NCBI RefSeq assembly: GCF_001593285.1
Contig: NZ_CP012529.1
Span: forward strand, 868,001-932,000
Direction of reading: 5' to 3'
DNA from: Psychrobacter sp. P2G3
GTDB taxonomy: Bacteria > Pseudomonadota > Gammaproteobacteria > Pseudomonadales > Moraxellaceae
DNA length: 64,000 nt
In this document: positions 1-64,000 of the stretch, in pieces
Layout of the letters: every line of letters starts with the position of its first letter
How positions within the stretch are numbered: position 1 is the stretch's first letter
Notes under the pieces: generated by a model
The model's database searches: none
What the model was told of the DNA's origin: nothing
What the model saw: only the letters and a program-made list of their open reading frames with translations
Position numbers and translations under genes: made by a program

Positions 1-90
1 GTACTTCCAAATATCGCTGTATTATGTATTGGTTACGCTGTCATTTATCATTTAATTTATTTATCTAGATACGCATTTCGGAAGAAATAA
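1..90 (+). CDS. C-terminal tail of an unidentified membrane protein (partial)
   Basis: Frame 1 is open from the window edge to a TAA at 88-90 and encodes 29 residues. They are strongly hydrophobic (VLPNIAVLCIGYAVIYHLIY) and followed by a basic tail ending RKK, as expected for a last transmembrane helix with a cytoplasmic end. The family cannot be decided from so little. The sugar aminotransferase downstream makes a surface-polysaccharide or glycosylation membrane protein possible, but that is inference only. Confidence 0.5.
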   Translation, partial: VLPNIAVLCIGYAVIYHLIYLSRYAFRKK

Positions 91-399
91 AAATTTGCTA
101 TAAAAAATTTTATTTCAGGTTTTTGCTATATTAAAAATTGGATAGAACTTCGTAAACAGCACTTCAACGCAAAATGGCTGACTTATCTAGTTTTTATGTG
201 GATAGACTGAGTATTGAAAATTTTTTCAATACTTTATAATTCAGTAGTCATTGTTAGAGCATTTAATATATATTTGCTCTGATTCTAGTTAGCTTAGTTA
301 ATTTAATGTTTGATATGGCTAGAAGTTTGTATTATATTCGGATTAAAGAATATATATAAATCCCACTAAATTATTTATATATCAACACTTGGAAATATC
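91..399. other. AT-rich intergenic gap with a small hairpin
   Basis: No gene was recognised in this very AT-rich stretch. A short inverted repeat (GTATTGAA/TTCAATAC, arms 211-218 and 225-232, loop rich in T) could be a weak terminator for the upstream membrane protein or a leader hairpin. Promoters for the small downstream gene probably lie in 300-390, but no clear -35/-10 pair stands out. Confidence 0.4.
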
Positions 400-735
400 A
401 TGATTCTTATACACAATGCGCTTATTAATAATATCAAACGCTCTGAAGCGGCTTATAAGGTCTATCAACAGGGCTTGACCTATCATCAGGCTTTGCATAT
501 TTTTCATGCGAATGAAAAAATTTATGAAGAACTTAATTTTTTGCTGAACAATAACAATATAGATATGGCTATGAGTAAAAAAATATTTAATTATATTTTT
601 TATCTCGAAGATTGGTTTTTACAGTTTTCGAAGCTCGAGAATGATATTGATGATATTGAAGATCGCTTTTCTTTTGTGTCATTAAAACATAGTATAGTTT
701 ATCCATCGAGCTTCTTAGATGATGTTATCCAATAG
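400..735 (+). CDS. Hypothetical protein, 111 aa
   Basis: I do not recognise this protein. It is predicted largely alpha-helical, rich in Asn, Ile, Tyr and Phe, with an acidic patch (ENDIDDIEDRF) near residue 85. No signal peptide, transmembrane helix or cysteine motif is visible. The ATG follows a weak GGA ribosome-binding signal. The gene stands alone and a strong hairpin terminator follows at 828-864, so it is probably its own transcription unit. It is more AT-rich than its neighbours, which would fit recent acquisition or weak conservation. Reality as a gene is supported by the undisturbed frame and the terminator, not by homology. Confidence 0.55.
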   Translation: MILIHNALINNIKRSEAAYKVYQQGLTYHQALHIFHANEKIYEELNFLLNNNNIDMAMSKKIFNYIFYLEDWFLQFSKLENDIDDIEDRFSFVSLKHSIVYPSSFLDDVIQ

Positions 736-827
736 GGTATATTATTAATTGGTCGTTATTGTTGTTTCGATATTAACAATATTCTTGAAGGATTTTCAAT
801 CATTACTATTTTTCGCATACTGCATAT

Positions 828-864
828 AAAACAATGATGACTCGAACTTAGTCATCATTGTTTT
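828..864 (+). terminator. Rho-independent terminator after the small unknown gene
   Basis: Perfect 15-bp arms (AAAACAATGATGACT and its complement) flank a 7-nt loop, and the right arm ends in a T-run. It lies between the 111-aa gene and the aminotransferase, so the two are probably transcribed separately. Confidence 0.75.
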
Positions 865-939
865 GTAATAAATAACAAAGATAGAATAAAACCAAAAATT
901 ATTAATAATTAATTTTCAATACTACAATGAGGAAGTCAC

Positions 940-2151
940 ATGCTAAATTCACCTTTTTCACCTTGGCCAAGTTTTACCCAAGAAGAGGCTGATGCTGTCA
1001 GTAAAGTGCTACTGTCTAATAAAGTAAACTACTGGACAGGCCAAGAGTGTCGTCAATTTGAGCAAGAATTCGCTGATTGGTCAGATAGTAAGTATGCTAT
1101 AGCCTTGGGCAATGGTACTTTAGCATTGGATGTGGCTTTACAAGCGCTAGAAATCGGCGTAGGTGATGAAGTTATTGTTACTCCGCGTACTTTTATCGCT
1201 AGTATCTCTAGTGTGGTCAATGCGGGCGCTACGCCTATATTTGCTGATGTTGATGAGTCTACTGGTAACATTACTCCAGAAACGATCGCTGCGGTTATAA
1301 CAGACAAAACCAAAGGCATCGTGTGCGTGCATCTAGCAGGCTGGCCATGCGACATGGATGGCATGATGGCGCTTGCAGATAAGCATAATCTATACGTCAT
1401 TGAAGACTGTGCACAAGCGCATGGCGCTCACTATAAAGGCCGTAGTGTTGGTAGTATTGGTCACATTGGCGCATGGAGCTTTTGCCAAGATAAGATTATG
1501 ACTACTGGTGGCGAAGGCGGGATGGTCACTACTAATGACGAAAATCTATGGCGTAAGATGTGGGCATATAAAGATCATGGCAAAAGCTACGCTGCTGTAT
1601 ATGAAAAAGAGCACCCACCTGGCTATCGTTGGTTACATGAGAGCTTCGGTACTAACTGGCGGATGACTGAGATGCAAGCGGTCATAGGACGTATTCAGCT
1701 TGAAAGGATGTCTGACTGGACGGCTAAGCGTACTGCTAATGCGCAAGCAATCTTACAAGCGTGTACCCAATGGGAAGATAAAGGTTATTTGAATGCGCCA
1801 AAGTTAGAAGAAACCCCAGAGTTTGCAGATTCTAAGCATGCATACTACAAGTTATATGTTTATGTGAATGCTGATAATCTGCCTGATGGCTGGTCGCGTG
1901 ACCGTATCATTGAAGAAATCAGTCAGCTAGAAGTGCCTTGTTTTTCTGGATCGGCATCTGAGGTTTATTTAGAAAAAGCATTCGATGGCACAGGATTGCG
2001 CCCTGAAACTAGGTTGCCTGTTGCAAAGGAACTTGGAGAGACTAGCTTAATGTTCTTAGTACACCCAACACTTACCGAAGCCGAAATCGAAAAAACGGTT
2101 CAGGCAATAAATACGGTATTTGCTAAAATAGACAGCTCAATTCAAGCATAA
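940..2151 (+). CDS. DegT/DnrJ/EryC1-family sugar aminotransferase
   Basis: This is a 403-residue PLP-dependent aminotransferase of the DegT/DnrJ/EryC1/StrS family. These enzymes transfer an amino group to a keto group on a nucleotide sugar for LPS, capsule or protein glycosylation. Visible family marks are the GNGTLAL turn near residue 57, the EDCAQAHGA segment near 155-163, and the PLP lysine in SFCQDKIMTTGGEGG at about residue 185, with the typical Gly-rich loop after it. Length is normal to slightly long. The start has a good GAGGA ribosome-binding site. The gene is the last one before the convergent scpB and may close a surface-sugar locus to the left. The exact sugar substrate cannot be told. 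Confidence 0.88.
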   Translation: MLNSPFSPWPSFTQEEADAVSKVLLSNKVNYWTGQECRQFEQEFADWSDSKYAIALGNGTLALDVALQALEIGVGDEVIVTPRTFIASISSVVNAGATPIFADVDESTGNITPETIAAVITDKTKGIVCVHLAGWPCDMDGMMALADKHNLYVIEDCAQAHGAHYKGRSVGSIGHIGAWSFCQDKIMTTGGEGGMVTTNDENLWRKMWAYKDHGKSYAAVYEKEHPPGYRWLHESFGTNWRMTEMQAVIGRIQLERMSDWTAKRTANAQAILQACTQWEDKGYLNAPKLEETPEFADSKHAYYKLYVYVNADNLPDGWSRDRIIEEISQLEVPCFSGSASEVYLEKAFDGTGLRPETRLPVAKELGETSLMFLVHPTLTEAEIEKTVQAINTVFAKIDSSIQA

Positions 2152-2176
2152 TATTTGCCATTGTATTAATTAGAAC

Positions 2177-2791
2177 TTAAGATTCGCCACCAATAGCTGA
2201 TATATCCGGCATTGGTGGCAACTCGTCTAAATTAGTCAGTCCAAATGCATCTAAGAATTGCGCTGTAGTATGTAACAATGCTGGACGACCCAACGTTTCT
2301 TTATAGCCATCTTCCTTTATCCAGCCTTTATCAAATAGCTGACGCAATATATTGCTAGATAGGGTCACACCGCGTACATATTCGATGTCGCTGCGTGTCA
2401 CTGGTTGTTTGTAAGCAATGACGCTCAGAGTCTCAAGCAATGCTTGGCTCAGGCGTTCTTGACGTTGCGGAAAAACGCGTTGTATCAACGCACTATAACT
2501 ATCTGCTATTTGTAGGCGATAACCGCTGGCAGTCTCATGCAATCTCATAACACCAGCGTCTAAGCGTAGCTGTAATAACTCTAAAGCCTGCTTTAACTCT
2601 TTATTAGATAAAGATAAATGCTTCTTGATAGCGTTCGCAGTGAGTGGTGCTTCTGAGGCATGCAACAGTACTTCAATATGTTTGCTCAAATCTTCAAGAT
2701 AATGATGCTGCTCTTCAAGCGAAGATGATGATGTTGCTGATACCTGGTTTTGCTGCTTAACACCCTGATTCATATCGTCAGTATCTACCAT
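2177..2791 (-). CDS. scpB: Segregation and condensation protein B
   Basis: ScpB forms a dimer that binds the kleisin ScpA and, with SMC, condenses and segregates chromosomes. The protein shows the two winged-helix domains of the family. The second contains the hallmark stretch LSVIAYKQPVTRSDIEYVRGV followed by the GRPALLHTT signature. I chose the ATG at 2791 (MVDTDDMN); a longer frame reaches 2860 but its extra residues are a hydrophobic, non-conserved run overlapping the scpA stop. The chosen start leaves about 56 nt after scpA, and the two genes are surely co-transcribed. The C-terminus is a short acidic tail. Confidence 0.9.
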   Translation of the reverse strand: MVDTDDMNQGVKQQNQVSATSSSSLEEQHHYLEDLSKHIEVLLHASEAPLTANAIKKHLSLSNKELKQALELLQLRLDAGVMRLHETASGYRLQIADSYSALIQRVFPQRQERLSQALLETLSVIAYKQPVTRSDIEYVRGVTLSSNILRQLFDKGWIKEDGYKETLGRPALLHTTAQFLDAFGLTNLDELPPMPDISAIGGES

Positions 2792-2847
2792 TAAAAATCT
2801 GCTCTTTTTGAAATTATAGTTCGTACAAATAAATAAGTAAAAAACGA

Positions 2848-3792
2848 TTAAGCCAGCCACTGTAACGTTAACTGCCCGATTTGATTGTCTGTTGCAGAAT
2901 GATTAACAACAGCCGTACTTGCTACGGTAGTATCTATGTCTGAATCTGCATTTACTACACCAACTAACTGACGCTTCATCAACTCTAACACCGCAACAAA
3001 GCTGACTACCACACCTATCTTACCCTGTGCTTTATCTAATAGCTCATAAAAGGAGCGCATGCCATCAGTGCTTAATTGCCTACTAATACTGGCAATACGG
3101 TCAGCAAGTGGTACCGCATCGATCTTGATGGTATGCATTTGATAGTCTGGCTGTAGCTGCATTTTAAACAAGCTATCGATTAATAAGGTAGGTGAGTAGT
3201 TCGGTAATTCAGCATTCATAATGTCTTGGCTAGGCATACTCACCATCGCTAAAAACACATCGCGTTCAAGACGGACTAGATTGTCCAAGCGCTGGCTGGC
3301 TGCTTTTATTTGCGCATACTCTTCCAAACGCTCAATCAGCTCTGCTTTTGGATCACGCTCATCGCTAGGTGTTTCAGACGAAGGTAGCAGCAGCTCCGTT
3401 TTGATCGCAATCAATGTCGAGGCCATCAGTAGATAGTCACCCGCTAACTCAAAATGCTCTGTATCCAACTCACTAATATAAGCCAAGTACTGCTCTGTGA
3501 TAGGCAATATCGGCATTTGCGTCAAGTCGACGTTGTTTTTTTTGACCAAATATAATAAAAAATCTAATGGCCCAGCAAACTGTTCTAGCCAAATAGCAAA
3601 CGCTTGCGGTGGCACATAGAGATCTTCAGGCAGCTGCTGCACTGGTGTCTGATAAATGCGCAGAGACATGTCGTGGATAACTGAGCCATCATGTTCGTTG
3701 TCATCAGATAGTGACTCAGAGGCTCGATTCACGGCTGCAGACAAGACAGCTTTTGGCAAAGCCGATTGTTTGTTTTCTAGCTCAGTCTGCAC
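2848..3792 (-). CDS. scpA: Segregation and condensation protein A (kleisin)
   Basis: ScpA is the kleisin subunit that bridges SMC heads. The family signature FAGPLDFLLYLVKKNNVDLTQMPILPITEQYLAYI lies at about residues 73-108, followed by the helical ELAGDYLLMASTLIAIKTELLLP region and a C-terminal winged-helix-like segment. At 314 aa it is longer than typical because of about 40 polar residues before the conserved part. The GTG start at 3792 is preceded by a GGCGGA box; an ATG at 3669 (MSLRIYQ) would remove the extension and cannot be excluded. It is transcribed just ahead of scpB and behind trpS. Confidence 0.9.
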   Translation of the reverse strand: MQTELENKQSALPKAVLSAAVNRASESLSDDNEHDGSVIHDMSLRIYQTPVQQLPEDLYVPPQAFAIWLEQFAGPLDFLLYLVKKNNVDLTQMPILPITEQYLAYISELDTEHFELAGDYLLMASTLIAIKTELLLPSSETPSDERDPKAELIERLEEYAQIKAASQRLDNLVRLERDVFLAMVSMPSQDIMNAELPNYSPTLLIDSLFKMQLQPDYQMHTIKIDAVPLADRIASISRQLSTDGMRSFYELLDKAQGKIGVVVSFVAVLELMKRQLVGVVNADSDIDTTVASTAVVNHSATDNQIGQLTLQWLA

Positions 3793-3888
3793 GTTTAATA
3801 TCCGCCCTGATTACGACAAGTTATGATAATCAAATGGTTGTTTGAGCCATATGACTATTCATACAAAATAATTGTTTATATTAAGCCA

Positions 3889-4968
3889 CTATTTAAGTTT
3901 GGCAAGCGGACGGATACCAATGGCACGGCGAGTTTTGTCTAGTTGTTTACGGCTATGGCGACGAGCTTTGTCTGCGCCCATTTGTAAGATTTCTTCCAAC
4001 TCTTTTGGATTGGCCATTAGTTCTTCATAACGAGCACGGAATGGCGCAATCTCGTTATTAATTTTGTCAAACAACACTTGCTTAGCATCACCCCAGCCGA
4101 TACCTGCGGCATACTGCGCACGCATATCAGCAATCTCTTCAGAAGTAGCAAAGGCTTTGTAAATCTCAAAGATAGCAGAGTCATCAGGATCTTTTGGCTC
4201 GGAAGGAAGCTGTGAGTTGGTCACAATTTTCATAATAGCTTTATGCATCTGCTTTTCAGGACTAACTTGCGGATTAGGTTCACCAAATAGAGGAATAGTA
4301 TTGCTATAGCTCTTACTCATTTTGCGACCATCAAGCCCTGTTAGTAGCGGGATATCTTCATCAACGACCGCTGAGGGTAGCGTAAAGAGGGTTTTATAAC
4401 GATGGTTAAAAGTACCGGCGATATCACGCGCCATCTCAATATGCTGTACTTGGTCGCGACCTACTGGCACATGGGTAGCATTAAACATCAAGATATCTGC
4501 TGCCATCAATACTGGATAACCAAACAGGCCCATCGTAACCCCTTGATCTGGATCGACGTCTGCCTTTTCTGTATTGATATCGACTGCAGCCTTATAAGCA
4601 TGCGCCCGGTTCATTAACCCTTTGGCACATGAGCAATTTAAAATCCAAGCTAACTCAGAAATCTCAGGTACATCTGACTGACGATAGAAAGTTACGCGCT
4701 CAGGATCAAGGCCACATGCAATCCAAGTCGCAGCAATTGCTTTGGTTGACTCATGAATGATAGCAGGGTCATAACAGCCGATAATGCCATGATAATCTGC
4801 CAAAAAGAAAAATGCTTCATGATCACTATTTTGAATGGATTCAATCGCTGGACGAATCGCACCAACGTAATTACCCAAGTGTGGAATGCCCGTTGGTTTA
4901 ATGCCCGTTAGAATACGTTTGGTTTCTTTTTTAGGTATATCTATAGGTGCGTCAGTTTGATTGCTCAT
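3889..4968 (-). CDS. trpS: Tryptophanyl-tRNA synthetase
   Basis: Class I aminoacyl-tRNA synthetase that charges tRNA-Trp. The HIGH-type motif is PTGIPHLGN at residues 25-33, and KMSKS is present intact at 216-220. The [17 protein letters not shown] region before it is the usual tryptophan-binding segment. At 359 aa it is a standard-length bacterial TrpS. It lies upstream of scpA in the same direction with a gap of about 95 bp, so transcription through trpS-scpA-scpB is likely. Confidence 0.96.
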
Positions 4969-5103
4969 GAAAAATCCGTTGTTGGTTTAATTTTTGGTTT
5001 ATTCGATTATCGTTAATGTGATATCAATCACTTGAGTAAACGACTCGATTTAATGGGGCAAAGTATAGCAAATTTTCCCAGTTATTTTCTTAGGAATAAA
5101 AGC

Positions 5104-6195
5104 CTACTTATAGATATCGGTACGACCTTCAGGGCTATTTTTAAAGCGACGGTGAAACCACATCCACTGAGTTGGATCAATACGAACCAATCCTTCTAGC
5201 ACTTCATTGACGCGTGTAGCATCAGCGACCTCATCATTACTTGGATAGTTATCCAGTTCTGGTGTAATCGTTAGATGATAATGTGGCCTTTTACCGCTTG
5301 GTAGATTATCTGGCGTTTGCCGATAGGTATGCAGTGCCATGAGCGCTGGTGGATGCTGCTTGTCGCCTAACTTGGCCATACGCCGCGAAGCCGTGATAGT
5401 GGCTGCTGGCACGCCAAAAAATGGTGCCATCACGCCTTGCTTAAGACCGTAGTCTTGATCGGGAGAGTACCAAATCACATGTCCAGCTTTGATAGAGCTG
5501 ACTAAACTGCGCATATCACGACTGGAGATTTGCTTGCCAAAAATATTGGTACGACCATTATAAATAAACCAATCGAGTAGAGGATTGTTTTGTGTACGAT
5601 ACATACAGTCTAAGGGAAAAAATTGGGCACAAAACAAGCCACCTAAGTCGAGCATCGTATAATGTGCGCCTAATAAAATAACAGGACGATTTTCATTTTG
5701 AGCATTAACTAAATGCTGTAAGCCCGAAATAGAGACAGTGCGGGTAAAGACATTAGGGCGAAACCAAGCGCACAAAGTCTCAAACACACCAATACCTTGA
5801 TTGACGAAGACTTGCTTGGCCATCAGTTCACGCTCGGCTTCTGGCTTCTCTGGAAAAGCCAGCTTTAGATTAATCAGCGTATCACGTCGCCGCGAGCCTG
5901 CAATTTTATAAATCAAAATACCGAGCTTACGACCCAACCAAAACTGCCAACGTAGCGGTAGATATATCATCGGTAAAAAAATAACCAATAATAACCAAAT
6001 CCCCCAGTATTTAGGCAATAAAAATTGCCACTGAAACGGCTTTTTTTCTGCTTGCGCAGTACGTTTATGAGTTTGCGTAATTGTTGGCGTACCAATAGGT
6101 ATTGCTGGCGATTTAGCAGACTGCTGCATGCTCTGCGGCGGCGTGCTACTCTTTAAGGATGGTTTACTCGGATCGTATTGTTCGGGCGCTTTCAT
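5104..6195 (-). CDS. lpxL: LpxL/HtrB-type lipid A acyltransferase
   Basis: Member of the lysophospholipid acyltransferase family that adds a secondary acyl chain to Kdo2-lipid IVA at the inner membrane. A membrane anchor (YWGIWLLLVIFLPMIYLPL) lies at about residues 63-81, and the catalytic HX4D motif is seen in GAHYTMLD near residue 180. The DYGLKQGVMAPFFGVPAAT stretch is a typical family segment. I chose the ATG at 6195 because AAAAGGA precedes it; an upstream TTG at 6213 has no comparable site. The 55-60 residue polar Pro/Ser/Gln-rich cytoplasmic leader is longer than in E. coli LpxL. LpxM-type specificity cannot be ruled out from sequence alone. Confidence 0.85.
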   Translation of the reverse strand: MKAPEQYDPSKPSLKSSTPPQSMQQSAKSPAIPIGTPTITQTHKRTAQAEKKPFQWQFLLPKYWGIWLLLVIFLPMIYLPLRWQFWLGRKLGILIYKIAGSRRRDTLINLKLAFPEKPEAERELMAKQVFVNQGIGVFETLCAWFRPNVFTRTVSISGLQHLVNAQNENRPVILLGAHYTMLDLGGLFCAQFFPLDCMYRTQNNPLLDWFIYNGRTNIFGKQISSRDMRSLVSSIKAGHVIWYSPDQDYGLKQGVMAPFFGVPAATITASRRMAKLGDKQHPPALMALHTYRQTPDNLPSGKRPHYHLTITPELDNYPSNDEVADATRVNEVLEGLVRIDPTQWMWFHRRFKNSPEGRTDIYK

Positions 6196-6349
6196 AGTGT
6201 CCTTTTGCAGCAAAGGTTTATAGCATCGGGGCTAATGATGAAAAGTTATTATTATGATGGGGTAGCGGTAGCCTGTTTGCAAGTTAGTTTTATCAAAGCG
6301 CATTTATAGAAAGGTAAATATTTAACAGCTTTTTCCAATACGCATAAAA

Positions 6350-6382
6350 AAACCTTATAAGCTGTGACCAGCTTATAAGGTT
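6350..6382 (-). terminator. Terminator of the rplM-rpsI operon
   Basis: 13-bp arms AAACCTTATAAGC/GCTTATAAGGTTT with an 8-nt loop; on the minus strand the stem is followed by a T-run (the A-run at 6345-6351). It ends minus-strand transcription from rpsI. Confidence 0.8.
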
Positions 6383-6467
6383 TTGCAAATCTATTCTTTT
6401 ACTTGCTGCTGTTACTGTAACTCTGAGATAAAGACAATAACAGCAAGAAAATAAGAGATAGCTTTGA

Positions 6468-6854
6468 TTAACGTTTTGAGAATTGTGGACGTTTACGTGC
6501 TTTACGTAGGCCCAATTTCTTACGTTCAACTTGACGTGAATCACGAGTAACAAAGCCAGCTGCTTTTAGCGCAGGCTTGTTAGTATCGTCAAGCTCGATT
6601 AGTGCACGAGTGATACCGTGGCGAATAGCGCCCGCTTGACCACTAATACCACCACCTTTAACAGTAATAAAAAAATCATATGCGTTAGAAGAATCAAGTA
6701 GCTCTAATGGCTGACGAACAACCATACGTGAAGTTTCACGGCTAAAATATTCATCAAGTGGCTTGCCGTTAACGACAATGCTACCAGTACCTTTCGCTAA
6801 AAAGACACGAGCAGTAGACGTCTTGCGGCGACCAGTTCCGTAATTGCGTTCCAT
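6468..6854 (-). CDS. rpsI: 30S ribosomal protein S9
   Basis: Small-subunit protein whose C-terminal tail reaches the P-site tRNA. The N-terminal [15 protein letters not shown], the central [19 protein letters not shown] and the C-terminal [14 protein letters not shown] tail are all characteristic. The length of 128 aa is standard. It follows rplM by 10 bp, the conserved rplM-rpsI operon, and is followed by a strong terminator. Confidence 0.98.
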
Positions 6855-6864
6855 AAGTGACTCC

Positions 6865-7293
6865 TTAGATGTCTAGTTCTTTAGGTTGCTGTGCAGTATG
6901 TGGATGTTCAGTACCTGCATATAGCTTTAGCTTCTTAATCATCGCATAGCCAAGAGGACCTTTTGGAAGCATACCCTTAACTGCTTTGTGTAGAACATCT
7001 TCAGGCTTATGTGCAATCAGCTTTGTGAAGTTGGTTTCTTTAATACCGCCTGGGTAGCCACTGTGACGATAATACTTTTTATCTTGTGCTTTTTTACCCG
7101 TTACCGCGATTTTTTCTGCGTTGATGACAACAATAAAGTCACCAGTATCTACGTGCGGAGTATAAGAAGTCTTATGCTTGCCACGTAAGCGAGTAGCAAT
7201 TTGAGTGGCTAAGCGACCAAGGGTTTTGCCGTCAGCATCTACGACATACCAGTCATGGGTCACTTCAGCTGGTTTTGCACTAAGTGTTTTCAT
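6865..7293 (-). CDS. rplM: 50S ribosomal protein L13
   Basis: Large-subunit assembly protein of standard length (142 aa). It begins [30 protein letters not shown] and carries the conserved [10 protein letters not shown] and [11 protein letters not shown] motifs. It is the first gene of the rplM-rpsI operon. In E. coli L13 represses its own operon through the leader; the roughly 60 nt upstream here contain only a weak short stem (GAGAG/CTCTC, about 7320-7347), so a comparable leader control is possible but not shown. Confidence 0.98.
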
Positions 7294-7504
7294 GATAAAA
7301 CCTTAAAATTAGAATTCGTTGAGAGTTTAGCTGGGAACGGGGCTCTCAAAAAACAGACTGCACATTATAAGCAGTAGCGCCTACGCTTGCAAGCTGCATT
7401 GGGGTTTATTTTCGCCTTATATACATTAAACTGCAGCGTTGGCCAGTTTTTTAGCGGTTTTAAACATTTGTAAAATTTGTTAATCGTTTTTATTAACCAG
7501 ACAA

Positions 7505-8191
7505 TTATGACGATGATAGACGATAAAGTCCAGCGACAACTTGTCCGACTTTGGTCTGCTTGAGACATTCAAACCTTTTTAAGCCTTGCATTGCAGGTAA
7601 TAAGCTAAGAGACTCGATCAATTCAGCTAATTGTTTATTTAAATCTTTATCAGCTTCTAAATAAATCAGCGTTTCTGTCGTAATTAATAACTGTTCAATT
7701 AAGGCAGTTAAAATGGGTTGCCATAAATCCTTTGCATAGGGTGGGTCAATAAAAACGATATCGAACGGATGCTTGAAATTACTATTCTGAGATAAGACCT
7801 GCTCAGCGTTACCGTGAAAAACTTGATAGCTATCAGTATCGATGTTCAACTGCTGCGCGCTTTGCAGTAGCATTTGGTATTGGGCTTGATTGGTTTCAAT
7901 GAAGGTGCAATGCGCCGCGCCGCGAGATAACGCCTCAAAGCCCAACACCCCGCTACCTGCACAGCTATCTAGTACACGTGCGCCATGCATGTCGGCAAGT
8001 AGCCAGTTAAACAGCGTCTCCCGCAAGCGATCTGGGGTCGGTCGCAAGCCATCAGCATCGATAAAATTTATGCTACGACGTTTAAACTGCCCGCCGATAA
8101 TACGCACATTACCAGCAGAAACTGGTTTTTTATGAGTCGCATTACGCTTAGTGCTACGCGATGCTGATGCTTTTGTCGTTGTTTTTTTCAT
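7505..8191 (-). CDS. rsmD: 16S rRNA (guanine966-N2)-methyltransferase RsmD
   Basis: SAM-dependent methyltransferase acting on G966 of 16S rRNA. The VRIIGGQFKRRSI start of the fold, LRPTPDRLRETLFNWL, the SAM-binding VLDSCAGSGVLGFEALSRGA and the catalytic DPPY (in FDIVFIDPPYAKD) are in order. The first 27 residues are a Lys/Thr/Ser-rich basic extension not part of the fold. It begins 12 bp after mrdA in the same direction, so the two probably share a transcript. Confidence 0.93.
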   Translation of the reverse strand: MKKTTTKASASRSTKRNATHKKPVSAGNVRIIGGQFKRRSINFIDADGLRPTPDRLRETLFNWLLADMHGARVLDSCAGSGVLGFEALSRGAAHCTFIETNQAQYQMLLQSAQQLNIDTDSYQVFHGNAEQVLSQNSNFKHPFDIVFIDPPYAKDLWQPILTALIEQLLITTETLIYLEADKDLNKQLAELIESLSLLPAMQGLKRFECLKQTKVGQVVAGLYRLSSS

Positions 8192-8203
8192 AATTGTTAT
8201 TCT

Positions 8204-10195
8204 TTATTCGGTCGCTGTAGTGGTTGCTGCTTCCGCTTCTGTCTGTTCTTTTAATTTTTCTGCCCGTGCTTGTTCTTGGTCGCGGATGGCATCACGAGCG
8301 GCTTTGTCCAATGCCTTTTGACGTTTAATAGCTTTTAACTCATCAGGAGTTGGTGGCAAGATGGGGTCGCTTTTGCGCTGTAATACCCAATAATCGAATA
8401 GAGCACGTCCGATGGGAGCCGCTACTGCGCTACCGCCGCCACCATTTTCAACCAATACAGCGAGAGCGATTTGTGGGTCTTCAACAGGGGCAAAACCATT
8501 AAACCAAGCATGATCCCAATGGCGCTTGTCTATCGCAGATTTATCGTAGCGTTTACCTTGAGCGATAGATTTAACCTGTGCCGTACCAGTCTTGCCAGCG
8601 ATACGGTAGCGCGGCGTGTAAATACCGCGAGCAGTACCAGCTTTGACCGTCTCTTCCATCGCATCATGCATACGCGTCCAGTCAGAGGGCTTGCCATTAT
8701 AATCAATTTTACCATCGGGCTTGGTAATGACGTTGACCTCTGCTGCACCATCACTGTCTTTTAACAAATGCGGCGTTATATGATAGCCCTTGTTAGCCGT
8801 CATAGCAGTCGCATTAGCAATCTGTAGCGGTGTGACTAGGAAGTAGCCTTGCCCAATACTGACAGAGATAGTCTCACCTGGTAGCCAGCCTTTATCGTAG
8901 GTGTCTTTTTTCCACTTCGGTGAGGGCATAATGCCAGACTTCTCATTGGGCAAATCAATTCCCGTCTCTTCACCAAAACCAAAGCGCACCATCCAATCAT
9001 GTAAACGCTGGATACCCATCTCATAAGCGAGTTTATAATAATAAGTATCGACTGACATGACGATAGATTTCTTTAAATCTACCGAGCCATGACCGCCACG
9101 TTTCCAATCACGAAAACGATGCGAGTCACCAGGTAAGCTAAAATAACCGGGATCATAGATAGTCGTATTCCAATCTCGCAATCCATAGTGTAGCGCACCT
9201 AAACCTTCAAATGGTTTAATGGTAGAGGCAGGTGGGTACATACCTTGTAGGGCGCGATTATAGAGGGGCTGATCAAGATCATCTTGTAGCGCCCCATAAT
9301 CTTTAAAGGAAATGCCAGAAATAAAAGGGTTAGGGTCGTAACTTGGATTACTCACAAATGCGAGTACGTCACCATTTTTTGGATCTATCGCTACAATGGC
9401 ACCGCGGCGACCGTCAAGCTGCTGCTGGGCGATCGTTTGCAAGCCATAATCTAAGCTCAAGGTAATATCGTTACCAGAAACTGGCGGCTTGGTATCTAAT
9501 TGACGCAGAATATTACCATGGACATCGGTTTCTACCGATTGGTAGCCCGGTTGGCCAAGCAAGATATCTTCATAAAAGTCTTCAATACCAATTTTGCCGA
9601 TAAGGTCAGTACCAGCATAACGATCTTTATCGATACGCTTAGTTTCTTTGTCGTTGATACGCCCAACATAGCCGATAACGTGTGCGAATAGCTCATCGTA
9701 GGGGTAGGAGCGGGTCAGTTTACTCTGAATGGTAACGCCACGGAAAAACGGTTTACGCTCACTAAACTGTGCCAGTTGCTTATCTGTTAAATCAATCTTG
9801 ACGGTCACCGGATCATTTTTGCTTTTACTCAACCGCGCCAAAATATCAGTAATATCAGTATCTGTTAGATCAAAAATAGGGGCAAGCAAGTTTAAAGTAC
9901 GTTCTGGGTCTTCTACTTCATCGGGGCTGAGCATGGCAGTGAACACAGGCTGATTGTCAGCGAGCAAAATACCATTACGATCATAGATATAGCCACGGCT
10001 TGGCGGTGCAGATATGAGCTTGATACGATTATTGTCTGCCTGAGTCTTGTATTTGTCATGCGCATACACTTGCAGGTATCCATAACGCAGTAATAACACA
10101 CACATACCCAAAAAAATTAACAAACCAAAAATGAGAATACGGCGCGTAAAAATGCGGTTAACATTTTCGGCATCTGGGATAAGCGATTTATTCAT
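8204..10195 (-). CDS. mrdA: Penicillin-binding protein 2 (elongasome transpeptidase)
   Basis: Class B PBP that cross-links peptidoglycan during rod elongation, anchored in the inner membrane. A single N-terminal helix (ILIFGLLIFLGMCVLLLRYGYLQVYA) comes first, then the dimerisation domain with the SAPPSRGYIYDRNGILLADN box. The transpeptidase domain follows with the SxxK serine in YPPASTIKP near residue 320, an SVD motif near 380 and KTGTAQ near 535. The 663-aa length is typical, with a short charged Ala/Glu/Lys-rich C-terminal tail. rodA is not adjacent within the window; the downstream partner is rsmD. Confidence 0.94.
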   Translation of the reverse strand: MNKSLIPDAENVNRIFTRRILIFGLLIFLGMCVLLLRYGYLQVYAHDKYKTQADNNRIKLISAPPSRGYIYDRNGILLADNQPVFTAMLSPDEVEDPERTLNLLAPIFDLTDTDITDILARLSKSKNDPVTVKIDLTDKQLAQFSERKPFFRGVTIQSKLTRSYPYDELFAHVIGYVGRINDKETKRIDKDRYAGTDLIGKIGIEDFYEDILLGQPGYQSVETDVHGNILRQLDTKPPVSGNDITLSLDYGLQTIAQQQLDGRRGAIVAIDPKNGDVLAFVSNPSYDPNPFISGISFKDYGALQDDLDQPLYNRALQGMYPPASTIKPFEGLGALHYGLRDWNTTIYDPGYFSLPGDSHRFRDWKRGGHGSVDLKKSIVMSVDTYYYKLAYEMGIQRLHDWMVRFGFGEETGIDLPNEKSGIMPSPKWKKDTYDKGWLPGETISVSIGQGYFLVTPLQIANATAMTANKGYHITPHLLKDSDGAAEVNVITKPDGKIDYNGKPSDWTRMHDAMEETVKAGTARGIYTPRYRIAGKTGTAQVKSIAQGKRYDKSAIDKRHWDHAWFNGFAPVEDPQIALAVLVENGGGGSAVAAPIGRALFDYWVLQRKSDPILPPTPDELKAIKRQKALDKAARDAIRDQEQARAEKLKEQTEAEAATTTATE

Positions 10196-10646
10196 GTAAA
10201 GTTAGTACCAATGAGCGCAGTGGATAAAGAAGGAATTACCCTAATAGAGAGAATAATGTTACCAGTCATTAGGTCAAGTGCTAGTCATATAAAAATGATA
10301 AAATCAACAATTTCAATTACATAGTGTAGGTAGTCTGACAATAATTAAGCATAAGTTGGAGTATATATTGACGTTGTCACTATGGGACAAATTATAACAG
10401 AATGAAATAAGTTACGCTGAATTTGCCAACTTATTTCTTATGTGCTTCTTACATGCTAGTGACAGCATTGCTCATAGGCCATTGTATGCACTCGATAATT
10501 GGTATCAGACACAAATTGGACAGATGATATTGTCATCTCTAGTCACAACTTGACTAGGGCGGATATGTGCTAATAAATGGCAAGTATGCTAAAATCAGGC
10601 GATTTATTTTATAGTGTTTAATTGTCATTAAAGCGCTATTTTTATC
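10196..10646. other. Intergenic gap between divergent mrdA and the DUF445 gene
   Basis: About 450 bp without a recognisable gene. It should contain the mrdA promoter (minus strand) and probably the promoter of the plus-strand gene. No RNA gene or strong terminator was seen. The inverted-repeat element at 10647-10710 follows directly. Confidence 0.4.
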
Positions 10647-10710
10647 AGGATCTGTTGCACATTCAAATGTGGTACTGGCAGTCCTAATACTTGAATGTGT
10701 AACAGACCCT
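10647..10710. repeat. 64-bp inverted-repeat element related to the ruvA-ruvB element
   Basis: The left end AGGATCTGTTGCACATTCAA (10647-10666) and the complement of the right end (10691-10710) match at 18 of 20 positions. The left end continues GTGGTACTGGCAG, close to GTGGCACTGACAG found just inside the left end of the larger element at 48741. The ends therefore appear to belong to one family, and this copy looks like a solo or internally deleted element. It sits 73 bp before the DUF445 start codon, so it may form a hairpin in that leader. Confidence 0.55.
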
Positions 10711-10782
10711 AAGCGTTTCTTAATAACTCTAACAAAAGACAACAGATTAACGATAATCGTTACGTCAGAGGTAAAAAGAGTC

Positions 10783-12117
10783 ATGGTCGCAACCTCAATA
10801 TGGCAGACGCTCGCTGAGCATCCAGAATTTTTTGCCATGCTGACCATTCCACCAGTGACCGCATTTGTCACATGGTTGCATGTATGGATGGCATTGAAAA
10901 TGCTGTTTTACCCCATTAAGTTTTGGGGTATTCGTATACCTAATTTCCCTTTTTTTGGGTTACCTGGAATTGGCTGGCAAGGTATTGTCCCGCGTAAAGC
11001 TGGCAAGATATCTGGGGTTATCGTTGATCAGACGCTCTCAAAGCTTGGCTCACTAGACGAGTTTGTTCAAGCGATGGAACCTGAGCAAATGGCTGTTTTT
11101 ATTACTGATACAGTAGATAAAAATATTGAGCCGCTCATCGACGAGATTATGCTCGAGCATTCAGGGGCGCTATGGGGCAACCTGCCTTATGCTCTAAAGC
11201 GCCGTATTTATGCCCAAGCGCATCAAGAGCTACCAGAGATTATGCAATCGTTGGTGACTGATCTGACTTACCATGTCGAAGATTTGGTCGATATGCGTCA
11301 GATGATCGTCAATAAGATGGAAAGCGATCGACGTTTAATGGTCAATATGTTCCTAAAAGTTGGCCAACGTGAGATCAACTTTATTTGGCATATCAGCGCT
11401 TTGATTGGGTTGATTTTTGGCATTATTCAGATGTTTATTTTCTTAGTTGTACCGCAGCATTGGACGGTACCGTTTTTCGCGGCTGTTTGGGGCTTGTTGA
11501 CTAACTGGATTGCAATTTGGATGGTATTTAATCCAGTAGAGCCGCATTTTATCCCTTATGTGAAGGTTTTTGAACGTTGTGCTGGTTTTCCGTTTATTAA
11601 GCCAAGGCTGCCACATATCGCTCAGTTCCGTTTCCAAGGCGGCTTTATGAAACGTCAAGAAGAAGTGTCTGAGGTTTTCGCTGAGATTGTTGTTACTGAT
11701 TTAGTGACTCTAGAGAACATTATGAATGAGATGATGTATGGTGATCGTGCTGCGCTAACGCGTGAGTTGATGAAGTCGCATCTTTATCAAGTGTTAGAGT
11801 CGCCAGTGGTCAGAACGACCTTGCGTATGGGGCTGGGTCGCCGTGAATATGGTCAATTAAAGAATACGATCATTGATAAGTCGATTACTGCTACCATGGT
11901 GCCGCTACGAGATCCTGAACTTAATGAGAGTCGTGCCAGTAAAATATTCGGTCTGTTTCGCGATCGTATCAGAGCCTTGTCACCTTATGAGTTTCAAAAC
12001 TTATTACGTCCAGCGTTTCGTGAAGATGAGATGACACTAATTGTATTAGGCGGCTTGACTGGATTTTTGGCAGGTTGGTTACACCTTGTTTTGGTGTTCT
12101 TTCCAGCGGTGCAATAG
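10783..12117 (+). CDS. DUF445-family membrane protein
   Basis: A 444-residue protein resembling the DUF445 family, whose function is unknown. An N-terminal hydrophobic helix lies near residues 20-40, and the Gly/Pro-rich IPNFPFFGLPGIGWQGIVPRKAGKIS follows. A central helical pair (INFIWHISALIGLIFGIIQMFIFLVV ... FFAAVWGLLTNWIAIWMVFNPVEP) is typical, then a second PxIAQFRFQGGFMKRQEEVS segment and a C-terminal helix. The ATG at 10783 has an AGAGG box about 10 nt upstream; a GTG at 10669 extends the frame into the repeat element and is unlikely to be used. No operon partner is evident. Confidence 0.8.
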   Translation: MVATSIWQTLAEHPEFFAMLTIPPVTAFVTWLHVWMALKMLFYPIKFWGIRIPNFPFFGLPGIGWQGIVPRKAGKISGVIVDQTLSKLGSLDEFVQAMEPEQMAVFITDTVDKNIEPLIDEIMLEHSGALWGNLPYALKRRIYAQAHQELPEIMQSLVTDLTYHVEDLVDMRQMIVNKMESDRRLMVNMFLKVGQREINFIWHISALIGLIFGIIQMFIFLVVPQHWTVPFFAAVWGLLTNWIAIWMVFNPVEPHFIPYVKVFERCAGFPFIKPRLPHIAQFRFQGGFMKRQEEVSEVFAEIVVTDLVTLENIMNEMMYGDRAALTRELMKSHLYQVLESPVVRTTLRMGLGRREYGQLKNTIIDKSITATMVPLRDPELNESRASKIFGLFRDRIRALSPYEFQNLLRPAFREDEMTLIVLGGLTGFLAGWLHLVLVFFPAVQ

Positions 12118-12426
12118 CAGATAACTTGATAATAAAAAAGATATCAAGAGAAAATATGCTTTACAATTATAGACTTAGAATAATATAAGACATGAACTAA
12201 CATGAAAAAAAACAGCATTAAGTTATAAAACAATATTAAGTTATATAGTCAATCCAAGATAATGTCGTTACAAGGAAGCTGAGCGCAAGCCATACATTGT
12301 TGTGGTTAGCGAGGTTACCGTTGTAGCGATTTTTAATGGGCAGGCTATAGGTGCTTTTAAACCAATAAAAAGCCCAATCCGCCACAGTAAACTATGACCG
12401 TATTAGGGTAAACAGGGTTAGATTGT
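12118..12426. other. Gap before ccmF with a degenerate-looking open stretch
   Basis: No gene is confidently present. On the minus strand about 50 codons are open from roughly 12393 down to 12243 without a start codon, ending in W-I-D-Y-I-T and a stop. This may be a remnant of an inserted gene or part of a dispersed repeat; I cannot identify it. The AT-rich part at 12130-12250 shows no clear promoter. Confidence 0.3.
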
Positions 12427-14442
12427 ATGTTAATCACAGAATTGGGTTATTTTGCCTTACTAGCCGCCTTTGTGTTGGCTATTTTACAGGTAGTATTACC
12501 AACTATTGGCGTTATGCGCAACCAAGTCGCTTGGCAGCGTCTGGCCCCAAGTTTGGCTTGGGCGCAGTTTGCCGCGATGATAGTATCGTTTTCAGCGTTG
12601 ATGGCAGGCTTTTATTACAATGATTTTAGCCTTGTCTATGTCGCGCAGCACTCCAACACTTTGTTGCCTTGGTATTACAAATTATCGGCAACTTGGGGCG
12701 GGCATGAAGGGTCTCTACTGCTGTGGATGACCATCATGGCGACATGGTGCGCGCTAGTATCTTACTTTAGCCGCGGTTTGCCGTTATCAATGCGAGCACG
12801 AGTATTAGTCATCTTGGCAGCGGTACAGATGATGATGCTAGCGATGTTGATTTTTACCTCATCACCATTTAATCGTACCTTACCGAACATACCTGTTGAT
12901 GGTGCAGATCTAAACCCTGTGCTGCAAGATTTTGGTCTGATTATTCATCCGCCTATGCTGTATATGGGCTATGTGGGCATGGTCGTGCCGTTTGCCTTTT
13001 GTATGGCAGCATTGTGGGAAGGGCGCTTGGATGCGGTGTGGACACGTTGGTCACGTCCGTGGGCACTAGCTGCTTGGGGGTTTTTAACCATCGGTATCGC
13101 CTTAGGCTCATGGTGGGCTTATTATGAGCTTGGCTGGGGCGGTTGGTGGTTTTGGGATCCAGTAGAGAACGCATCATTGATGCCGTGGCTCGCTGGTACT
13201 GCGCTGCTACATTCGTTAGCGGTTACTGAAAAGCGCGGTGTATTCAAAGCATGGACGATCATGCTAGCGATTTTCGCTTTTGCGCTGAGTTTACTAGGAA
13301 CGTTTTTGGTACGTTCAGGGGTCATTACTTCGGTGCATTCGTTCGCCGCCGATCCGACACGTGGTTTAGTCATTCTAGTCATCCTTGGCATTATCGTGGG
13401 TGGTGGTCTATTAATGTTTGCGGTACGTGGTTGGCGATTGACGGTTGAGAGTCAATATCAGCTGATTTCACGTGAGTCATTTTTGGTTATCAATAACGCC
13501 ATTATTTTAATTGCCACATTAGTCGTGCTGCTTGGTACTCTCTATCCGATCATTGCAGACGCCTTCAATTTAGGTCAGGTATCAGTCGGCCCTCCTTACT
13601 TTAATGCTTTGTTTGTACCTCTGACTTGGTTGCTACTAGTCGCAATGGGTATGGGCTCTAATATTCGCTGGAAAAAAGACAAGCGTCCATTGTTGGGCGT
13701 CGGTATGGTTATCGCAGTCAGCAGTCTGGTATTAGCAGCGATTATTGCTTATTTTGTCCATCCATCATCTATGCTTAATATCGGCGTAACCTTAGCTGTA
13801 AGCTTTTGGGTGCTACTATGGATGATTATCGATTTTAGAGATAAGACTAAGAATGCGCCAAATGTAGTGAATGGTCTACGTCAATTACGTCTTAGCTATT
13901 GGGGTCAGCAAACCGCACATATTGGGGTTTTAATCGCAGTAATTGGGATTGCCTTTACCAGTAGTTTAAGTATCGAGCGTGATGTGGCGTTAGGGCCAAA
14001 TGATACCGTCAACGTCCAAGGTTATGATTTTACCGTGAAAGACTTCCGTGAGGTCAAAGGCAGTAACTTTGATGCTATTCAAGCGGAGGTTGAGATAACT
14101 AAAGACGGACGCGCTGTCACGACTTTATATCCTGAAAAACGTACCTATATCATTAGTATGATGCCGATGACTGAAGCGGCCATTGATGCCAGTCTCATGC
14201 GCGATTTATATGTAGCGCTTGGTGAGCCGATCGCTGAAGATAGTAATCAATGGGCTGTACGTATCTACGTGAAACCTTTGATTCGCTGGATATGGCTAGG
14301 TTCGATTATCATGGCTTTAGGTGCACTGATCAGCATGTTTGATAAACGCTATCGCATTAAAAAAGCCAAATCACCGCATCAAGTTGCTGATGATACTGTA
14401 GTTAGTACGGCGACACCTGTTGCAACGCTTGGGGAGAAGTAA
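12427..14442 (+). CDS. ccmF: Cytochrome c maturation protein CcmF (heme lyase subunit)
   Basis: CcmF is the large polytopic subunit of the system I holocytochrome c synthetase; it attaches heme from CcmE to apocytochrome c at the periplasmic face. The protein has 671 aa and many transmembrane helices. The tryptophan-rich WWD domain WGGWWFWDPVENAS is at residues 237-250. Conserved histidines appear in HEGS (near 93) and in the LIIHPPMLYMGYVG segment (171-184). The start ATG is preceded by AGGG about 10 nt upstream. It leads a tight operon ccmF-ccmG-ccmH-ccmI. ccmABCDE are not upstream, so the system is split in this genome. Confidence 0.95.
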   Translation: MLITELGYFALLAAFVLAILQVVLPTIGVMRNQVAWQRLAPSLAWAQFAAMIVSFSALMAGFYYNDFSLVYVAQHSNTLLPWYYKLSATWGGHEGSLLLWMTIMATWCALVSYFSRGLPLSMRARVLVILAAVQMMMLAMLIFTSSPFNRTLPNIPVDGADLNPVLQDFGLIIHPPMLYMGYVGMVVPFAFCMAALWEGRLDAVWTRWSRPWALAAWGFLTIGIALGSWWAYYELGWGGWWFWDPVENASLMPWLAGTALLHSLAVTEKRGVFKAWTIMLAIFAFALSLLGTFLVRSGVITSVHSFAADPTRGLVILVILGIIVGGGLLMFAVRGWRLTVESQYQLISRESFLVINNAIILIATLVVLLGTLYPIIADAFNLGQVSVGPPYFNALFVPLTWLLLVAMGMGSNIRWKKDKRPLLGVGMVIAVSSLVLAAIIAYFVHPSSMLNIGVTLAVSFWVLLWMIIDFRDKTKNAPNVVNGLRQLRLSYWGQQTAHIGVLIAVIGIAFTSSLSIERDVALGPNDTVNVQGYDFTVKDFREVKGSNFDAIQAEVEITKDGRAVTTLYPEKRTYIISMMPMTEAAIDASLMRDLYVALGEPIAEDSNQWAVRIYVKPLIRWIWLGSIIMALGALISMFDKRYRIKKAKSPHQVADDTVVSTATPVATLGEK

Positions 14443-14443
14443 G

Positions 14444-15103
14444 ATGAATGAATCAGACAACACCACTAATCCCAATAAGCAGAATGACAATGAACGCCGT
14501 CATAAAACTATCAAAAAAAAGCAATTAAAAGTATGGTTTCTAATTCCACTTATCGTGTTCTTAGGACTGATGGTAATGCTTTATATGCGTTTAGGTAAGC
14601 CTACCGATATTGTAGCGAATATGGCTCTTGAGCGTCCTGTTCCTACTTTTGAGCTGCCATTATTAGCAGATACTAGCCGTATCATGACTAATGATAATTT
14701 ACCTGATGAGCCGTTTTTGATGAACATTTGGGGCTCTTGGTGTCCAACTTGTATCATTGAGCATCCGTTTCTTATGCAGCTAGAGGAGCGTGGTGTTAAT
14801 TTGGTAGGTATTAATTATAAAGATGATATTGGTGATGCATTCAGCTATTTGAACCGAGGTGGCGATCCTTTTTCAATGTCTATTCAAGATCTGTCAGGTC
14901 AGTTTGCTTTAGACTTAGGTCTGACAGGCGCACCTGAAACTTTTACAGTCGATGGGGACGGCATCATCCGTCAGCATATCATTGGTGAAGTTAATGAAGC
15001 CAATTGGCAAGAACGCATTAAGCCTTGTTTGACAGTACTCAATGAGGCTAACAAAAATGGTAATCGTCCAGATCCAAGTCAGGTTGGGGAGGCATGCAAA
15101 TGA
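14444..15103 (+). CDS. ccmG: Thiol:disulfide interchange protein CcmG/DsbE
   Basis: Membrane-anchored periplasmic thioredoxin-like protein that keeps apocytochrome c cysteines reduced for heme attachment. A hydrophilic 29-residue cytoplasmic leader precedes one transmembrane helix (VWFLIPLIVFLGLMVMLYM). The thioredoxin fold carries WCPTC at 99-103 and the CcmG-type LTGAPETFTVDGDG segment. The ATG lies one base after the ccmF stop and follows the GGGGAG near the end of ccmF, so translation is coupled. The leader is longer than in E. coli DsbE. Confidence 0.94.
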   Translation: MNESDNTTNPNKQNDNERRHKTIKKKQLKVWFLIPLIVFLGLMVMLYMRLGKPTDIVANMALERPVPTFELPLLADTSRIMTNDNLPDEPFLMNIWGSWCPTCIIEHPFLMQLEERGVNLVGINYKDDIGDAFSYLNRGGDPFSMSIQDLSGQFALDLGLTGAPETFTVDGDGIIRQHIIGEVNEANWQERIKPCLTVLNEANKNGNRPDPSQVGEACK

Positions 15104-15657
15104 AGGCTACTCAGATAAGAACCGCTACAGTATTAAGGCTAGTAAGCTTTGTACTGGCATGTCTACTCAGCATGACCGCTTATGCGGCAATCGATGTTTA
15201 TGACTTTGACTCAGTGCAGCAAGAAGCTCAGTATCGTGGTCTCATCGAGGAGCTGCGTTGTCCTAAATGTCAAAACCAGAACCTTGCAGGGTCTGATGCA
15301 CCTATTGCGCAGGATTTAAAGCAAAAAGTTTACGATTCTGTTAAAGATGGGCGCAGTGATGCTGAAATACGCAGCTATATGCAAGAGCGTTACGGTGATT
15401 TTATTACCTACAAGCCACCTGTGCGTCCGTCAACATGGATACTATGGTTTTTTCCGCCACTATTATTGATTGTTTTGATTACTGGCTGGTTTTGGCAGAG
15501 TAAACGTCGACAGCTGGTAGCAAGTGGTGATAGCGGTACGATAGTCGATAGTACTGTCGCTGCTTTAACCCCTGCAGAAAAGGCTGAACTGGATCGTCTA
15601 TTATCACGTACGAATAGCACTGATTATGACATCACAAGCACAGAGGACAAAAAATGA
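15100..15657 (+). CDS. ccmH: Cytochrome c maturation protein CcmH (thiol reductase)
   Basis: Redox-active CcmH that handles the apocytochrome CXXCH thiols together with CcmG. A signal-peptide helix (about residues 10-30, ending YAA) is followed by the signature ELRCPKCQNQ with cysteines 54 and 57, then RSYMQERYGDFITYKPP and one transmembrane helix (LWFFPPLLLIVLITGWFW). I prefer the ATG at 15100, which has GGGGAGG 7 nt upstream; the ATG at 15094 is too close to that box. It overlaps the end of ccmG and its stop overlaps the ccmI start (ATGA). Confidence 0.94.
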   Translation: MKATQIRTATVLRLVSFVLACLLSMTAYAAIDVYDFDSVQQEAQYRGLIEELRCPKCQNQNLAGSDAPIAQDLKQKVYDSVKDGRSDAEIRSYMQERYGDFITYKPPVRPSTWILWFFPPLLLIVLITGWFWQSKRRQLVASGDSGTIVDSTVAALTPAEKAELDRLLSRTNSTDYDITSTEDKK

Positions 15658-16934
15658 CCGTATTTTCTACTGCTGGCTTATTTATTGCCCTAAGCTTACT
15701 TATTGCCTTAATACTTGCTGTCATCGTTATTACACCATGGCTACGCGCTACGCGCATAAAAAATAAGCCCGTAGATAACCAACTATTAGATATTAACGTG
15801 GCAGTATTCCGTGAACGTTTAGCGGAGCTTAAAACCGACAAAGACAGCGGCACCATTGATGATAACCATTACCAAAATCAAAAGCTTGAGCTTGAGCGCC
15901 AGCTATTAGATGCCCAGCGTGAAGCAGATCAGATGGTGAACCCTGGTATCAAAAGCCGTTTAATAATTACTATCTGGGTACCCGTATTGGCAGCGATGGC
16001 GTATTTATTGATTAGCGATCGCACACCAGTATTTGAGCTATGGCAAGCAGAAGATAAAGTTGGCCAAGTAGCTGACGACTTATTGACTGGTAAGATTGAT
16101 CAGCCACCAGAGTGGGCTATTGAAGATGGCCGTCAGCTGATTACGGCTATGCAGACCAACGTCCATCGTCATGCTGATGACCCTAATCGCTGGATGCGCT
16201 TGTCAGAGCTGTTTTTATCGCTTGAAGTGACTGACTCTGCATTAGAAGCTTTATCTAGGGCATATCGTCTATCTCCTGATAATGAAGAGATTGCGACCAC
16301 TTATGCGCAGATTAGCTTTTTTGCGAACGAAGGCCAGCTAGATGCTACTAGTCGTCGCGTACTACAAGATGTATTAGCCAACAACCCACAGCATGAGGGC
16401 GCACAGATGCTGATGGCAATGGGTGAAGCACGTGCTAGTAACTTTGAGCAGGCAGAAGGCTGGATTCAGAGATTACGTGCTAGTATTGCTGCCAAGCCGG
16501 GTGATCATACAAAAGCGTTGACCAGCCTAGATGAGCTAAGTGCCAATGTGAAAGCACAGCAGCAACAAGCGGCTGAGGGTGTTAATGTAACGGTGAAGGT
16601 CAATTCTAGCTTATTACCATTAGTCAAAGGTGATGACGTGCTATTTGTTGCCATTCGTGATGTTAATGGCGGCCCACCATTTGCAGCCAAGCGTTTGCCT
16701 ATTAGTGTGATTCAGCAAGGTGAGGCCAGTATTAGCTTAAGTGATCTTGATGCTATGATGCCTGAGCGGACGATACAATCGGCACGTGCGGCAAAAACTC
16801 AACTGGCTGTTATTGCTCGTATCAGCCATAGTGGTAATGCAAGTGCAGAGTCAGGGGACTTATCTGGCAACCCAGTCGTGATTAGTGCCGATCAAAAACA
16901 AGTTAACGTTGAAATAAATCAGCAGATACCGTAA
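15654..16934 (+). CDS. ccmI: Cytochrome c maturation protein CcmI (TPR chaperone)
   Basis: CcmI presents apocytochrome c to the CcmF/CcmH complex. Two transmembrane helices (about 8-28 and 103-121) bracket a cytoplasmic coiled stretch with the family's VFRERLAELKTDKDSG motif. The periplasmic part contains TPR-like helices (for example RWMRLSELFLSLEVTDSALEALSRAYRLSPDN) and a C-terminal beta-rich domain (VNVTVKVNSSLLPLVKGDDVLFVAIRD). It overlaps ccmH by four bases and is the last gene of the operon; no strong terminator is evident before adk. Confidence 0.88.
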   Translation: MTVFSTAGLFIALSLLIALILAVIVITPWLRATRIKNKPVDNQLLDINVAVFRERLAELKTDKDSGTIDDNHYQNQKLELERQLLDAQREADQMVNPGIKSRLIITIWVPVLAAMAYLLISDRTPVFELWQAEDKVGQVADDLLTGKIDQPPEWAIEDGRQLITAMQTNVHRHADDPNRWMRLSELFLSLEVTDSALEALSRAYRLSPDNEEIATTYAQISFFANEGQLDATSRRVLQDVLANNPQHEGAQMLMAMGEARASNFEQAEGWIQRLRASIAAKPGDHTKALTSLDELSANVKAQQQQAAEGVNVTVKVNSSLLPLVKGDDVLFVAIRDVNGGPPFAAKRLPISVIQQGEASISLSDLDAMMPERTIQSARAAKTQLAVIARISHSGNASAESGDLSGNPVVISADQKQVNVEINQQIP

Positions 16935-17037
16935 CTTTTGAAAAGCCTCATGACATAAGCGCTGTAGCGTATTACTGCGGCGCGCAATTGCGTTACATGA
17001 ACAGATAAGTCATATCTACAGGCGACACTAGTACTAA

Positions 17038-17790
<753 letters not shown>

Positions 17791-17832
17791 TTCGTTTTAC
17801 GGATATTCTGTATACTGAATTATACTAACGAA

Positions 17833-17858
17833 GACCCTGCTTATTGGCAGGGTTTTTT
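17833..17858 (+). terminator. Terminator after adk
   Basis: Arms ACCCTGC/GCAGGGT with a 6-nt loop, followed by a run of six T. It lies 43 bp after the adk stop. Confidence 0.85.
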
Positions 17859-17959
17859 AATGTCTTGTAGTAGATATAAATAGTAGCTATAAAAATCCAA
17901 CTACAATAAATAATGTCATTAGAAAAATGATAGGAATTTATTAAAAGCAATACATAAAA

Positions 17960-17989
17960 AAGCCATCTACCTAAGTTAGGAGATGGCTT
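17960..17989 (-). terminator. Terminator after secB (probably bidirectional)
   Basis: Arms AAGCCATCT/AGATGGCTT flanked by an A-run on the left and a T-run on the right. In the minus direction it ends secB transcription; it may also stop read-through from adk. Confidence 0.8.
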
Positions 17990-18017
17990 TTTTAAAATAT
18001 AAACTTTATTTTAAAGT

Positions 18018-18470
18018 TTAAGCATTACCTTCAGCATCAATTTGCGCTTGCTGTTGGCTCTGTGCATATGCTTGGTCAAAGTTGACTGGAGCAAGCAGTA
18101 ATTGCGGGAAGCTACCACGAGTCACGATGTCGCTGATGACTTCACGAGCGTAAGGGAACAAAACGTTAGGGCAATAAGCACCTAAAATTTGCCCGATTTG
18201 ATCTTCAGGAATATTTTTTAGTAAGAAAATACCAGCTTGATGAACTTCAGCAATAAAAGCAGGTTCTTCAGCATTTTTAGCGGTAACGCTCACAGTCAAG
18301 ATTACTTGATAATGATCGTCATCTAGCTTTTCGGCATTGCTTGATAGGTTAATATCAAGCTCAGGGTTCCACTCTTTGGTGAATACGCCAGCGCCCGGCA
18401 CTTCAAGTGACATGTCTTTTACGTAGATACGTTCTAGTGCTAATTGTGGTTGTGCTTGTTCTTCAGCCAT
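18018..18470 (-). CDS. secB: Protein-export chaperone SecB
   Basis: Cytosolic tetrameric chaperone that keeps precursors unfolded and delivers them to SecA. Family stretches include [14 protein letters not shown] near residue 14, [25 protein letters not shown] and the C-terminal [43 protein letters not shown]. The length of 150 aa is standard. It lies downstream of grxC in the same direction, the grxC-secB order also seen in other gammaproteobacteria. Confidence 0.97.
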
Positions 18471-18655
18471 GATAATTCCTCAAATAAGTAATGCAATGTG
18501 TCGTTGATGTCCTGGTAGCAAGGTTAAGTTGCAAGCTACATTATTACAAGCTAGTGCAGGAATGACAATAGCCAGCTATCGATTGGTCAATATCATATTT
18601 ATATTAACTAGGGCCAGCTAATGTCACTATTATATAAGCTGCTTAATGTAGCAGA

Positions 18656-18919
18656 TTAACCGGCTAATAGCTCGTCAAGCTTGCCTTGCTGGTTCATTTG
18701 ATTGAGCTCGTCAAAACCACCAACGAAAGTATCACCGACGAAAATTTGTGGCACAGTGCGATAGTTATTGGTTTTTTGCATCAATGCGCGGCGCTCATCG
18801 CTACTCATATCATGCATACCAATTTCTTCATACTCAATGCCTTTATTTTTTAGTAATTGTTTAGCGTTTGAGCAGTAAGGGCAGATAGGCGTAGTATAAA
18901 CTTTAACTGAGGCAGTCAT
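18656..18919 (-). CDS. grxC: Glutaredoxin 3
   Basis: Small glutathione-dependent disulfide reductase. The active site CPYC lies at residues 13-16, with the TVPQIFVGDTFVGGFDEL glutathione-binding segment following. The length of 87 aa is normal. It lies between the rhodanese protein and secB on the minus strand, probably as one transcription group, although the gap to secB is 185 bp. Confidence 0.95.
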   Translation of the reverse strand: MTASVKVYTTPICPYCSNAKQLLKNKGIEYEEIGMHDMSSDERRALMQKTNNYRTVPQIFVGDTFVGGFDELNQMNQQGKLDELLAG

Positions 18920-19105
18920 AAGATATCCTTAATTGACTTTATGTCGTGTAGTTTGTCTATTATCCTGATTTAGATAGGTTAATGACTAGTGTGTATTTGA
19001 TTATGCTCATTATAAAGTGGGGATGAGGGTGATAAATTCAAGCCAGCTCGCTGCAAAAGGTTATATAAGTTCTTAAGTGACTTGTTATCACTTGAGGGTT
19101 GTCCA

Positions 19106-19141
19106 TAAAAAAAGACACAACTGAGAGTCATGTCTTTTTAT
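19106..19141 (-). terminator. Terminator after the rhodanese gene
   Basis: AAAAAGACA/TGTCTTTTT arms around a 13-nt loop; on the minus strand it ends in a T-run. It lies 37 bp past the rhodanese stop, so grxC likely has its own promoter. Confidence 0.7.
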
Positions 19142-19177
19142 TAATAATGCATTTTATTAAGGCGTGTTGATGTAGAG

Positions 19178-19633
19178 CTATTTGTGCAAGCTAGGTTTTG
19201 CTTTGCCCTTGTTCTTAGGCTTAGCATCTTTTAATCCTACTAATGGCATGCCAGCACCTTGCCAGCCACCAACACCGCCTTCTAGACGATAAACACTGTC
19301 TTTACCAATCATCTGAATAGCCGCGCCTGCTTGTACACCCATATCACAAATGATAATTACAGGCTGTTCAATTGCACGAATTTCATCTAAATGATCTTTG
19401 AGCTCTGTAAAAGGGATGTTACGACTGCCTTGGATATAGCCGGTGGTAAACTTCTTTTTGGCGCGAATATCGATAAGCTGCGCGTTTTGAGAGTTGACCA
19501 TCATGCCGAGGGTATTGGGCGACACTTTTTTGCCGCTACGTTTATTTTCAATGGCAAAGAACAGTACGGCAAGTACTGCTAAGATACCAAATAAAAACGG
19601 GTGGTTGCCCACAAATTCAAGCGCACGATCCAA
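19178..19633 (-). CDS. Membrane-anchored rhodanese-like protein (YibN type)
   Basis: A single N-terminal transmembrane helix (FLFGILAVLAVLFFAI, about residues 12-27) is followed by a cytoplasmic rhodanese fold: LIDIRAKKKFTTGYIQGSRNIPF, then the active-site loop ICDMGVQAGAA with cysteine in the usual place, and GGVGGWQGAGMPL. The tail is Lys-rich. I set the start at a TTG at 19633 because GGAGG lies exactly 6 nt upstream; an ATG at 19696 would add 21 residues but has no such site. The sulfur acceptor is unknown. E. coli YibN also lies beside grxC and secB, which supports this orthology. Confidence 0.82.
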   Translation of the reverse strand: MDRALEFVGNHPFLFGILAVLAVLFFAIENKRSGKKVSPNTLGMMVNSQNAQLIDIRAKKKFTTGYIQGSRNIPFTELKDHLDEIRAIEQPVIIICDMGVQAGAAIQMIGKDSVYRLEGGVGGWQGAGMPLVGLKDAKPKNKGKAKPSLHK

Positions 19634-19770
19634 ACCAAACCTCCAAAAAATTAGTGTTCTACTAAACTGCGAATACAGCCAAGTATTACCGAACAAGGCG
19701 CTATTATACCGATTAGGACATCCATAGTAAACGTGCGATAGCTAACCTAAGTTTTAATAGTAAGCAATAC

Positions 19771-20874
19771 CTAGTAAGGCTTGGTATCAGCCTCTATTCG
19801 TAACGTGATGAGGTTTTCAACACGGCGCTGCAGTACTTCACCGTCAGCAACGGCTCTCCATAACGCACAGCCTTTACTGTTATGAGTATGACGACAATCA
19901 CGGAATTGGCAATCACCAGCCAGTGGCGCAAGTTCAACGAAGCCTGAGATGACATCATCAGGGGTCAAATGCCAAATACCATATTCACGAATACCAGGGG
20001 TATCAACAATACCGCCTTGGGTAAGATCATCTGGATTAAATGGCAATAGGCGGCTGGTCGTCGTGGTATGCTGACCAAGTTTTGAGTTTTCAGAAATAAT
20101 ATTTACGCTCTGTGCCGATTCTGGTAGCAGGGCGTTAATTAAGCTACTTTTACCGACACCAGACTGACCCGCAAAGATAACCAGTTTTTTATCTATGTAA
20201 CGCTTTAACTCGCCAAGCCCTTGCTGCTCAGTACTATCGGCGATATTCTCAGGACAGTCGACCGAAGTAAGTACGCTTTCATAACCAAGAGCAGCATACT
20301 GTACGAGCAAGTCATTGGTGTCTGCATAACTCTCTTGTACCAACAAATCCGCCTTATTCAATACTAATAAGGGCTTCACGCCAGCATGATGGCAAACGAC
20401 CAAATAGCGATCGATGAGTGTCGGCGCAGCAGCAGGTAGCGGCGCAAATACAATGGCCAAAATATCGACATTGGCTGCAACAGGCTTAAGCTTATGGTAA
20501 CGATCTGGACGCGAGACAAGAGAAGTGCGTGGTTGTACGGACTCAATACGACCAAAGCCAGTATTGGGATCGGCACTCCAGCGCACGTGATCACCAGTTG
20601 ATAGCATTGGCAAGTTAGTGCGCACATGACAACGCCATATATCCCCTAAAGCAAGCGTTTGCCAAAATGGCTCAGGGTCATCGGGTGCGACTTCAGGCTG
20701 CACTGGTATGTCGGCTGGCAAGCTGGTCACCTGTACCTCTAATTGCTTGCCATAATGCGCCATGACCACGCCATCCATCAAGCTATCATCTATGCTGTCT
20801 TGACTTGCCAGCTGTTGTTTGTCAATGCGACGAATCTGTTGTTTAGTCAGCTTGCGTTGCCGGATTAATGCCAT
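19771..20874 (-). CDS. rsgA: Small ribosomal subunit biogenesis GTPase RsgA
   Basis: Circularly permuted GTPase that matures the 30S subunit. An OB-fold segment comes first (about residues 30-110). The G motifs are in permuted order: NKAD (G4), then GQSGVGKSSLINALLP (G1), the TTTTSR switch (G2) and DTPG (G3). The zinc-binding end has CQFRDCRHTHNSKGC. At 367 aa it is slightly longer than E. coli RsgA, with a Lys/Arg/Gln-rich N-terminus (RQRKLTKQQIRRIDKQQ) as in the family. It is divergent from orn, as in E. coli. Confidence 0.95.
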   Translation of the reverse strand: MALIRQRKLTKQQIRRIDKQQLASQDSIDDSLMDGVVMAHYGKQLEVQVTSLPADIPVQPEVAPDDPEPFWQTLALGDIWRCHVRTNLPMLSTGDHVRWSADPNTGFGRIESVQPRTSLVSRPDRYHKLKPVAANVDILAIVFAPLPAAAPTLIDRYLVVCHHAGVKPLLVLNKADLLVQESYADTNDLLVQYAALGYESVLTSVDCPENIADSTEQQGLGELKRYIDKKLVIFAGQSGVGKSSLINALLPESAQSVNIISENSKLGQHTTTTSRLLPFNPDDLTQGGIVDTPGIREYGIWHLTPDDVISGFVELAPLAGDCQFRDCRHTHNSKGCALWRAVADGEVLQRRVENLITLRIEADTKPY

Positions 20875-21100
20875 GGGTTTTGAACCTATTAAAAAATATT
20901 GCTAAGTGTAGCGTGAAAATTTGCTAACATACAGCCTAAAGCGCCTGTACCAGACAGTGGTTTTGTAATGTTTTGGTTTTTTTAGACATTATGAATGACT
21001 AAGCGCAAAAAAATTATTTAAGCATGACCATTTATATGTCATTTATTTAGTTAACATTGCTCCAAAGTTGTTTCAAACTTTATTGACCATAGGACAAAAT

Positions 21101-21688
21101 ATGAGTACCGATGACCATCCCAATAAGATTAGAATCAGAAACCAAGGCAAAAAAGGGCTGGTATGGATTGATCTAGAAATGACCGGACTTGATACTTTAA
21201 ACGATGAGATTATCGAGATTGCTACTGTCGTTACTGATGAAGATTTAAATGTCCTTGCCGAAGGGCCAGTGTTTGCTATCAAAGTATCGGATCAAACCTT
21301 AAATAAAATGGATGACTGGAATACCAAGCAACATGGCCAGTCAGGATTGGTTGATCGTGTACGCCGTAGCACAGTGACATTGGCAGAGGCCGAAGCTGAG
21401 ACTATTAAGTTTTTGAACAAGTGGGTCGATAGTGGCAAATCACCAATGTGTGGCAACTCAATTTGCCAAGATCGCCGTTTTATGGCGCGTCAAATGCCTG
21501 AACTGGAAAAGTTCTTCCATTATCGCAATCTTGATGTCTCGTCGATTAAAGAGCTATGCTTCCGCTGGCGCCCTGATATCTTAAAGAACTTTGAAAAAGG
21601 TGGCAGTCACTTAGCGTTAGACGATATTCGCGATTCTATTCGTGAGCTAAAGCATTATCGTCAGCATTTCTTTAAATTAATCCCTTAG
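21101..21688 (+). CDS. orn: Oligoribonuclease
   Basis: DEDDh 3'-5' exonuclease that degrades 2-5 nt RNAs (nanoRNA, pGpG). The exonuclease motif [11 protein letters not shown] is near residue 25, [10 protein letters not shown] is motif II, and [14 protein letters not shown] carries motif III with the catalytic His/Asp. I start at ATG 21101 (AGGA upstream); the frame extends to 21068 without conserved sequence. The protein has 195 aa, with about 17 extra polar residues at the N-terminus compared with E. coli Orn. Confidence 0.95.
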
Positions 21689-21711
21689 AATCAAGTGATT
21701 TTAGATAGTCA

Positions 21712-21747
21712 AAAAAAGGGTCTGTTATTTTAACAGACCCTTTTTTT
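21712..21747. terminator. Bidirectional terminator between orn and lpxH
   Basis: A near-perfect hairpin with a 7-nt A-run on the left and T-run on the right around AGGGTCTGTTA/TAACAGACCCT. It serves the convergent orn (plus) and lpxH (minus). Confidence 0.85.
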
Positions 21748-21776
21748 ATCGTAAATAAGAGACGTTCACATAGATA

Positions 21777-22622
21777 TCATGACATTAGAAATTTAAATTC
21801 AATCAAGTTAAATTTAGCATTATCATTATCTGAGTTTTCATCTGTGGTTACTGCGCCAATCACCGCGCTGACTTTTGGCTGGCGCGTATCTTCATCTAAC
21901 AACCGCCAATCACCAAGCACGTAGCGTTTTTTATTACTCGTAGCTTGATGAATATCTGGGCGATGGGTATGACCATGTAGTAAAGTATCGCTATCAGCCA
22001 CTGCTTGTATCACCGCGTCTTCATTGACATCCATGATGTAAGCAGCTTTATTGGCATTATTCTGCTGGCTTTTTTTGCGCATTTTATCTGCGATAGCCAA
22101 GCGTTTTTCTAGTGATTTATTGAGCAAATACCACTGGGTTAACCGATTGCGCATGATTTTGCGAAAAAACTGATATTTCTTATCATCAACGCATAACGCA
22201 TCGCCGTGTTCTAAGCGATAATTCTGCTGTCCAACGGTTAAGGTATATGGCTCATAAATAAGCTCACCACCGAATAAATTGCAAAATGGCTGACCTAACA
22301 AAAAATCACGATTCCCATGCATGATTAAAATCTTACAGCCAGCTACCCGTAGTTTTTTTAATTTAACGATAAGCGGGGTGAGCCAATGGGTTTTGCACTC
22401 ATCTTCTGATAACGATAAGTAAACGTCATCACCTAGCCATACTTCAAACCAATCGCCTAGGATAAATAAGCACTTTAGCGCGGGCAGGGCAAGACAATCA
22501 TCAAGCAGCGCCAAAAAAGCCTGCACTAAGGCAGGCTCTTCAGGCGATAAATGCAAATCGCTAATCAATACTTGCCGCACCTCATGAGGGCGGGTGGTAA
22601 TTAGATGGTCAAAACTTTGCAT
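21777..22622 (-). CDS. lpxH: UDP-2,3-diacylglucosamine diphosphatase LpxH
   Basis: Peripheral-membrane metallophosphoesterase that hydrolyses UDP-2,3-diacylglucosamine to lipid X in lipid A synthesis. The dimetal motifs are SDLHLSP (near residue 22), GDWFEVWLGDD (near 56), GNRDFLLG (near 100) and HGHTHRPDIH (near 210). At 281 aa it is about 40 residues longer than the E. coli protein, mainly at both ends. It lies downstream of ppiB in the same direction (90 bp gap), the same ppiB-lpxH order as E. coli. Confidence 0.93.
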   Translation of the reverse strand: MQSFDHLITTRPHEVRQVLISDLHLSPEEPALVQAFLALLDDCLALPALKCLFILGDWFEVWLGDDVYLSLSEDECKTHWLTPLIVKLKKLRVAGCKILIMHGNRDFLLGQPFCNLFGGELIYEPYTLTVGQQNYRLEHGDALCVDDKKYQFFRKIMRNRLTQWYLLNKSLEKRLAIADKMRKKSQQNNANKAAYIMDVNEDAVIQAVADSDTLLHGHTHRPDIHQATSNKKRYVLGDWRLLDEDTRQPKVSAVIGAVTTDENSDNDNAKFNLIEFKFLMS

Positions 22623-22711
22623 TTATCCTTATCCTCATGAATTACTAAGAAGTATCTTTTGATAAGTGCTTACTGAGTGATTTTCCTCAAATAACAGTTA
22701 TCTACTAACTA

Positions 22712-23227
22712 CTACTGAGTAACGATGGTCGCTGAATTGATAACCACTGGCTCTTTTGGCACATCAGCATGCATGCCGAAACGACCAGTAGGTACGCCGC
22801 GCATCTTTTCAATGACATCCATACCGCTTGTTACTTTACCAAATACCGTGTAACCCCAACCCTGCATGTTTTTGCCAGAGTGGTTTAGAAAGTCGTTGTC
22901 TTTTACGTTAACGAAAAACTGGCTGGTTGCTGAATGCGGATCTTGCGTACGCGCCATCGCGATGGTGCCTTTATCGTTCTTTAAACCATTATCTGCTTCG
23001 TTTTCAACAGGTGCATTGGTCGCTTTTTCATTCATCTCAGCGTCCATTCCGCCGCCTTGAATCATAAAGCCGTCAATGATGCGATGGAAAATCGTGCCGT
23101 CATAATGACCAGATTTTACATAGTTTAAAAAGTTTTCTACCGTTTTAGGTGCTTTTTCTTCATTGAGTTCGATAACGATCGCACCCATACTGGTGTCAAG
23201 TTCTACTACTGGTGGCATGTCTACCAT
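22712..23227 (-). CDS. ppiB: Cyclophilin-type peptidyl-prolyl isomerase
   Basis: Cytosolic cyclophilin with no signal peptide. The fold is recognised from [30 protein letters not shown], the catalytic arginine region [31 protein letters not shown] and [15 protein letters not shown]. Its 171 aa agree with PpiB. The frame allows a start at 23227 or three codons later at MPPVVEL; the difference is trivial. It likely forms a transcript with lpxH. Confidence 0.93.
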
Positions 23228-23490
23228 GTGATATTCCTTTTTGATTGCAGCGCCTTAATTAGCACTGTCGTGAGTGATTGATAAAAAGTCATGGCTAGTC
23301 TAACGGCTTTTTTATCTCGTGTCATGTATCAGGCTGTTAATGCGTTTATGAAACCTGATAGAATAACGCAACTTTAACTTTTTATTATAATTTTTGATAA
23401 CCTATTTTTTTTAATGGTTTGGTTTGAATTTTCCATGATGCGTGATGGCACGTAGCATGAAATGACAATTTGCGTTAGGAGCAATGCCCG

Positions 23491-25230
23491 ATGAGTGAGC
23501 ACTCAAGCAACAATGCACAAAAAGACGAACAAAAAAACGATTTTATTCGTAATATCATTCGTGATGATGTCAATGCGCAAAAATACCCACAAATTGTGAC
23601 ACGCTTTCCGCCTGAGCCAAATGGTTACTTGCATCTTGGTCATGTCAAATCCATTTGCCTAAACTTTGGCGTGGCCAAAGAGTTTGGCGGTGTGTGTAAC
23701 TTGCGTTTTGATGACACCAACCCAACCGCAGAAAAGCAAGATTTCATTGATAACATCGAGAACGATGTCAGATGGCTTGGATTTGAGTGGGCAGGGGACG
23801 CGCACCATGCGTCAGGTTACTTCGACCAATTACATGCGTGGGCCGTGCAGTTGATTGAGCAGGGTGATGCCTATGTAGACTTGCAGTCGCCTGAGCAGAT
23901 TAAAGAAAACCGTGGCTCATTTAATGAGGCTGGCACGCCATCACCACATCGTGATGCCAGTGTTGAAGAAAACTTAACGCTCTTTAATGATATGAAAGAG
24001 GGCAAGTTTGCTGAGGGTAAAGCGGTTTTGCGTGCCAAGATTGATATGGCAAGCCCAAATATGAATATGCGCGACCCTGTTATTTACCGCGTCATGCATC
24101 AAGCGCATCATCAAACGGGTGATAAATGGTGTATCTATCCCATGTATGATTTTGCCCATCCGCTTTCTGATGCACTCGAAGGTATTACTCATTCATTATG
24201 TACGCTGGAGTTTGAAGATCACCGTCCATTTTATGATTGGGCGGTTGAAAAAGTCGGTTTTGATGTACAGCCACATCAGTACGAGTTCAGCCGCTTGAAT
24301 GTTGACCATACGTTGACCAGTAAGCGTAAACTCAAGCAATTGGTCGATGAAGGTATTGTCAGTGGTTGGGATGATCCGCGTATGCCGACTATCGCTGGCA
24401 TGCGTCGTCGTGGTTATACGCCAGAGGGCTTACGTGACTTCTGTGAACGTGTTGGCGTGACTAAAGTGGACAGTGTTGTTGATTTTCGTTTATTAGAATT
24501 TAGCATTCGTCAATCATTGGAAACCACCACTGCACGTGGTATGGCAGTGCTAAAGCCATTAAAAGTGACCATTACTAACTTTGCGGAAGCAGTTAGGAGT
24601 TGGGAAGCGCAAAAAGCTGATAGTGTCAATGCGCGCTTTGACGATGCCACGCAAACTTTATGGCTAACTCAACCGAACCATCCTAACGTCGATATGGGTG
24701 AGCGTGAAATTCCGTTTACTGAAACTTTGTATATCGATCAAGGCGATTACGAGATTGAGCCGCCAGCAGGCTATAAGCGCTTATCACCAGAAAAGCCAGA
24801 AATTCGTCTGCGCAATACCTATGTATTGGCAGTGACTGAGCATATTACTGATGATAGTGGCAACGTCGTTGAGCTAAAAGCAACGATTGATCCGGCAACG
24901 CTAGGCAACAACCCTGAAGGTCGTAAGGTTAAGGGTGTCATTCATTGGGTATCGGCCAGCCAAGGCGTTCCAGCAACGGTACGCATGTATGAGCAGTTAT
25001 TTAGTGTCGAAGACCCAAGTAGCGTCGCTGATGTACATCAAGTATTGAATCCGGACTCGTTGACTGAACTTAATGCGGTAGTTGAGCCATCATTGGCTAA
25101 TGCTGAAGCTGGTACGCGTTTCCAGTTTGAGCGTGAAGGTTACTTTATCGCGGATAGCGAAGAACATACTAGTGATAAGCCTATATTTAATCAAATCGTC
25201 AGCTTACGTGATAGTTATAAACCGGCTTAG
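23491..25230 (+). CDS. glnS: Glutaminyl-tRNA synthetase
   Basis: Class I synthetase charging tRNA-Gln. FPPEPNGYLHLGHVKSI at residues 39-55 holds the HIGH-type motif, and VDHTLTSKRKLKQLV near 275 is the KMSKS-equivalent. The C-terminal beta-barrels (KGVIHWVSASQGVPATVRMYEQLF) contact the anticodon. The length of 579 aa is slightly longer than E. coli GlnS. The GGAG ribosome-binding site precedes the ATG. Confidence 0.97.
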   Translation: MSEHSSNNAQKDEQKNDFIRNIIRDDVNAQKYPQIVTRFPPEPNGYLHLGHVKSICLNFGVAKEFGGVCNLRFDDTNPTAEKQDFIDNIENDVRWLGFEWAGDAHHASGYFDQLHAWAVQLIEQGDAYVDLQSPEQIKENRGSFNEAGTPSPHRDASVEENLTLFNDMKEGKFAEGKAVLRAKIDMASPNMNMRDPVIYRVMHQAHHQTGDKWCIYPMYDFAHPLSDALEGITHSLCTLEFEDHRPFYDWAVEKVGFDVQPHQYEFSRLNVDHTLTSKRKLKQLVDEGIVSGWDDPRMPTIAGMRRRGYTPEGLRDFCERVGVTKVDSVVDFRLLEFSIRQSLETTTARGMAVLKPLKVTITNFAEAVRSWEAQKADSVNARFDDATQTLWLTQPNHPNVDMGEREIPFTETLYIDQGDYEIEPPAGYKRLSPEKPEIRLRNTYVLAVTEHITDDSGNVVELKATIDPATLGNNPEGRKVKGVIHWVSASQGVPATVRMYEQLFSVEDPSSVADVHQVLNPDSLTELNAVVEPSLANAEAGTRFQFEREGYFIADSEEHTSDKPIFNQIVSLRDSYKPA

Positions 25231-25259
25231 TTACTGTCTGCCAAACTCTTGAAGATGCA

Positions 25260-25376
25260 ATGCTCAGATTAGAGTTACCAGCTAATATTGAGCAATTGCA
25301 TCGCGCTGATACTTTATCAGTATCGAATTTAGGCGGGCTGCTATTGGCTGCTGAACGCGCAACAAATAATTATTAG
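25260..25376 (+). pseudogene. Possible 38-aa open frame or gene remnant after glnS
   Basis: A frame runs from about 25233 to the TAG at 25374-25376, with an internal ATG at 25260. The residues (RLELPANIEQLHRADTLSVS and on to LGGLLLAAERATNNY) look protein-like in composition. There is no clear ribosome-binding site and I know no such family. It could be a tiny gene, a decayed gene or chance. Confidence 0.2.
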
Positions 25377-25444
25377 CTGGCTTTATCTATCAGAAAACCA
25401 GACAGGCAAGCTCAACGATACATCTAAGGGAGTGTAAAGAGATT

Positions 25445-26458
25445 ATGGTTAAAAAATCGATCAATCTAGCACTGCAAGGTGGCGGTTCTCATGGCGCCTT
25501 TACCTGGGGCGTACTGGACTACTTCATGGAAGATGGTCGGGTCAGTGTAGAGGGTATTACTGGGACGAGTGCTGGTGCTATGAATGCAGCAGTATTAGCA
25601 CAAGGCTATATGGATGGTGGCGCAGATGGTGCACGTGAGGCGCTTGAGCAGTTTTGGCGCCAAGTGGCATACATGGGCAGGATGAGCCCTATTAAGCGCA
25701 GCCCTTTGAGTATTCTGACAGGTAGATGGGATGTGGATAACTCACCGGCTTACCTAATGCTTGATCTATTTAGTCGAGTTGCTTCGCCTTATGACACCAA
25801 CCCGCTGAATATTAACCCATTACGTGATTTGGTTGAGTCTACTATTGACTTTGAAAAGGTCAGAGCATGTAATGAGTTAAAGCTGTTTGTTGCGGCAACC
25901 AACGTGCATACGGGCAAAATAAAAGTATTCAACCGTGAAGAGCTAACCGCAGACATGATCTTAGCTTCGGCATGTTTACCGTCTTATTTCCAAGCCGTTG
26001 AAATTGATGGCGTACCCTATTGGGACGGTGGTTATGTTGGCAACCCACCTCTGTATCCCTTGTTTCGCACCACTAAGTCTAAGGATATTGCCATCGTTCA
26101 AATTAACCCAGTTGAACGCAATGAAACCCCGAAAAGTGCCATAGAAATACAGAATCGCATTAATGAGATTTCGTTCAATTCATCTTTGCTAAGAGAGTTG
26201 CGAGCTATCGAGTTTGTGACCCGTCAGTTACGTGAGAACAATCTGGATAGAGAACGTTATTCTGAAGTATTCGTGCACCGTATTGAAGCCACTGAGCAAA
26301 TCAATCCATTGTCAGCGTCTAGTAAAATAAATTCCGAATGGGCATTTTTAACCCACCTGCGCGATATCGGTCGTGAGTCTGCCAAGGCCTTCCTTGATAA
26401 GCACTATGCAACTCTAGGTGAAGAATCTACTCTAGATTTGCGTAATGAATTTTTATAA
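25445..26458 (+). CDS. Patatin-like phospholipase
   Basis: Predicted serine acyl hydrolase with a Ser-Asp dyad. The oxyanion glycine loop GGGSHGAF begins at residue 12, the nucleophile elbow is GTSAG with Ser42, and the catalytic aspartate lies in WDGGYVGNPPLYP near residue 197. No signal peptide is seen, so it is likely cytoplasmic, as for the RssA/PNPLA group. The 337-aa length and the absence of extra domains are typical of conserved single-domain patatins. A GGGAG box precedes the ATG. A terminator follows at 26526, separating it from the PLD/TerD pair. The lipid substrate is unknown. Confidence 0.88.
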   Translation: MVKKSINLALQGGGSHGAFTWGVLDYFMEDGRVSVEGITGTSAGAMNAAVLAQGYMDGGADGAREALEQFWRQVAYMGRMSPIKRSPLSILTGRWDVDNSPAYLMLDLFSRVASPYDTNPLNINPLRDLVESTIDFEKVRACNELKLFVAATNVHTGKIKVFNREELTADMILASACLPSYFQAVEIDGVPYWDGGYVGNPPLYPLFRTTKSKDIAIVQINPVERNETPKSAIEIQNRINEISFNSSLLRELRAIEFVTRQLRENNLDRERYSEVFVHRIEATEQINPLSASSKINSEWAFLTHLRDIGRESAKAFLDKHYATLGEESTLDLRNEFL

Positions 26459-26525
26459 ACGAATGATGTATAAGCTATAGCTCTAATATTGTAGATTAAA
26501 CTCAACAATAGTAGTTCGCAATTGT

Positions 26526-26558
26526 GCCCGTTTCTAGTACGCTAGAGATGGGCTTTTT
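26526..26558 (+). terminator. Terminator after the patatin gene
   Basis: Arms GCCCGTTTCTAG/CTAGAGATGGGC pair at 10 of 12 positions, with a 4-nt loop and a six-T run. Confidence 0.75.
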
Positions 26559-26603
26559 TATGAATAAATATAAATTTTAATAGTAGATGTTGAGGGCATT
26601 AGA

Positions 26604-27356
26604 ATGGCAAAGTTTTTAAACAGCAGTGGTACGACCTATCATTTAGAAGAATTGATTAAAAATGCTTCTGATAGGTTGATTATTATTAGCCCGTATTTAA
26701 AGCTTAATGAGCGTATTAAAGAGCTACTAGAAGACCGTAACCGTCTCAAAATCGATATTAGAATCGTTTATGGCAAGAATGATTTGCATCCTGAAGAGAT
26801 AAATTGGCTTAAAAATCTGACCTTTATCCGTACCAGCTTTTGTAAAAACTTACATGCTAAGTGCTATCTCAATGAAAACGAATGCATTATTACCAGTTTG
26901 AACCTTTATGAGTTTAGCCAAGTAAATAATAATGAAATGGGGGTACTAATTTACCGTAACGAAGACACTAAGCTCTATGCCGATACTTACGAGGAAGCCC
27001 AACGCATCATTCGTATCAGTGATGAAGTGCGGATGTCACTTGAAAAGGTGACCGAATCGGATGGTGGGGTTGATAGTACAGCTACTTTTAATAATACAAC
27101 GGTTGGCACTAATGCAACTGCAAAATCCATTACGGAATCAGCGCAGCTTACTTACTCTAAGCTGACGACTGCGAAACTTGCTAAAGAGCTAGGTTTTAAG
27201 ACTCAAGAATTAAATGATAAGTTGCTGGCAGTTGGGTATTTACAAGAACAAGAAGGTGAATTGGTATTAACAGACACTGGGCGTGCCGCTGGCGGTACAA
27301 GCAAACGCGGTAAGTTTGGCGAGTTTTGCTTGTGGGATTCAGGAATGGTTGTTTAA
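26604..27356 (+). CDS. PLD-superfamily protein with C-terminal winged-helix-like domain
   Basis: The first 140 residues look like a single phospholipase D/nuclease module: LIIISPYLKL near residue 25 and HAKCYLNE at 84-91 followed by TSLN at 97-100. This is the HxK(x4)D ... GSxN pattern with Glu91 in place of Asp. One motif per chain implies a dimer if active, as in Nuc-type nucleases. Residues about 150-170 are a Thr/Asn-rich linker, and 175-230 (TTAKLAKELGFKTQELNDKLLAVGYLQE ... LVLTDTGRAAGG) resemble a winged helix of the phage KilA-C/antirepressor type. It is 42 bp ahead of the TerD-family gene, so the two are likely an operon. Whether it cuts DNA or RNA or acts on lipid is unknown. Confidence 0.75.
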   Translation: MAKFLNSSGTTYHLEELIKNASDRLIIISPYLKLNERIKELLEDRNRLKIDIRIVYGKNDLHPEEINWLKNLTFIRTSFCKNLHAKCYLNENECIITSLNLYEFSQVNNNEMGVLIYRNEDTKLYADTYEEAQRIIRISDEVRMSLEKVTESDGGVDSTATFNNTTVGTNATAKSITESAQLTYSKLTTAKLAKELGFKTQELNDKLLAVGYLQEQEGELVLTDTGRAAGGTSKRGKFGEFCLWDSGMVV

Positions 27357-27398
27357 CCATTCCTGAATTGATACTAAATTATCATTAGGACAATAATA

Positions 27399-28649
27399 AT
27401 GCTCAATCTAATTATGGGTCAAAAAGCCAAGTTCACTGAGGTTGGTGTTATGCAGCAGTTTACATTGATTGCAGAGCTAACAGCAGGCGCTACCGTTATT
27501 GATGTGGCTTGCTTTGGTTTGAGTGGGCAGCAGAAGTTAATAAATGATGATTATATGACCTTTTATAACCAGCCAAGAACGCCCTGTGGTGCTATCAGTT
27601 GGCAGTCAACAACGATTCAACAGCGCTTCGATATTGATCTCAGTAAATTACCAGATTCCGTAGATTATTTGGTATTGACGGCAACAATCGATGGTCAAGC
27701 GACCATGCGTGAGCTTGGTGCTAGTAGCGTGACGTTAGAGCAAGCAGGGCAGATATTAGCAACTTATCAATTTGACGGTAGTGCATTTGATAGTGAGCGC
27801 GCCATGATGTTGTTTCAAGTCTATCGTAAAAATAATATTTGGCGCATTAACGCCATTGGACAAGGTTTTAACGGTGGTTTAGATGCATTGGTGACCCATT
27901 TCGGTGGGGATGTCGCAGATGAGCTTACTGATCAATTATCTACTATAAATACTACCTCTGCCGCACCGTTGGTTAATGCGACAAAAACAGAGCAGCCAAC
28001 GGCTGTTAGTCTGAAAAAGGTCATCTTAGACAAACCTGGTAGTGAACATCGAATTAACCTCACGAAAGGCAGTCATGACTATCTAACAGTAGAAGCCATA
28101 TGGATAGATAATGGTGATGCTAGTGCCGATAACGATGATTTAGATTTGCGTGTTGGAATATTGGCTCAGAGCAGTAAAGACATGAACTATGTCCATGCTC
28201 CCAAGCAAATAGGCAACTTAAATAGCATACCTTATGTGCATCATCAAGGTGATGTACAAGTCGCTAGTGCCAATGAGCCTGGAAAAGAGACGGTATTGGT
28301 CAATCCTGCTATTGCTGAATATTATGGTGGTAAAGTTGCCTTGGTCTTTTCAGTATATTCTGCGGTTTCGAATGGTGTGGTGTCCATTGCTTCTTTACAG
28401 CCAAAAATGCGTATGCAGTATCAGGACCAAATTGTAGAATGTACTTTTAATATAAAGGCCTCACCCAAAGCCAAAAGTCGTTTTGTTTATACTTATGTGA
28501 TTGGTATTGCCATTATTGATGAACAAGGTATTACCTTGCGGCACTCAGGCGAGACGAGCAAGCGCATGAGTGAGGCGACCCCTAAACTCACATGGAAAGC
28601 CGATACCGTTCAATTGAAAATGGATGGTGCCGCTATGTTTAAATCTTAA
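27399..28649 (+). CDS. Tandem TerD/TerA-family stress protein
   Basis: Residues 1-185 form a TerD-like domain: the DLSKLPDSVDYLVLTATIDGQATMRELG strand-helix, then AMMLFQVYRKNNIWRINAIGQGFNGGLDALVTHFG. Residues about 205-416 form a second, TerA-like domain that begins KKVILDKPGSEHRINLTKG and contains VEAIWIDNGDASADNDDLDLRVG, an acidic stretch that could bind calcium. TerD-family proteins belong to tellurite/stress systems and several bind Ca2+. The first domain lacks the usual DLDAS metal motif (it reads VIDVACFGL), so only the second may bind metal. No terC, terB or ATP-grasp genes are nearby. It is co-directional with the PLD-type gene. Confidence 0.8.
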   Translation: MLNLIMGQKAKFTEVGVMQQFTLIAELTAGATVIDVACFGLSGQQKLINDDYMTFYNQPRTPCGAISWQSTTIQQRFDIDLSKLPDSVDYLVLTATIDGQATMRELGASSVTLEQAGQILATYQFDGSAFDSERAMMLFQVYRKNNIWRINAIGQGFNGGLDALVTHFGGDVADELTDQLSTINTTSAAPLVNATKTEQPTAVSLKKVILDKPGSEHRINLTKGSHDYLTVEAIWIDNGDASADNDDLDLRVGILAQSSKDMNYVHAPKQIGNLNSIPYVHHQGDVQVASANEPGKETVLVNPAIAEYYGGKVALVFSVYSAVSNGVVSIASLQPKMRMQYQDQIVECTFNIKASPKAKSRFVYTYVIGIAIIDEQGITLRHSGETSKRMSEATPKLTWKADTVQLKMDGAAMFKS

Positions 28650-28851
28650 CAACCATTAAGCTCTCTACTTAGTGATAAATGGAATAATCGAATTACAATC
28701 CGTCACAAGACATTCGTAACCAGTTTGTTAATATAAAATAGGATTCTTACTGACGTTAGCCGAGTTAATAGCTGAGCGCGTCAATGATAATAACAGAGCG
28801 CAAGCATACTTTTTAGTGTTAGCGCTCATCAATATAAACAAGGAATTAGGT

Positions 28852-29490
28852 ATGGCACATTTACGTCTAGGTGATACTGCACCAAACTTTGACGCGAGCA
28901 CCACAGAAGGCGATATAAATTTCCACGAGTGGGCAGGGGATAGCTGGGTTGTTTTCTTCTCACATCCTGCAGACTATACTCCAGTATGTACGACTGAGCT
29001 TGGACGCACCGCAGCATTAGGTGGTGAGTTCCAAAAACGTAATGTCAAACCTATCGCATTGTCGGTTGATGGTTTAGAAGATCATAAAGGTTGGGTGAGT
29101 GATATCGAAGAAACCCAAGGCACTGCTGTCAACTTCCCTATCATTGCTGATCCTGATCGCAAAGTCGCGAATCTTTACGATATGATTCATCCAAATGCTG
29201 ATAATACGGCAACGGTCAGAAGTGTGTTTATTATTGATCCTAACAAAAAAGTACGCCTGACGCTTACTTATCCTGCCAGCTGTGGACGTAACTTTGATGA
29301 GATTGTTCGTGTTATTGATGCGATGCAACTGTCTGATGAGTATAACGTTGCAACACCTGTTGACTGGCAAGAAGGCGACGACGTTATCATTCCGCCAAGC
29401 GTGAAAAACGAAGATATCGCTGCTAATTATCCTAAAGGTCATACCGAAATTAAGCCTTATTTGCGTACGACACCTGCGCCTAATAAATAA
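28852..29490 (+). CDS. 1-Cys peroxiredoxin (Prx6 type)
   Basis: Thiol peroxidase that reduces peroxides. The peroxidatic cysteine is Cys46 in HPADYTPVCTTELGR, and the Prx6-type C-terminal domain (RNFDEIVRVIDAMQLSDEYNVATPVDWQEGDDVIIPP) is present. The length of 212 aa and the lack of a second typical cysteine pair fit the Prx6/1-Cys group. The start ATG at 28852 has AAGGA about 8 nt upstream; the frame opens earlier at 28816 but without conserved residues. A terminator follows. Confidence 0.93.
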   Translation: MAHLRLGDTAPNFDASTTEGDINFHEWAGDSWVVFFSHPADYTPVCTTELGRTAALGGEFQKRNVKPIALSVDGLEDHKGWVSDIEETQGTAVNFPIIADPDRKVANLYDMIHPNADNTATVRSVFIIDPNKKVRLTLTYPASCGRNFDEIVRVIDAMQLSDEYNVATPVDWQEGDDVIIPPSVKNEDIAANYPKGHTEIKPYLRTTPAPNK

Positions 29491-29522
29491 ATAGCATGTT
29501 TATAGATAAGTAAGATTAATTA

Positions 29523-29555
29523 AAGCCTCATAACTTAAAGTTATGGGGCTTTTTA
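29523..29555 (+). terminator. Terminator after the peroxiredoxin gene
   Basis: AAGCCTCATAACTT pairs with AAGTTATGGGGCTT (one mismatch/wobble), and a T-run follows. Confidence 0.8.
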
Positions 29556-29563
29556 TTATTATT

Positions 29564-29594
29564 TTGACAAGCACTAATAAGGCTTTGCTATGAT
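29564..29594 (+). promoter_or_regulatory. Candidate sigma-70 promoter for the SspA-like gene
   Basis: TTGACA at 29564-29569 and TATGAT at 29589-29594 with a 19-bp spacer. A TGC directly before the -10 makes it an extended -10 type, which tolerates the long spacer. It sits just past the preceding terminator and about 130 bp before the start codon. Confidence 0.5.
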
Positions 29595-29721
29595 GACTGG
29601 AGTAGGCTATAACTATTGTACAGATTATCGATAAAAATGATCTGTATATATGAATGTAACAACCACAATAAAGCGTATCAGCGCTGAGCCGCTACTTGAT
29701 TATCCTTACAGGGAGTTTGCC

Positions 29722-30384
29722 ATGAAAAAATTATATGTAACCCGTACTGCCCCTAACCCGCGTAAAGCCCTTATTTTGTTAGCATCAAAAGGTATTGATG
29801 TTGATGATATGGACGATATCGATGTAATAGATATCGACTTTGCCGCTAATGAACAGATGTCAGATGCTTTTACCCAAATGAACCCGATGCAAACAGTACC
29901 GGTATTAACGTTGGATGATGGTACGGTACTCAATGACTCACAAGCAGTGTGTGAGTATCTAGATCGGGTATATGGTGAGCGCTCAGTGATGGGTAACGAT
30001 GTGGTACAACGTGCGCAAGTCTGTTCTATGCGCCGTATTGCTGAATTTGAAGTACTGTACAACTTAATGTTGGCATTTCAGCACAGTCATCCCTTAAAGG
30101 CTCAGCGTGTTGAGCAAGTACCAGAATTTGTAGCGCCTTCTATCGCGCGTGCGGTTAAAGCATTACCTTATTTTGAAAAAGCGTTGGAAGGCCATGACTA
30201 TTTAGTAGGCGATCAACTTAGCTTTGCTGATATCGTATTATACTTGGGGTTAGATTTTGGCAAAATACTCAAGGTCAATCCTAATGAGCAAGGAGAAAAC
30301 CTAGCGCGTTTTTATCAGATGATGAATGAGCGTTTTAGTATCAAAAAAATTGCTAAGGCGAAATCTACACAAGCTGGCGAGTAG
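29722..30384 (+). CDS. sspA: SspA-like glutathione S-transferase-fold protein
   Basis: Thioredoxin-fold N-terminal domain (LYVTRTAPNPRKALILLASKGID ... NPMQTVPVLTLDDGTVLNDSQAVCEYLD) and an all-helical GST C-terminal domain ending in the DYLVGDQLSFADIVLYLGLDFG N-capping segment. It has no cysteine in the usual glutathione site, like stringent starvation protein A, but a plain GST is equally possible. I use ATG 29722 with AGGGAG upstream rather than the 24-residue longer frame. An SspB gene is not adjacent, which weakens the symbol. Confidence 0.55.
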   Translation: MKKLYVTRTAPNPRKALILLASKGIDVDDMDDIDVIDIDFAANEQMSDAFTQMNPMQTVPVLTLDDGTVLNDSQAVCEYLDRVYGERSVMGNDVVQRAQVCSMRRIAEFEVLYNLMLAFQHSHPLKAQRVEQVPEFVAPSIARAVKALPYFEKALEGHDYLVGDQLSFADIVLYLGLDFGKILKVNPNEQGENLARFYQMMNERFSIKKIAKAKSTQAGE

Positions 30385-30823
30385 ATAAAGGTTTTTTACA
30401 GGTATTGAAATCATCCGATATTTAGTGATGGACAGTTGAGAAATCAGCTGTCCATCATTTTTTTGAAAATATGAATTATTAACAAACTACTGTCTAGCAG
30501 ACATCAAAGGTTTTATGCAATAAAACTAAACATTTTATTACATAAGACAATATGGTCAAGTCTATAGTAGTTATACTAATTTTATATTCGCCATACCGAC
30601 TTGAATACTAGAAATATCCAAGATTTAAGACAGAAAAACTTAATTAAAGGAATGTTTATTGCAAGACTACTTCAATAAAGCAGAGCTAGTATTTTGAATG
30701 GTCGTAAACAAGCTGTCTATAAATTAGATTGAGCAATCGAAACGCTATATTAATATGGCAATCTCGTTAAAAAAATACATTGAAGAAAGAAATTTTAGGT
30801 GAGTGCCCTAAGAGAGATGTAAC
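30385..30823. other. Intergenic gap with a terminator
   Basis: After the terminator at 30427-30464 the remaining roughly 350 bp are AT-rich. No gene or RNA was recognised. The promoter of the lipoprotein gene presumably lies here. Confidence 0.4.
30427..30464 (+). terminator. Terminator after the SspA-like gene
   Basis: GATGGACAGTTGA/TCAGCTGTCCATC arms (one mismatch) with a 4-nt loop and a seven-T run. Confidence 0.85.
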
Positions 30824-31693
30824 ATGGTAAGTGCAAATTTAAAACCAATTCTAAAAACATTATTATTGCCAAGCCTACTAATAGCTAGTTCGGCTTTAGT
30901 GGCATGTAATAATGCTTCAACTAGTAATGAGCCTAATGCAGAGGGTACGACTATCAATACTACTGCCCAATCGTCATCTGCCCCTGAAATTTTGAGCACC
31001 GAAGACAAGTTAATTGCTAATCTTGCCCGCTATCGTTGGACATTGGTAACTGCAACCGATGAAAGTAACCAACCAGTAACGTCGTTAATGGACATAAATG
31101 AGCAAGTTGTTCTGAGCTTCAGCAAGTATCAAGGTCAGAACAGTATTAGCTATAGTGTTGGTTGTAATACAATAAATGCTGCTTATCAACTGCAAGATAA
31201 CATGTTGATGACCGAAGATGGTATGAGTACCAAAATGCTATGTGATGATTTAAATATAGCTGAAAATGAACTAAATGAGCTTATGCAGGGAGAGAGTCAG
31301 ATAAGCTTGGCAGATGGCACACCGCCGACCCTTACTCAGGTTGCTAGCAATAATACAACTTTGGTTTGGAGAGGTAAAATGACAGCGCAGGCAAAATATA
31401 ATAGCAAAGGTGAAACTATATTTTGGGCAGTGAGTGCAAAAACTACACCTTGTGCTGATGATAGTACACAAGCTTGTTTACAAATAAAACCCATCACTTA
31501 CGATGATCAAGGTATAAAGACTGACGAGGGTGAATGGACGGATTTTATGGGTAGTATTGATGGTTATGAGCATGATGGCAAACATAATGAAATATTACGT
31601 TTACAGCGTCATAAGCTTAAGGCTGACGACGCTTCAAATGCAGAATACGCTTATGTACTAGATATGGTTATCGAAAGTTCAGTTGTTAACTAA
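30824..31693 (+). CDS. META/DUF4377-domain lipoprotein
   Basis: A lipoprotein signal peptide ends in the lipobox LVAC (Cys about residue 28) and is followed by Asn/Ser/Thr-rich linker. Residues about 65-150 form a META (HslJ-like) domain: RYRWTLVTATDESNQPV, then SYSVGCNTINAAYQL and MSTKMLCDDLNIAENEL. Residues about 185-289 match the DUF4377 type (GETIFWAVSAKTTPCAD ... CLQIKPITYDDQG ... WTDFMGSIDGYEHDGKHNEILRLQRH). The protein is probably anchored to the outer membrane and faces the periplasm. Function is unknown; HslJ homologues are linked to heat and antibiotic stress. Confidence 0.85.
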   Translation: MVSANLKPILKTLLLPSLLIASSALVACNNASTSNEPNAEGTTINTTAQSSSAPEILSTEDKLIANLARYRWTLVTATDESNQPVTSLMDINEQVVLSFSKYQGQNSISYSVGCNTINAAYQLQDNMLMTEDGMSTKMLCDDLNIAENELNELMQGESQISLADGTPPTLTQVASNNTTLVWRGKMTAQAKYNSKGETIFWAVSAKTTPCADDSTQACLQIKPITYDDQGIKTDEGEWTDFMGSIDGYEHDGKHNEILRLQRHKLKADDASNAEYAYVLDMVIESSVVN

Positions 31694-31724
31694 ATAGCAG
31701 TGTGCTAAAAGAGAAACACTTCAA

Positions 31725-31760
31725 TAAAAAAACACGCGCCATTTGGACACGTGTTTTTTA
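31725..31760. terminator. Bidirectional terminator between the META lipoprotein and ruvC
   Basis: AAAAAACACG/CGTGTTTTTT arms with A- and T-runs at both sides serve the two convergent genes. Confidence 0.75.
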
Positions 31761-31772
31761 TGGTCATGTATT

Positions 31773-32357
31773 TTAACGTAAATTGCCTAAATCTTCTTCC
31801 GTTAGGCGCCAACGGCCTTTTTTCTTAGAACCGCCGCGTCCACGCATCGAGCTGTTGAGTAGTAGTTTATTCATAGAGTGACTTGAATGCGCATGACAGA
31901 TAGCGCAGGCAAGCCCATCAGCAGCATCTTGTTGTGGTACCACATCTAAAGACAATATGCGGCAGACCATCTCTTGCACTTGCTCTTTGGCAGCAGCACC
32001 ATAACCACATACGGCTTGTTTGATCTGACGTGCCGTATATTCTGACACTTCTAAGTCTAATGCCACCATTGCTGCAATGGCTGCACCTCGTGCTTGCCCA
32101 AGTTTAAGCGCAGAATCAGGGTTTTCTGCCATAAATACTTGCTCAATAGCAGTATAAATAGGCTCATCAGCATACTTTAGGTGATGCTGAGTAATACGAG
32201 TCAAGCCGTTGAAAATACGTTTAAGGCGTTCAGGCATCTCTTTGGTGTCAGTACGAATGGTGCCTGCATCAATATAGGTTAACTTATCGCCTGTTTGTTG
32301 AACGATGCCATAACCCGTCATACGTGAGCCAGGATCAATTCCTATAATAATTGCCAT
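31773..32357 (-). CDS. ruvC: Crossover junction endodeoxyribonuclease RuvC
   Basis: Resolves Holliday junctions in concert with RuvAB. The first catalytic aspartate is in [15 protein letters not shown] at the N-terminus, followed by [26 protein letters not shown] and the C-terminal acidic [13 protein letters not shown] start at ATG 32357 (MAIIIG); the frame has an ATG seven codons earlier with no conserved residues. The protein ends in a basic Gly/Arg/Lys tail longer than usual. In this genome ruvC is 16 kb away from ruvA/ruvB instead of adjacent. Confidence 0.95.
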
Positions 32358-32509
32358 AGTATTCCGTCTTACTTTCATTTTATTTTATGGCTTAAAAATC
32401 AGCCTTAAGTTTGATAGTATAGCAATCAATCCCCATATACATCATATGTTAGCCATTTTAATTTCATGGCGCTCAATTTTTTAGTTTTTATTTGATAGGA
32501 CGACGCCTT

Positions 32510-33121
32510 ATGGGTCAGATAGTTGGTATTGCCATCGTTTGGTTTATTATCGAGATGCTCTTGTGGTATTTGCTTGCTCAATTTATGAGTGGCTGGGTAG
32601 TATTTATGTGGTTCATTATTGCCGCTGTCATTGGTATCTCTCTGATTCGTAAGGGTATGGTTGCCCTTAATCCAATGGCGCAGCAAATGAAAGCTGGGGG
32701 CATGATGAATCCCGCGATGCGTCCGCAAGAATCTACTATGCTAAAGAGTGTCGCTATGGCAGCGGCCGGTATTTTGCTATTGATTCCAGGAGTTATTAGC
32801 GATCTATTGGCATTGCTTGTGGTGTTGCCACCAGTACAAAAGAAGCTTAAAGATATGGCTAATAACTATGTCATGAATAATCAGCAAAAAATGATGGAGA
32901 TGATGGCCAAACAAATGGGCGGAGGTCAAAATCCGTTTGGTAGTATGGGTGGTCAAAACCCGTTTGGCGGTGCAGGAGGCATGAATGGGCAAAACCCATT
33001 CGGGCAACAACAGCAAAATCCGTTCGGTGACACCTTTAAACAACATACCACGGTTGATGGTACTGCAAAAACCATTCCGAAAGATGTGAAGAAAATTACT
33101 AAATCTGCCAACGATGAATAA
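32510..33121 (+). CDS. fxsA: FxsA family membrane protein with NPFG-repeat tail
   Basis: FxsA is an inner-membrane protein of the phage-exclusion-suppressor family; in E. coli its overproduction relieves F-plasmid exclusion of phage T7. Helices near residues 5-25, 28-45 and 85-110 are visible, with the family stretch AAGILLLIPGVISDLLALLVVLPP. The C-terminal third is unusual: a Met/Gln/Gly-rich segment with four QNPFG units between about residues 140 and 175. Start ATG 32510 has AGGA upstream. A terminator shared with the convergent 6S RNA gene follows. Confidence 0.87.
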   Translation: MGQIVGIAIVWFIIEMLLWYLLAQFMSGWVVFMWFIIAAVIGISLIRKGMVALNPMAQQMKAGGMMNPAMRPQESTMLKSVAMAAAGILLLIPGVISDLLALLVVLPPVQKKLKDMANNYVMNNQQKMMEMMAKQMGGGQNPFGSMGGQNPFGGAGGMNGQNPFGQQQQNPFGDTFKQHTTVDGTAKTIPKDVKKITKSANDE

Positions 33122-33144
33122 TAGATGGTTTGATAGTCGAACAT

Positions 33145-33182
33145 AAAAAAGCCCCTTTCGTCGATGACAAAAGGGGCTTTTA
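33145..33182. terminator. Bidirectional terminator between fxsA and the 6S RNA gene
   Basis: AAAAAAGCCCCTTTCGTC pairs with GATGACAAAAGGGGCTTTT, leaving a small bulge, with A- and T-runs at either side. Confidence 0.85.
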
Positions 33183-33202
33183 ATGGTCGTAACCGAATAT
33201 AA

Positions 33203-33391
33203 CAACCAGAGTGCCGCCGTAAAATGGTGACCCATGAACCGTGAAGTTCAGGGCGGATGCGTCATTACCTCGGCAGGTTTCCTGATACACCGCAAGCGGT
33301 GCAGGCATACACAATGAAGCAATAGATAGCACATCCAGGTAAAGCATTATCGGCTCAGGGAATAAACATCTACTAGCCAACACTCTAGAAT
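33203..33391 (-). ncRNA. ssrS: 6S RNA
   Basis: Read on the minus strand, the region resembles gammaproteobacterial 6S RNA, which binds the sigma-70 holoenzyme and represses it in stationary phase. Near the 5' side it has CCCTGAGCCGATAATG, matching E. coli CCCCTGAGCCGATATTT. Near the 3' side it has GGTTCATGGGTCACC and GGCGGCACTCTGG, corresponding to GGTTCAAGGGTTACAG and GGCGGCATCTCGGAG in E. coli. The ends pair: CUAGAGUG with CACUCUGG forms 8 bp (7 Watson-Crick, one G-U). Length is about 189 nt against about 184 nt in E. coli. The ends are estimates. A terminator lies directly after on the minus strand. Confidence 0.85.
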
Positions 33392-33629
33392 AATTTTATC
33401 TTAACCAATGGAATAACTGATTGCAAGTCTGATTTACAGATTAATACTTTGCATCAATAATTGTTTTACTTATTAAGGATGCCATATTGGAAAAAATGGC
33501 TTAGAAATTGTGTAAATTAGTTAAAAAATGTCGAGTTTTCAGCTATTTTGAGATATGTGTTAATATAGAGTGCTTTCAACACCCTAATACAACATTATAG
33601 GCGTTCATTCACTTGAGGAGCGGTAATAT

Positions 33630-35288
33630 ATGACCAGTACGCAACAACAATCAGAATCTATTGATGGCAGTCAGGCGCAGCTTAATAGTAAGCAAGGCAG
33701 CGTGCAAAATAAAAAAACACCGCACGTTTTGATGATATTGGATGGCTTTGGGCATCGTGAAGATGAGAAAGATAATGCTATTGCTGCCGCAAACATGCCA
33801 AACCTTGATAAGATTTATCAGCAGTATCCGCATGGGTTGATATCGGCTTCGGGAGAAGATGTTGGGTTGCCAGACGGTCAATTCGGCAATTCAGAAGTAG
33901 GGCATATGAACCTAGGTGCTGGTCGTGTCCTTTACCAAGATTCAACTCGGATCTCAAATGAGCTTGCCAACCGCGAATTTTATAAAAATGAAGCGTTAGT
34001 TGACGCTGTAAAAGCTGCAAACGAGCTTGGCGGTAATGTACACATTATGGGATTGTTATCTGATGGTGGCGTGCATTCAAATCAAGACCATATCGAAGCG
34101 ATGTGCCACTCTGCACTGGTTCATGGGGCCAAAAATGTCTTTGTCCATTGTTTTTTAGATGGTCGTGACACACCGCCTAAATCTGCTGACAAATATATCA
34201 ATCGTCTACGCGATCATATTAATAAACTGAATGCTCACTATGAGGGTGGCCGAGTACAAATTGCTAGTATCATCGGGCGCTATTATGCGATGGATCGTGA
34301 TAATCGTTGGGATCGTGTCCAAAAAGCCTATGAGCTAATCACTGAGGGTAAGGCTGATCGTCTAGCAACGCGTGCAGATGGTGCAGTGCAGGCAGCTTAT
34401 AAAGCACGTGAGACCGATGAGTTTATCAGCCCGACGACTGTGATTGGACGTGATGAGGTGCCATATACGGTCGAAGATAATGATGCGCTAATCTTTATGA
34501 ATTTCCGTGCTGACCGCGCTCGCGAACTTGCGCAAGCATTTGTACTACCAGATCATGAGTTCTCGGGTTTTGCTCGTCATAAGCAACCAAGACTTGCTGC
34601 TTTTGTGATGTTGACTAAATATTCAGATATCTTGGCAGATAATGCAAAAACCAGTATTGCTTATTATCCGACGTCATTGACCAATACATTAGGCGAGTAT
34701 TTACAGGATCAAGGCAAAACTCAGCTACGTATCGCCGAGACTGAAAAATATGCACATGTTACTTTCTTTTTTAGTGGTGGCCGTGAAGCAGAATACGAAG
34801 GTGAAGAACGTATTTTAGTGCCATCGCCAGATGTAGCCACTTATGACTTGCAGCCTGAAATGAGCGCTCCTGAGGTGACTGATAAGCTGGTAGCTGCTAT
34901 TGAGTCAGGTAAATATGATGTGCTCGTAGTAAATTATGCTAATGGTGACATGGTCGGCCATACTGGTATTTTTGATGCTGCCGTACAAGCCGTAGAAGCA
35001 CTCGATGTATGCGTTGGTCGTATTGAATCAGCGGTACGTGCAGCTGGTGGTGATATGCTAATCACTGCAGATCATGGTAACTGCGAGCAGATGCAAGACT
35101 ACGAAAGCGGACAGGTACATACTCAACATACTACAGAACATGTGCCTCTAATTTATGTTGGTGAGCAAAACGTACGAGTACGTAATGGCGGTAAACTTAG
35201 TGATGTAGCACCTACCATCTTGGCATTGATGGATATTGAGCTACCAGCTGAGATGACAGGTAAAAGTTTGTTGATTCCCACATTATAG
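33630..35288 (+). CDS. gpmI: 2,3-bisphosphoglycerate-independent phosphoglycerate mutase
   Basis: Interconverts 3- and 2-phosphoglycerate using two Mn2+. The metal and nucleophile motifs are [12 protein letters not shown] near residue 38, [11 protein letters not shown] with the catalytic Ser88, [42 protein letters not shown] and [11 protein letters not shown]. The length of 552 aa is slightly long because of about 30 polar N-terminal residues. A GAGGAG box precedes the ATG. It is a single gene with a terminator after it; fba and pgk are elsewhere in the window. Confidence 0.96.
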
Positions 35289-35344
35289 TTTCAAACAGTC
35301 ACTATAGGTTCAATGATTAGGTTCGATAATTTTTATTAGCTGGC

Positions 35345-35379
35345 AAAAAGGGAGAGATAGCGCATATCTGTCCCTTTTT
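35345..35379 (+). terminator. Terminator after gpmI
   Basis: AAAAAGGGAGAGATA pairs with ATATCTGTCCCTTTTT (small internal mismatch), then a T-run. Confidence 0.75.
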
Positions 35380-35519
35380 ATTTGCAATAATATCCTATTT
35401 TTCAATAGGGTCTTAATGCTATCTTATAGTCCTCTAGCTCGTTTATATCAGTTAACTATTTTGTAATCAAACGACAATAATAAAGTTGTATATGCTTTTT
35501 ATTTTATGTGAGTCCTCTT

Positions 35520-37022
35520 ATGCTTTTATCAGCCTCAAAACTATCGGTCGAACCAGTTAAATTAGGATGGACACAACGTGCTATCTTCAAGCCTGTGCTT
35601 AAGATGGGCTTGCTTGGGCTACTAGGGATAGGCAGTATCAATCTACACGCACAAGCAGCTAATGTGGAGCCTACTGGTAAAGGTGCGACCAATGGTAATA
35701 GCCCTACAGCAGGCTTGCAACTTATTAGCTTAAATGTTGATGATGACCTGATAGATAGTGAAGCATCAGAATCAGGAATGCTGAGCGTCGCAGATGAAAC
35801 AGATAGCTGGACAGATGATGATATAGATGCGTTAGGAGATAACGCCGTAGCGGATTTAGCGGATGATAACTTGACTGATATACCAGCCGAAGTCGCGCAA
35901 GTATCGTTAAATGCAATCTCTCCTGAAACCTTAAAAACTTTTGTCGCAGTAGTAGACTTAGTGCGCCGTCAATATGTTGATCCTGTCAATGATGAAGAGT
36001 TATTTGACAATGCGATGAGTGGTATGCTGACCAAGCTTGATAGTCATGCTGAGTTTTTGGATGCTGAAGCGTACGAGAATCTACGCGCATTTACCGAAGG
36101 CGATGTGGGAAATGTCGGTTTAAAGGCGGAGTATCAACCGGCCGAAGGGTATTGGGTTGTAACTGATATTGTAGATGAGTCGCCTGCCGATAAAAAAGGA
36201 ATTACCGTTGGTGATTATATCCATCAAATCGGCCAGTTTAAAATTGATGGTGATAGACAGTCTAATGATGTTGAACAGCTGCTTAATGGCATTGCAGGTA
36301 CGCAAGTCGATGTCACAGTGTCTAAAGCTGGCCGGCGCAAGCGTGTCATCACATTACAACGTAATAATACTCATCTGCAAACCATCGAGACGCGGCTTGT
36401 TGATGGAATTGCTGTTATTAAATTACCGGCTTTTCAAAACAATACACGTGAACGAATCCTGCAAAGCTTAACCAACCTTGATGCGCCTGTTACTGGAATA
36501 CTGCTTGATTTACGTGATAACCCAGGTGGTGTATTAATCTCAGCGGTCAAAGTAGCCAGTTTGTTTATGAGTGATACTGATGTAGTACAGGTAAAGAGTA
36601 GACAAAGTAAGTTGCGTACCTTGTCCACGCAAGAGGCTGCACTACTCAAGCCTTTACCAGTAGTCATCTTGCAAAATCGCTATTCTGCTTCGGCAGCAGA
36701 AGTGTTGGCAAGCAGTTTACAGACACAGCAACGTGCAACCATCGTCGGTGAAGTGAGCTATGGCAAAGGTTCAGTACAATCGGTTATACCACTCAATAAT
36801 GAGCAAGCAGTCAAGCTAACGGTAGCTCACTACTTGACAGCAACAGGAAAGAAGATTGATAAGATAGGCGTGCAGCCTGATGTGGCTTTATCTGGTAATG
36901 AGCGTACGTGGGAGCAGCAAGCACTTGATGTGTTGCGACAGCAAGTACGCTCTTCAGGGCTTCGCTTTGTAAAAAAAGATAATGTTGATATTGTCGCCGA
37001 TAACGATAAAGAAAGTATCTAA
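35520..37022 (+). CDS. Carboxyl-terminal processing protease (S41, CtpA type)
   Basis: Periplasmic S41 serine protease. A signal-like hydrophobic segment (MGLLGLLGIGSINLHAQA, about residues 24-41) precedes an acidic low-complexity Asp/Ala-rich stretch of about 70 residues. A helical VAVVDLVRRQYVDPVNDEELFDNAMSGML domain, a PDZ domain (VGLKAEYQPAEGYWVVTDIVDESPADKKGI) and the catalytic part follow. The catalytic serine is in NRYSASAAEVLASSLQ and the lysine in VSYGKGSVQSVIPL. I chose the ATG at 35520 although a GTG four codons earlier is possible. Substrates are unknown. It has no obvious operon partners. Confidence 0.9.
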   Translation: MLLSASKLSVEPVKLGWTQRAIFKPVLKMGLLGLLGIGSINLHAQAANVEPTGKGATNGNSPTAGLQLISLNVDDDLIDSEASESGMLSVADETDSWTDDDIDALGDNAVADLADDNLTDIPAEVAQVSLNAISPETLKTFVAVVDLVRRQYVDPVNDEELFDNAMSGMLTKLDSHAEFLDAEAYENLRAFTEGDVGNVGLKAEYQPAEGYWVVTDIVDESPADKKGITVGDYIHQIGQFKIDGDRQSNDVEQLLNGIAGTQVDVTVSKAGRRKRVITLQRNNTHLQTIETRLVDGIAVIKLPAFQNNTRERILQSLTNLDAPVTGILLDLRDNPGGVLISAVKVASLFMSDTDVVQVKSRQSKLRTLSTQEAALLKPLPVVILQNRYSASAAEVLASSLQTQQRATIVGEVSYGKGSVQSVIPLNNEQAVKLTVAHYLTATGKKIDKIGVQPDVALSGNERTWEQQALDVLRQQVRSSGLRFVKKDNVDIVADNDKESI

Positions 37023-37063
37023 AAAATATGAGGTATAACCTTAGTTAATTTTAATCAGTTAAG

Positions 37064-38752
37064 CTATTCTAAGTTATCGTCCTGATCTTCATCGATTTCA
37101 AGCTTTTTCATGCGATAGCGTAGAGAGCGGAAGGTAGTACCCAATAATTCAGCTGCCTGAGTCTTGTTCCAATCTGTCTGCTTAAGCGCTTTGATAATCA
37201 AGCGCTTTTCTTGATCTTGAAGATAGGCCTCTAGCCCTTTTTGGGGTAATTCAGCCTCAGACACACTAACTATTGAGGGCTGAGTATTTATATCATCAAC
37301 AAATTGCTCTGGTTTACGGCGGTCTTGATTATATACAGATGAAGTGCCGATATTATTAGATTTAGGAGTAGACATGCGGATAGCAGAGGAATAATTTTGG
37401 CTGTGAGTGCGATACGGATGTAAGTTATTAATTACCAGTCTGCTATTAACATTCCTCCCACTCTGTTTAGGAGAGTCTTTTGTCTGTAGAGGCATAGGTT
37501 TATCATTTACAGCGGATACAGCAGTCATATCTTCGTTACTGGTCATATCTTTAGGATTGGCTTCATCATCATAATTATCAGTGAGCTTAGGTAATCCCAA
37601 ATGATCATCGTCTATGATTGTGGTATCTGCTAACGTGACTGCGCGCTCCAGTATATTGCGAAGCTCACGAACATTACCAGCAAATTCATGATGTTGGAGT
37701 CGATCACAGGCATTCTCAGTCAGCTGTGCTGGAGTATCTAGTTGCCACTCTTCAGATATCAATGCTAAAAAATGCTTAGCGAGTAAAGGTATGTCATCGC
37801 GTCGCGTTTTAAGCGTGGGTAATTTAAGTTCGATAACGTTAATTCGATAATACAAATCTTGCCGAAAATCGCTATCTTTTACCAATTGATTCAAGTCTTT
37901 ATGAGTGGCTGATAAAATACGAATGTCAACGGGAATCTCTTTGGTATCACCAATAGCACGTACCGTTTTTTCTTGAATAGCGCGTAATAGCTTAACTTGC
38001 ATAGCGAGCGGTAAATCCGCAACTTCATCCAAAAATAGCGTACCACCGCTGGCTTGTTGAAACAAACCCTGCTTGTCTGCAACTGCACCGGTAAAACTGC
38101 CTTTCTTATGCCCAAAAAACTCTGATTCCATCAGCTCAGATGGAATTGCGCCACAGTTGACTGGTACAAAGCTACCATCACGGCGCGGACTTAAGTCATG
38201 AATGAGTCTGGCAACGACTTCTTTACCTGTACCAGAGTCACCGGATAAGAACACTGGCGCCTGTGAACGCGCTAGTTTGACAATGGTGGTTTTCAAGGTT
38301 TGCATCACGGTAGAATTACCGATTAGACGACTATCTAATAGCTGCTGCTCCGGCGTAATCTCATTGGTTGCTTGTGTGCTTTCGTCTTGATGGATGACTT
38401 TAAGTGCATTTTCGACCAGCTGTCGTAAACGAGGTAACTCAAGCGGCTTATTTACAAAGTCAAAAGCACCCATTTTAAGCGCTTCAATAGCCAGATCCAT
38501 GCTGCCGTGTGCCGTAATCACAGCAACCGGCGTATTGGAGCTGCTACTAATCTGCTTCACCAGTTCTAGTCCTGAGCCATCGGGTAGCTGTAGATCAGTT
38601 AGACAAAAATCATAGTGGTTATTTTCCAGATAAGATTTTGCTTGTGACAGGCTGTAGGCGACATCACTTCTGATGCCCATTTTTGTTAGCGTAATTTGCA
38701 TAAGTCGGCATAAATCTACTTCATCATCGACGACTAGCGCGATTGCTGTCAT
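37064..38752 (-). CDS. pilR: Sigma-54-dependent response regulator PilR
   Basis: NtrC-type activator for type IV pilus genes. The receiver domain holds the phospho-acceptor Asp53 in CLTDLQLPDGSG. The AAA+ domain has Walker A GDSGTGKE, the sigma-54 loop GSFTGA and the DEVADLPLAMQVKLLRAIQE segment. A Fis-type helix-turn-helix (DWNKTQAAELLGTTFRSLRYRMKKL) is at the end. The link between AAA+ and HTH is about 100 residues of polar sequence, giving 562 aa against about 445 in Pseudomonas. The start is set at MTAIALVVDDE. It is downstream of pilS with about 190 bp between them; the partner supports the PilR assignment. Confidence 0.88.
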   Translation of the reverse strand: MTAIALVVDDEVDLCRLMQITLTKMGIRSDVAYSLSQAKSYLENNHYDFCLTDLQLPDGSGLELVKQISSSSNTPVAVITAHGSMDLAIEALKMGAFDFVNKPLELPRLRQLVENALKVIHQDESTQATNEITPEQQLLDSRLIGNSTVMQTLKTTIVKLARSQAPVFLSGDSGTGKEVVARLIHDLSPRRDGSFVPVNCGAIPSELMESEFFGHKKGSFTGAVADKQGLFQQASGGTLFLDEVADLPLAMQVKLLRAIQEKTVRAIGDTKEIPVDIRILSATHKDLNQLVKDSDFRQDLYYRINVIELKLPTLKTRRDDIPLLAKHFLALISEEWQLDTPAQLTENACDRLQHHEFAGNVRELRNILERAVTLADTTIIDDDHLGLPKLTDNYDDEANPKDMTSNEDMTAVSAVNDKPMPLQTKDSPKQSGRNVNSRLVINNLHPYRTHSQNYSSAIRMSTPKSNNIGTSSVYNQDRRKPEQFVDDINTQPSIVSVSEAELPQKGLEAYLQDQEKRLIIKALKQTDWNKTQAAELLGTTFRSLRYRMKKLEIDEDQDDNLE

Positions 38753-38941
38753 ACATAACCTCATGTTTGTTCAATTGGTACAAGTTACTAAATAAACGCT
38801 CATATAGAGGGTTATCATCAATAAATAGAGAACCTTTAACCTTTTTTATCTTTATTAACTGTACAGGTTAACTATCTTGATCGATTATGGAAATCAATAT
38901 TTTATCAGTGTGGGCGTTATTGAAAACTATTAATAATAGTC

Positions 38942-40738
38942 TCAAACATCCCAAGCATCTTCTGGGCAGGAGCCCAATGGTATAATCAATCGAAAACAGG
39001 TCTTTTCATGTTCGGCGACATACAGTAGCCGTGCATGATTGGCTTCGCTAAATGCTTGTGATAAATATAATCCCAGTCCGGTACCTGCTTTATCAGTAGT
39101 AAAAAATGGATCAAATAGGTGCTCTACATCAGTTTCAGCAACCTTATCACCTTCGTTTAAAACATCGATTATAACATCGTTCTGCACACAATATATCTCG
39201 ACCTCAGCATAAGCGTGTGGATGCACAAGACCACAATAGCGCAAACCGTTGTTGATTAAATTAATGAGTATTTGCTCTAATTGATGGTTATCAAACTGTA
39301 CCACGGGATGTGAATCATCACGTAAAAAAATATCATTACCGCGAAAATAGTTTTCTAAAAATTGTGGCATCCATGTCGCAAGTTCTATTGTCTGCTTATT
39401 GGAACGTTGCTGACGTGATAACTTTAATACGTCTTCAATAATACGATTAACACGCTTAGTCTGTGCAAATATCATCTTGTACAGCTCATTATTGCCATGT
39501 GTGTCGATGGCAGCTTGGTTCTTTATCAGTGAGAGTGAGGATGTATTTTCGCCTACGTCACGGTTATCGTCTATATCTTCTAGCAATAGCTGACTGGCCT
39601 GTGAGATAGCAGCAAGTGGATTACGAATCTCGTGAGCGATACTGGCCGTTAGCTGTCCTAAAGAAGCCAGTTTTAGCTGTTGAGCGTTGGCTTGTTCGCG
39701 ACGCAAATCTTCAAACAATACCAGCTGGCTACTATCCTCTAAGGGAATGATTTGTACGCGCAGCTTGTTTGTAACAGAAGCGCTAGCTGCCTCAGGTAAC
39801 TCATAAATAAAGTTTCTTGATTGATTGGCGGGAACAGAGAGGCAGCTATTGAGTAGGGCTCTATGTTGATGAGCCAAAGCCTGCTGAAAAGCATACAATG
39901 GATTATGATGATTCTTAAAATTACGCTGTTGTTGTCTGAGAGTAGACTTTGTATTATCGTTATTAGGGGGTGCTTTTCTAAATGGCGATGCTGGTATCTC
40001 AGAAATACCTAGAAGCTGGTAAGTTGCATGATTGGCTAAAACAATATGCTGCTGATCGATAACCATCACGCCATTAAGCATTTGGCTAATAACTTCTTGA
40101 TTGATTGTATTAAGACGTTCTACTTCTTCTGCTTGCCGTGCTATAAATCGTTCGACATGTACTAAGCGCTGCGAGATTGACCAGCTCAAAAAACCAACGG
40201 CTAAAAAACTGGCTGACATTAATAAGGCGTCACCTAGGTTGGCTAGACTCATACTATTGGCAATCGCATGGAAAAATTGCTGATAAATGACGAATAAAAT
40301 TGCTAGTAAAGTGATAATCAGGGCTTGTGAGCTGCGTAACAACATAAAGCTCGCTGCTACGACGACCATATATAGCATAGTCAATTGTAAGTCTGGCGCA
40401 CCATTGGTATATAACAGCAAACTTAAAACGATTATATCAATACCCAAACCAAATACTAACTGGCGTTGCAGCTGCTTGGTTGCCACCAAAAATAAACTCA
40501 GTAAAATCAGACTAAGAATGACATAAAACCCAAGGGCAGTTTGCTGCAATAAGCTTGGTAATAGCAGATTGGTATCTGCTTTGATATTGGCGTACACCAT
40601 TAACAATAGAAACGCACTGACTACTAAACGATAACTATTATAAATTAGCCCAAGCTTGCGTAACTGTGATGCAGGTAGGGTATTGTCCTGCTTTAGAGAT
40701 CGGACAACAGCGTTAATAGTTCTAGAAGCAGGTTTCAT
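38942..40738 (-). CDS. pilS: Sensor histidine kinase PilS
   Basis: Membrane-bound kinase paired with PilR. About six transmembrane helices lie within residues 30-185 (for example LVVSAFLLLMVYANI, ALGFYVILSLILLSLFLV). A PAS-like segment follows (VISQMLNGVMVIDQQHIVLANHATYQLLG). The phosphorylatable histidine is in SIAHEIRNPLAAISQASQLL, the N box is LEQILINLINNGLRYC, and the ATP-lid glycines are GTGLGLYLSQAF. The 598-aa length slightly exceeds Pseudomonas PilS because of low-complexity inserts near residues 255-285 and 400-420. It is the first gene of a pilS-pilR unit. Confidence 0.88.
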   Translation of the reverse strand: MKPASRTINAVVRSLKQDNTLPASQLRKLGLIYNSYRLVVSAFLLLMVYANIKADTNLLLPSLLQQTALGFYVILSLILLSLFLVATKQLQRQLVFGLGIDIIVLSLLLYTNGAPDLQLTMLYMVVVAASFMLLRSSQALIITLLAILFVIYQQFFHAIANSMSLANLGDALLMSASFLAVGFLSWSISQRLVHVERFIARQAEEVERLNTINQEVISQMLNGVMVIDQQHIVLANHATYQLLGISEIPASPFRKAPPNNDNTKSTLRQQQRNFKNHHNPLYAFQQALAHQHRALLNSCLSVPANQSRNFIYELPEAASASVTNKLRVQIIPLEDSSQLVLFEDLRREQANAQQLKLASLGQLTASIAHEIRNPLAAISQASQLLLEDIDDNRDVGENTSSLSLIKNQAAIDTHGNNELYKMIFAQTKRVNRIIEDVLKLSRQQRSNKQTIELATWMPQFLENYFRGNDIFLRDDSHPVVQFDNHQLEQILINLINNGLRYCGLVHPHAYAEVEIYCVQNDVIIDVLNEGDKVAETDVEHLFDPFFTTDKAGTGLGLYLSQAFSEANHARLLYVAEHEKTCFRLIIPLGSCPEDAWDV

Positions 40739-40802
40739 AAATGGACCGAAGGGAAGGAATAGATATAAATATATTAGTTAAAGAAGCAGACTAACCCTGA
40801 AA

Positions 40803-41438
40803 TTAAGGTTGAATCAACCCATGACGAATGGCTAGATGAGTCAATTTAACATCACTATCAACACCGACTTTTTCATAGATACGGTAGCGATAAGTATTAA
40901 TGGTTTTTACGCTTACGAATAATTGATCGGCAATTTGCTGTGGGCTTTGACAGTTGACTACCATCATGGCGACTTGTTTTTCACGATCGCTAAGCAAATC
41001 GAAAGGTGAGGAGGCATTATCTGATAATAATACTTCGGCCAACTGCTCTGCAACGTCATGGCTAAAATAACGCCCACCTTGGTATATTTTTTTGATACCA
41101 CGTATCATCTCATCGAGTGGCGTACCCTTAGTAATGTAACCATTAACTCCAGCTTTGAGGAGCATTGATGGATACGGCTGCGCTGACATACTACTCACTG
41201 CCAATATTTTGATACCCATGTCCAATTGTACCAAACGCTTAGTCGCTTCAAGACCACCGATATTTGGCATGTTTACATCTAGTAGAACCACATCTGGACT
41301 GAGCTGCTTAGCCATTTTTAATGCCATATCGCCGCTATCAGCTTCACCTACTACTTCAATATCTGCACTGTCAGACAGCATACGACTGATGCCCATTCGT
41401 ACTAAATCGTGATCATCTACTACTAATACTCGAATCAT
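40803..41438 (-). CDS. GacA/UvrY-type response regulator (NarL/FixJ family)
   Basis: A receiver domain with phospho-acceptor Asp54 (VVLLDVNMPNIGG) and a C-terminal LuxR-type helix-turn-helix (LLSDREKQVAMMVVNCQSPQQIADQLFVSVKTINTYRYRIYEKVGV). The MIRVLVVDDHDLVRMGISRML start is close to GacA/UvrY, which acts with the BarA/GacS kinase on small regulatory RNAs. uvrC, often beside gacA, is not in the window, so orthology is likely but not proven. Length 211 aa is typical. Confidence 0.8.
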   Translation of the reverse strand: MIRVLVVDDHDLVRMGISRMLSDSADIEVVGEADSGDMALKMAKQLSPDVVLLDVNMPNIGGLEATKRLVQLDMGIKILAVSSMSAQPYPSMLLKAGVNGYITKGTPLDEMIRGIKKIYQGGRYFSHDVAEQLAEVLLSDNASSPFDLLSDREKQVAMMVVNCQSPQQIADQLFVSVKTINTYRYRIYEKVGVDSDVKLTHLAIRHGLIQP

Positions 41439-41881
41439 AGTTATACTCTTTACTATTTAATAGATTGAGGCGAATTAGGGATAGCCTAACATTGGTTAAG
41501 ATTGGCTATGCTATAAATATATTACTTAACAGTGACTTATCCAATACAATACAAGTACTTTATTTTATATCGATGTTGCTATTTATAATAATCTTGCTTT
41601 ATAGTTACTTATCTATAGAATTACTTTGCAGTAATAATAAAACAAATATTTCTCTAATGTTAATCAATATTACATGAACCCAAAGCAACTGTAGTAATCT
41701 TCGTACATGTACAAAAAAATCTCATGAAGTCAGGCCGATACATTAAACTTAAATGCAAACCATGATACACTAAAAGTACAAAAACTCTATACGAGTGTCT
41801 ACAAACACAATCAGAAACGCTACGTTTATCAATTGCATATGATAATCTGCAATTGACGCGATACCAACAGCAGGGGGAATA
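41439..41881. other. AT-rich divergent intergenic region
   Basis: It separates the minus-strand response regulator and the plus-strand peptidase gene. No RNA gene, repeat or clear operator was seen. It should hold promoters for both genes. Confidence 0.35.
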
Positions 41882-42964
41882 ATGAAACATTTACCATTAA
41901 CCAAACAGCAATTAGTCGCTGCCATGATTTCGTTAAGCTTAGGCAGTGCTGCACAAGCTGCGCTTAGTATTAATGGTAGCCCTGAGTCTAGCGCACGCGT
42001 CAGTTGGGGTGGGGCGGATAGCTTATCAGAAGCACGCAACATTATGTATAGCTCTAAAAGCTCTACTGCTCCTATCAAAAAAGTGGATAACGGCTACGGC
42101 ACTACTAATATTACTAATGCCAACAATTATGGCAGTAGCAGTAACAGCTATAACAATACTTATAACACCACTTACCGTGGCGGTTTTGGTAGTAGCGATA
42201 TGCTACCAATCAGCACAGACTCGCGTAGTGTCGCAGTCATAGATGTCGAGACTGGAAAGTCTATATACGAAAAAGATGCAGATATCGCACGTCCTATGGC
42301 AAGTATTACTAAAGTAATGACAGCTATGGTTGTCTTAGATGCTGGTCTTGATATGCGTGAAGAAATTACGCTTGATCCAGAAGACTTTGTAGGTCCTAAG
42401 CGTGCAAGCTCACGTTTGAAATCAGGCGATCGCATGAATCGCGCTGAGATGCTACTCATGGCTTTGATGAAATCTGAAAATCCTGCTGCTAAAAGCCTAG
42501 CACGTAACTATCCAGGTGGCTATGATGCATTTATGCGGGCGATGAACCGTAAAGCTCAAGAGCTGGGTATGACCACAGCATACTTTGGAGATCCAACAGG
42601 TCTTGATAAGCGTAATGTTGCATCATCAAATGACTTAGTAAAAATGGTACGTGCTGCGGGTAACTATGATGTTATTCGTCGTTTTTCTACTACCAAAAGC
42701 TACGACTTTTACGTTGCCAACTATTCAAGTGGTAACCGCACCTATAAAGCCAGCAATACGAGTAGCCTTGTGCGCTCAGGAGATTATCCAATTGGTATCT
42801 CTAAAACAGGTTTTATTAACGAAGCTGGTCGTTGTGTAGTTATGGAGACTCGTGTCAACAACCGCCCTGCTATTATCGTAATTTTAGGTGCTAACAGCTC
42901 GGCAACTCGTTGGGGTGATGCTAAAAATATTCTAACCAGCTTAGCCACACGCCGTACAGTATAA
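41882..42964 (+). CDS. pbpG: D-alanyl-D-alanine endopeptidase, PBP7 type
   Basis: Low-molecular-mass S11 penicillin-binding protein trimming peptidoglycan in the periplasm. A signal peptide ends near SAAQAA (about residue 27). A Ser/Asn/Tyr-rich linker of about 70 residues follows, with repeated NNTYNTTY-like text. The catalytic motifs are SITK (Ser141, Lys144), SEN at 197-199 and KTG in ISKTGFINEAGRC. There is no C-terminal beta domain or membrane anchor, so PBP7/8 is preferred over DacA/DacC. Start at ATG 41882, after GGGGGAA. Confidence 0.86.
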   Translation: MKHLPLTKQQLVAAMISLSLGSAAQAALSINGSPESSARVSWGGADSLSEARNIMYSSKSSTAPIKKVDNGYGTTNITNANNYGSSSNSYNNTYNTTYRGGFGSSDMLPISTDSRSVAVIDVETGKSIYEKDADIARPMASITKVMTAMVVLDAGLDMREEITLDPEDFVGPKRASSRLKSGDRMNRAEMLLMALMKSENPAAKSLARNYPGGYDAFMRAMNRKAQELGMTTAYFGDPTGLDKRNVASSNDLVKMVRAAGNYDVIRRFSTTKSYDFYVANYSSGNRTYKASNTSSLVRSGDYPIGISKTGFINEAGRCVVMETRVNNRPAIIVILGANSSATRWGDAKNILTSLATRRTV

Positions 42965-43008
42965 GATGTTTATCTAAACTACTGTAAACCATAGTTTGTA
43001 GACAAAAG

Positions 43009-43039
43009 AGGCTGTTATTTAATATAACAGTCTTTTTTT
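43009..43039 (+). terminator. Terminator after the PBP7-type gene
   Basis: AGGCTGTTAT pairs with ATAACAGTCT (one G-U) and runs into seven T. Confidence 0.75.
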
Positions 43040-43065
43040 GGCTTAATTAAGCTTAAGGATGATTT

Positions 43066-43743
43066 ATGACTGAACAATCAACTGTAACTTCAGAGCGAGC
43101 AGCGCCTATGCTGTATCTGCTTACTAATGATGATGAATTTGATTTGCTTTATGCTAAGTTAGAGGTAGCTCTAGCGACAGGCGTAATAGGGTTGCTACAA
43201 ATCAGACGCAAGCAAGTATTGGCTCAGACTCATGGTCAAAAAAAGTTATATGACGAGGCGCTAAAGATAGTAGCACTAGCAAATCTATACGAAGTACCAG
43301 TAGTTATAAATGATGATATCGCTTTAGCAGTCAAGCTTGGAGTAGGGGTGCATCTTGGACAACAAGATGGTGCTATTAGTGAGGCTAAACAGCAATTGGA
43401 GTCTAATCAGATTATTGGCCGCACTTGTCATGGAGATGTAGCGTTAGTAGAAGAAGCAAGGTCTGCAGGCGCAACTTATGCGGCAATGGGTGCTATATTT
43501 GCATCATCTACTAAACCTAATGCCGACACTATCTCTCGTCAACAGCTTATAGATGGCTGCCAACAGACTATTCATAACGACATTGAACTTTGTGTCATTG
43601 GTGGCTTGAGAGTCGAAAATGTTGTTCAACTAAAAGGGTTGCCCATCGCTTATATGGCGGTAGTTGGTGACATTTTAGACTTGCCAGTAGATTCAATTGC
43701 GCAGCGCTGTCAAGAGTGGCAGCAGGTGCTTACCAATTGGTAA
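43066..43743 (+). CDS. thiE: Thiamine phosphate synthase-like TIM-barrel protein
   Basis: Couples HMP-pyrophosphate with thiazole phosphate to give thiamine phosphate. Barrel motifs are LLQIRRK (usual QLR-K), VVINDDIALAVKLGVGVHLGQQDG, IIGRTCHG, YAAMGAIFASSTKPNA and CVIGGLRVENV. The family normally has GxSxH and GPxFxT; here the first is GRTCH and the second GAIFAS, so activity may differ. TenI-like proteins or the barrel domain of MutT-ThiE fusions are alternatives. 225 aa. No other thi gene and no TPP riboswitch is nearby. Confidence 0.7.
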   Translation: MTEQSTVTSERAAPMLYLLTNDDEFDLLYAKLEVALATGVIGLLQIRRKQVLAQTHGQKKLYDEALKIVALANLYEVPVVINDDIALAVKLGVGVHLGQQDGAISEAKQQLESNQIIGRTCHGDVALVEEARSAGATYAAMGAIFASSTKPNADTISRQQLIDGCQQTIHNDIELCVIGGLRVENVVQLKGLPIAYMAVVGDILDLPVDSIAQRCQEWQQVLTNW

Positions 43744-43789
43744 ATACCTGCCCGTAAGATTAATAATTTATAGTGTATGGAGAAAAGTT

Positions 43790-44119
43790 TTACACAGCAT
43801 GATCCATACATAAGGTAGCGTAAGGCAAGGCTTCTAAGCGCTTTTCTTCTATTGGTTCACCGCACACCTCACATTCACCATAAGTACCGTTTTCGATACG
43901 ACTCAGGGCATTCTCGACATAAACAAGACTTTGCCGTGCTTCAGCCATCAAATTTTTACGCATATCATTTTGACGATATGATATTGCCTGATCATCCCAG
44001 TGTTCGTTCAAGTCGTCTTGTGGATGCTGGATATGATCTTCTATTTTATCGATACGAGTTTCATACTCTTCTTTTAATTTTAGTAAATTTTGTTTGGCAA
44101 CATCAAAGTCAATGCTCAT
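43790..44119 (-). CDS. TraR/DksA-family zinc-finger protein
   Basis: A 109-residue protein with a helical coiled-coil N-terminus (LLKLKEEYETRIDKIEDHI) and a C-terminal C4-like finger: GECEVCGEPIEEKRLEALPYATLCMDH. The second half-knuckle reads C-x2-H instead of C-x2-C. DksA-family proteins bind in the RNA polymerase secondary channel; acidic residues at the coiled-coil tip (DDLNEHWDDQA) are present. It is shorter than DksA proper and resembles the small YbiI/DksA-like group. Its exact role is unknown. Confidence 0.8.
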   Translation of the reverse strand: MSIDFDVAKQNLLKLKEEYETRIDKIEDHIQHPQDDLNEHWDDQAISYRQNDMRKNLMAEARQSLVYVENALSRIENGTYGECEVCGEPIEEKRLEALPYATLCMDHAV

Positions 44120-44457
44120 TATAATCTCCTAATGGGTTATTGTTATTTTCTACCGAGTTATCATTTATCAAGTGATCGAAAGTCAGATAGTGCTTTATAG
44201 TAAAATGAACCGTTACTAAGTGCCACCACGAAATGTTAATGGGCTTCTAAAAAATGTCTCTAAATTATGATGGTATCCTGAATAGCAGGCGCCAAATATT
44301 ATGCATCTGAGATTTTTATTAAAAATTTACTGTAATACTTGTTTCTTGCCTAGAATGAGCAAGCTCTATTGTATAAACTACGGCTCATATGATATTGGCG
44401 GTTAATTTAACTTCATAAAACGATAGACAAAATAATCCATATAGCCTAGGAGCGGTA
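44120..44457. other. Intergenic gap before pgk
   Basis: About 340 bp between divergent genes. No RNA gene or repeat was recognised. The pgk promoter is expected in 44300-44440 but no strong -35/-10 pair is obvious. Confidence 0.35.
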
Positions 44458-45678
44458 ATGAATTTTTTACGTATGAGTGAGCTGACGTTAACGGACAAAG
44501 TAGTATTGATTCGTGAAGACCTAAATGTTCCTATCAAAGATGGTAAAGTGACAAGCGATGCACGTCTGCAGGCCAGCATGCCAACTATCAAAATGGCGTT
44601 AGATAAAGGGGCGGCAGTAATTGTATGCTCACATCTAGGACGTCCAACAGAAGGTGAGCCTGAGTCCAAGTATTCTCTCGCTCCAGTTGCTGATTACTTG
44701 ACAGACAAGCTGGCTGGGCAGATAAAAAAGCCTGTAATGCTTAATAATAATTATCTTGGTGAAGGCGTCTCTATTAAAGCTGGTGAAGTGGTTTTATTGG
44801 AAAATGTCCGTTTTAATAAAGGTGAAAAAAAGAATGATGCTGGGCTGGCAGAAGCTTATGCAAGCTTGTGTGACGTGTTTGTGATGGACGCATTTGGTAC
44901 TGCTCACCGTGCACAAGCCTCCACTGAAGGGGTGACTAAAGCAATGCGCCAAGCAGGTAAGACTGTGTGCGCTGGACCATTGCTCGCAGCTGAACTCGAT
45001 GCATTGAGTCTAGCACTTGAGACTCCAGCACAACCGATGTTAGCGATTGTTGGTGGCTCAAAAGTATCTACTAAACTTGAAGTTCTTCATAGCTTAGCAG
45101 AAGTTTGTACCCAAATCATCGTTGGTGGAGGTATTGCCAATACTTTCTTAGCCGCACAAGGTCATAGTGTAGGTGCATCGCTACATGAAGCTGATTTGGT
45201 CGATACTGCTCGTCAAATCATGACCAAGACTGATATTCTGCTGCCTGAATTTGTAGTCGTCGCTGATAAAAACGATATTGATTTTGATGACTTTGTAGGC
45301 TCATTGCAACAAGCGAAAGCTACTGTTAAAGCGGTAGATAATATTGGTGCCGATGATATGATATTGGACATTGCGCCGCAAAGTGCTAAACAATTAGCCA
45401 AGGCTATTATTGATGCTAAAACTATCCTTTGGAACGGTCCAGTTGGAGTGTTTGAAGTGGATGCTTTTGGTGCTGGTACTGAAATTTTGGCAACAGCAGT
45501 ACAAGTTAGTAACGGGTTTTCGATAGCTGGCGGTGGTGATACTCTAGCTGCAATTGATAAATACCAAGTTGCTGATGGCGTAAGCTACATGTCTACAGGC
45601 GGCGGTGCATTTTTAGAATTTGTCGAAGGTAAAGTTTTGCCTGCGGTAGCTGCATTACAGATTGAAGTGAAAGAATAG
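44458..45678 (+). CDS. pgk: Phosphoglycerate kinase
   Basis: Converts 1,3-bisphosphoglycerate and ADP into 3-phosphoglycerate and ATP. The N-terminal [92 protein letters not shown] and the nucleotide loop GGGDTLAAI are all present. Length 406 aa is typical. A TAGGAG box precedes the ATG. It is near fba in the same direction, with the small lipoprotein gene inserted between. Confidence 0.97.
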
Positions 45679-45983
45679 TCAGTCAGACAAAATAACAGTT
45701 CTGAAAAGTAACAGGATTATTACAGGTTAATAACTAATTATTAATATAAGTAACAATAATAGTAACACTACGCGTACAAATGAAATCTAATATTTAAGGT
45801 AGGCTGTAGGGATATTGTCAGCTTGAGGTATACCAATGAGTATGCAGCGCTGACGATTGAGGATTATTATTAAGCAGTTATTATTTGTTAATATACTGAA
45901 AATTGTTATTGCATGTCTTATTTGCTATCTATAAAATAGCGCAATCATGTATTCTGACATGCACCATTTACAAGAGGTTTATT
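45679..45983. other. AT-rich gap before the Ala-rich lipoprotein gene
   Basis: No gene or RNA was recognised and there is no clear terminator directly after pgk. The frame of the lipoprotein gene stays open to 45903 without protein-like sequence. Confidence 0.35.
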
Positions 45984-46370
45984 ATGTTAAAACGTCATTT
46001 GTTACTTGCTAGCGTACTTGCTGGTACTTTTGCAGTCACTGCATGTAGCCAACAAACTGAAGACCAAACCGAAGCTGCTGTTGAGTCTGCTGGCGATGAT
46101 GCCGCTGCTAACACTGAAGAAGCTGCTGCTAACACTGAAGCTGCTGCTCAAGAAGCTGAAGTTGCTGCTCAAGAAGCTGGTACTGAAGTTGCTGAGAGTG
46201 CTGAAACTGCTGGTGCTGCCGCTACAAATGCGCTAGAAAATACTGGTGATGCTATCGCTGAAGGTACTAACAAAGCTGTTGAAGGTACTGCTTCAGCTGT
46301 TGCTGATGGTGCTAACGCTGTTGCTGATGGCGCGAACGATATTGCTGTTGATGCAGAGCAACAATACTAA
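45984..46370 (+). CDS. Small Ala/Glu-rich lipoprotein
   Basis: A lipoprotein signal peptide (MLKRHLLLASVLAGTFAVTAC) ends in lipobox VTAC with Cys21. The remaining 107 residues are nearly all Ala, Glu, Thr, Asn, Gly and Val in repeating units such as EEAAANTEAAAQEAEVAAQEAG and, near the end, AVADGANAVADGAND. The composition suggests a long amphipathic helix lying along the cell envelope, similar in kind to other alanine-rich Lpp- or LEA-like proteins. No family is recognised. The ATG follows AGAGG. A terminator comes after. High expression is plausible but unproven. Confidence 0.75.
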   Translation: MLKRHLLLASVLAGTFAVTACSQQTEDQTEAAVESAGDDAAANTEEAAANTEAAAQEAEVAAQEAGTEVAESAETAGAAATNALENTGDAIAEGTNKAVEGTASAVADGANAVADGANDIAVDAEQQY

Positions 46371-46457
46371 GTAAATTAGCAGCTAGTTTATTTATGGATT
46401 ATTCATTGATAGGTAAGCCATTAAACTAGTAATTGCTTTATAAGCCTCCAGAATATT

Positions 46458-46488
46458 AAAAAGCCTTGATAATAATCAGGGCTTTTTT
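46458..46488 (+). terminator. Terminator after the Ala-rich lipoprotein gene
   Basis: AAAGCCTTGAT pairs with ATCAGGGCTTT (one G-U), with a short loop, then six T. Confidence 0.75.
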
Positions 46489-46603
46489 GCGTTTGCTATT
46501 TTAATTGTATCTTGCACAGTAGCTTAGCGTAGACGTTAACTGCTTATAGAACCTGCCAGACAGATAAATACTAATGCAACCGCTACGAGATGTAGGTAAA
46601 TTT

Positions 46604-46612
46604 TGCTATAAT
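46604..46612 (+). promoter_or_regulatory. Candidate extended -10 promoter for fba
   Basis: TGCTATAAT matches the extended -10 consensus TGnTATAAT exactly. No good -35 box lies 17 bp upstream, as is often tolerated in this promoter class. Confidence 0.45.
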
Positions 46613-46816
46613 CACCCCGCTATGATTTTGATTGCTATACATAGTTGTCATTATCTATACGCAAAGTCTATGTTTAATGCTAAATAACCATTAAGTCGAC
46701 ATTCACTTTTCGAAGCTAAATCTATTTTGTGACTTGCATATGCTTTTAGTAGCATGATGTTTTTGACAGTATTCAATAATAGTATCATTTTTTAAAAACC
46801 AACCAGAGAGCGTTTT

Positions 46817-47854
46817 ATGGCCTTAATTTCGTTACGTCAACTTTTAGATCATGCTGCTGAGCACAACTATGGTGTTCCCGCATTTAACGTAAATAACTTA
46901 GAGCAGATGCGAGCGATTATGATGGCGGCGGATGCTTGTGATTCACCTGTCATTGTACAAGCCAGTGCCGGTGCACGCAGTTATGCAGGGTCAGCTTTTC
47001 TACGTCATTTAATTATTGCTGCTATTGAAGAATGGCCACATATCCCAGTTGTCATGCACCAAGATCATGGTATGTCACTAGCTATTTGCCAACGCTCAAT
47101 CCAGCTTGGATTTTCATCAGTAATGATGGACGGCTCTTTAGGTGAAGATGGTAAAATGCCAATGGACTATGACTATAATGCTAGCGTTACGCGCGAAGTA
47201 GTCAAACTTGCACATGCTTGTGGTGTGTCTGTAGAAGGGGAAATTGGTTGCCTGGGCAGTCTCGAGACAGGTATGGCTGGTGAAGAAGACGGTTCTGGTG
47301 CAGAGGGAATTCTCGATCATGAGCAGCTGCTGACCAGTGCTGACGAAGCTGAGCAGTTCGTAAAAGACACCAATGTTGATGCCCTAGCGATTGCTATTGG
47401 TACTAGTCATGGTGCCTATAAATTCACACGTCCACCGACAGGCGATATCTTATCTATTGAGCGAGTAAAAGAGATTCACGCGCGTATTCCTAATACTCAT
47501 CTTGTCATGCATGGTTCTTCATCAGTACCCCAAGAGTGGCTAAAAGTCATTAATGAGCATGGTGGTGATATTGGCGAAACTTATGGTGTACCAGTTGAGC
47601 AAATCGTTGAAGCGATTAAGCATGGTGTACGCAAAGTAAACATCGATACTGATCTGCGTTTGGCATCAACAGGAGCTATCCGTCAGTTTTTAGCAGAGAA
47701 TCCTAGCGAGTTTGATCCGCGTAAATATTTCAAAGCTTCTATGGTGGCGATGTCAGATATCTGTACCAATCGCTTTGAAGCCTTTGGTTCTGCGGGTCAA
47801 GCGCATAAGATTCGTCCGATTAGCCTTGAAGGCATGGTTGATTTTTATCAGTAA
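46817..47854 (+). CDS. fba: Fructose-bisphosphate aldolase, class II
   Basis: Zinc-dependent aldolase that splits fructose 1,6-bisphosphate. Motifs are [18 protein letters not shown] near the N-terminus, the zinc-binding [63 protein letters not shown] and [13 protein letters not shown]. The 345-aa size and the EDG.. insert fit the subtype named for the Calvin cycle (CbbA-like), common in Moraxellaceae. It follows pgk in the same direction. Confidence 0.95.
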
Positions 47855-47972
47855 GCGAACCTAATAAATAGTTTGGCTTGGGCTTCGTTTGAGGGGCATT
47901 GGGAATACTGTTTAGAATAATGCCTTTTGAGCGAAAGTCGCTTATTCGATTGTTAATGACAGGTGATGGATT

Positions 47973-48593
47973 ATGATTGGACTGATTACTGGACAGGTAC
48001 AATATTTAATGGCACCAACAGCTTGTATCATGACCACCTCCGGTGTAGGTTATGATATTGAGCTACCATTGCCATCATTTTGTCAGCTGCAGGTAGAGCA
48101 GCAAGCAAGTATTTGGACGCATTTTCATGTGCGTGAAGATGCTCAGCTGCTGTACGGGTTTATAGATCGTAAAGAGCGTGATGTCTTTCGGCAACTCATT
48201 AAAATTAATGGTGTTGGTGCTAAAATGGCGCTAGCGATGCTATCTGCTATGTCAGCGGCTGAGTTAAAAATGCATGTCGAGCAGGACTCGGAGGCAGCAC
48301 TTACTCGTATACCGGGTATTGGCAAAAAAACAGCACAACGCTTATTAATTGAGCTTAAAGATAAGCTGAAAAATATCGAAGTCGATAATAGTAATTTAGA
48401 GTTTGCTATTCAGCCAGTTGCTGTATCTCACGAAGGCAGTATCATTGCCGAAGTGGAAGGCGCATTGATAAGCTTGGGGTATAAAGAAAAAGAAGCTCAG
48501 CAAGCGATTAAAGCTGCTAAAAGTAATGGTGATGTTTTTGCTGACACGCAAGGCTTATTAAAGGCGACCCTGCAGCAATTATCTGGTTTCTAA
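47973..48593 (+). CDS. ruvA: Holliday junction DNA helicase subunit RuvA
   Basis: RuvA tetramers bind four-way junctions and load RuvB. The OB-fold MIGLITGQVQYLMAPTACIMTTSGVGYDIELPLPSF starts the protein, two helix-hairpin-helix motifs follow (INGVGAKMALAMLS and IPGIGKKTAQRLLIELKDKL), and the C-terminal RuvB-contact domain is EVEGALISLGYKEKEAQQAIKAA. Length 206 aa is standard. Unlike the usual overlapping ruvAB arrangement, a terminator and a repeat element lie between it and ruvB. Confidence 0.96.
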   Translation: MIGLITGQVQYLMAPTACIMTTSGVGYDIELPLPSFCQLQVEQQASIWTHFHVREDAQLLYGFIDRKERDVFRQLIKINGVGAKMALAMLSAMSAAELKMHVEQDSEAALTRIPGIGKKTAQRLLIELKDKLKNIEVDNSNLEFAIQPVAVSHEGSIIAEVEGALISLGYKEKEAQQAIKAAKSNGDVFADTQGLLKATLQQLSGF

Positions 48594-48643
48594 GCTAATT
48601 TGTTCAGATTTAATATTATTATAGTTAATCTATAAACACTTTT

Positions 48644-48676
48644 AAGTAAGCGACACTAGTTGTCGCTTACTTTTGT
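48644..48676 (+). terminator. Terminator directly after ruvA
   Basis: AAGTAAGCGAC/GTCGCTTACTT perfect arms around a short loop, then a T-rich stretch. It would separate ruvA and ruvB transcription. Confidence 0.75.
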
Positions 48677-48740
48677 TTTAATGCTTAGTTTAAGACGTTT
48701 TGCATGACTTATCCGCTAGGTTTGGTTATGCTGTTTATTG

Positions 48741-49005
48741 GGGCGTGTTGAACATTCGACCGTGGCACTGACAGAGACTATTTTTTAGTCGATTCTAGAT
48801 TAAAAATATCTAGTTTAGTCATTCTAAGCGGATCTTTTTAATGACGAATTGACAAAAAAGAGTCCTGTCCTTACAGGCTGATGCCAAAATTGCTCCATAC
48901 TGTGTTGCAAATCTAGCTAAGGCACCTGCATTATCTTCGATTTGCGCCTTGTCTGAAACAATTTTAGCTATCAGCAGTGCCGACTTGCGAATGTTCAACA
49001 CGCCC
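48741..49005. mobile_element. 265-bp MITE-like element with perfect 18-bp terminal inverted repeats
   Basis: The ends are GGGCGTGTTGAACATTCG (48741-48758) and its exact complement (48988-49005). Similarity continues inward: both ends are followed within a few bases by GGCACTG. No transposase fits inside 265 bp, so this is a non-autonomous element or a small dispersed repeat. No convincing target-site duplication is visible: the flanks are TTATTG and TGATTT. Short palindromes lie internally at about 48777-48820. A 60-codon open frame occupies most of the minus strand. Confidence 0.7.
48819..49001 (-). CDS. 60-codon frame inside the repeat element
   Basis: A frame starts at a GTG that lies within the terminal inverted repeat and runs 60 codons, reading VLNIRKSALLIAKIVSDKAQ, then a short acidic stretch, then ALARFATQYGAILASACKDR and a basic end. 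No transposase motif (DDE/DDD) is visible and there is no clear ribosome-binding site. It may be a spurious frame conserved only because the element is repeated, or a degraded piece of a former protein. Confidence 0.25.
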   Translation of the reverse strand: MLNIRKSALLIAKIVSDKAQIEDNAGALARFATQYGAILASACKDRTLFCQFVIKKIRLE

Positions 49006-49035
49006 TGATTTTACATTGTTTATTTCCTTAATATA

Positions 49036-50028
49036 ATGATAAAACCTATGATGCAAGACCGCTTAATTAATCCGCTACAAGGAGCAGATGATGCTCCGGA
49101 TAGCAATATTCGCCCTGCATTGCTGTCTGAATATATTGGTCAGCCGGTCGTGCGTGAGCAGATGGAAGTCTTTATTGGTGCAGCGCGAGGTCGTGATGAG
49201 GCGCTGGATCACACTTTAATTTTTGGTCCACCCGGTTTGGGTAAGACTACGCTTGCCAATATTATTGCTCGCGAAATGGGCGGTAATCTGCGTTCAACAT
49301 CAGGGCCTGTGCTTGAGCGTCCAGGTGATTTGGCGGCCATGCTGACCAATTTAGAAGCGGGTGATGTGTTATTTATCGATGAAATTCACCGTTTGAGTTC
49401 GGTCATCGAAGAGATACTTTATCCAGCAATGGAAGATTTTCAGCTCGATATTATGATTGGCGAAGGGCCTGCAGCACGCTCTATCAAGCTTGATCTGCCA
49501 CCGTTTACTTTGGTTGCGGCAACCACACGAGCAGGATTATTGACCTCGCCACTGCGGGATCGTTTTGGTATCGTCCAGCGTCTTGAGTTCTATAATATTG
49601 CTGATTTGACGACCATTGTTACGAGAGCAGCGCGTCTAATGCGAGTGCCAATGAGTGGAGATGGCGCTATCGAGATTGCTCGCCGGGCTCGAGGTACACC
49701 AAGGATTGCTAACCGTTTGCTACGCCGAGTCCGTGACTATGCTGAAGTTAGAGGGGATGGCAGTATAGATGGGATGATTGCTGCCAGTGCACTTGATATG
49801 CTGGCAGTCGATAGACGCGGCCTAGATCATCTTGATAGACGTTATATTGAAATCTTGCATGAACGTTTTGATGGTGGTCCAGCTGGCGTTGAAGCGATAG
49901 CGGCAGCGATGGCCGAAGATCGTGGCACACTTGAAGATGTGATTGAGCCATATTTGATTCAGCAAGGCTATGTATTACGCACAGCGCGTGGTCGCGTATT
50001 AACGCAAATGGCGATTGATCAGATGTAA
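49036..50028 (+). CDS. ruvB: Holliday junction helicase motor subunit RuvB
   Basis: AAA+ ATPase that drives branch migration with RuvA. The N-terminal [12 protein letters not shown]-type segment ([19 protein letters not shown]), Walker [12 protein letters not shown], Walker B FIDEIHRL, the sensor GATTRAG-type motif ([18 protein letters not shown]) and the C-terminal winged helix ([19 protein letters not shown]) are all present. Length is 330 aa. The start is uncertain: ATGs at 49036, 49048 and 49051 all lack a good ribosome-binding site, perhaps because the repeat element is inserted only 31 bp upstream. Confidence 0.95.
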
Positions 50029-50070
50029 TGATTAATTAGATGTAATATAGTTAATTTGGCTTGCTCAATT

Positions 50071-50114
50071 AAAAATGTGCCTACTTTATCAATTTAAAGT
50101 AGGCGCATTTTTTT
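50071..50114. terminator. Terminator between convergent ruvB and the flavoprotein gene
   Basis: AAAAATGTGCCTACTTTA pairs with TAAAGTAGGCGCATTTTT, one mismatch, with A- and T-runs on both sides. Confidence 0.85.
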
Positions 50115-50126
50115 GTCCTAGTTTAT

Positions 50127-51569
50127 TTATGCTTCTACTACTTCTTGTGTTTCTACTATTAAAGGTTGAGGCCATATTTTACCGGGATTTAGGATGTTAT
50201 TGGGATCAAGAGCGGATTTTATGGCTTGCATTAGCGGTATGGCGTTGCCGTGTTCTTGATCCATATATTTCTGCTTACCTTGCCCGATTCCATGCTCACC
50301 AGTGCAGGTGCCATCCATCTCGATAGCACGCGTGGCTAGACGTCCGATAATATCTTCAGCCTTTGCAACTTCTACTGGATCATCGGCATTAACCAATAAT
50401 AAGACATGGAAATTGCCATCACCGACATGACCGACCATAGGGCCAATCATCCCAGCGTCTTCAATATCTTTTGCGGTGGCGCTGACGCATTCAGCTAAGC
50501 GTGAAATAGGGACACAGGCATCAGTAGACAGAGCTTTGGCTTCTGGGCGTAAAGCTGAGCTGGCATGATAAGCATTATGACGCGCTTGCCACAGACGTTT
50601 GCGCTCAGCTTCATTGGTATCCCAAACAAAGTCCGTACCACCGAACTCTTCGATAATATCGTTAAAGGTTTGTGCTTGTTCACGTACACCCGCTTCAGTA
50701 CCATGAAACTCTACAAATAGCGTTGGCGTCTCAAGTAAATCAAGGTTTGCGTACTGATTACAGGCTTTTATCTGCAAGGCATCAAGTAATTCAATCCGCG
50801 CGATAGGCAGGCACATCTGGATGGTGAGCATCACGGCCTGACAGGCGTCTTCAATTGTTGGAAAATGACAGAGTCCGCTACCGATGCTTTCACTAAGCCC
50901 AAACAATTTGAGCGTGACTTCAGTGACGATACCAAGCGTACCTTCAGAGCCTATCATCAAGCGTGTCAAGTCATAACCTGCGGCAGACTTTTTAGCACGC
51001 GTGCCTGTTCGAACAATCTCTCCAGTCGCTGTAACGACTTCGAGCGCGAGCACTACATCTTTCATCGTGCCATAGCGTACTGCGTTAGTGCCTGAGGCGC
51101 GGGTCGCAACCATACCACCAATACTAGCATTAGCACCTGGGTCTATAGGGAAAAATAAGCCTGTATCACGTAAATAATGATTCAGCTGCTCACGCGTGAC
51201 CCCAGGCTGTACGGTAACGGTCAAATCTTCATTATTGACTTGCAAAATAGCGTCCAGCGCATGCATATCGATGGTGAGTCCACCATAAGGGGCGTTTAGT
51301 TGACCCTCAAGTGAAGAGCCAATACCAAAAGCGATCACTGGCATTTTATGTTGATTGCAAATCGCTACCGCTTTAGCAACGTCATGTTTATCATGAGCCG
51401 TCAACACGGCATCTGGTGGCTGGTTAGCAAGCCATGTCATCGTATGTCCATGTTGTTCACGAACAGTCAGATTGACACTGAGCTGCTCACCAAACTGAGC
51501 TTGCAGCTCAGCAATAGCCGCGCTGTGATCCGGTTTAATCGGTATAGTATTAACTTGAGAGTGGGGCAT
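50127..51569 (-). CDS. FAD-linked oxidase, D-lactate dehydrogenase (cytochrome) type
   Basis: Flavoprotein of the GlcD/DLD family that oxidises a 2-hydroxy acid and passes electrons to the respiratory chain. The FAD-binding domain (PF01565 type) has PVIAFGIGSSLEGQLNAPYGGLTIDM, TVQPGVTREQLNHYL, FPIDPGANASIGGMVATRASGTNAVRYGTMKD and LIGSEGTLGIVTEVTLKLF-like MIGSEGTLG. The C-terminal oxidase domain ends with GTCTGEHGIGQGKQKYM. At 480 aa it agrees with bacterial D-lactate dehydrogenases; glycolate oxidase GlcD is less likely because no glcE or glcF is adjacent. It is monocistronic. Confidence 0.85.
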   Translation of the reverse strand: MPHSQVNTIPIKPDHSAAIAELQAQFGEQLSVNLTVREQHGHTMTWLANQPPDAVLTAHDKHDVAKAVAICNQHKMPVIAFGIGSSLEGQLNAPYGGLTIDMHALDAILQVNNEDLTVTVQPGVTREQLNHYLRDTGLFFPIDPGANASIGGMVATRASGTNAVRYGTMKDVVLALEVVTATGEIVRTGTRAKKSAAGYDLTRLMIGSEGTLGIVTEVTLKLFGLSESIGSGLCHFPTIEDACQAVMLTIQMCLPIARIELLDALQIKACNQYANLDLLETPTLFVEFHGTEAGVREQAQTFNDIIEEFGGTDFVWDTNEAERKRLWQARHNAYHASSALRPEAKALSTDACVPISRLAECVSATAKDIEDAGMIGPMVGHVGDGNFHVLLLVNADDPVEVAKAEDIIGRLATRAIEMDGTCTGEHGIGQGKQKYMDQEHGNAIPLMQAIKSALDPNNILNPGKIWPQPLIVETQEVVEA

Positions 51570-51759
51570 AGATAATCCCTATCAATAGAGCAGATTGAAT
51601 TAAATAAGGTTTTGAATAAGAGATATTAAAATCAGCTAAGCAAGCCAGCTAAGCAAATAAGCTGAGACGAATGCTCAATAGCTGAGTAACCGCATACTCA
51701 TGCTATAAGCATACGTCTAATGAGCTATGGTTGTATACGAGAATATTTTTTTAATAGCT

Positions 51760-53421
51760 TTAAGCTAGGATGCGCCAAACAACTGCTAGCATTGCTAAAA
51801 CATAAAAGACAGGTGATAACCAGCCAACTACTTGCGTTGCGATGGCAATAAATAGGCCAAATCCTGCTAATGCTAACCAATCACGGCGACGGTCATTGAG
51901 CATATCTGCACGTATCTGCTGAATCTCACGCAACTGACTATCTTGACGTGAGCCTTGTGAAGCTAGGCTTTGCAGACCTTGATCTAGTAGTTTTGGAATA
52001 TCAGTACTGGATAATAAAATCTCTGGTAGCTGTGCGCGGAGCTGTTGGAAGTTGCGCATAGGGTCAAGCTGTTCTTTGATCCAGCTGCTCAGGATAGGCT
52101 TAGCCAGTGACCAAATATCCAAATCCGGATACAAATCACGACCAAGGCCTTCAACGTGTACCAATGTTTTTAGAAGGAGCATGAGCTGAGGAGGGATACT
52201 CATATGATGGCGACGGGCAATATCTAAAATTTGCATCAAGACGCCAGCAAAATCGATCTCATTGATAGACTTTTGCAGCATCGGGCCAACGGTGCGCTTC
52301 ATGTCACGCATCAAGGTATGTTTATCAGTATTCGGTGGGATCCATCCAGCACGGCTGACGATATCAACCATAGCAGTGAAGTTGTTGTTCATCACTGCTA
52401 ACAGCATGCGCGCTACAATCAGTTGGTCATCTTTTGATAAGGTGCCCATGATGGCGCAATCAAGACCAATATAGCGGGGCTCATGGCCGAGATTGACCGC
52501 TTGCGTATGACTGTCTAGCGTCTTAACAGGCGGGGTCTCTACGAATACATTACCCGGATGCATATCGGCATGAAAGAAGTTATCACGAAAGACTTGGGTG
52601 AAAAATATCGTGAGGCCTTTTTCTGCTAATGCTGCTCGATCATAGCCTAGCTGATCAAATATATGAATTTGTGAGATCGGTACGCCTTGAATGCGCTCCA
52701 TGACCATGACGTTTTTGGCCGCGTCATAGACCTCAGGCACATACATCAATGCAGAACCCAAAAAGTTGTTACGCATTTGGGTGGTATTATCTGCCTCTAA
52801 AGTTAAATCCAGCTCGTTGAGCATGACTTGCCGATAGTCTTCAACGATATCGATGATATGTATCGCACGTGCCGCTTCAATTCGTGCCGATGCCCAATTA
52901 GCAAGTTCACGCAGCAGCTCAAAGTCTGAAATGATAGTAGTGCGGATATCAGGGCGGACGACCTTTACCACGACTTCACGGCCATCTGTCAGTGCAGCGG
53001 TATGCACTTGAGCAATGGAGGCAGCAGCTAAGGGCTTGACATCAAAGCGCGCAAATAGCGCCTCAATAGACTGACCAAGACCATGTTTTGTATCTTGAAT
53101 TTGAGCGATGGCAGTATCAGCGTCAAAGGGTTTTACTTTATCTTGCAATTGAACAAGTTGTTCGATAATTTCAGGTGGCACTAAATCGCGACGAGTAGAG
53201 AGGAGCTGACCGAGTTTTAAAAATAGCGTACCCATATCCTCTAGCGCATATTTCACCGCATTTGGCTGGTGCTTTTTGCCCCAAGCAGATGGATGCATAC
53301 GAATTAAGCGCACAAGAGGCTGTAATTGCGGAGACTCTTCAACGGTAAAATGAGTATCTATGCGGTAGCTTGCAGCGATACGCCAAAGCTCAAGTAAACG
53401 GGCGCGATGAGATAATAGCAT
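51760..53421 (-). CDS. ubiB: Ubiquinone biosynthesis protein UbiB (ABC1/ADCK-type)
   Basis: Atypical kinase-like ATPase needed for ubiquinone synthesis. The KxGQ motif appears in LFLKLGQLLSTRRDLVP near residue 70, the Ala-rich loop is AAASIAQVHTAAL, VKVVRP carries the lysine, and DNFFHADMHPGNVFV resembles the catalytic loop. Two C-terminal transmembrane helices (WLALAGFGLFIAIATQVVGWLSPVFYVLAMLAVVWRIL) anchor it. Length is 553 aa. It is last in the ubiE-ubiJ-ubiB order, the same as in E. coli. Confidence 0.95.
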   Translation of the reverse strand: MLLSHRARLLELWRIAASYRIDTHFTVEESPQLQPLVRLIRMHPSAWGKKHQPNAVKYALEDMGTLFLKLGQLLSTRRDLVPPEIIEQLVQLQDKVKPFDADTAIAQIQDTKHGLGQSIEALFARFDVKPLAAASIAQVHTAALTDGREVVVKVVRPDIRTTIISDFELLRELANWASARIEAARAIHIIDIVEDYRQVMLNELDLTLEADNTTQMRNNFLGSALMYVPEVYDAAKNVMVMERIQGVPISQIHIFDQLGYDRAALAEKGLTIFFTQVFRDNFFHADMHPGNVFVETPPVKTLDSHTQAVNLGHEPRYIGLDCAIMGTLSKDDQLIVARMLLAVMNNNFTAMVDIVSRAGWIPPNTDKHTLMRDMKRTVGPMLQKSINEIDFAGVLMQILDIARRHHMSIPPQLMLLLKTLVHVEGLGRDLYPDLDIWSLAKPILSSWIKEQLDPMRNFQQLRAQLPEILLSSTDIPKLLDQGLQSLASQGSRQDSQLREIQQIRADMLNDRRRDWLALAGFGLFIAIATQVVGWLSPVFYVLAMLAVVWRILA

Positions 53422-53506
53422 GGGTGATAATTACTCTAAATAGTTACTCTAAATAATAAGGCTAGATAAGGATACAGATGGATAAATGAGGCAAGATAAA
53501 TCATGC

Positions 53507-54214
53507 TCATCTATTGGTTAAGCGTGCTTGCTCAGCTTTAATCGCTGCTAGCCGTGCCTCTTCGCGCTCGACATCAGCCCGCAGCTTAAGGATTTGCTGT
53601 TTGAGACTATCCGCTTCTGCTTTTTCGGCAGGGTCAGAGGCGCTATTGCCCGCCACATCATTTGCCCAATCACTCACATCATCAAAGGCACGCTTGGCAG
53701 TATGGCGAAAGCTGCCTTTAAGATGAGATATAAGTAGCTGTAACTGGCTGGCCATTGGTTTGCCAATGAAAGGCTCGAGCTGACCGGCGATATCAGGATC
53801 AAATCCAGCAACCAGTTGTTTGAGCTGCATCAAAACCTTGTAGTCGCCATCAATGGGCAGATTGCCTTCAGCGCCGCGCATCAAGTTGAGTAGCTGTGCA
53901 GGATTTTCAACGTTGATAGTGCAGTCTGGACTACTATGACCAATACGCCCCATATGTATATCTGCTTGCTGACGCTCGTCAGAATTTCTGCCAACGCTTT
54001 GTCCACGTGGTTCAAACACACTATTAGCAGTAATAGGCTCAAAACGCAGATGCTCATGGTTGAATAGAATATCTAATTGTATCTTAGGCATCACCATATT
54101 TAACCGCAGCACTTTACCAGCAAGCGGTACAAGACCATCTTGAGTAATCTCATCGCTAGCAATAGCCATATTAATGAGCTTTTCGGCACTTGCCAAAAGT
54201 AATACCGTTAGCAT
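53507..54214 (-). CDS. ubiJ: Ubiquinone biosynthesis accessory factor UbiJ (SCP2 domain)
   Basis: Lipid-binding SCP2-type protein of the aerobic Ubi complex. The SCP2-like core spans residues about 15-125 (VLRLNMVMPKIQLDILFNHEHLRFEP ... CTINVENPAQLLNLMRGAEGNLPIDGDYKVLMQLKQLV). A C-terminal coiled coil follows (EADSLKQQILKLRADVEREEARLAAIKAEQARL), as in E. coli UbiJ. Length is 235 aa. The gene lies between ubiE and ubiB in the same direction, which confirms the assignment. Confidence 0.9.
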   Translation of the reverse strand: MLTVLLLASAEKLINMAIASDEITQDGLVPLAGKVLRLNMVMPKIQLDILFNHEHLRFEPITANSVFEPRGQSVGRNSDERQQADIHMGRIGHSSPDCTINVENPAQLLNLMRGAEGNLPIDGDYKVLMQLKQLVAGFDPDIAGQLEPFIGKPMASQLQLLISHLKGSFRHTAKRAFDDVSDWANDVAGNSASDPAEKAEADSLKQQILKLRADVEREEARLAAIKAEQARLTNR

Positions 54215-54302
54215 AATACTCTCACATATTTAAAATGATTATAGTCATGTTGCAGCATTGTCAGCACTGGTTTTAGTGTTGAGTTATATTGAACAGCATT
54301 TG

Positions 54303-55418
54303 CTATGCCTTAAAACCTCTATGCACAGCAACAATACCGGCCGTTAAATTATGGTAATCACAATTTTCAAAGCCAGCTTGTTCCATCATTTGCTTCAAAG
54401 TTTGCTGGTCAGGATGCATACGAATCGACTCTGCTAAGTACTGATAGCTTTCAGCATCGTTGGCCACAAGTTTGCCCATAAGTGGTAAGGCAGTAAAAGA
54501 GTACAAATCATAAGCTTTAGATAACGGCTCAAAGATAGGCTTTGAGAACTCTAAAATTAATAAACGACCGCCTGGCTTTAGTACACGGTACATTGAACGT
54601 AATGCCGCATCTTTGTCTGTGACATTGCGTAGACCGAAGCTGATCGTCAATAAATCAAAGCTCTCATCTTCGAATGGAGCAAGCGTTTCGGCATTGGCAA
54701 GGACGAAGTCAACGTTGTTGCAACCAGCGTTAATCAAGCGCTCACGACCAACTTCAAGCATGGCTGCGTTGATATCTGATAAGACCACATGACCATTACG
54801 ACCGACTTCGCGGCTAAAGACTTTGGCCAAATCACCAGTACCACCAGCAATATCGAGTACATGCTGACCAGCACGTACGCCAGACAAGCTAATGGCAAAG
54901 CGCTTCCAAAGACGATGAATACCAAAAGACATCAAATCGTTCATGATGTCGTATTTTTTGGCAACCGAAGTGAACACGTCAGCCACGCGCGCTTGTTTTT
55001 CAGCTTTATTAACAGTTTTATAACCGAAGTGAGTCTCTTCTGCACCATCGGTATCAGGCGTATGTGGGTTATTAATATCATCACGTTGGTTAAAGGCAGC
55101 TTGCTTTGCCGCTTGTGTATTTGAGGACTGCGCTGAAGTTTTACTCATTTCATTATTGTTTGGCATAGTAGTTTGCTGACCTTGCGGCGTTCCTGTCGGT
55201 AAATCTTGTACTTGCGTGAAGTCGCTATTATTGGTATTTGCTGTGACTGTACTATTTGATACTGAATCATTAATCGATGTATTGTGAGTAGGGTTCTGAC
55301 GAGCTTGAGCCTTCGAGCTAATGTTTTTAGTATGAGCAATACTATCTTTGACTAATTTATCTTGGATATGGCCGTTTGTAGTGAACTTGTGATTGGTCTT
55401 TTTTAAGGTGTCGGTCAT
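54303..55418 (-). CDS. ubiE: Ubiquinone/menaquinone biosynthesis C-methyltransferase UbiE, N-terminally extended
   Basis: SAM-dependent C-methyltransferase of the ubiquinone pathway. The catalytic part begins at about residue 127 with [10 protein letters not shown] and includes [30 protein letters not shown], the SAM loop [51 protein letters not shown] and the end [16 protein letters not shown]. coli UbiE begins about ten residues before THFG, so about 115-125 residues are extra. They are Asn/Thr/Ser/Gln-rich and look disordered. The ATG at 55418 has AGGA 7 nt upstream, supporting the long form; an internal ATG (residue 91) lacks such a site. It heads ubiE-ubiJ-ubiB. Confidence 0.92.
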
Positions 55419-55582
55419 AGAATTATCCTGTGGCTTATTTTTATGTCTATTTGGTAGTGACAATTATTTAATAATAATTATTATCTTTCCAAATGTAAAA
55501 GCATTTTGCTAGCACTTAAATGATCAATAGTTATTGACCAATATTGTGCGCGCAAAATGCCCAATTCAGTGCCTATTTTAGC

Positions 55583-56296
55583 CTATGATACAGCAAATAC
55601 GTCAACGTTGCCGTCACTATCAGTATTGTGAACTTGATCGATAATTTTCAGTTCGCGCTCGCAGAATGGTTCAATAAAACTAGCCACACTTTTGAGAGGT
55701 TTCATCGCTGTAAAACCTGCATCGATAAAGTCGTATAACGGCTGATAGCCACGACTATATGCCGTGCCTTTAGCAAAAGAAAAAGCCTTACGTAACATAA
55801 ATGAGTTGAGATATTTGTCGGTACGGTAACAGACTTCTTTAAGATTGTTAATCTGAACACGGCGTTCATCTGCTTCATTAACAGCGCGGTAAGCTTTAAG
55901 CATATTCTCTTCATTGACTGGTAGATCTTGCTCTAGCAACCATTGCGCCAAGTGCATATCCAGCTCAATCGCCAAAATAGCTGCCTGTACCGCCATAGTA
56001 CCAGTCTCTAATACGGACTCTTTGGCAAGTCGCTCAAGCTTTTTCGCTTTTGGAAGAATACGTTCTAGTTGTTTGGCCAATAGCTTAAACTCCTCACCCC
56101 CATATAGTTTGGTGAGAAAATAGCTTGCCATCGGCTTGTTGTTTGGCTGCTCAAATAGCTCTGAATGGGTGCGTTGAATACGCGCGCGTTGCCATGCTTG
56201 TACGTCATTAAGCTTAGCATGTAATGCTTCATCATCGTGATAAGGTAATGCCCAGTAGCGCGTTAAATGCTGTTGTAATTCAGATAAAGCAGACAT
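55583..56296 (-). CDS. FFLEELY-motif-type protein of unknown function
   Basis: A 237-residue, largely helical protein that resembles a family named after the FFLEELY motif; here the stretch reads ASYFLTKLYGGEEF near residue 60. It has the ARIQRTHSELF lead and a C-terminal helical region ending near FIEPFCERELKIIDQVHN. No signal peptide or membrane segment is seen and the role is unknown. Family membership rests on memory of related Moraxellaceae proteins. It stands alone, with about 120 bp to ubiE and about 240 bp to the divergent pap. Confidence 0.65.
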   Translation of the reverse strand: MSALSELQQHLTRYWALPYHDDEALHAKLNDVQAWQRARIQRTHSELFEQPNNKPMASYFLTKLYGGEEFKLLAKQLERILPKAKKLERLAKESVLETGTMAVQAAILAIELDMHLAQWLLEQDLPVNEENMLKAYRAVNEADERRVQINNLKEVCYRTDKYLNSFMLRKAFSFAKGTAYSRGYQPLYDFIDAGFTAMKPLKSVASFIEPFCERELKIIDQVHNTDSDGNVDVFAVS

Positions 56297-56535
56297 AGCA
56301 ATCCGTCCTGTATAGGTAAATGTGTATTTTTTAAATGGAAATGGCTTTTATTTTAAAGTTATAAATAGTCGTAAATAGCATCGCTAACGTAATATATTAC
56401 CTTAAAAGAAATTAACACAGAATACAAATGTCAAACTGTTACATAGCACTGTTATTTCCTGCTCAAACGGATGCTATTATTATTAAACAGTAATAATTAA
56501 TAAAAGCGCTTATAAAAATAAAATGGAATTAAGAT

Positions 56536-58377
56536 ATGTCTAATAATAAACAAGATCCTGTTCAGCATAAAGAGCAATCTAAAGATCAGAAGCTAAAAAC
56601 GGTAAACAATCAAATGAGCAAGCAAGTGATAGATCAGCGTTTGACTCTCAATCCCCTGAGTCAGTTTTCGATGGATAAGGATGCGCTTAGGTTGGCATTG
56701 GTGACTGCACAATATGCCTTGCGAGCGACCCGACAACAAACGCCGCCAACCGTCAATAAACCAACCGGGCTTCTGGTGCTGGTCAATGGGATGGAGCAGG
56801 CAGGCAAGGGCACTGCTGTCAAGCAATTGCGCCAGTGGGTCGATCCGCGATTATTAAAAGTAGAAGCAACGATTGGTCACCCGCCTCTCAAATACCAACC
56901 TATTTGGCAAGCTCATACAAAGGCCATGCCGCGTCATGGTGATGTCATGGTTTATTTTGGCAACTGGTATGCTGACCTGCTATATAACGTGATGCATATG
57001 GCAACCATAGCCATTCAGGATGAGGATATTAAAAAATCAACGCGTAATAAAAGTAAACATTCCAAAGATAAGTGCTCTAAGCATAAAGCTATTAACTACA
57101 ATGATTCAGATAAACATCAAATGCTACCTATTGCTAAATGGCAAGATTATTTGCAGCAGCAGCTGATTAAGTTGCAGATATTTGAGCGTGATCTAGCGGC
57201 GAACCAAACCAAGATACTGAAGTGCTGGTTTCATATTGATGTGGATACCTTGCAGGCACGTTTAAAGGATAAAGAGGCCGATCCACAGTTTTTATATCAA
57301 ATTGATTGGAGTGATACCGAGATATTAGCGCAGTTTAATCATGTTGCAGTGGCGTTATTAAGGCAACAAGATGACTGGGTCATTATTGATGGTAGTGATA
57401 AGTCGCAGGCCGCGACTGACTTTTGTCATGAAGTATTGCAAGCTATGCAGATGGCGCTTGCGAGTAGCGTTCCTGCAGATGATGACAAGGCTACTGACGA
57501 AATTACCGATGGAATGGCTGATAAAGCCACTAATGCTAGCAAAAATAACACTAATAACACTAATAACACTAATAAAAATAACAGCGAAAATAGTGATAAC
57601 AGCAATCAGAACTTTGCATCTAAAAACCCTGAATCTAGGAATTTTGTACCTGTAAAGATACCTGAGAAGCTTATAGAGATTGATGCTCCAGATGTAGATA
57701 AGTCAGATTATAATAAGCAACTTGCGAAGAAGCAAGGCAAGCTTGCAGAGTTACTACGTGCACGCAAGGGTCGTCATGTGGTATTTGCCTTTGAAGGAAT
57801 GGATGCTGCTGGCAAGGGCGGTGCTATTAAACGGCTTGTCGCACCACTCGATCCACGTGAGTACCAAGTTTATAATATTGGCGCACCGATGTTATATGAG
57901 TTGCAGCACCCATATTTGTGGCGATTTTGGACGAGTCTGCCAAATGAGCAGACTGATCGTATAAGCCGTATCGCTATCTTTGATCGTACTTGGTATGGAC
58001 GAGTATTGGTGGAGCGTGTCGAGGCGTTAACAGACAAGGCAGTTTGGCAGCGCGCCTATGATGAAATCAATCGTTTTGAAGCAGATCTAACAGCAGCAGG
58101 AACGATTGTTATAAAGTACTGGCTTGCTATCGATAAAAAAGAGCAGTTAAAACGTTTTGAAGATCGCCGCGAGACCCCGCATAAGCAATTTAAACTAACT
58201 GATGATGATTGGCGCAACCGTGATAAATGGCCAGACTATGTGCAAGCAGCGGCTGATATGCTGGCACGTACTGATACAATCGATACACCGTGGTGCGTAA
58301 TTGCAACTAACGAAAAGCGTCGTGCACGTTTAGAGGTACTAGACCATGCTATTGCACAACTAAAATTCCGCTCATAG
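56536..58377 (+). CDS. pap: Polyphosphate:AMP phosphotransferase (two-domain PPK2)
   Basis: Class II PPK2 enzyme that phosphorylates AMP to ADP with polyphosphate. Two PPK2 domains occur in tandem. The first (about residues 40-310) has a P-loop VNGMEQAGKGTAVKQL; the second (about 395-613) has FEGMDAAGKGGAIKRLVAPLDPREY and IAIFDRTWYGRVLVERVEAL. The lid motif of the second half is stronger than that of the first, so the C-terminal half is probably catalytic, as in Acinetobacter PAP. A Lys/Ser/His insert near residues 165-185 and an Asn/Thr repeat linker near 330-365 are unusual. Length 613 aa exceeds the typical 475-500. Confidence 0.88.
   Translation: MSNNKQDPVQHKEQSKDQKLKTVNNQMSKQVIDQRLTLNPLSQFSMDKDALRLALVTAQYALRATRQQTPPTVNKPTGLLVLVNGMEQAGKGTAVKQLRQWVDPRLLKVEATIGHPPLKYQPIWQAHTKAMPRHGDVMVYFGNWYADLLYNVMHMATIAIQDEDIKKSTRNKSKHSKDKCSKHKAINYNDSDKHQMLPIAKWQDYLQQQLIKLQIFERDLAANQTKILKCWFHIDVDTLQARLKDKEADPQFLYQIDWSDTEILAQFNHVAVALLRQQDDWVIIDGSDKSQAATDFCHEVLQAMQMALASSVPADDDKATDEITDGMADKATNASKNNTNNTNNTNKNNSENSDNSNQNFASKNPESRNFVPVKIPEKLIEIDAPDVDKSDYNKQLAKKQGKLAELLRARKGRHVVFAFEGMDAAGKGGAIKRLVAPLDPREYQVYNIGAPMLYELQHPYLWRFWTSLPNEQTDRISRIAIFDRTWYGRVLVERVEALTDKAVWQRAYDEINRFEADLTAAGTIVIKYWLAIDKKEQLKRFEDRRETPHKQFKLTDDDWRNRDKWPDYVQAAADMLARTDTIDTPWCVIATNEKRRARLEVLDHAIAQLKFRS
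57544..57570 (+). repeat. Three exact copies of a 9-bp tandem repeat within pap
   Basis: AATAACACT is repeated three times in frame (encoding NNT units), and a fourth degenerate copy follows. It lies in the linker between the two PPK2 domains, where unit gain or loss keeps the reading frame. Confidence 0.85.
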
Positions 58378-58745
58378 ATATTACATTAAGTACGATAGCA
58401 TTATTACAAAGCAACTGAAAAGAGATTGGGTTTAAAACGTCTTGATATTAATACCTTATATGTTTTCTTTGACAATTCACCGTGAATATTGATAATAGGG
58501 CCAACAATAACTGAAGATTCTATATACTCTTATTTAGCCTAAGCAAAAGTAAGCACTATAAAGACAGCTGATGCAGATATCTTCAGTTACAAATCTTATA
58601 GTATCATTATGCATTATGTTCAATTATTTAATATAATAGGCACGTGCTCGCAATGGCTGAATAAGCAATCTGCTAATTTCAGCGCAAAGTTATATTACAA
58701 GTGGGTTATTAGCCTTATTTAATAGCAATAATTAAGTTGTTAAAA

Positions 58746-58773
58746 TTGACAGTATCATGAACATAGCTATCAT
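58746..58773 (+). promoter_or_regulatory. Candidate sigma-70 promoter upstream of pit
   Basis: TTGACA (58746-58751) and TATCAT (58768-58773) with a 16-bp spacer. Transcription would begin near 58780, right before the hairpin and 320 nt ahead of the pit start codon. Confidence 0.4.
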
Positions 58774-58784
58774 GAGTGAATATT

Positions 58785-58836
58785 TAAGCCGCAAGATGCT
58801 TTAATCAAATGATTTAGCGTTATACCTTGCGGCTTA
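58785..58836 (+). other. Hairpin with 11-bp perfect arms in the pit leader region
   Basis: TAAGCCGCAAG (58785-58795) pairs exactly with CTTGCGGCTTA (58826-58836), around a 30-nt loop. No T-run follows, so it is not a classical terminator. It could belong to a long pit leader or a small RNA. Confidence 0.45.
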
Positions 58837-59098
58837 GTAGTATGTTAGACGCTCTAATTTCTATCGCACGTTTATAACGTGAAAAAGTCAATATAATGAC
58901 AAAAAATCGATAAAAATCTACAAGCCAATAAATTTCTAAAAAAGTACTTAAAGCAGTGTTTCAAAACAGTATTCAAAAGAACCATGTCGCGCATATGATG
59001 TCATGACTTTAATCCTCCTCTGACATAGATAGTGTTATGCGTTGCAATGTTATCAATCGCAAGTATTTTCAATCAGCTTACGCAAGGCGTATTAATTT

Positions 59099-60706
59099 AT
59101 GGGTATTAGCAGCAGTTCTACAGAGCCGACCAAACCAGTTGGCAATATGAGAATCAATCTATTTTTTGCTATTTTACTGATTGCGATGACCAGCTATTTT
59201 TTATGGTGGGGATTCGATTACACCCTGCGTCAACAGACAACGCTATTCATTGTTGCGACGGCTTTTGGTGTCTTCATGGCATTCAATATCGGTGGTAATG
59301 ATGTCGCCAACTCTTTTGGTACCTCAGTAGGTTCTGGCACCTTGACTATCCCGCAAGCGTTATGTGTGGCAGCGATATTTGAAGTGTCGGGGGCAGTACT
59401 GGCTGGTGGTGAAGTGACCGATACTATTCGAAGCGGAATTGTCGATTTAGATGGTCTGAGTGTCACGCCCAATCAGTTCATCTATGTCATGCTTTCAGCT
59501 TTGATTGCTGCTGCATTTTGGCTGTTGTTTGCTACGCGTAAAGGCTTACCAGTTTCAACGACGCACTCCATTATCGGTGGGGTTGTTGGTAGTTCCATTG
59601 TCCTTGGCATCACTCTGGGCGGTACTGAGATGGCGCTATCAACGGTAGATTGGGGAACCGTTGGAACTATTGCTATCTCTTGGGTATTGTCGCCGCTACT
59701 AGGTGGTGTTCTGTCCTACCTCCTATATGGACGGATTAAGAAAAACATCATTGAATATAATGATAAAACAGAGGCGCACATTGCGACACTCAAAGGCAAC
59801 AAAAAAACCTTAAAGCAAAATCATAAAGAGTTTTTAGACGCTCTAACAGAGTCAGAGCAACTCGCTTATACTTCAGCGATGTTACGTGACCAAGAAATCT
59901 ACAAAGATGATGATTGTATTGTTGAAGAATTAGAAACCGATTATTATAAACGGCTTTATGAAATTGAAAACGAGCGCAGTAACCTTGATACGCTAAAAGC
60001 ACTTAAACAATGGGTACCTATTATTGCCGCTGCAGGTGGCGCAGTAATGACCTCTCTAGTCGTCTTTAAAGGCTTGAAAAATGTCAATAACGGCTTGACG
60101 ACCCTGCAGGGTTTTCTAATCATGGGGATGATAGCGGCGTTGGTGTGGCTCGCGACCTTTATCTATACCAAGAGTATCCGTGGTAAACATAAAGAAGACT
60201 TAACCAAAGCGACATTTATTATGTTTAGCTGGATGCAGGTCTTTACCGCATCAGCCTTTGCTTTTAGTCATGGTTCAAATGATATCGCTAACGCTGTTGG
60301 TCCATTTGCAGCGATCATGGATGTGATTCGTACTAATAGTATTTCCACAGAAGCTGCGGTACCACCTGCTGTGATGCTGACCTTTGGTGTGGCACTTATT
60401 GTTGGTCTTTGGTTCATTGGTAAAGAAGTTATCCAAACAGTGGGTACCAATTTGGCAAAAATGCATCCTGCTTCTGGTTTCTCAGCTGAATTGGCTGCCG
60501 CTGCTGTGGTTATGGGTGCATCGACGATGGGTCTGCCAGTATCGAGCACCCATACCTTAGTAGGTGCGGTACTGGGTATTGGTATTGTTAATAGAGATAC
60601 CAACTGGAAACTCATGAAGCCGATTGGTCTGGCTTGGATCGTTACTCTTCCTGCAGCGGCTTCAATGTCTGCAATCAGTTATATCGTATTGGTCAACATC
60701 TTTTAA
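59099..60706 (+). CDS. pit: Low-affinity inorganic phosphate transporter, Pit family
   Basis: Polytopic inner-membrane phosphate symporter. Both Pit signatures are present: the N-terminal NIGGNDVANSFGTSVGSGTLTIPQALCVAAIFEVSGAVLAGGEVT and the C-terminal SHGSNDIANAVGPFAAI, plus two copies of the GLPVSTTHSIIGGVVG/GLPVSSTHTLVGAVLG loop. A charged cytoplasmic domain (about residues 205-300) joins the halves. The 535-aa length is typical. It is monocistronic, and a terminator follows. pap next door also concerns phosphate, which may be coincidence. Confidence 0.93.
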   Translation: MGISSSSTEPTKPVGNMRINLFFAILLIAMTSYFLWWGFDYTLRQQTTLFIVATAFGVFMAFNIGGNDVANSFGTSVGSGTLTIPQALCVAAIFEVSGAVLAGGEVTDTIRSGIVDLDGLSVTPNQFIYVMLSALIAAAFWLLFATRKGLPVSTTHSIIGGVVGSSIVLGITLGGTEMALSTVDWGTVGTIAISWVLSPLLGGVLSYLLYGRIKKNIIEYNDKTEAHIATLKGNKKTLKQNHKEFLDALTESEQLAYTSAMLRDQEIYKDDDCIVEELETDYYKRLYEIENERSNLDTLKALKQWVPIIAAAGGAVMTSLVVFKGLKNVNNGLTTLQGFLIMGMIAALVWLATFIYTKSIRGKHKEDLTKATFIMFSWMQVFTASAFAFSHGSNDIANAVGPFAAIMDVIRTNSISTEAAVPPAVMLTFGVALIVGLWFIGKEVIQTVGTNLAKMHPASGFSAELAAAAVVMGASTMGLPVSSTHTLVGAVLGIGIVNRDTNWKLMKPIGLAWIVTLPAAASMSAISYIVLVNIF

Positions 60707-60760
60707 TGCTAAGGTTGTAAAGTTGGTAAATCAGACTTTATGAGTTAGGTAAACACAATA

Positions 60761-60799
60761 AAAAACGCTTATCCGTATTTTGCAGATAAGCGTTTTTTT
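60761..60799. terminator. Bidirectional terminator between pit and the HTH-aminotransferase gene
   Basis: AAAAACGCTTATC pairs with GATAAGCGTTTTT, with A- and T-runs at both ends; it serves two convergent genes. Confidence 0.85.
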
Positions 60800-60885
60800 G
60801 TATTCAAGTTAAAGCTGAGTATTTAGAGCGTGACATCAATTAGCCATTTTAAGCCTCACGATCTAGATGATGACATACCCTAGAT

Positions 60886-62541
60886 TTAAGCAGTACCGAA
60901 TTGCTGGCGTTTTTTGGCAAAGAAGCGATCTAAGCGATCCATAGCGTCTTCTAAATCATGCAGATTGGGCAAGAACACCACGCGGAAATGATCAGGTGCA
61001 TCCCAGTTAAAGCCAGTACCTTGCACCATTAATACTTTTTCCTCTAGTAGAAGCTCCATCATAAACTGCATGTCATCCTCTATAGGATAAACGGCAGGAT
61101 CCATCTTTGGAAAGCAGTAAAATGCGCCTTGAGGCATGGTGCAAGAAATGCCTTTGATAGCATTAAGACGTGAAACAGCCATTTCGCGTTGCTTATGTAA
61201 ACGTCCTTTTTCTGAAGTTAATTCTTTCATACTTTGATAGCCACCCATCGCGGTCTGAATTGCATACTGTCCTGTGACGTTTGAGCATAGGCGCATGGAC
61301 GCAAGCATGTCCAAGCCTTCAATAAAATCGCTGGCATGTTGTTTTTTACCAGAAACCATCATCCAGCCAGCGCGAAAGCCTGCAATCCGATGCGATTTAG
61401 ATAGTCCGTTATACGATAAAATAAGAACCTCATCAGACAAGGTGCTCATTGGCGTATGCACCATGTCGTCATAAAGCACGCGATCATAAATCTCATCTGC
61501 CATAATGACCAAGTCATGCTCAATGGCAACTTCAATGATTTGTTTGAGGACTTCATCTGAATAAAGCGCACCCGTAGGGTTATTAGGATTGATGACGACA
61601 ATGCCTTTGGTCTTGCTAGTAATCTTTGATTTGATATCTTCAATATCAGGATGCCAGTTGTCTTCTTCATTACAGCGATAATGCACTGCTGTACCGCCAG
61701 CGAGATTGGTTGCTGCTGTCCATAATGGATAATCTGGCATCGGAATCAAAACCTCATCACCATCATTCATCAACGCCTGCATAGTCATGACGATCAGCTC
61801 AGAAACGCCATTACCTAAATAGACATCACGCACATCTACGGCAGATAGCAGGCCTTTTGATTGATAATATTGCAGTACAGCTTTACGTGCCGAAAAAATA
61901 CCTTGCGAGTCTGAATATCCAGTGGCTTCAGGCAAGTTCATTGCTACATCACGCAGGATTTCATGTGGTGCGCTAAGTCCGAAGGGAGCAGGGTTACCAA
62001 TGTTTAGTTTTAAAATACGCTGACCTTCTGCTTCCATCTTAGTCGCTGTTTGTAGCAATGGTCCACGGATGTCGTAGCAAACGTTTTGTAATTTAGTAGA
62101 TTTTTTTAGTGATGTCATAGTATTACTACCTGTAGTTATTTTATTTTTTGAGTCTGCTTGCTGGTCTGTTGATTGTATTGCGCTGTTAGCTTGCTTACTG
62201 ACAGTTTTTTCTTGTGAATTATAAGATGGATGATGAATGGCTTGAGTATCTGATGGGCTAGCTAGTCTATCGTTGTTAATAGCGTCTTGATTCTTGTCGT
62301 CACTCTTTAGGTCGCCACGAAGTAAGTAACCTTCGCTACATCCCAAGATACGTGCGAGAGTTGGCAGTTTAGATGAGACGATACCGTTAGTGCCACGCTC
62401 CCAATTGGAGATCGCGCCGCGACTAACTTTTGCACCAGCTTCAGTCATCGCTTGAGCCAATTGCTCAGCAGTAAGACCCTTATCTCGACGCAACTGTACT
62501 AAACGTTCGGCTTGTGTCAGCTTGTCCTTAGTATCACTCAT
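60886..62541 (-). CDS. XRE-type HTH fused to an AlaA-like aminotransferase
   Basis: Residues 11-75 are a helix-turn-helix (AERLVQLRRDKGLTAEQLAQAM, then KVSRGAISNWERG and LARILGCSEGYLL). Residues 80-140 are a polar, disordered linker. From Met142 (MTSLKKSTKLQNVCYDIRGP) the protein aligns with the start of E. coli AlaA and continues as a class I aminotransferase: NIGNPAPFG, GYSDSQGIFSARKAVLQYY, NPNNPTGALYS, ADEIYDRVLYDD, and the PLP lysine at residue 382 in NGLSKSHRIAGFR. AlaA makes alanine from pyruvate and glutamate. ACTACAGGTAGTAATACT before Met142 contains an AGGT box, so a stand-alone enzyme could also be made. It is unrelated to the MocR layout (GntR-type HTH). Putative operators lie upstream at 62651-62723. 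Confidence 0.88.
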   Translation of the reverse strand: MSDTKDKLTQAERLVQLRRDKGLTAEQLAQAMTEAGAKVSRGAISNWERGTNGIVSSKLPTLARILGCSEGYLLRGDLKSDDKNQDAINNDRLASPSDTQAIHHPSYNSQEKTVSKQANSAIQSTDQQADSKNKITTGSNTMTSLKKSTKLQNVCYDIRGPLLQTATKMEAEGQRILKLNIGNPAPFGLSAPHEILRDVAMNLPEATGYSDSQGIFSARKAVLQYYQSKGLLSAVDVRDVYLGNGVSELIVMTMQALMNDGDEVLIPMPDYPLWTAATNLAGGTAVHYRCNEEDNWHPDIEDIKSKITSKTKGIVVINPNNPTGALYSDEVLKQIIEVAIEHDLVIMADEIYDRVLYDDMVHTPMSTLSDEVLILSYNGLSKSHRIAGFRAGWMMVSGKKQHASDFIEGLDMLASMRLCSNVTGQYAIQTAMGGYQSMKELTSEKGRLHKQREMAVSRLNAIKGISCTMPQGAFYCFPKMDPAVYPIEDDMQFMMELLLEEKVLMVQGTGFNWDAPDHFRVVFLPNLHDLEDAMDRLDRFFAKKRQQFGTA

Positions 62542-62650
62542 AATCGTCCCAGCCTTCTATTTTGTTAGAGCTATTTTAATGACTCTAATTAGGTGTTTTT
62601 AATAAATTAAGATTTTAATTGGTATGGAATTATATTTTCACTGTGTCTAT

Positions 62651-62667
62651 TGCAAGATATTATTGCA
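62651..62667. promoter_or_regulatory. Dyad operator candidate TGCAA-N7-TTGCA (site 1)
   Basis: TGCAA (62651-62655) and TTGCA (62663-62667) form an inverted repeat with the same 17-bp geometry as the better site at 62705. It lies 110 bp upstream of the start codon of the HTH-aminotransferase gene, which may regulate itself here. Confidence 0.5.
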
Positions 62668-62680
62668 TTATTTACATGGA

Positions 62681-62686
62681 TGCAAG
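62681..62686. promoter_or_regulatory. Half-site TGCAAG between the two dyads
   Basis: A single TGCAAG follows site 1 by 30 bp and precedes site 3 by 24 bp. The expected TTGCA partner is absent (AACAA instead). Confidence 0.3.
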
Positions 62687-62702
62687 TTTTTTAACAATTG
62701 AT

Positions 62703-62723
62703 AATGCAAGTTATTCTTGCATT
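62703..62723. promoter_or_regulatory. Perfect dyad operator candidate (site 3)
   Basis: AATGCAAG (62703-62710) and CTTGCATT (62716-62723) are exact complements with 5 bp between. The core is again TGCAA-N7-TTGCA. An arm of 8 bp is unlikely to arise by chance beside two related sites. Confidence 0.55.
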
Positions 62724-63192
62724 AAGTTAAGTGAGAATGTAATGGTAGTTTCAATAAGATTATAAATATCATCATAGCTGACATAAGAATTAGTAATCTG
62801 CATTAAATAAACTGGAAATGACACAGGTTCTAATCGTCACATAGTGTTGTTATATTCTTTATAATCATGATGTTATTAAAGTCTTAACTAGCTTATTAGT
62901 GTTTACCTCACAGCTCGCATTTTTACGTGTAGATTTGGTAAATGTAGAGAAGGATTTATTGTGTAATCATGGTGAATTGCTATATCTTATTTATCTACTA
63001 TGCTGAGTACTACATACATTCATTAACAAATACGGGCAGCGGGTTTTAGATACTTGCCTTGAATAACTGGCTTATAACCAACAGATAAAGAACGTTAGAT
63101 TAGTCTCTTAAAGTGTTCGCAATAGTACTTTATTAACAGGCTAGATAATAATTGGCAGACTAGATAATAAATACTCAAATTAAGGATAGACC

Positions 63193-63618
63193 ATGCAAGA
63201 CAATCAACTTAGCAAAGAAGAGATCAGCCAGTTAACTGAAGCTGACTGGAAAGAACGCTTAAGCGCCGATGAATATCACGTAATGCGCGAGAAGGGTACA
63301 GAACGTCCATTTACTGGCGTTTACAATGATACTGAGGATAAAGGTATCTATCGTTGTAAAGGCTGCGGTGCCAATTTGTTTGACTCTGCGAGCAAGTTTG
63401 ATGCTAGCTGCGGTTGGCCAAGTTTCGATCAAGGGATCGATAACAGTGCTATTGAAGAGCATGTTGATAATTCATTGGGCATGACTCGTACAGAAGTCAC
63501 ATGTAGCAACTGCGGTGCACATTTAGGTCACGTATTCCCAGATGGGCCAAGTGAAACGACAGGCATGCGCTATTGCATCAACTCAGTTGCTATCGATTTG
63601 GACGAAGCAGACAAGTAG
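63193..63618 (+). CDS. msrB: Peptide-methionine (R)-S-oxide reductase
   Basis: Repairs methionine-R-sulfoxide in proteins. Zinc is held by Cys55/Cys58 (CKGC) and Cys104/Cys107 (CSNC). The catalytic Cys128 is in [20 protein letters not shown] is also typical. Length 141 aa is standard. The N-terminus has no signal peptide, so it is cytoplasmic. The glutathione peroxidase starts 65 bp further on, likely the same transcript, a sensible pairing for oxidative-stress repair. Confidence 0.95.
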
Positions 63619-63683
63619 AATAAGTACTGTTAAGACGACTACATTTTGCACCATTCAAGTAAGTGATTAAAACAAGGATAGCT

Positions 63684-64000
63684 GATGAGCACTATTTATG
63701 ATTTTACGGCTGAGCGTGTAGATGGTACGCAGCAAGCGTTTTCTGACTACCAAGGTGAAGTGCTGCTGCTGGTTAATACTGCTAGCAAATGTGGCTTTAC
63801 GCCTCAATTTGAGGGTTTAGAAGCACTTTACCAGCAGTATAAAGATCAGGGGTTAATGATCATCGGTTTTCCTTGTAATCAATTTGGTAGTCAAGATCCA
63901 GGCACTAATGACGAAATTGGTGCGTTCTGTCAAAAGAACTATGGCGTGACCTTTCCTATGATGGCCAAGATAGATGTCAATGGTGACCATGCTCATCCTA
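63684..64000 (+). CDS. Glutathione peroxidase (partial, cut by window end)
   Basis: The first 105 residues are visible, from ATG 63684 (AAGGATAG upstream). The peroxidatic Cys36 lies in [12 protein letters not shown], and Gln66 in [13 protein letters not shown] is the second catalytic residue; the Trp-Asn motif lies beyond the edge. It is the cysteine type, as in BtuE/GpxA, which often uses thioredoxin rather than glutathione. It is likely co-transcribed with msrB. Confidence 0.92.

Follow-up and report, generated by a model that had tools for sequence, protein, structure and literature searches.

A Fused XRE-Type Helix-Turn-Helix and Alanine Aminotransferase in Psychrobacter, a Candidate Repressor of Its Own Gene

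Domain layout of the fused gene

The window, as the whole analysed stretch of 64,000 nucleotides from Psychrobacter sp. P2G3 is called here, carries on its minus strand a single open reading frame whose product joins an XRE-type helix-turn-helix (HTH) to a full AlaA-like enzyme through a polar linker. The preliminary description of this DNA had proposed such an arrangement, and it is borne out by matches to Pfam families and to E. coli AlaA (4cvq).

60886..62541, minus strand: fused gene, XRE HTH, linker and AlaA; 551 codons plus stop (ORF list)
62553..62558, minus strand: candidate Shine-Dalgarno AGAAGG of the main start (read from the sequence)
62314..62508, minus strand: XRE-type HTH, residues 12-76 (Pfam HTH_19/HTH_3; identity in 31 homologues)
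62119..62313, minus strand: variable polar linker, residues 77-141 (identity and gaps among homologues)
60886..62118, minus strand: AlaA enzyme, residues 142-551 and stop (4cvq match; homologue alignment)

Over residues 12-76, HTH_3 was matched above its cut-off (E 5.3e-6; 26.8 bits against 23), HTH_19 below it (E 9.8e-7; 29 bits against 30.2) and HTH_31 narrowly below. The HTH_3 match places the head in the XRE family of Cro/CI-type HTHs, as do those of other XRE heads on AlaA (class 1 in what follows). The enzyme part matches Aminotran_1_2 on residues 177-535 (E 8.5e-59), and the best solved relative of the protein is E. coli AlaA 4cvq, a full-length relationship across residues 140-542 (E 6e-167). 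Homology to the enzyme had been said to start at Met142, where E. coli AlaA begins, and Met142 indeed aligns to the first Met of the native 4cvq sequence. The top model for this part is the NCBIfam alanine aminotransferase PRK08363, which at 348 bits lies below its cut-off of 534. N321, D349, Y352, K382, R390 and R520, which we take to be the PLP lysine and cofactor residues (K382 being the likely lysine), are invariant in the 31 homologues, and at the level of sequence the enzyme is intact.

Mean pairwise identity among these homologues is 82% in the enzyme part and 71% in the HTH (residues 10-76), reaching 88% in segment 40-50, whereas the linker retains only 12% with 29% gaps; the HTH, on whose conservation the preliminary description had staked its proposal, is therefore maintained by selection. 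The fused gene is the sole AlaA found in the 3.37-Mb genome, where its nearest paralogue is 28% identical. In the window it lies divergent from msrB, with a glutathione peroxidase gene (gpx) also adjacent, and its further neighbours at 55583-60706 are likely a phosphate cluster comprising a PhoU-like protein, a two-domain polyphosphate kinase 2-like protein and a PiT-type phosphate transporter (all names by eye).

The top named relatives of the fused protein belong to Moraxella and Psychrobacter, both of the family Moraxellaceae, and the fusion is widespread in that family, as had been surmised. AlaA was found at E<=1e-100 in 340 of the 348 genomes surveyed, and class 1 was present in Psychrobacter, Moraxella and the genera g6, g7, g8 and g11. 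A first look at G212, a single-contig genome of Moraxella genus g14 with a listed completeness of 100%, turned up neither AlaA nor an aminotransferase candidate, which is odd for a complete genome.

Dyads upstream of XRE-headed alaA

Two dyads of the form TGCAAG-N5-CTTGCA lie approximately 110-180 nt upstream of the fused gene, with a half-site between them.

62702..62724, no strand assigned: distal dyad TAATGCAAG-TTATT-CTTGCATTA, candidate operator; perfect ATGCAAG-N5-CTTGCAT at 62704-62722
62680..62686, no strand assigned: half-site ATGCAAG between the two dyads (repeat family D5)
62650..62668, no strand assigned: proximal dyad with 2 mismatches, candidate operator; core TGCAATAATATCTTGCA
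62659..62667, minus strand: TGCAATAAT, possible extended -10 within the proximal dyad

With as many as 3 mismatches allowed, the window holds four dyad matches where shuffles hold a mean of 6.65, which is no excess, so that the weight rests on the conservation of the dyads and not on their count in the window. The proximal core TGCAATAATATCTTGCA is the same in 30/30 loci of the genus (L001, L009-L037). Within it, TGCAATAAT presumably fits the extended -10 element; a consensus scan listed other sites and not this one. If the proximal dyad overlaps the -10 in this way, an operator placed there would mean repression.

The occurrence of the dyad was compared with that of the head by scoring TGCAAG-N5-CTTGCA in upstream sequence of at most 600 nt, a copy counting when at least 10 of its 12 positions agreed; 26 of 1560 shuffled upstreams and 16 of 158 stretches of coding sequence also attained this score. 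The dyad was present upstream of 57 of 60 XRE-AlaA genes (L073, L075 and L082 have none at this threshold) and of 0 of 38 AlaA genes that have a different head or lack one, a set in which L078 and L107 offered 211 and 134 nt of upstream sequence and from which L101, an unfused gene with a long GC-rich frame, was excluded. The handles L136 and L088 denote one and the same gene. In a separate set of named loci the dyad was found in 64/65 Psychrobacter and 13/13 Moraxella-type loci; these share genomes with the G-series loci, and the two sets of counts therefore cannot be summed. The AlaA of Moraxella oculi (L235) has neither HTH nor dyad, and head and operator were apparently lost together there. 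A record titled Streptomyces cinereus JCM 3040 (L257) contains a Moraxella-type XRE-AlaA and is probably mislabelled or contaminated.

It is conceivable, if very improbable, that the dyads serve another XRE regulator or the divergent msrB and that the fused HTH is idle. The position of msrB in the window would suit this, as would the finding that 62 of 66 Psychrobacter loci have it close to alaA. However, the dyad follows the XRE head across relatives, and it occurs in all Moraxella-type loci, although msrB was near alaA in 8/13 of them and was not found nearby in the other 5/13. An unused HTH should also drift, yet the fused one stays 71% identical.

Genome-wide searches place the motif at alaA. 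Of 104 genomes of the genus, 85 contain the strict motif WTGCAAGNWWWNCTTGCAW exactly and 19 lack it in this form; it occurred once in 84 genomes and twice in G312, for 86 sites in total, and the backward control gave 0 throughout. Among the 75 of 86 sites listed, 74 adjoin alaA and one lies at a contig end: 30 were taken as loci, 29 with alaA alongside and one at the contig end with msrB and gpx, and for the remaining 45 an alaA match follows 98-336 nt downstream. At the contig-end site (L159, genome G257) alaA is on a separate contig, perhaps because an inserted element has parted the promoter from its gene. G312 has two alaA matches as well as two operators, perhaps because two strains are present (contamination is listed as 5%). 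In 31 genomes of Moraxella and its neighbours, a slightly shorter motif gave 9 sites in 8 genomes, 8/9 of them at alaA when compared by eye; the ninth lies within a pilin ORF. In the genome of the window itself, the strict motif with 1 mismatch was found at two places, both at alaA, with two also in the backward control. In its strict form, as read from these genomes, the motif is nearly confined to the promoter of alaA.

The preliminary description had suggested that the protein could act as a metabolic sensor of the pyruvate, alanine or PLP state. These searches bear on a rival reading built on that idea, a sensor with a wider regulon, whose enzyme part would do the sensing and whose HTH would control several genes. 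An enzyme and an HTH do lie in a single chain, and the principle is seen in MocR regulators (PMC5320631). In the genome of the window, moreover, the loose motif TGCAAGNNNNNCTTGCA with 2 mismatches gave 223 matches against 74 in the backward control, an excess that may reflect weaker further targets or a composition effect. Exact loose sites gave no such regulon, as there are 2 in this genome, one at alaA and the other (1073602) with a GC-rich spacer that fails the AT-spacer motif. Against a wider regulon, the strict motif lies only at alaA among the sites listed, and so does the shorter motif at 8/9 sites in the Moraxella group. We consider a wider regulon unlikely; unlike in the sensor picture, the visible target of the fused regulator seems to be alaA itself.

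Other heads on AlaA and their upstream repeats

Beyond class 1, AlaA carries several other N-terminal heads. Class 2, a head of 56 aa, was found in genus g4 and in 121/175 genomes of g2 (full-length matches, manual count), a genus read as Acinetobacter from A. baumannii matches at 94.6%. Class 3 occurs in three genomes of genus g5, and class 4 in five loci of genus g16 plus two read later. Headless AlaA was seen in loci read in g3, g9, g10, g12, g13, g15 and part of g2, and in two Acinetobacter genomes no remnants of a former class 2 head were seen. The class 2 alaA of A. baumannii is transcribed away from msrB and a gene for glutathione peroxidase, as in the window, and two different heads are therefore found at one syntenic locus. 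One annotated A. baumannii record names the class 2 protein merely as a pyridoxal phosphate-dependent aminotransferase.

Pfam gave nothing convincing on the class 2, 3 and 4 heads. The class 2 head is related to StbA of plasmid R388 (7pc1; E 8.4e-5, or 5.1e-6 by profile) and also matches small hypothetical proteins on plasmids of Acinetobacter, Moraxella and Psychrobacter; a match to TALE proteins was not accepted, because its score adds up repeats that are worth a few bits apiece. For the class 3 head, matches came from small mobilizable plasmids, to hypothetical proteins (E 7e-4), among them unnamed relatives of the head (H22-H41). Searches for solved relatives gave none for the heads of classes 3 and 4, of which the former reads as a plasmid-type domain and the latter as HTH-like; our reading is that both probably bind DNA.

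At order rank, AlaA was found at E<=1e-120 in 124 of 145 genomes. Of 20 loci with longer open frames that were read, three, all from one family, have a domain, and the remaining 17/20 have no recognisable domain and are mostly GC-rich chance frames; several further loci have open frames of up to 457 codons. Class 6, the head in these three genomes, which belong to a different family of the order, matches P22_Cro at E 4e-7, its 30.1 bits falling just short of the cut-off at 30.2. At class rank, 17/166 genomes match at E<=1e-120, and no fusion was seen in the five loci read among them. In a tree of the enzyme with 63 rows (L101 again excluded), classes 3 and 4 each form one branch, and the numbers of changes are two for class 1, five for class 2 and eight for headless AlaA; the tree is midpoint-rooted, and the order of head gains, swaps and losses cannot be taken from its branching.

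Three of the four non-XRE heads (classes 2, 3, 4 and 6) have an upstream repeat of their own, and two of these repeats were checked genome-wide. Class 2 upstreams carry direct repeats like GYAAGCAAA; the pair pattern occurred at 12 places in 22 genomes, 9 at alaA and 3 elsewhere, against 3 in the backward control. At alaA it was found in 6 of 14 genomes carrying the class 2 head, and one of the six, G072, in which the head was confirmed, was outside the set used for repeat discovery. Class 4 upstreams carry ATAGG-N6-CCTAT in 5/5. This palindrome occurred once per genome, upstream of alaA, in 7/7 g16 genomes with alaA, in 0/2 g16 genomes without an alaA match and in 0/8 other genomes (backward control, 2 places); G344 and G347, both outside the discovery set, have class 4 head and palindrome. 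For class 6, ATGTCAAT-N4-ATTGACAT was found upstream in L183, with a shorter form in L184 by eye, and was absent upstream in L185. Inspection of class 3 upstreams gave no convincing repeat.

Self-regulation is the best reading of this evidence, because the HTH has been kept, strict dyads lie at the gene's own promoter, the dyad is lost with the head, and other heads come with repeats of their own. The fused AlaA is probably a trigger enzyme that acts chiefly on its own gene and would repress it; the alanine aminotransferase would thereby act also as a repressor. AlaA-type enzymes are dimers, and the two HTH heads of a dimer, on their long linkers, could therefore grip the two halves of the TGCAAG-N5-CTTGCA dyad. 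The proximal dyad would overlap the likely -10, with the distal dyad and half-site just upstream, and transcription would therefore stop when enzyme is plentiful. Substrate or PLP may influence this putative binding.

Internal start, head capture and known systems

The preliminary description also suggested that the gene gives two products, the second starting at Met142 behind an AGGT box.

62116..62118, minus strand: Met142 codon, candidate internal start (61/61 class 1 clusters have an ATG close to the core)
62128..62131, minus strand: AGGT, candidate internal Shine-Dalgarno (pairing -4.0 kcal/mol)

The box is there, at 62131..62128, 9 nt before the codon 62118..62116. In the genes shown from the genus of the window, the codon of Met142 is conserved as ATG, and another codon often stands in its place in Moraxella and relatives. 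Strict conservation of Met142 and AGGT thus does not extend beyond the genus; what is kept there is some ATG at most 20 codons from the enzyme core, and the comparison therefore asked whether an ATG lies close to the core instead of at the exact position.

In 128 distinct linkers, Met was sought in codons -20 to +3 of the enzyme core. It was found in 105/105 of class 1, 12/12 of class 2, 3/3 of class 3, 5/5 of class 4 and 1/3 of class 6, and its density is 6.4% near the core against 1.0% in the remaining linker (a search pattern dropped L270 from this set, although it does have a Met). After removal of linkers 70% alike, an ATG near the core was present in 23/23 non-Psychrobacter and 38/38 Psychrobacter class 1 clusters, that is, 61/61. 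Anti-Shine-Dalgarno pairing before these ATGs averages -3.57 kcal/mol (non-Psychrobacter) and -3.86 kcal/mol (Psychrobacter), against -2.13 and -2.34 kcal/mol at matched enzyme Mets (p 0.002 and 0/5000) and -0.72 and -0.61 at other codons of the same stretch (0/2000 draws as low in each group); main starts average -3.29. All these p-values are optimistic because of the descent that clusters have in common. In class 2 pairing is weak (mean -1.56; 166/2000 draws as low), and in classes 3 and 4 together 132/2000 draws were as low.

A conserved internal start with ribosome-binding pairing is hence seen in class 1 only, where a second, head-less product is plausible, and it is there that the two-product idea gains comparative support, from an ATG in all clusters and pairing above two backgrounds. 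The internal Met may instead be a leftover from the ancestral start, or be retained for structural reasons, with no second product, a view to which we would give somewhat less than an even chance. Unfused AlaA begins at about the same position, and the weak pairing in class 2 and the draws in classes 3 and 4 fit this view. In class 1, in contrast, the Met shifts place yet is present in every cluster, its pairing beats that of matched enzyme Mets and of the same-linker background in both groups, and Met is concentrated near the core. If made, the head-less enzyme of the XRE class would catalyse without binding DNA, and it could weaken repression through mixed dimers.

In a broader form of the self-repression reading, which we hold to be about as probable as its opposite, AlaA has captured at least five unrelated heads (XRE, StbA-like, another plasmid-type, HTH-like and Cro-like), each self-repressing through its own operator; the ratio of forms in the XRE class would set the feedback, and the XRE and StbA-like heads share the msrB-gpx locus. 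If this is true, a central enzyme of alanine synthesis gauges how much of it is present and turns its gene off accordingly, in genera among which are Psychrobacter, Moraxella and Acinetobacter. One enzyme with several heads, their repeats and headless lineages would then be a natural experiment on why feedback through fused DNA-binding domains evolves and which benefit it brings.

Set beside known systems, the enzyme part aligns end to end with E. coli AlaA (4cvq), which has no DNA-binding head. NadR consists of an XRE-type HTH fused to an enzyme and regulates NAD genes; it resembles the fused AlaA as an enzyme-HTH fusion and differs in the enzyme. In the passage of PMC8249747 on trigger enzymes, NadR is among those named, and AlaA is absent from the five E. 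coli trigger enzymes given there. PutA, described in the same source as a single-target regulator in E. coli, is likewise an enzyme with its own DNA-binding domain (PMC8249747). Among listings of open-licence PMC papers, none describing a DNA-binding AlaA turned up. MocR, GabR and PdxR fuse an HTH to a class I aminotransferase fold (PMC5320631). The fused protein is not one of them: their head is a GntR-type winged HTH, whereas it has an XRE head, with no GntR family in its Pfam list, and what follows the head and linker is a genuine AlaA sequence that keeps the invariant K382. StbA of plasmid R388 binds 9-bp direct repeats (PMC3098194); the class 2 head matches it and class 2 promoters carry direct repeats, but StbA is a plasmid segregation protein and not part of an enzyme. 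By its domains the fused AlaA combines, like trigger enzymes, an enzyme with a DNA-binding domain, and it differs from those known in being a PLP aminotransferase with an XRE domain, an apparent self-target and relatives with other heads. Compared with them, four things appear new: the enzyme involved, its apparent self-targeting, a probable second start and the repeated capture of unrelated heads.
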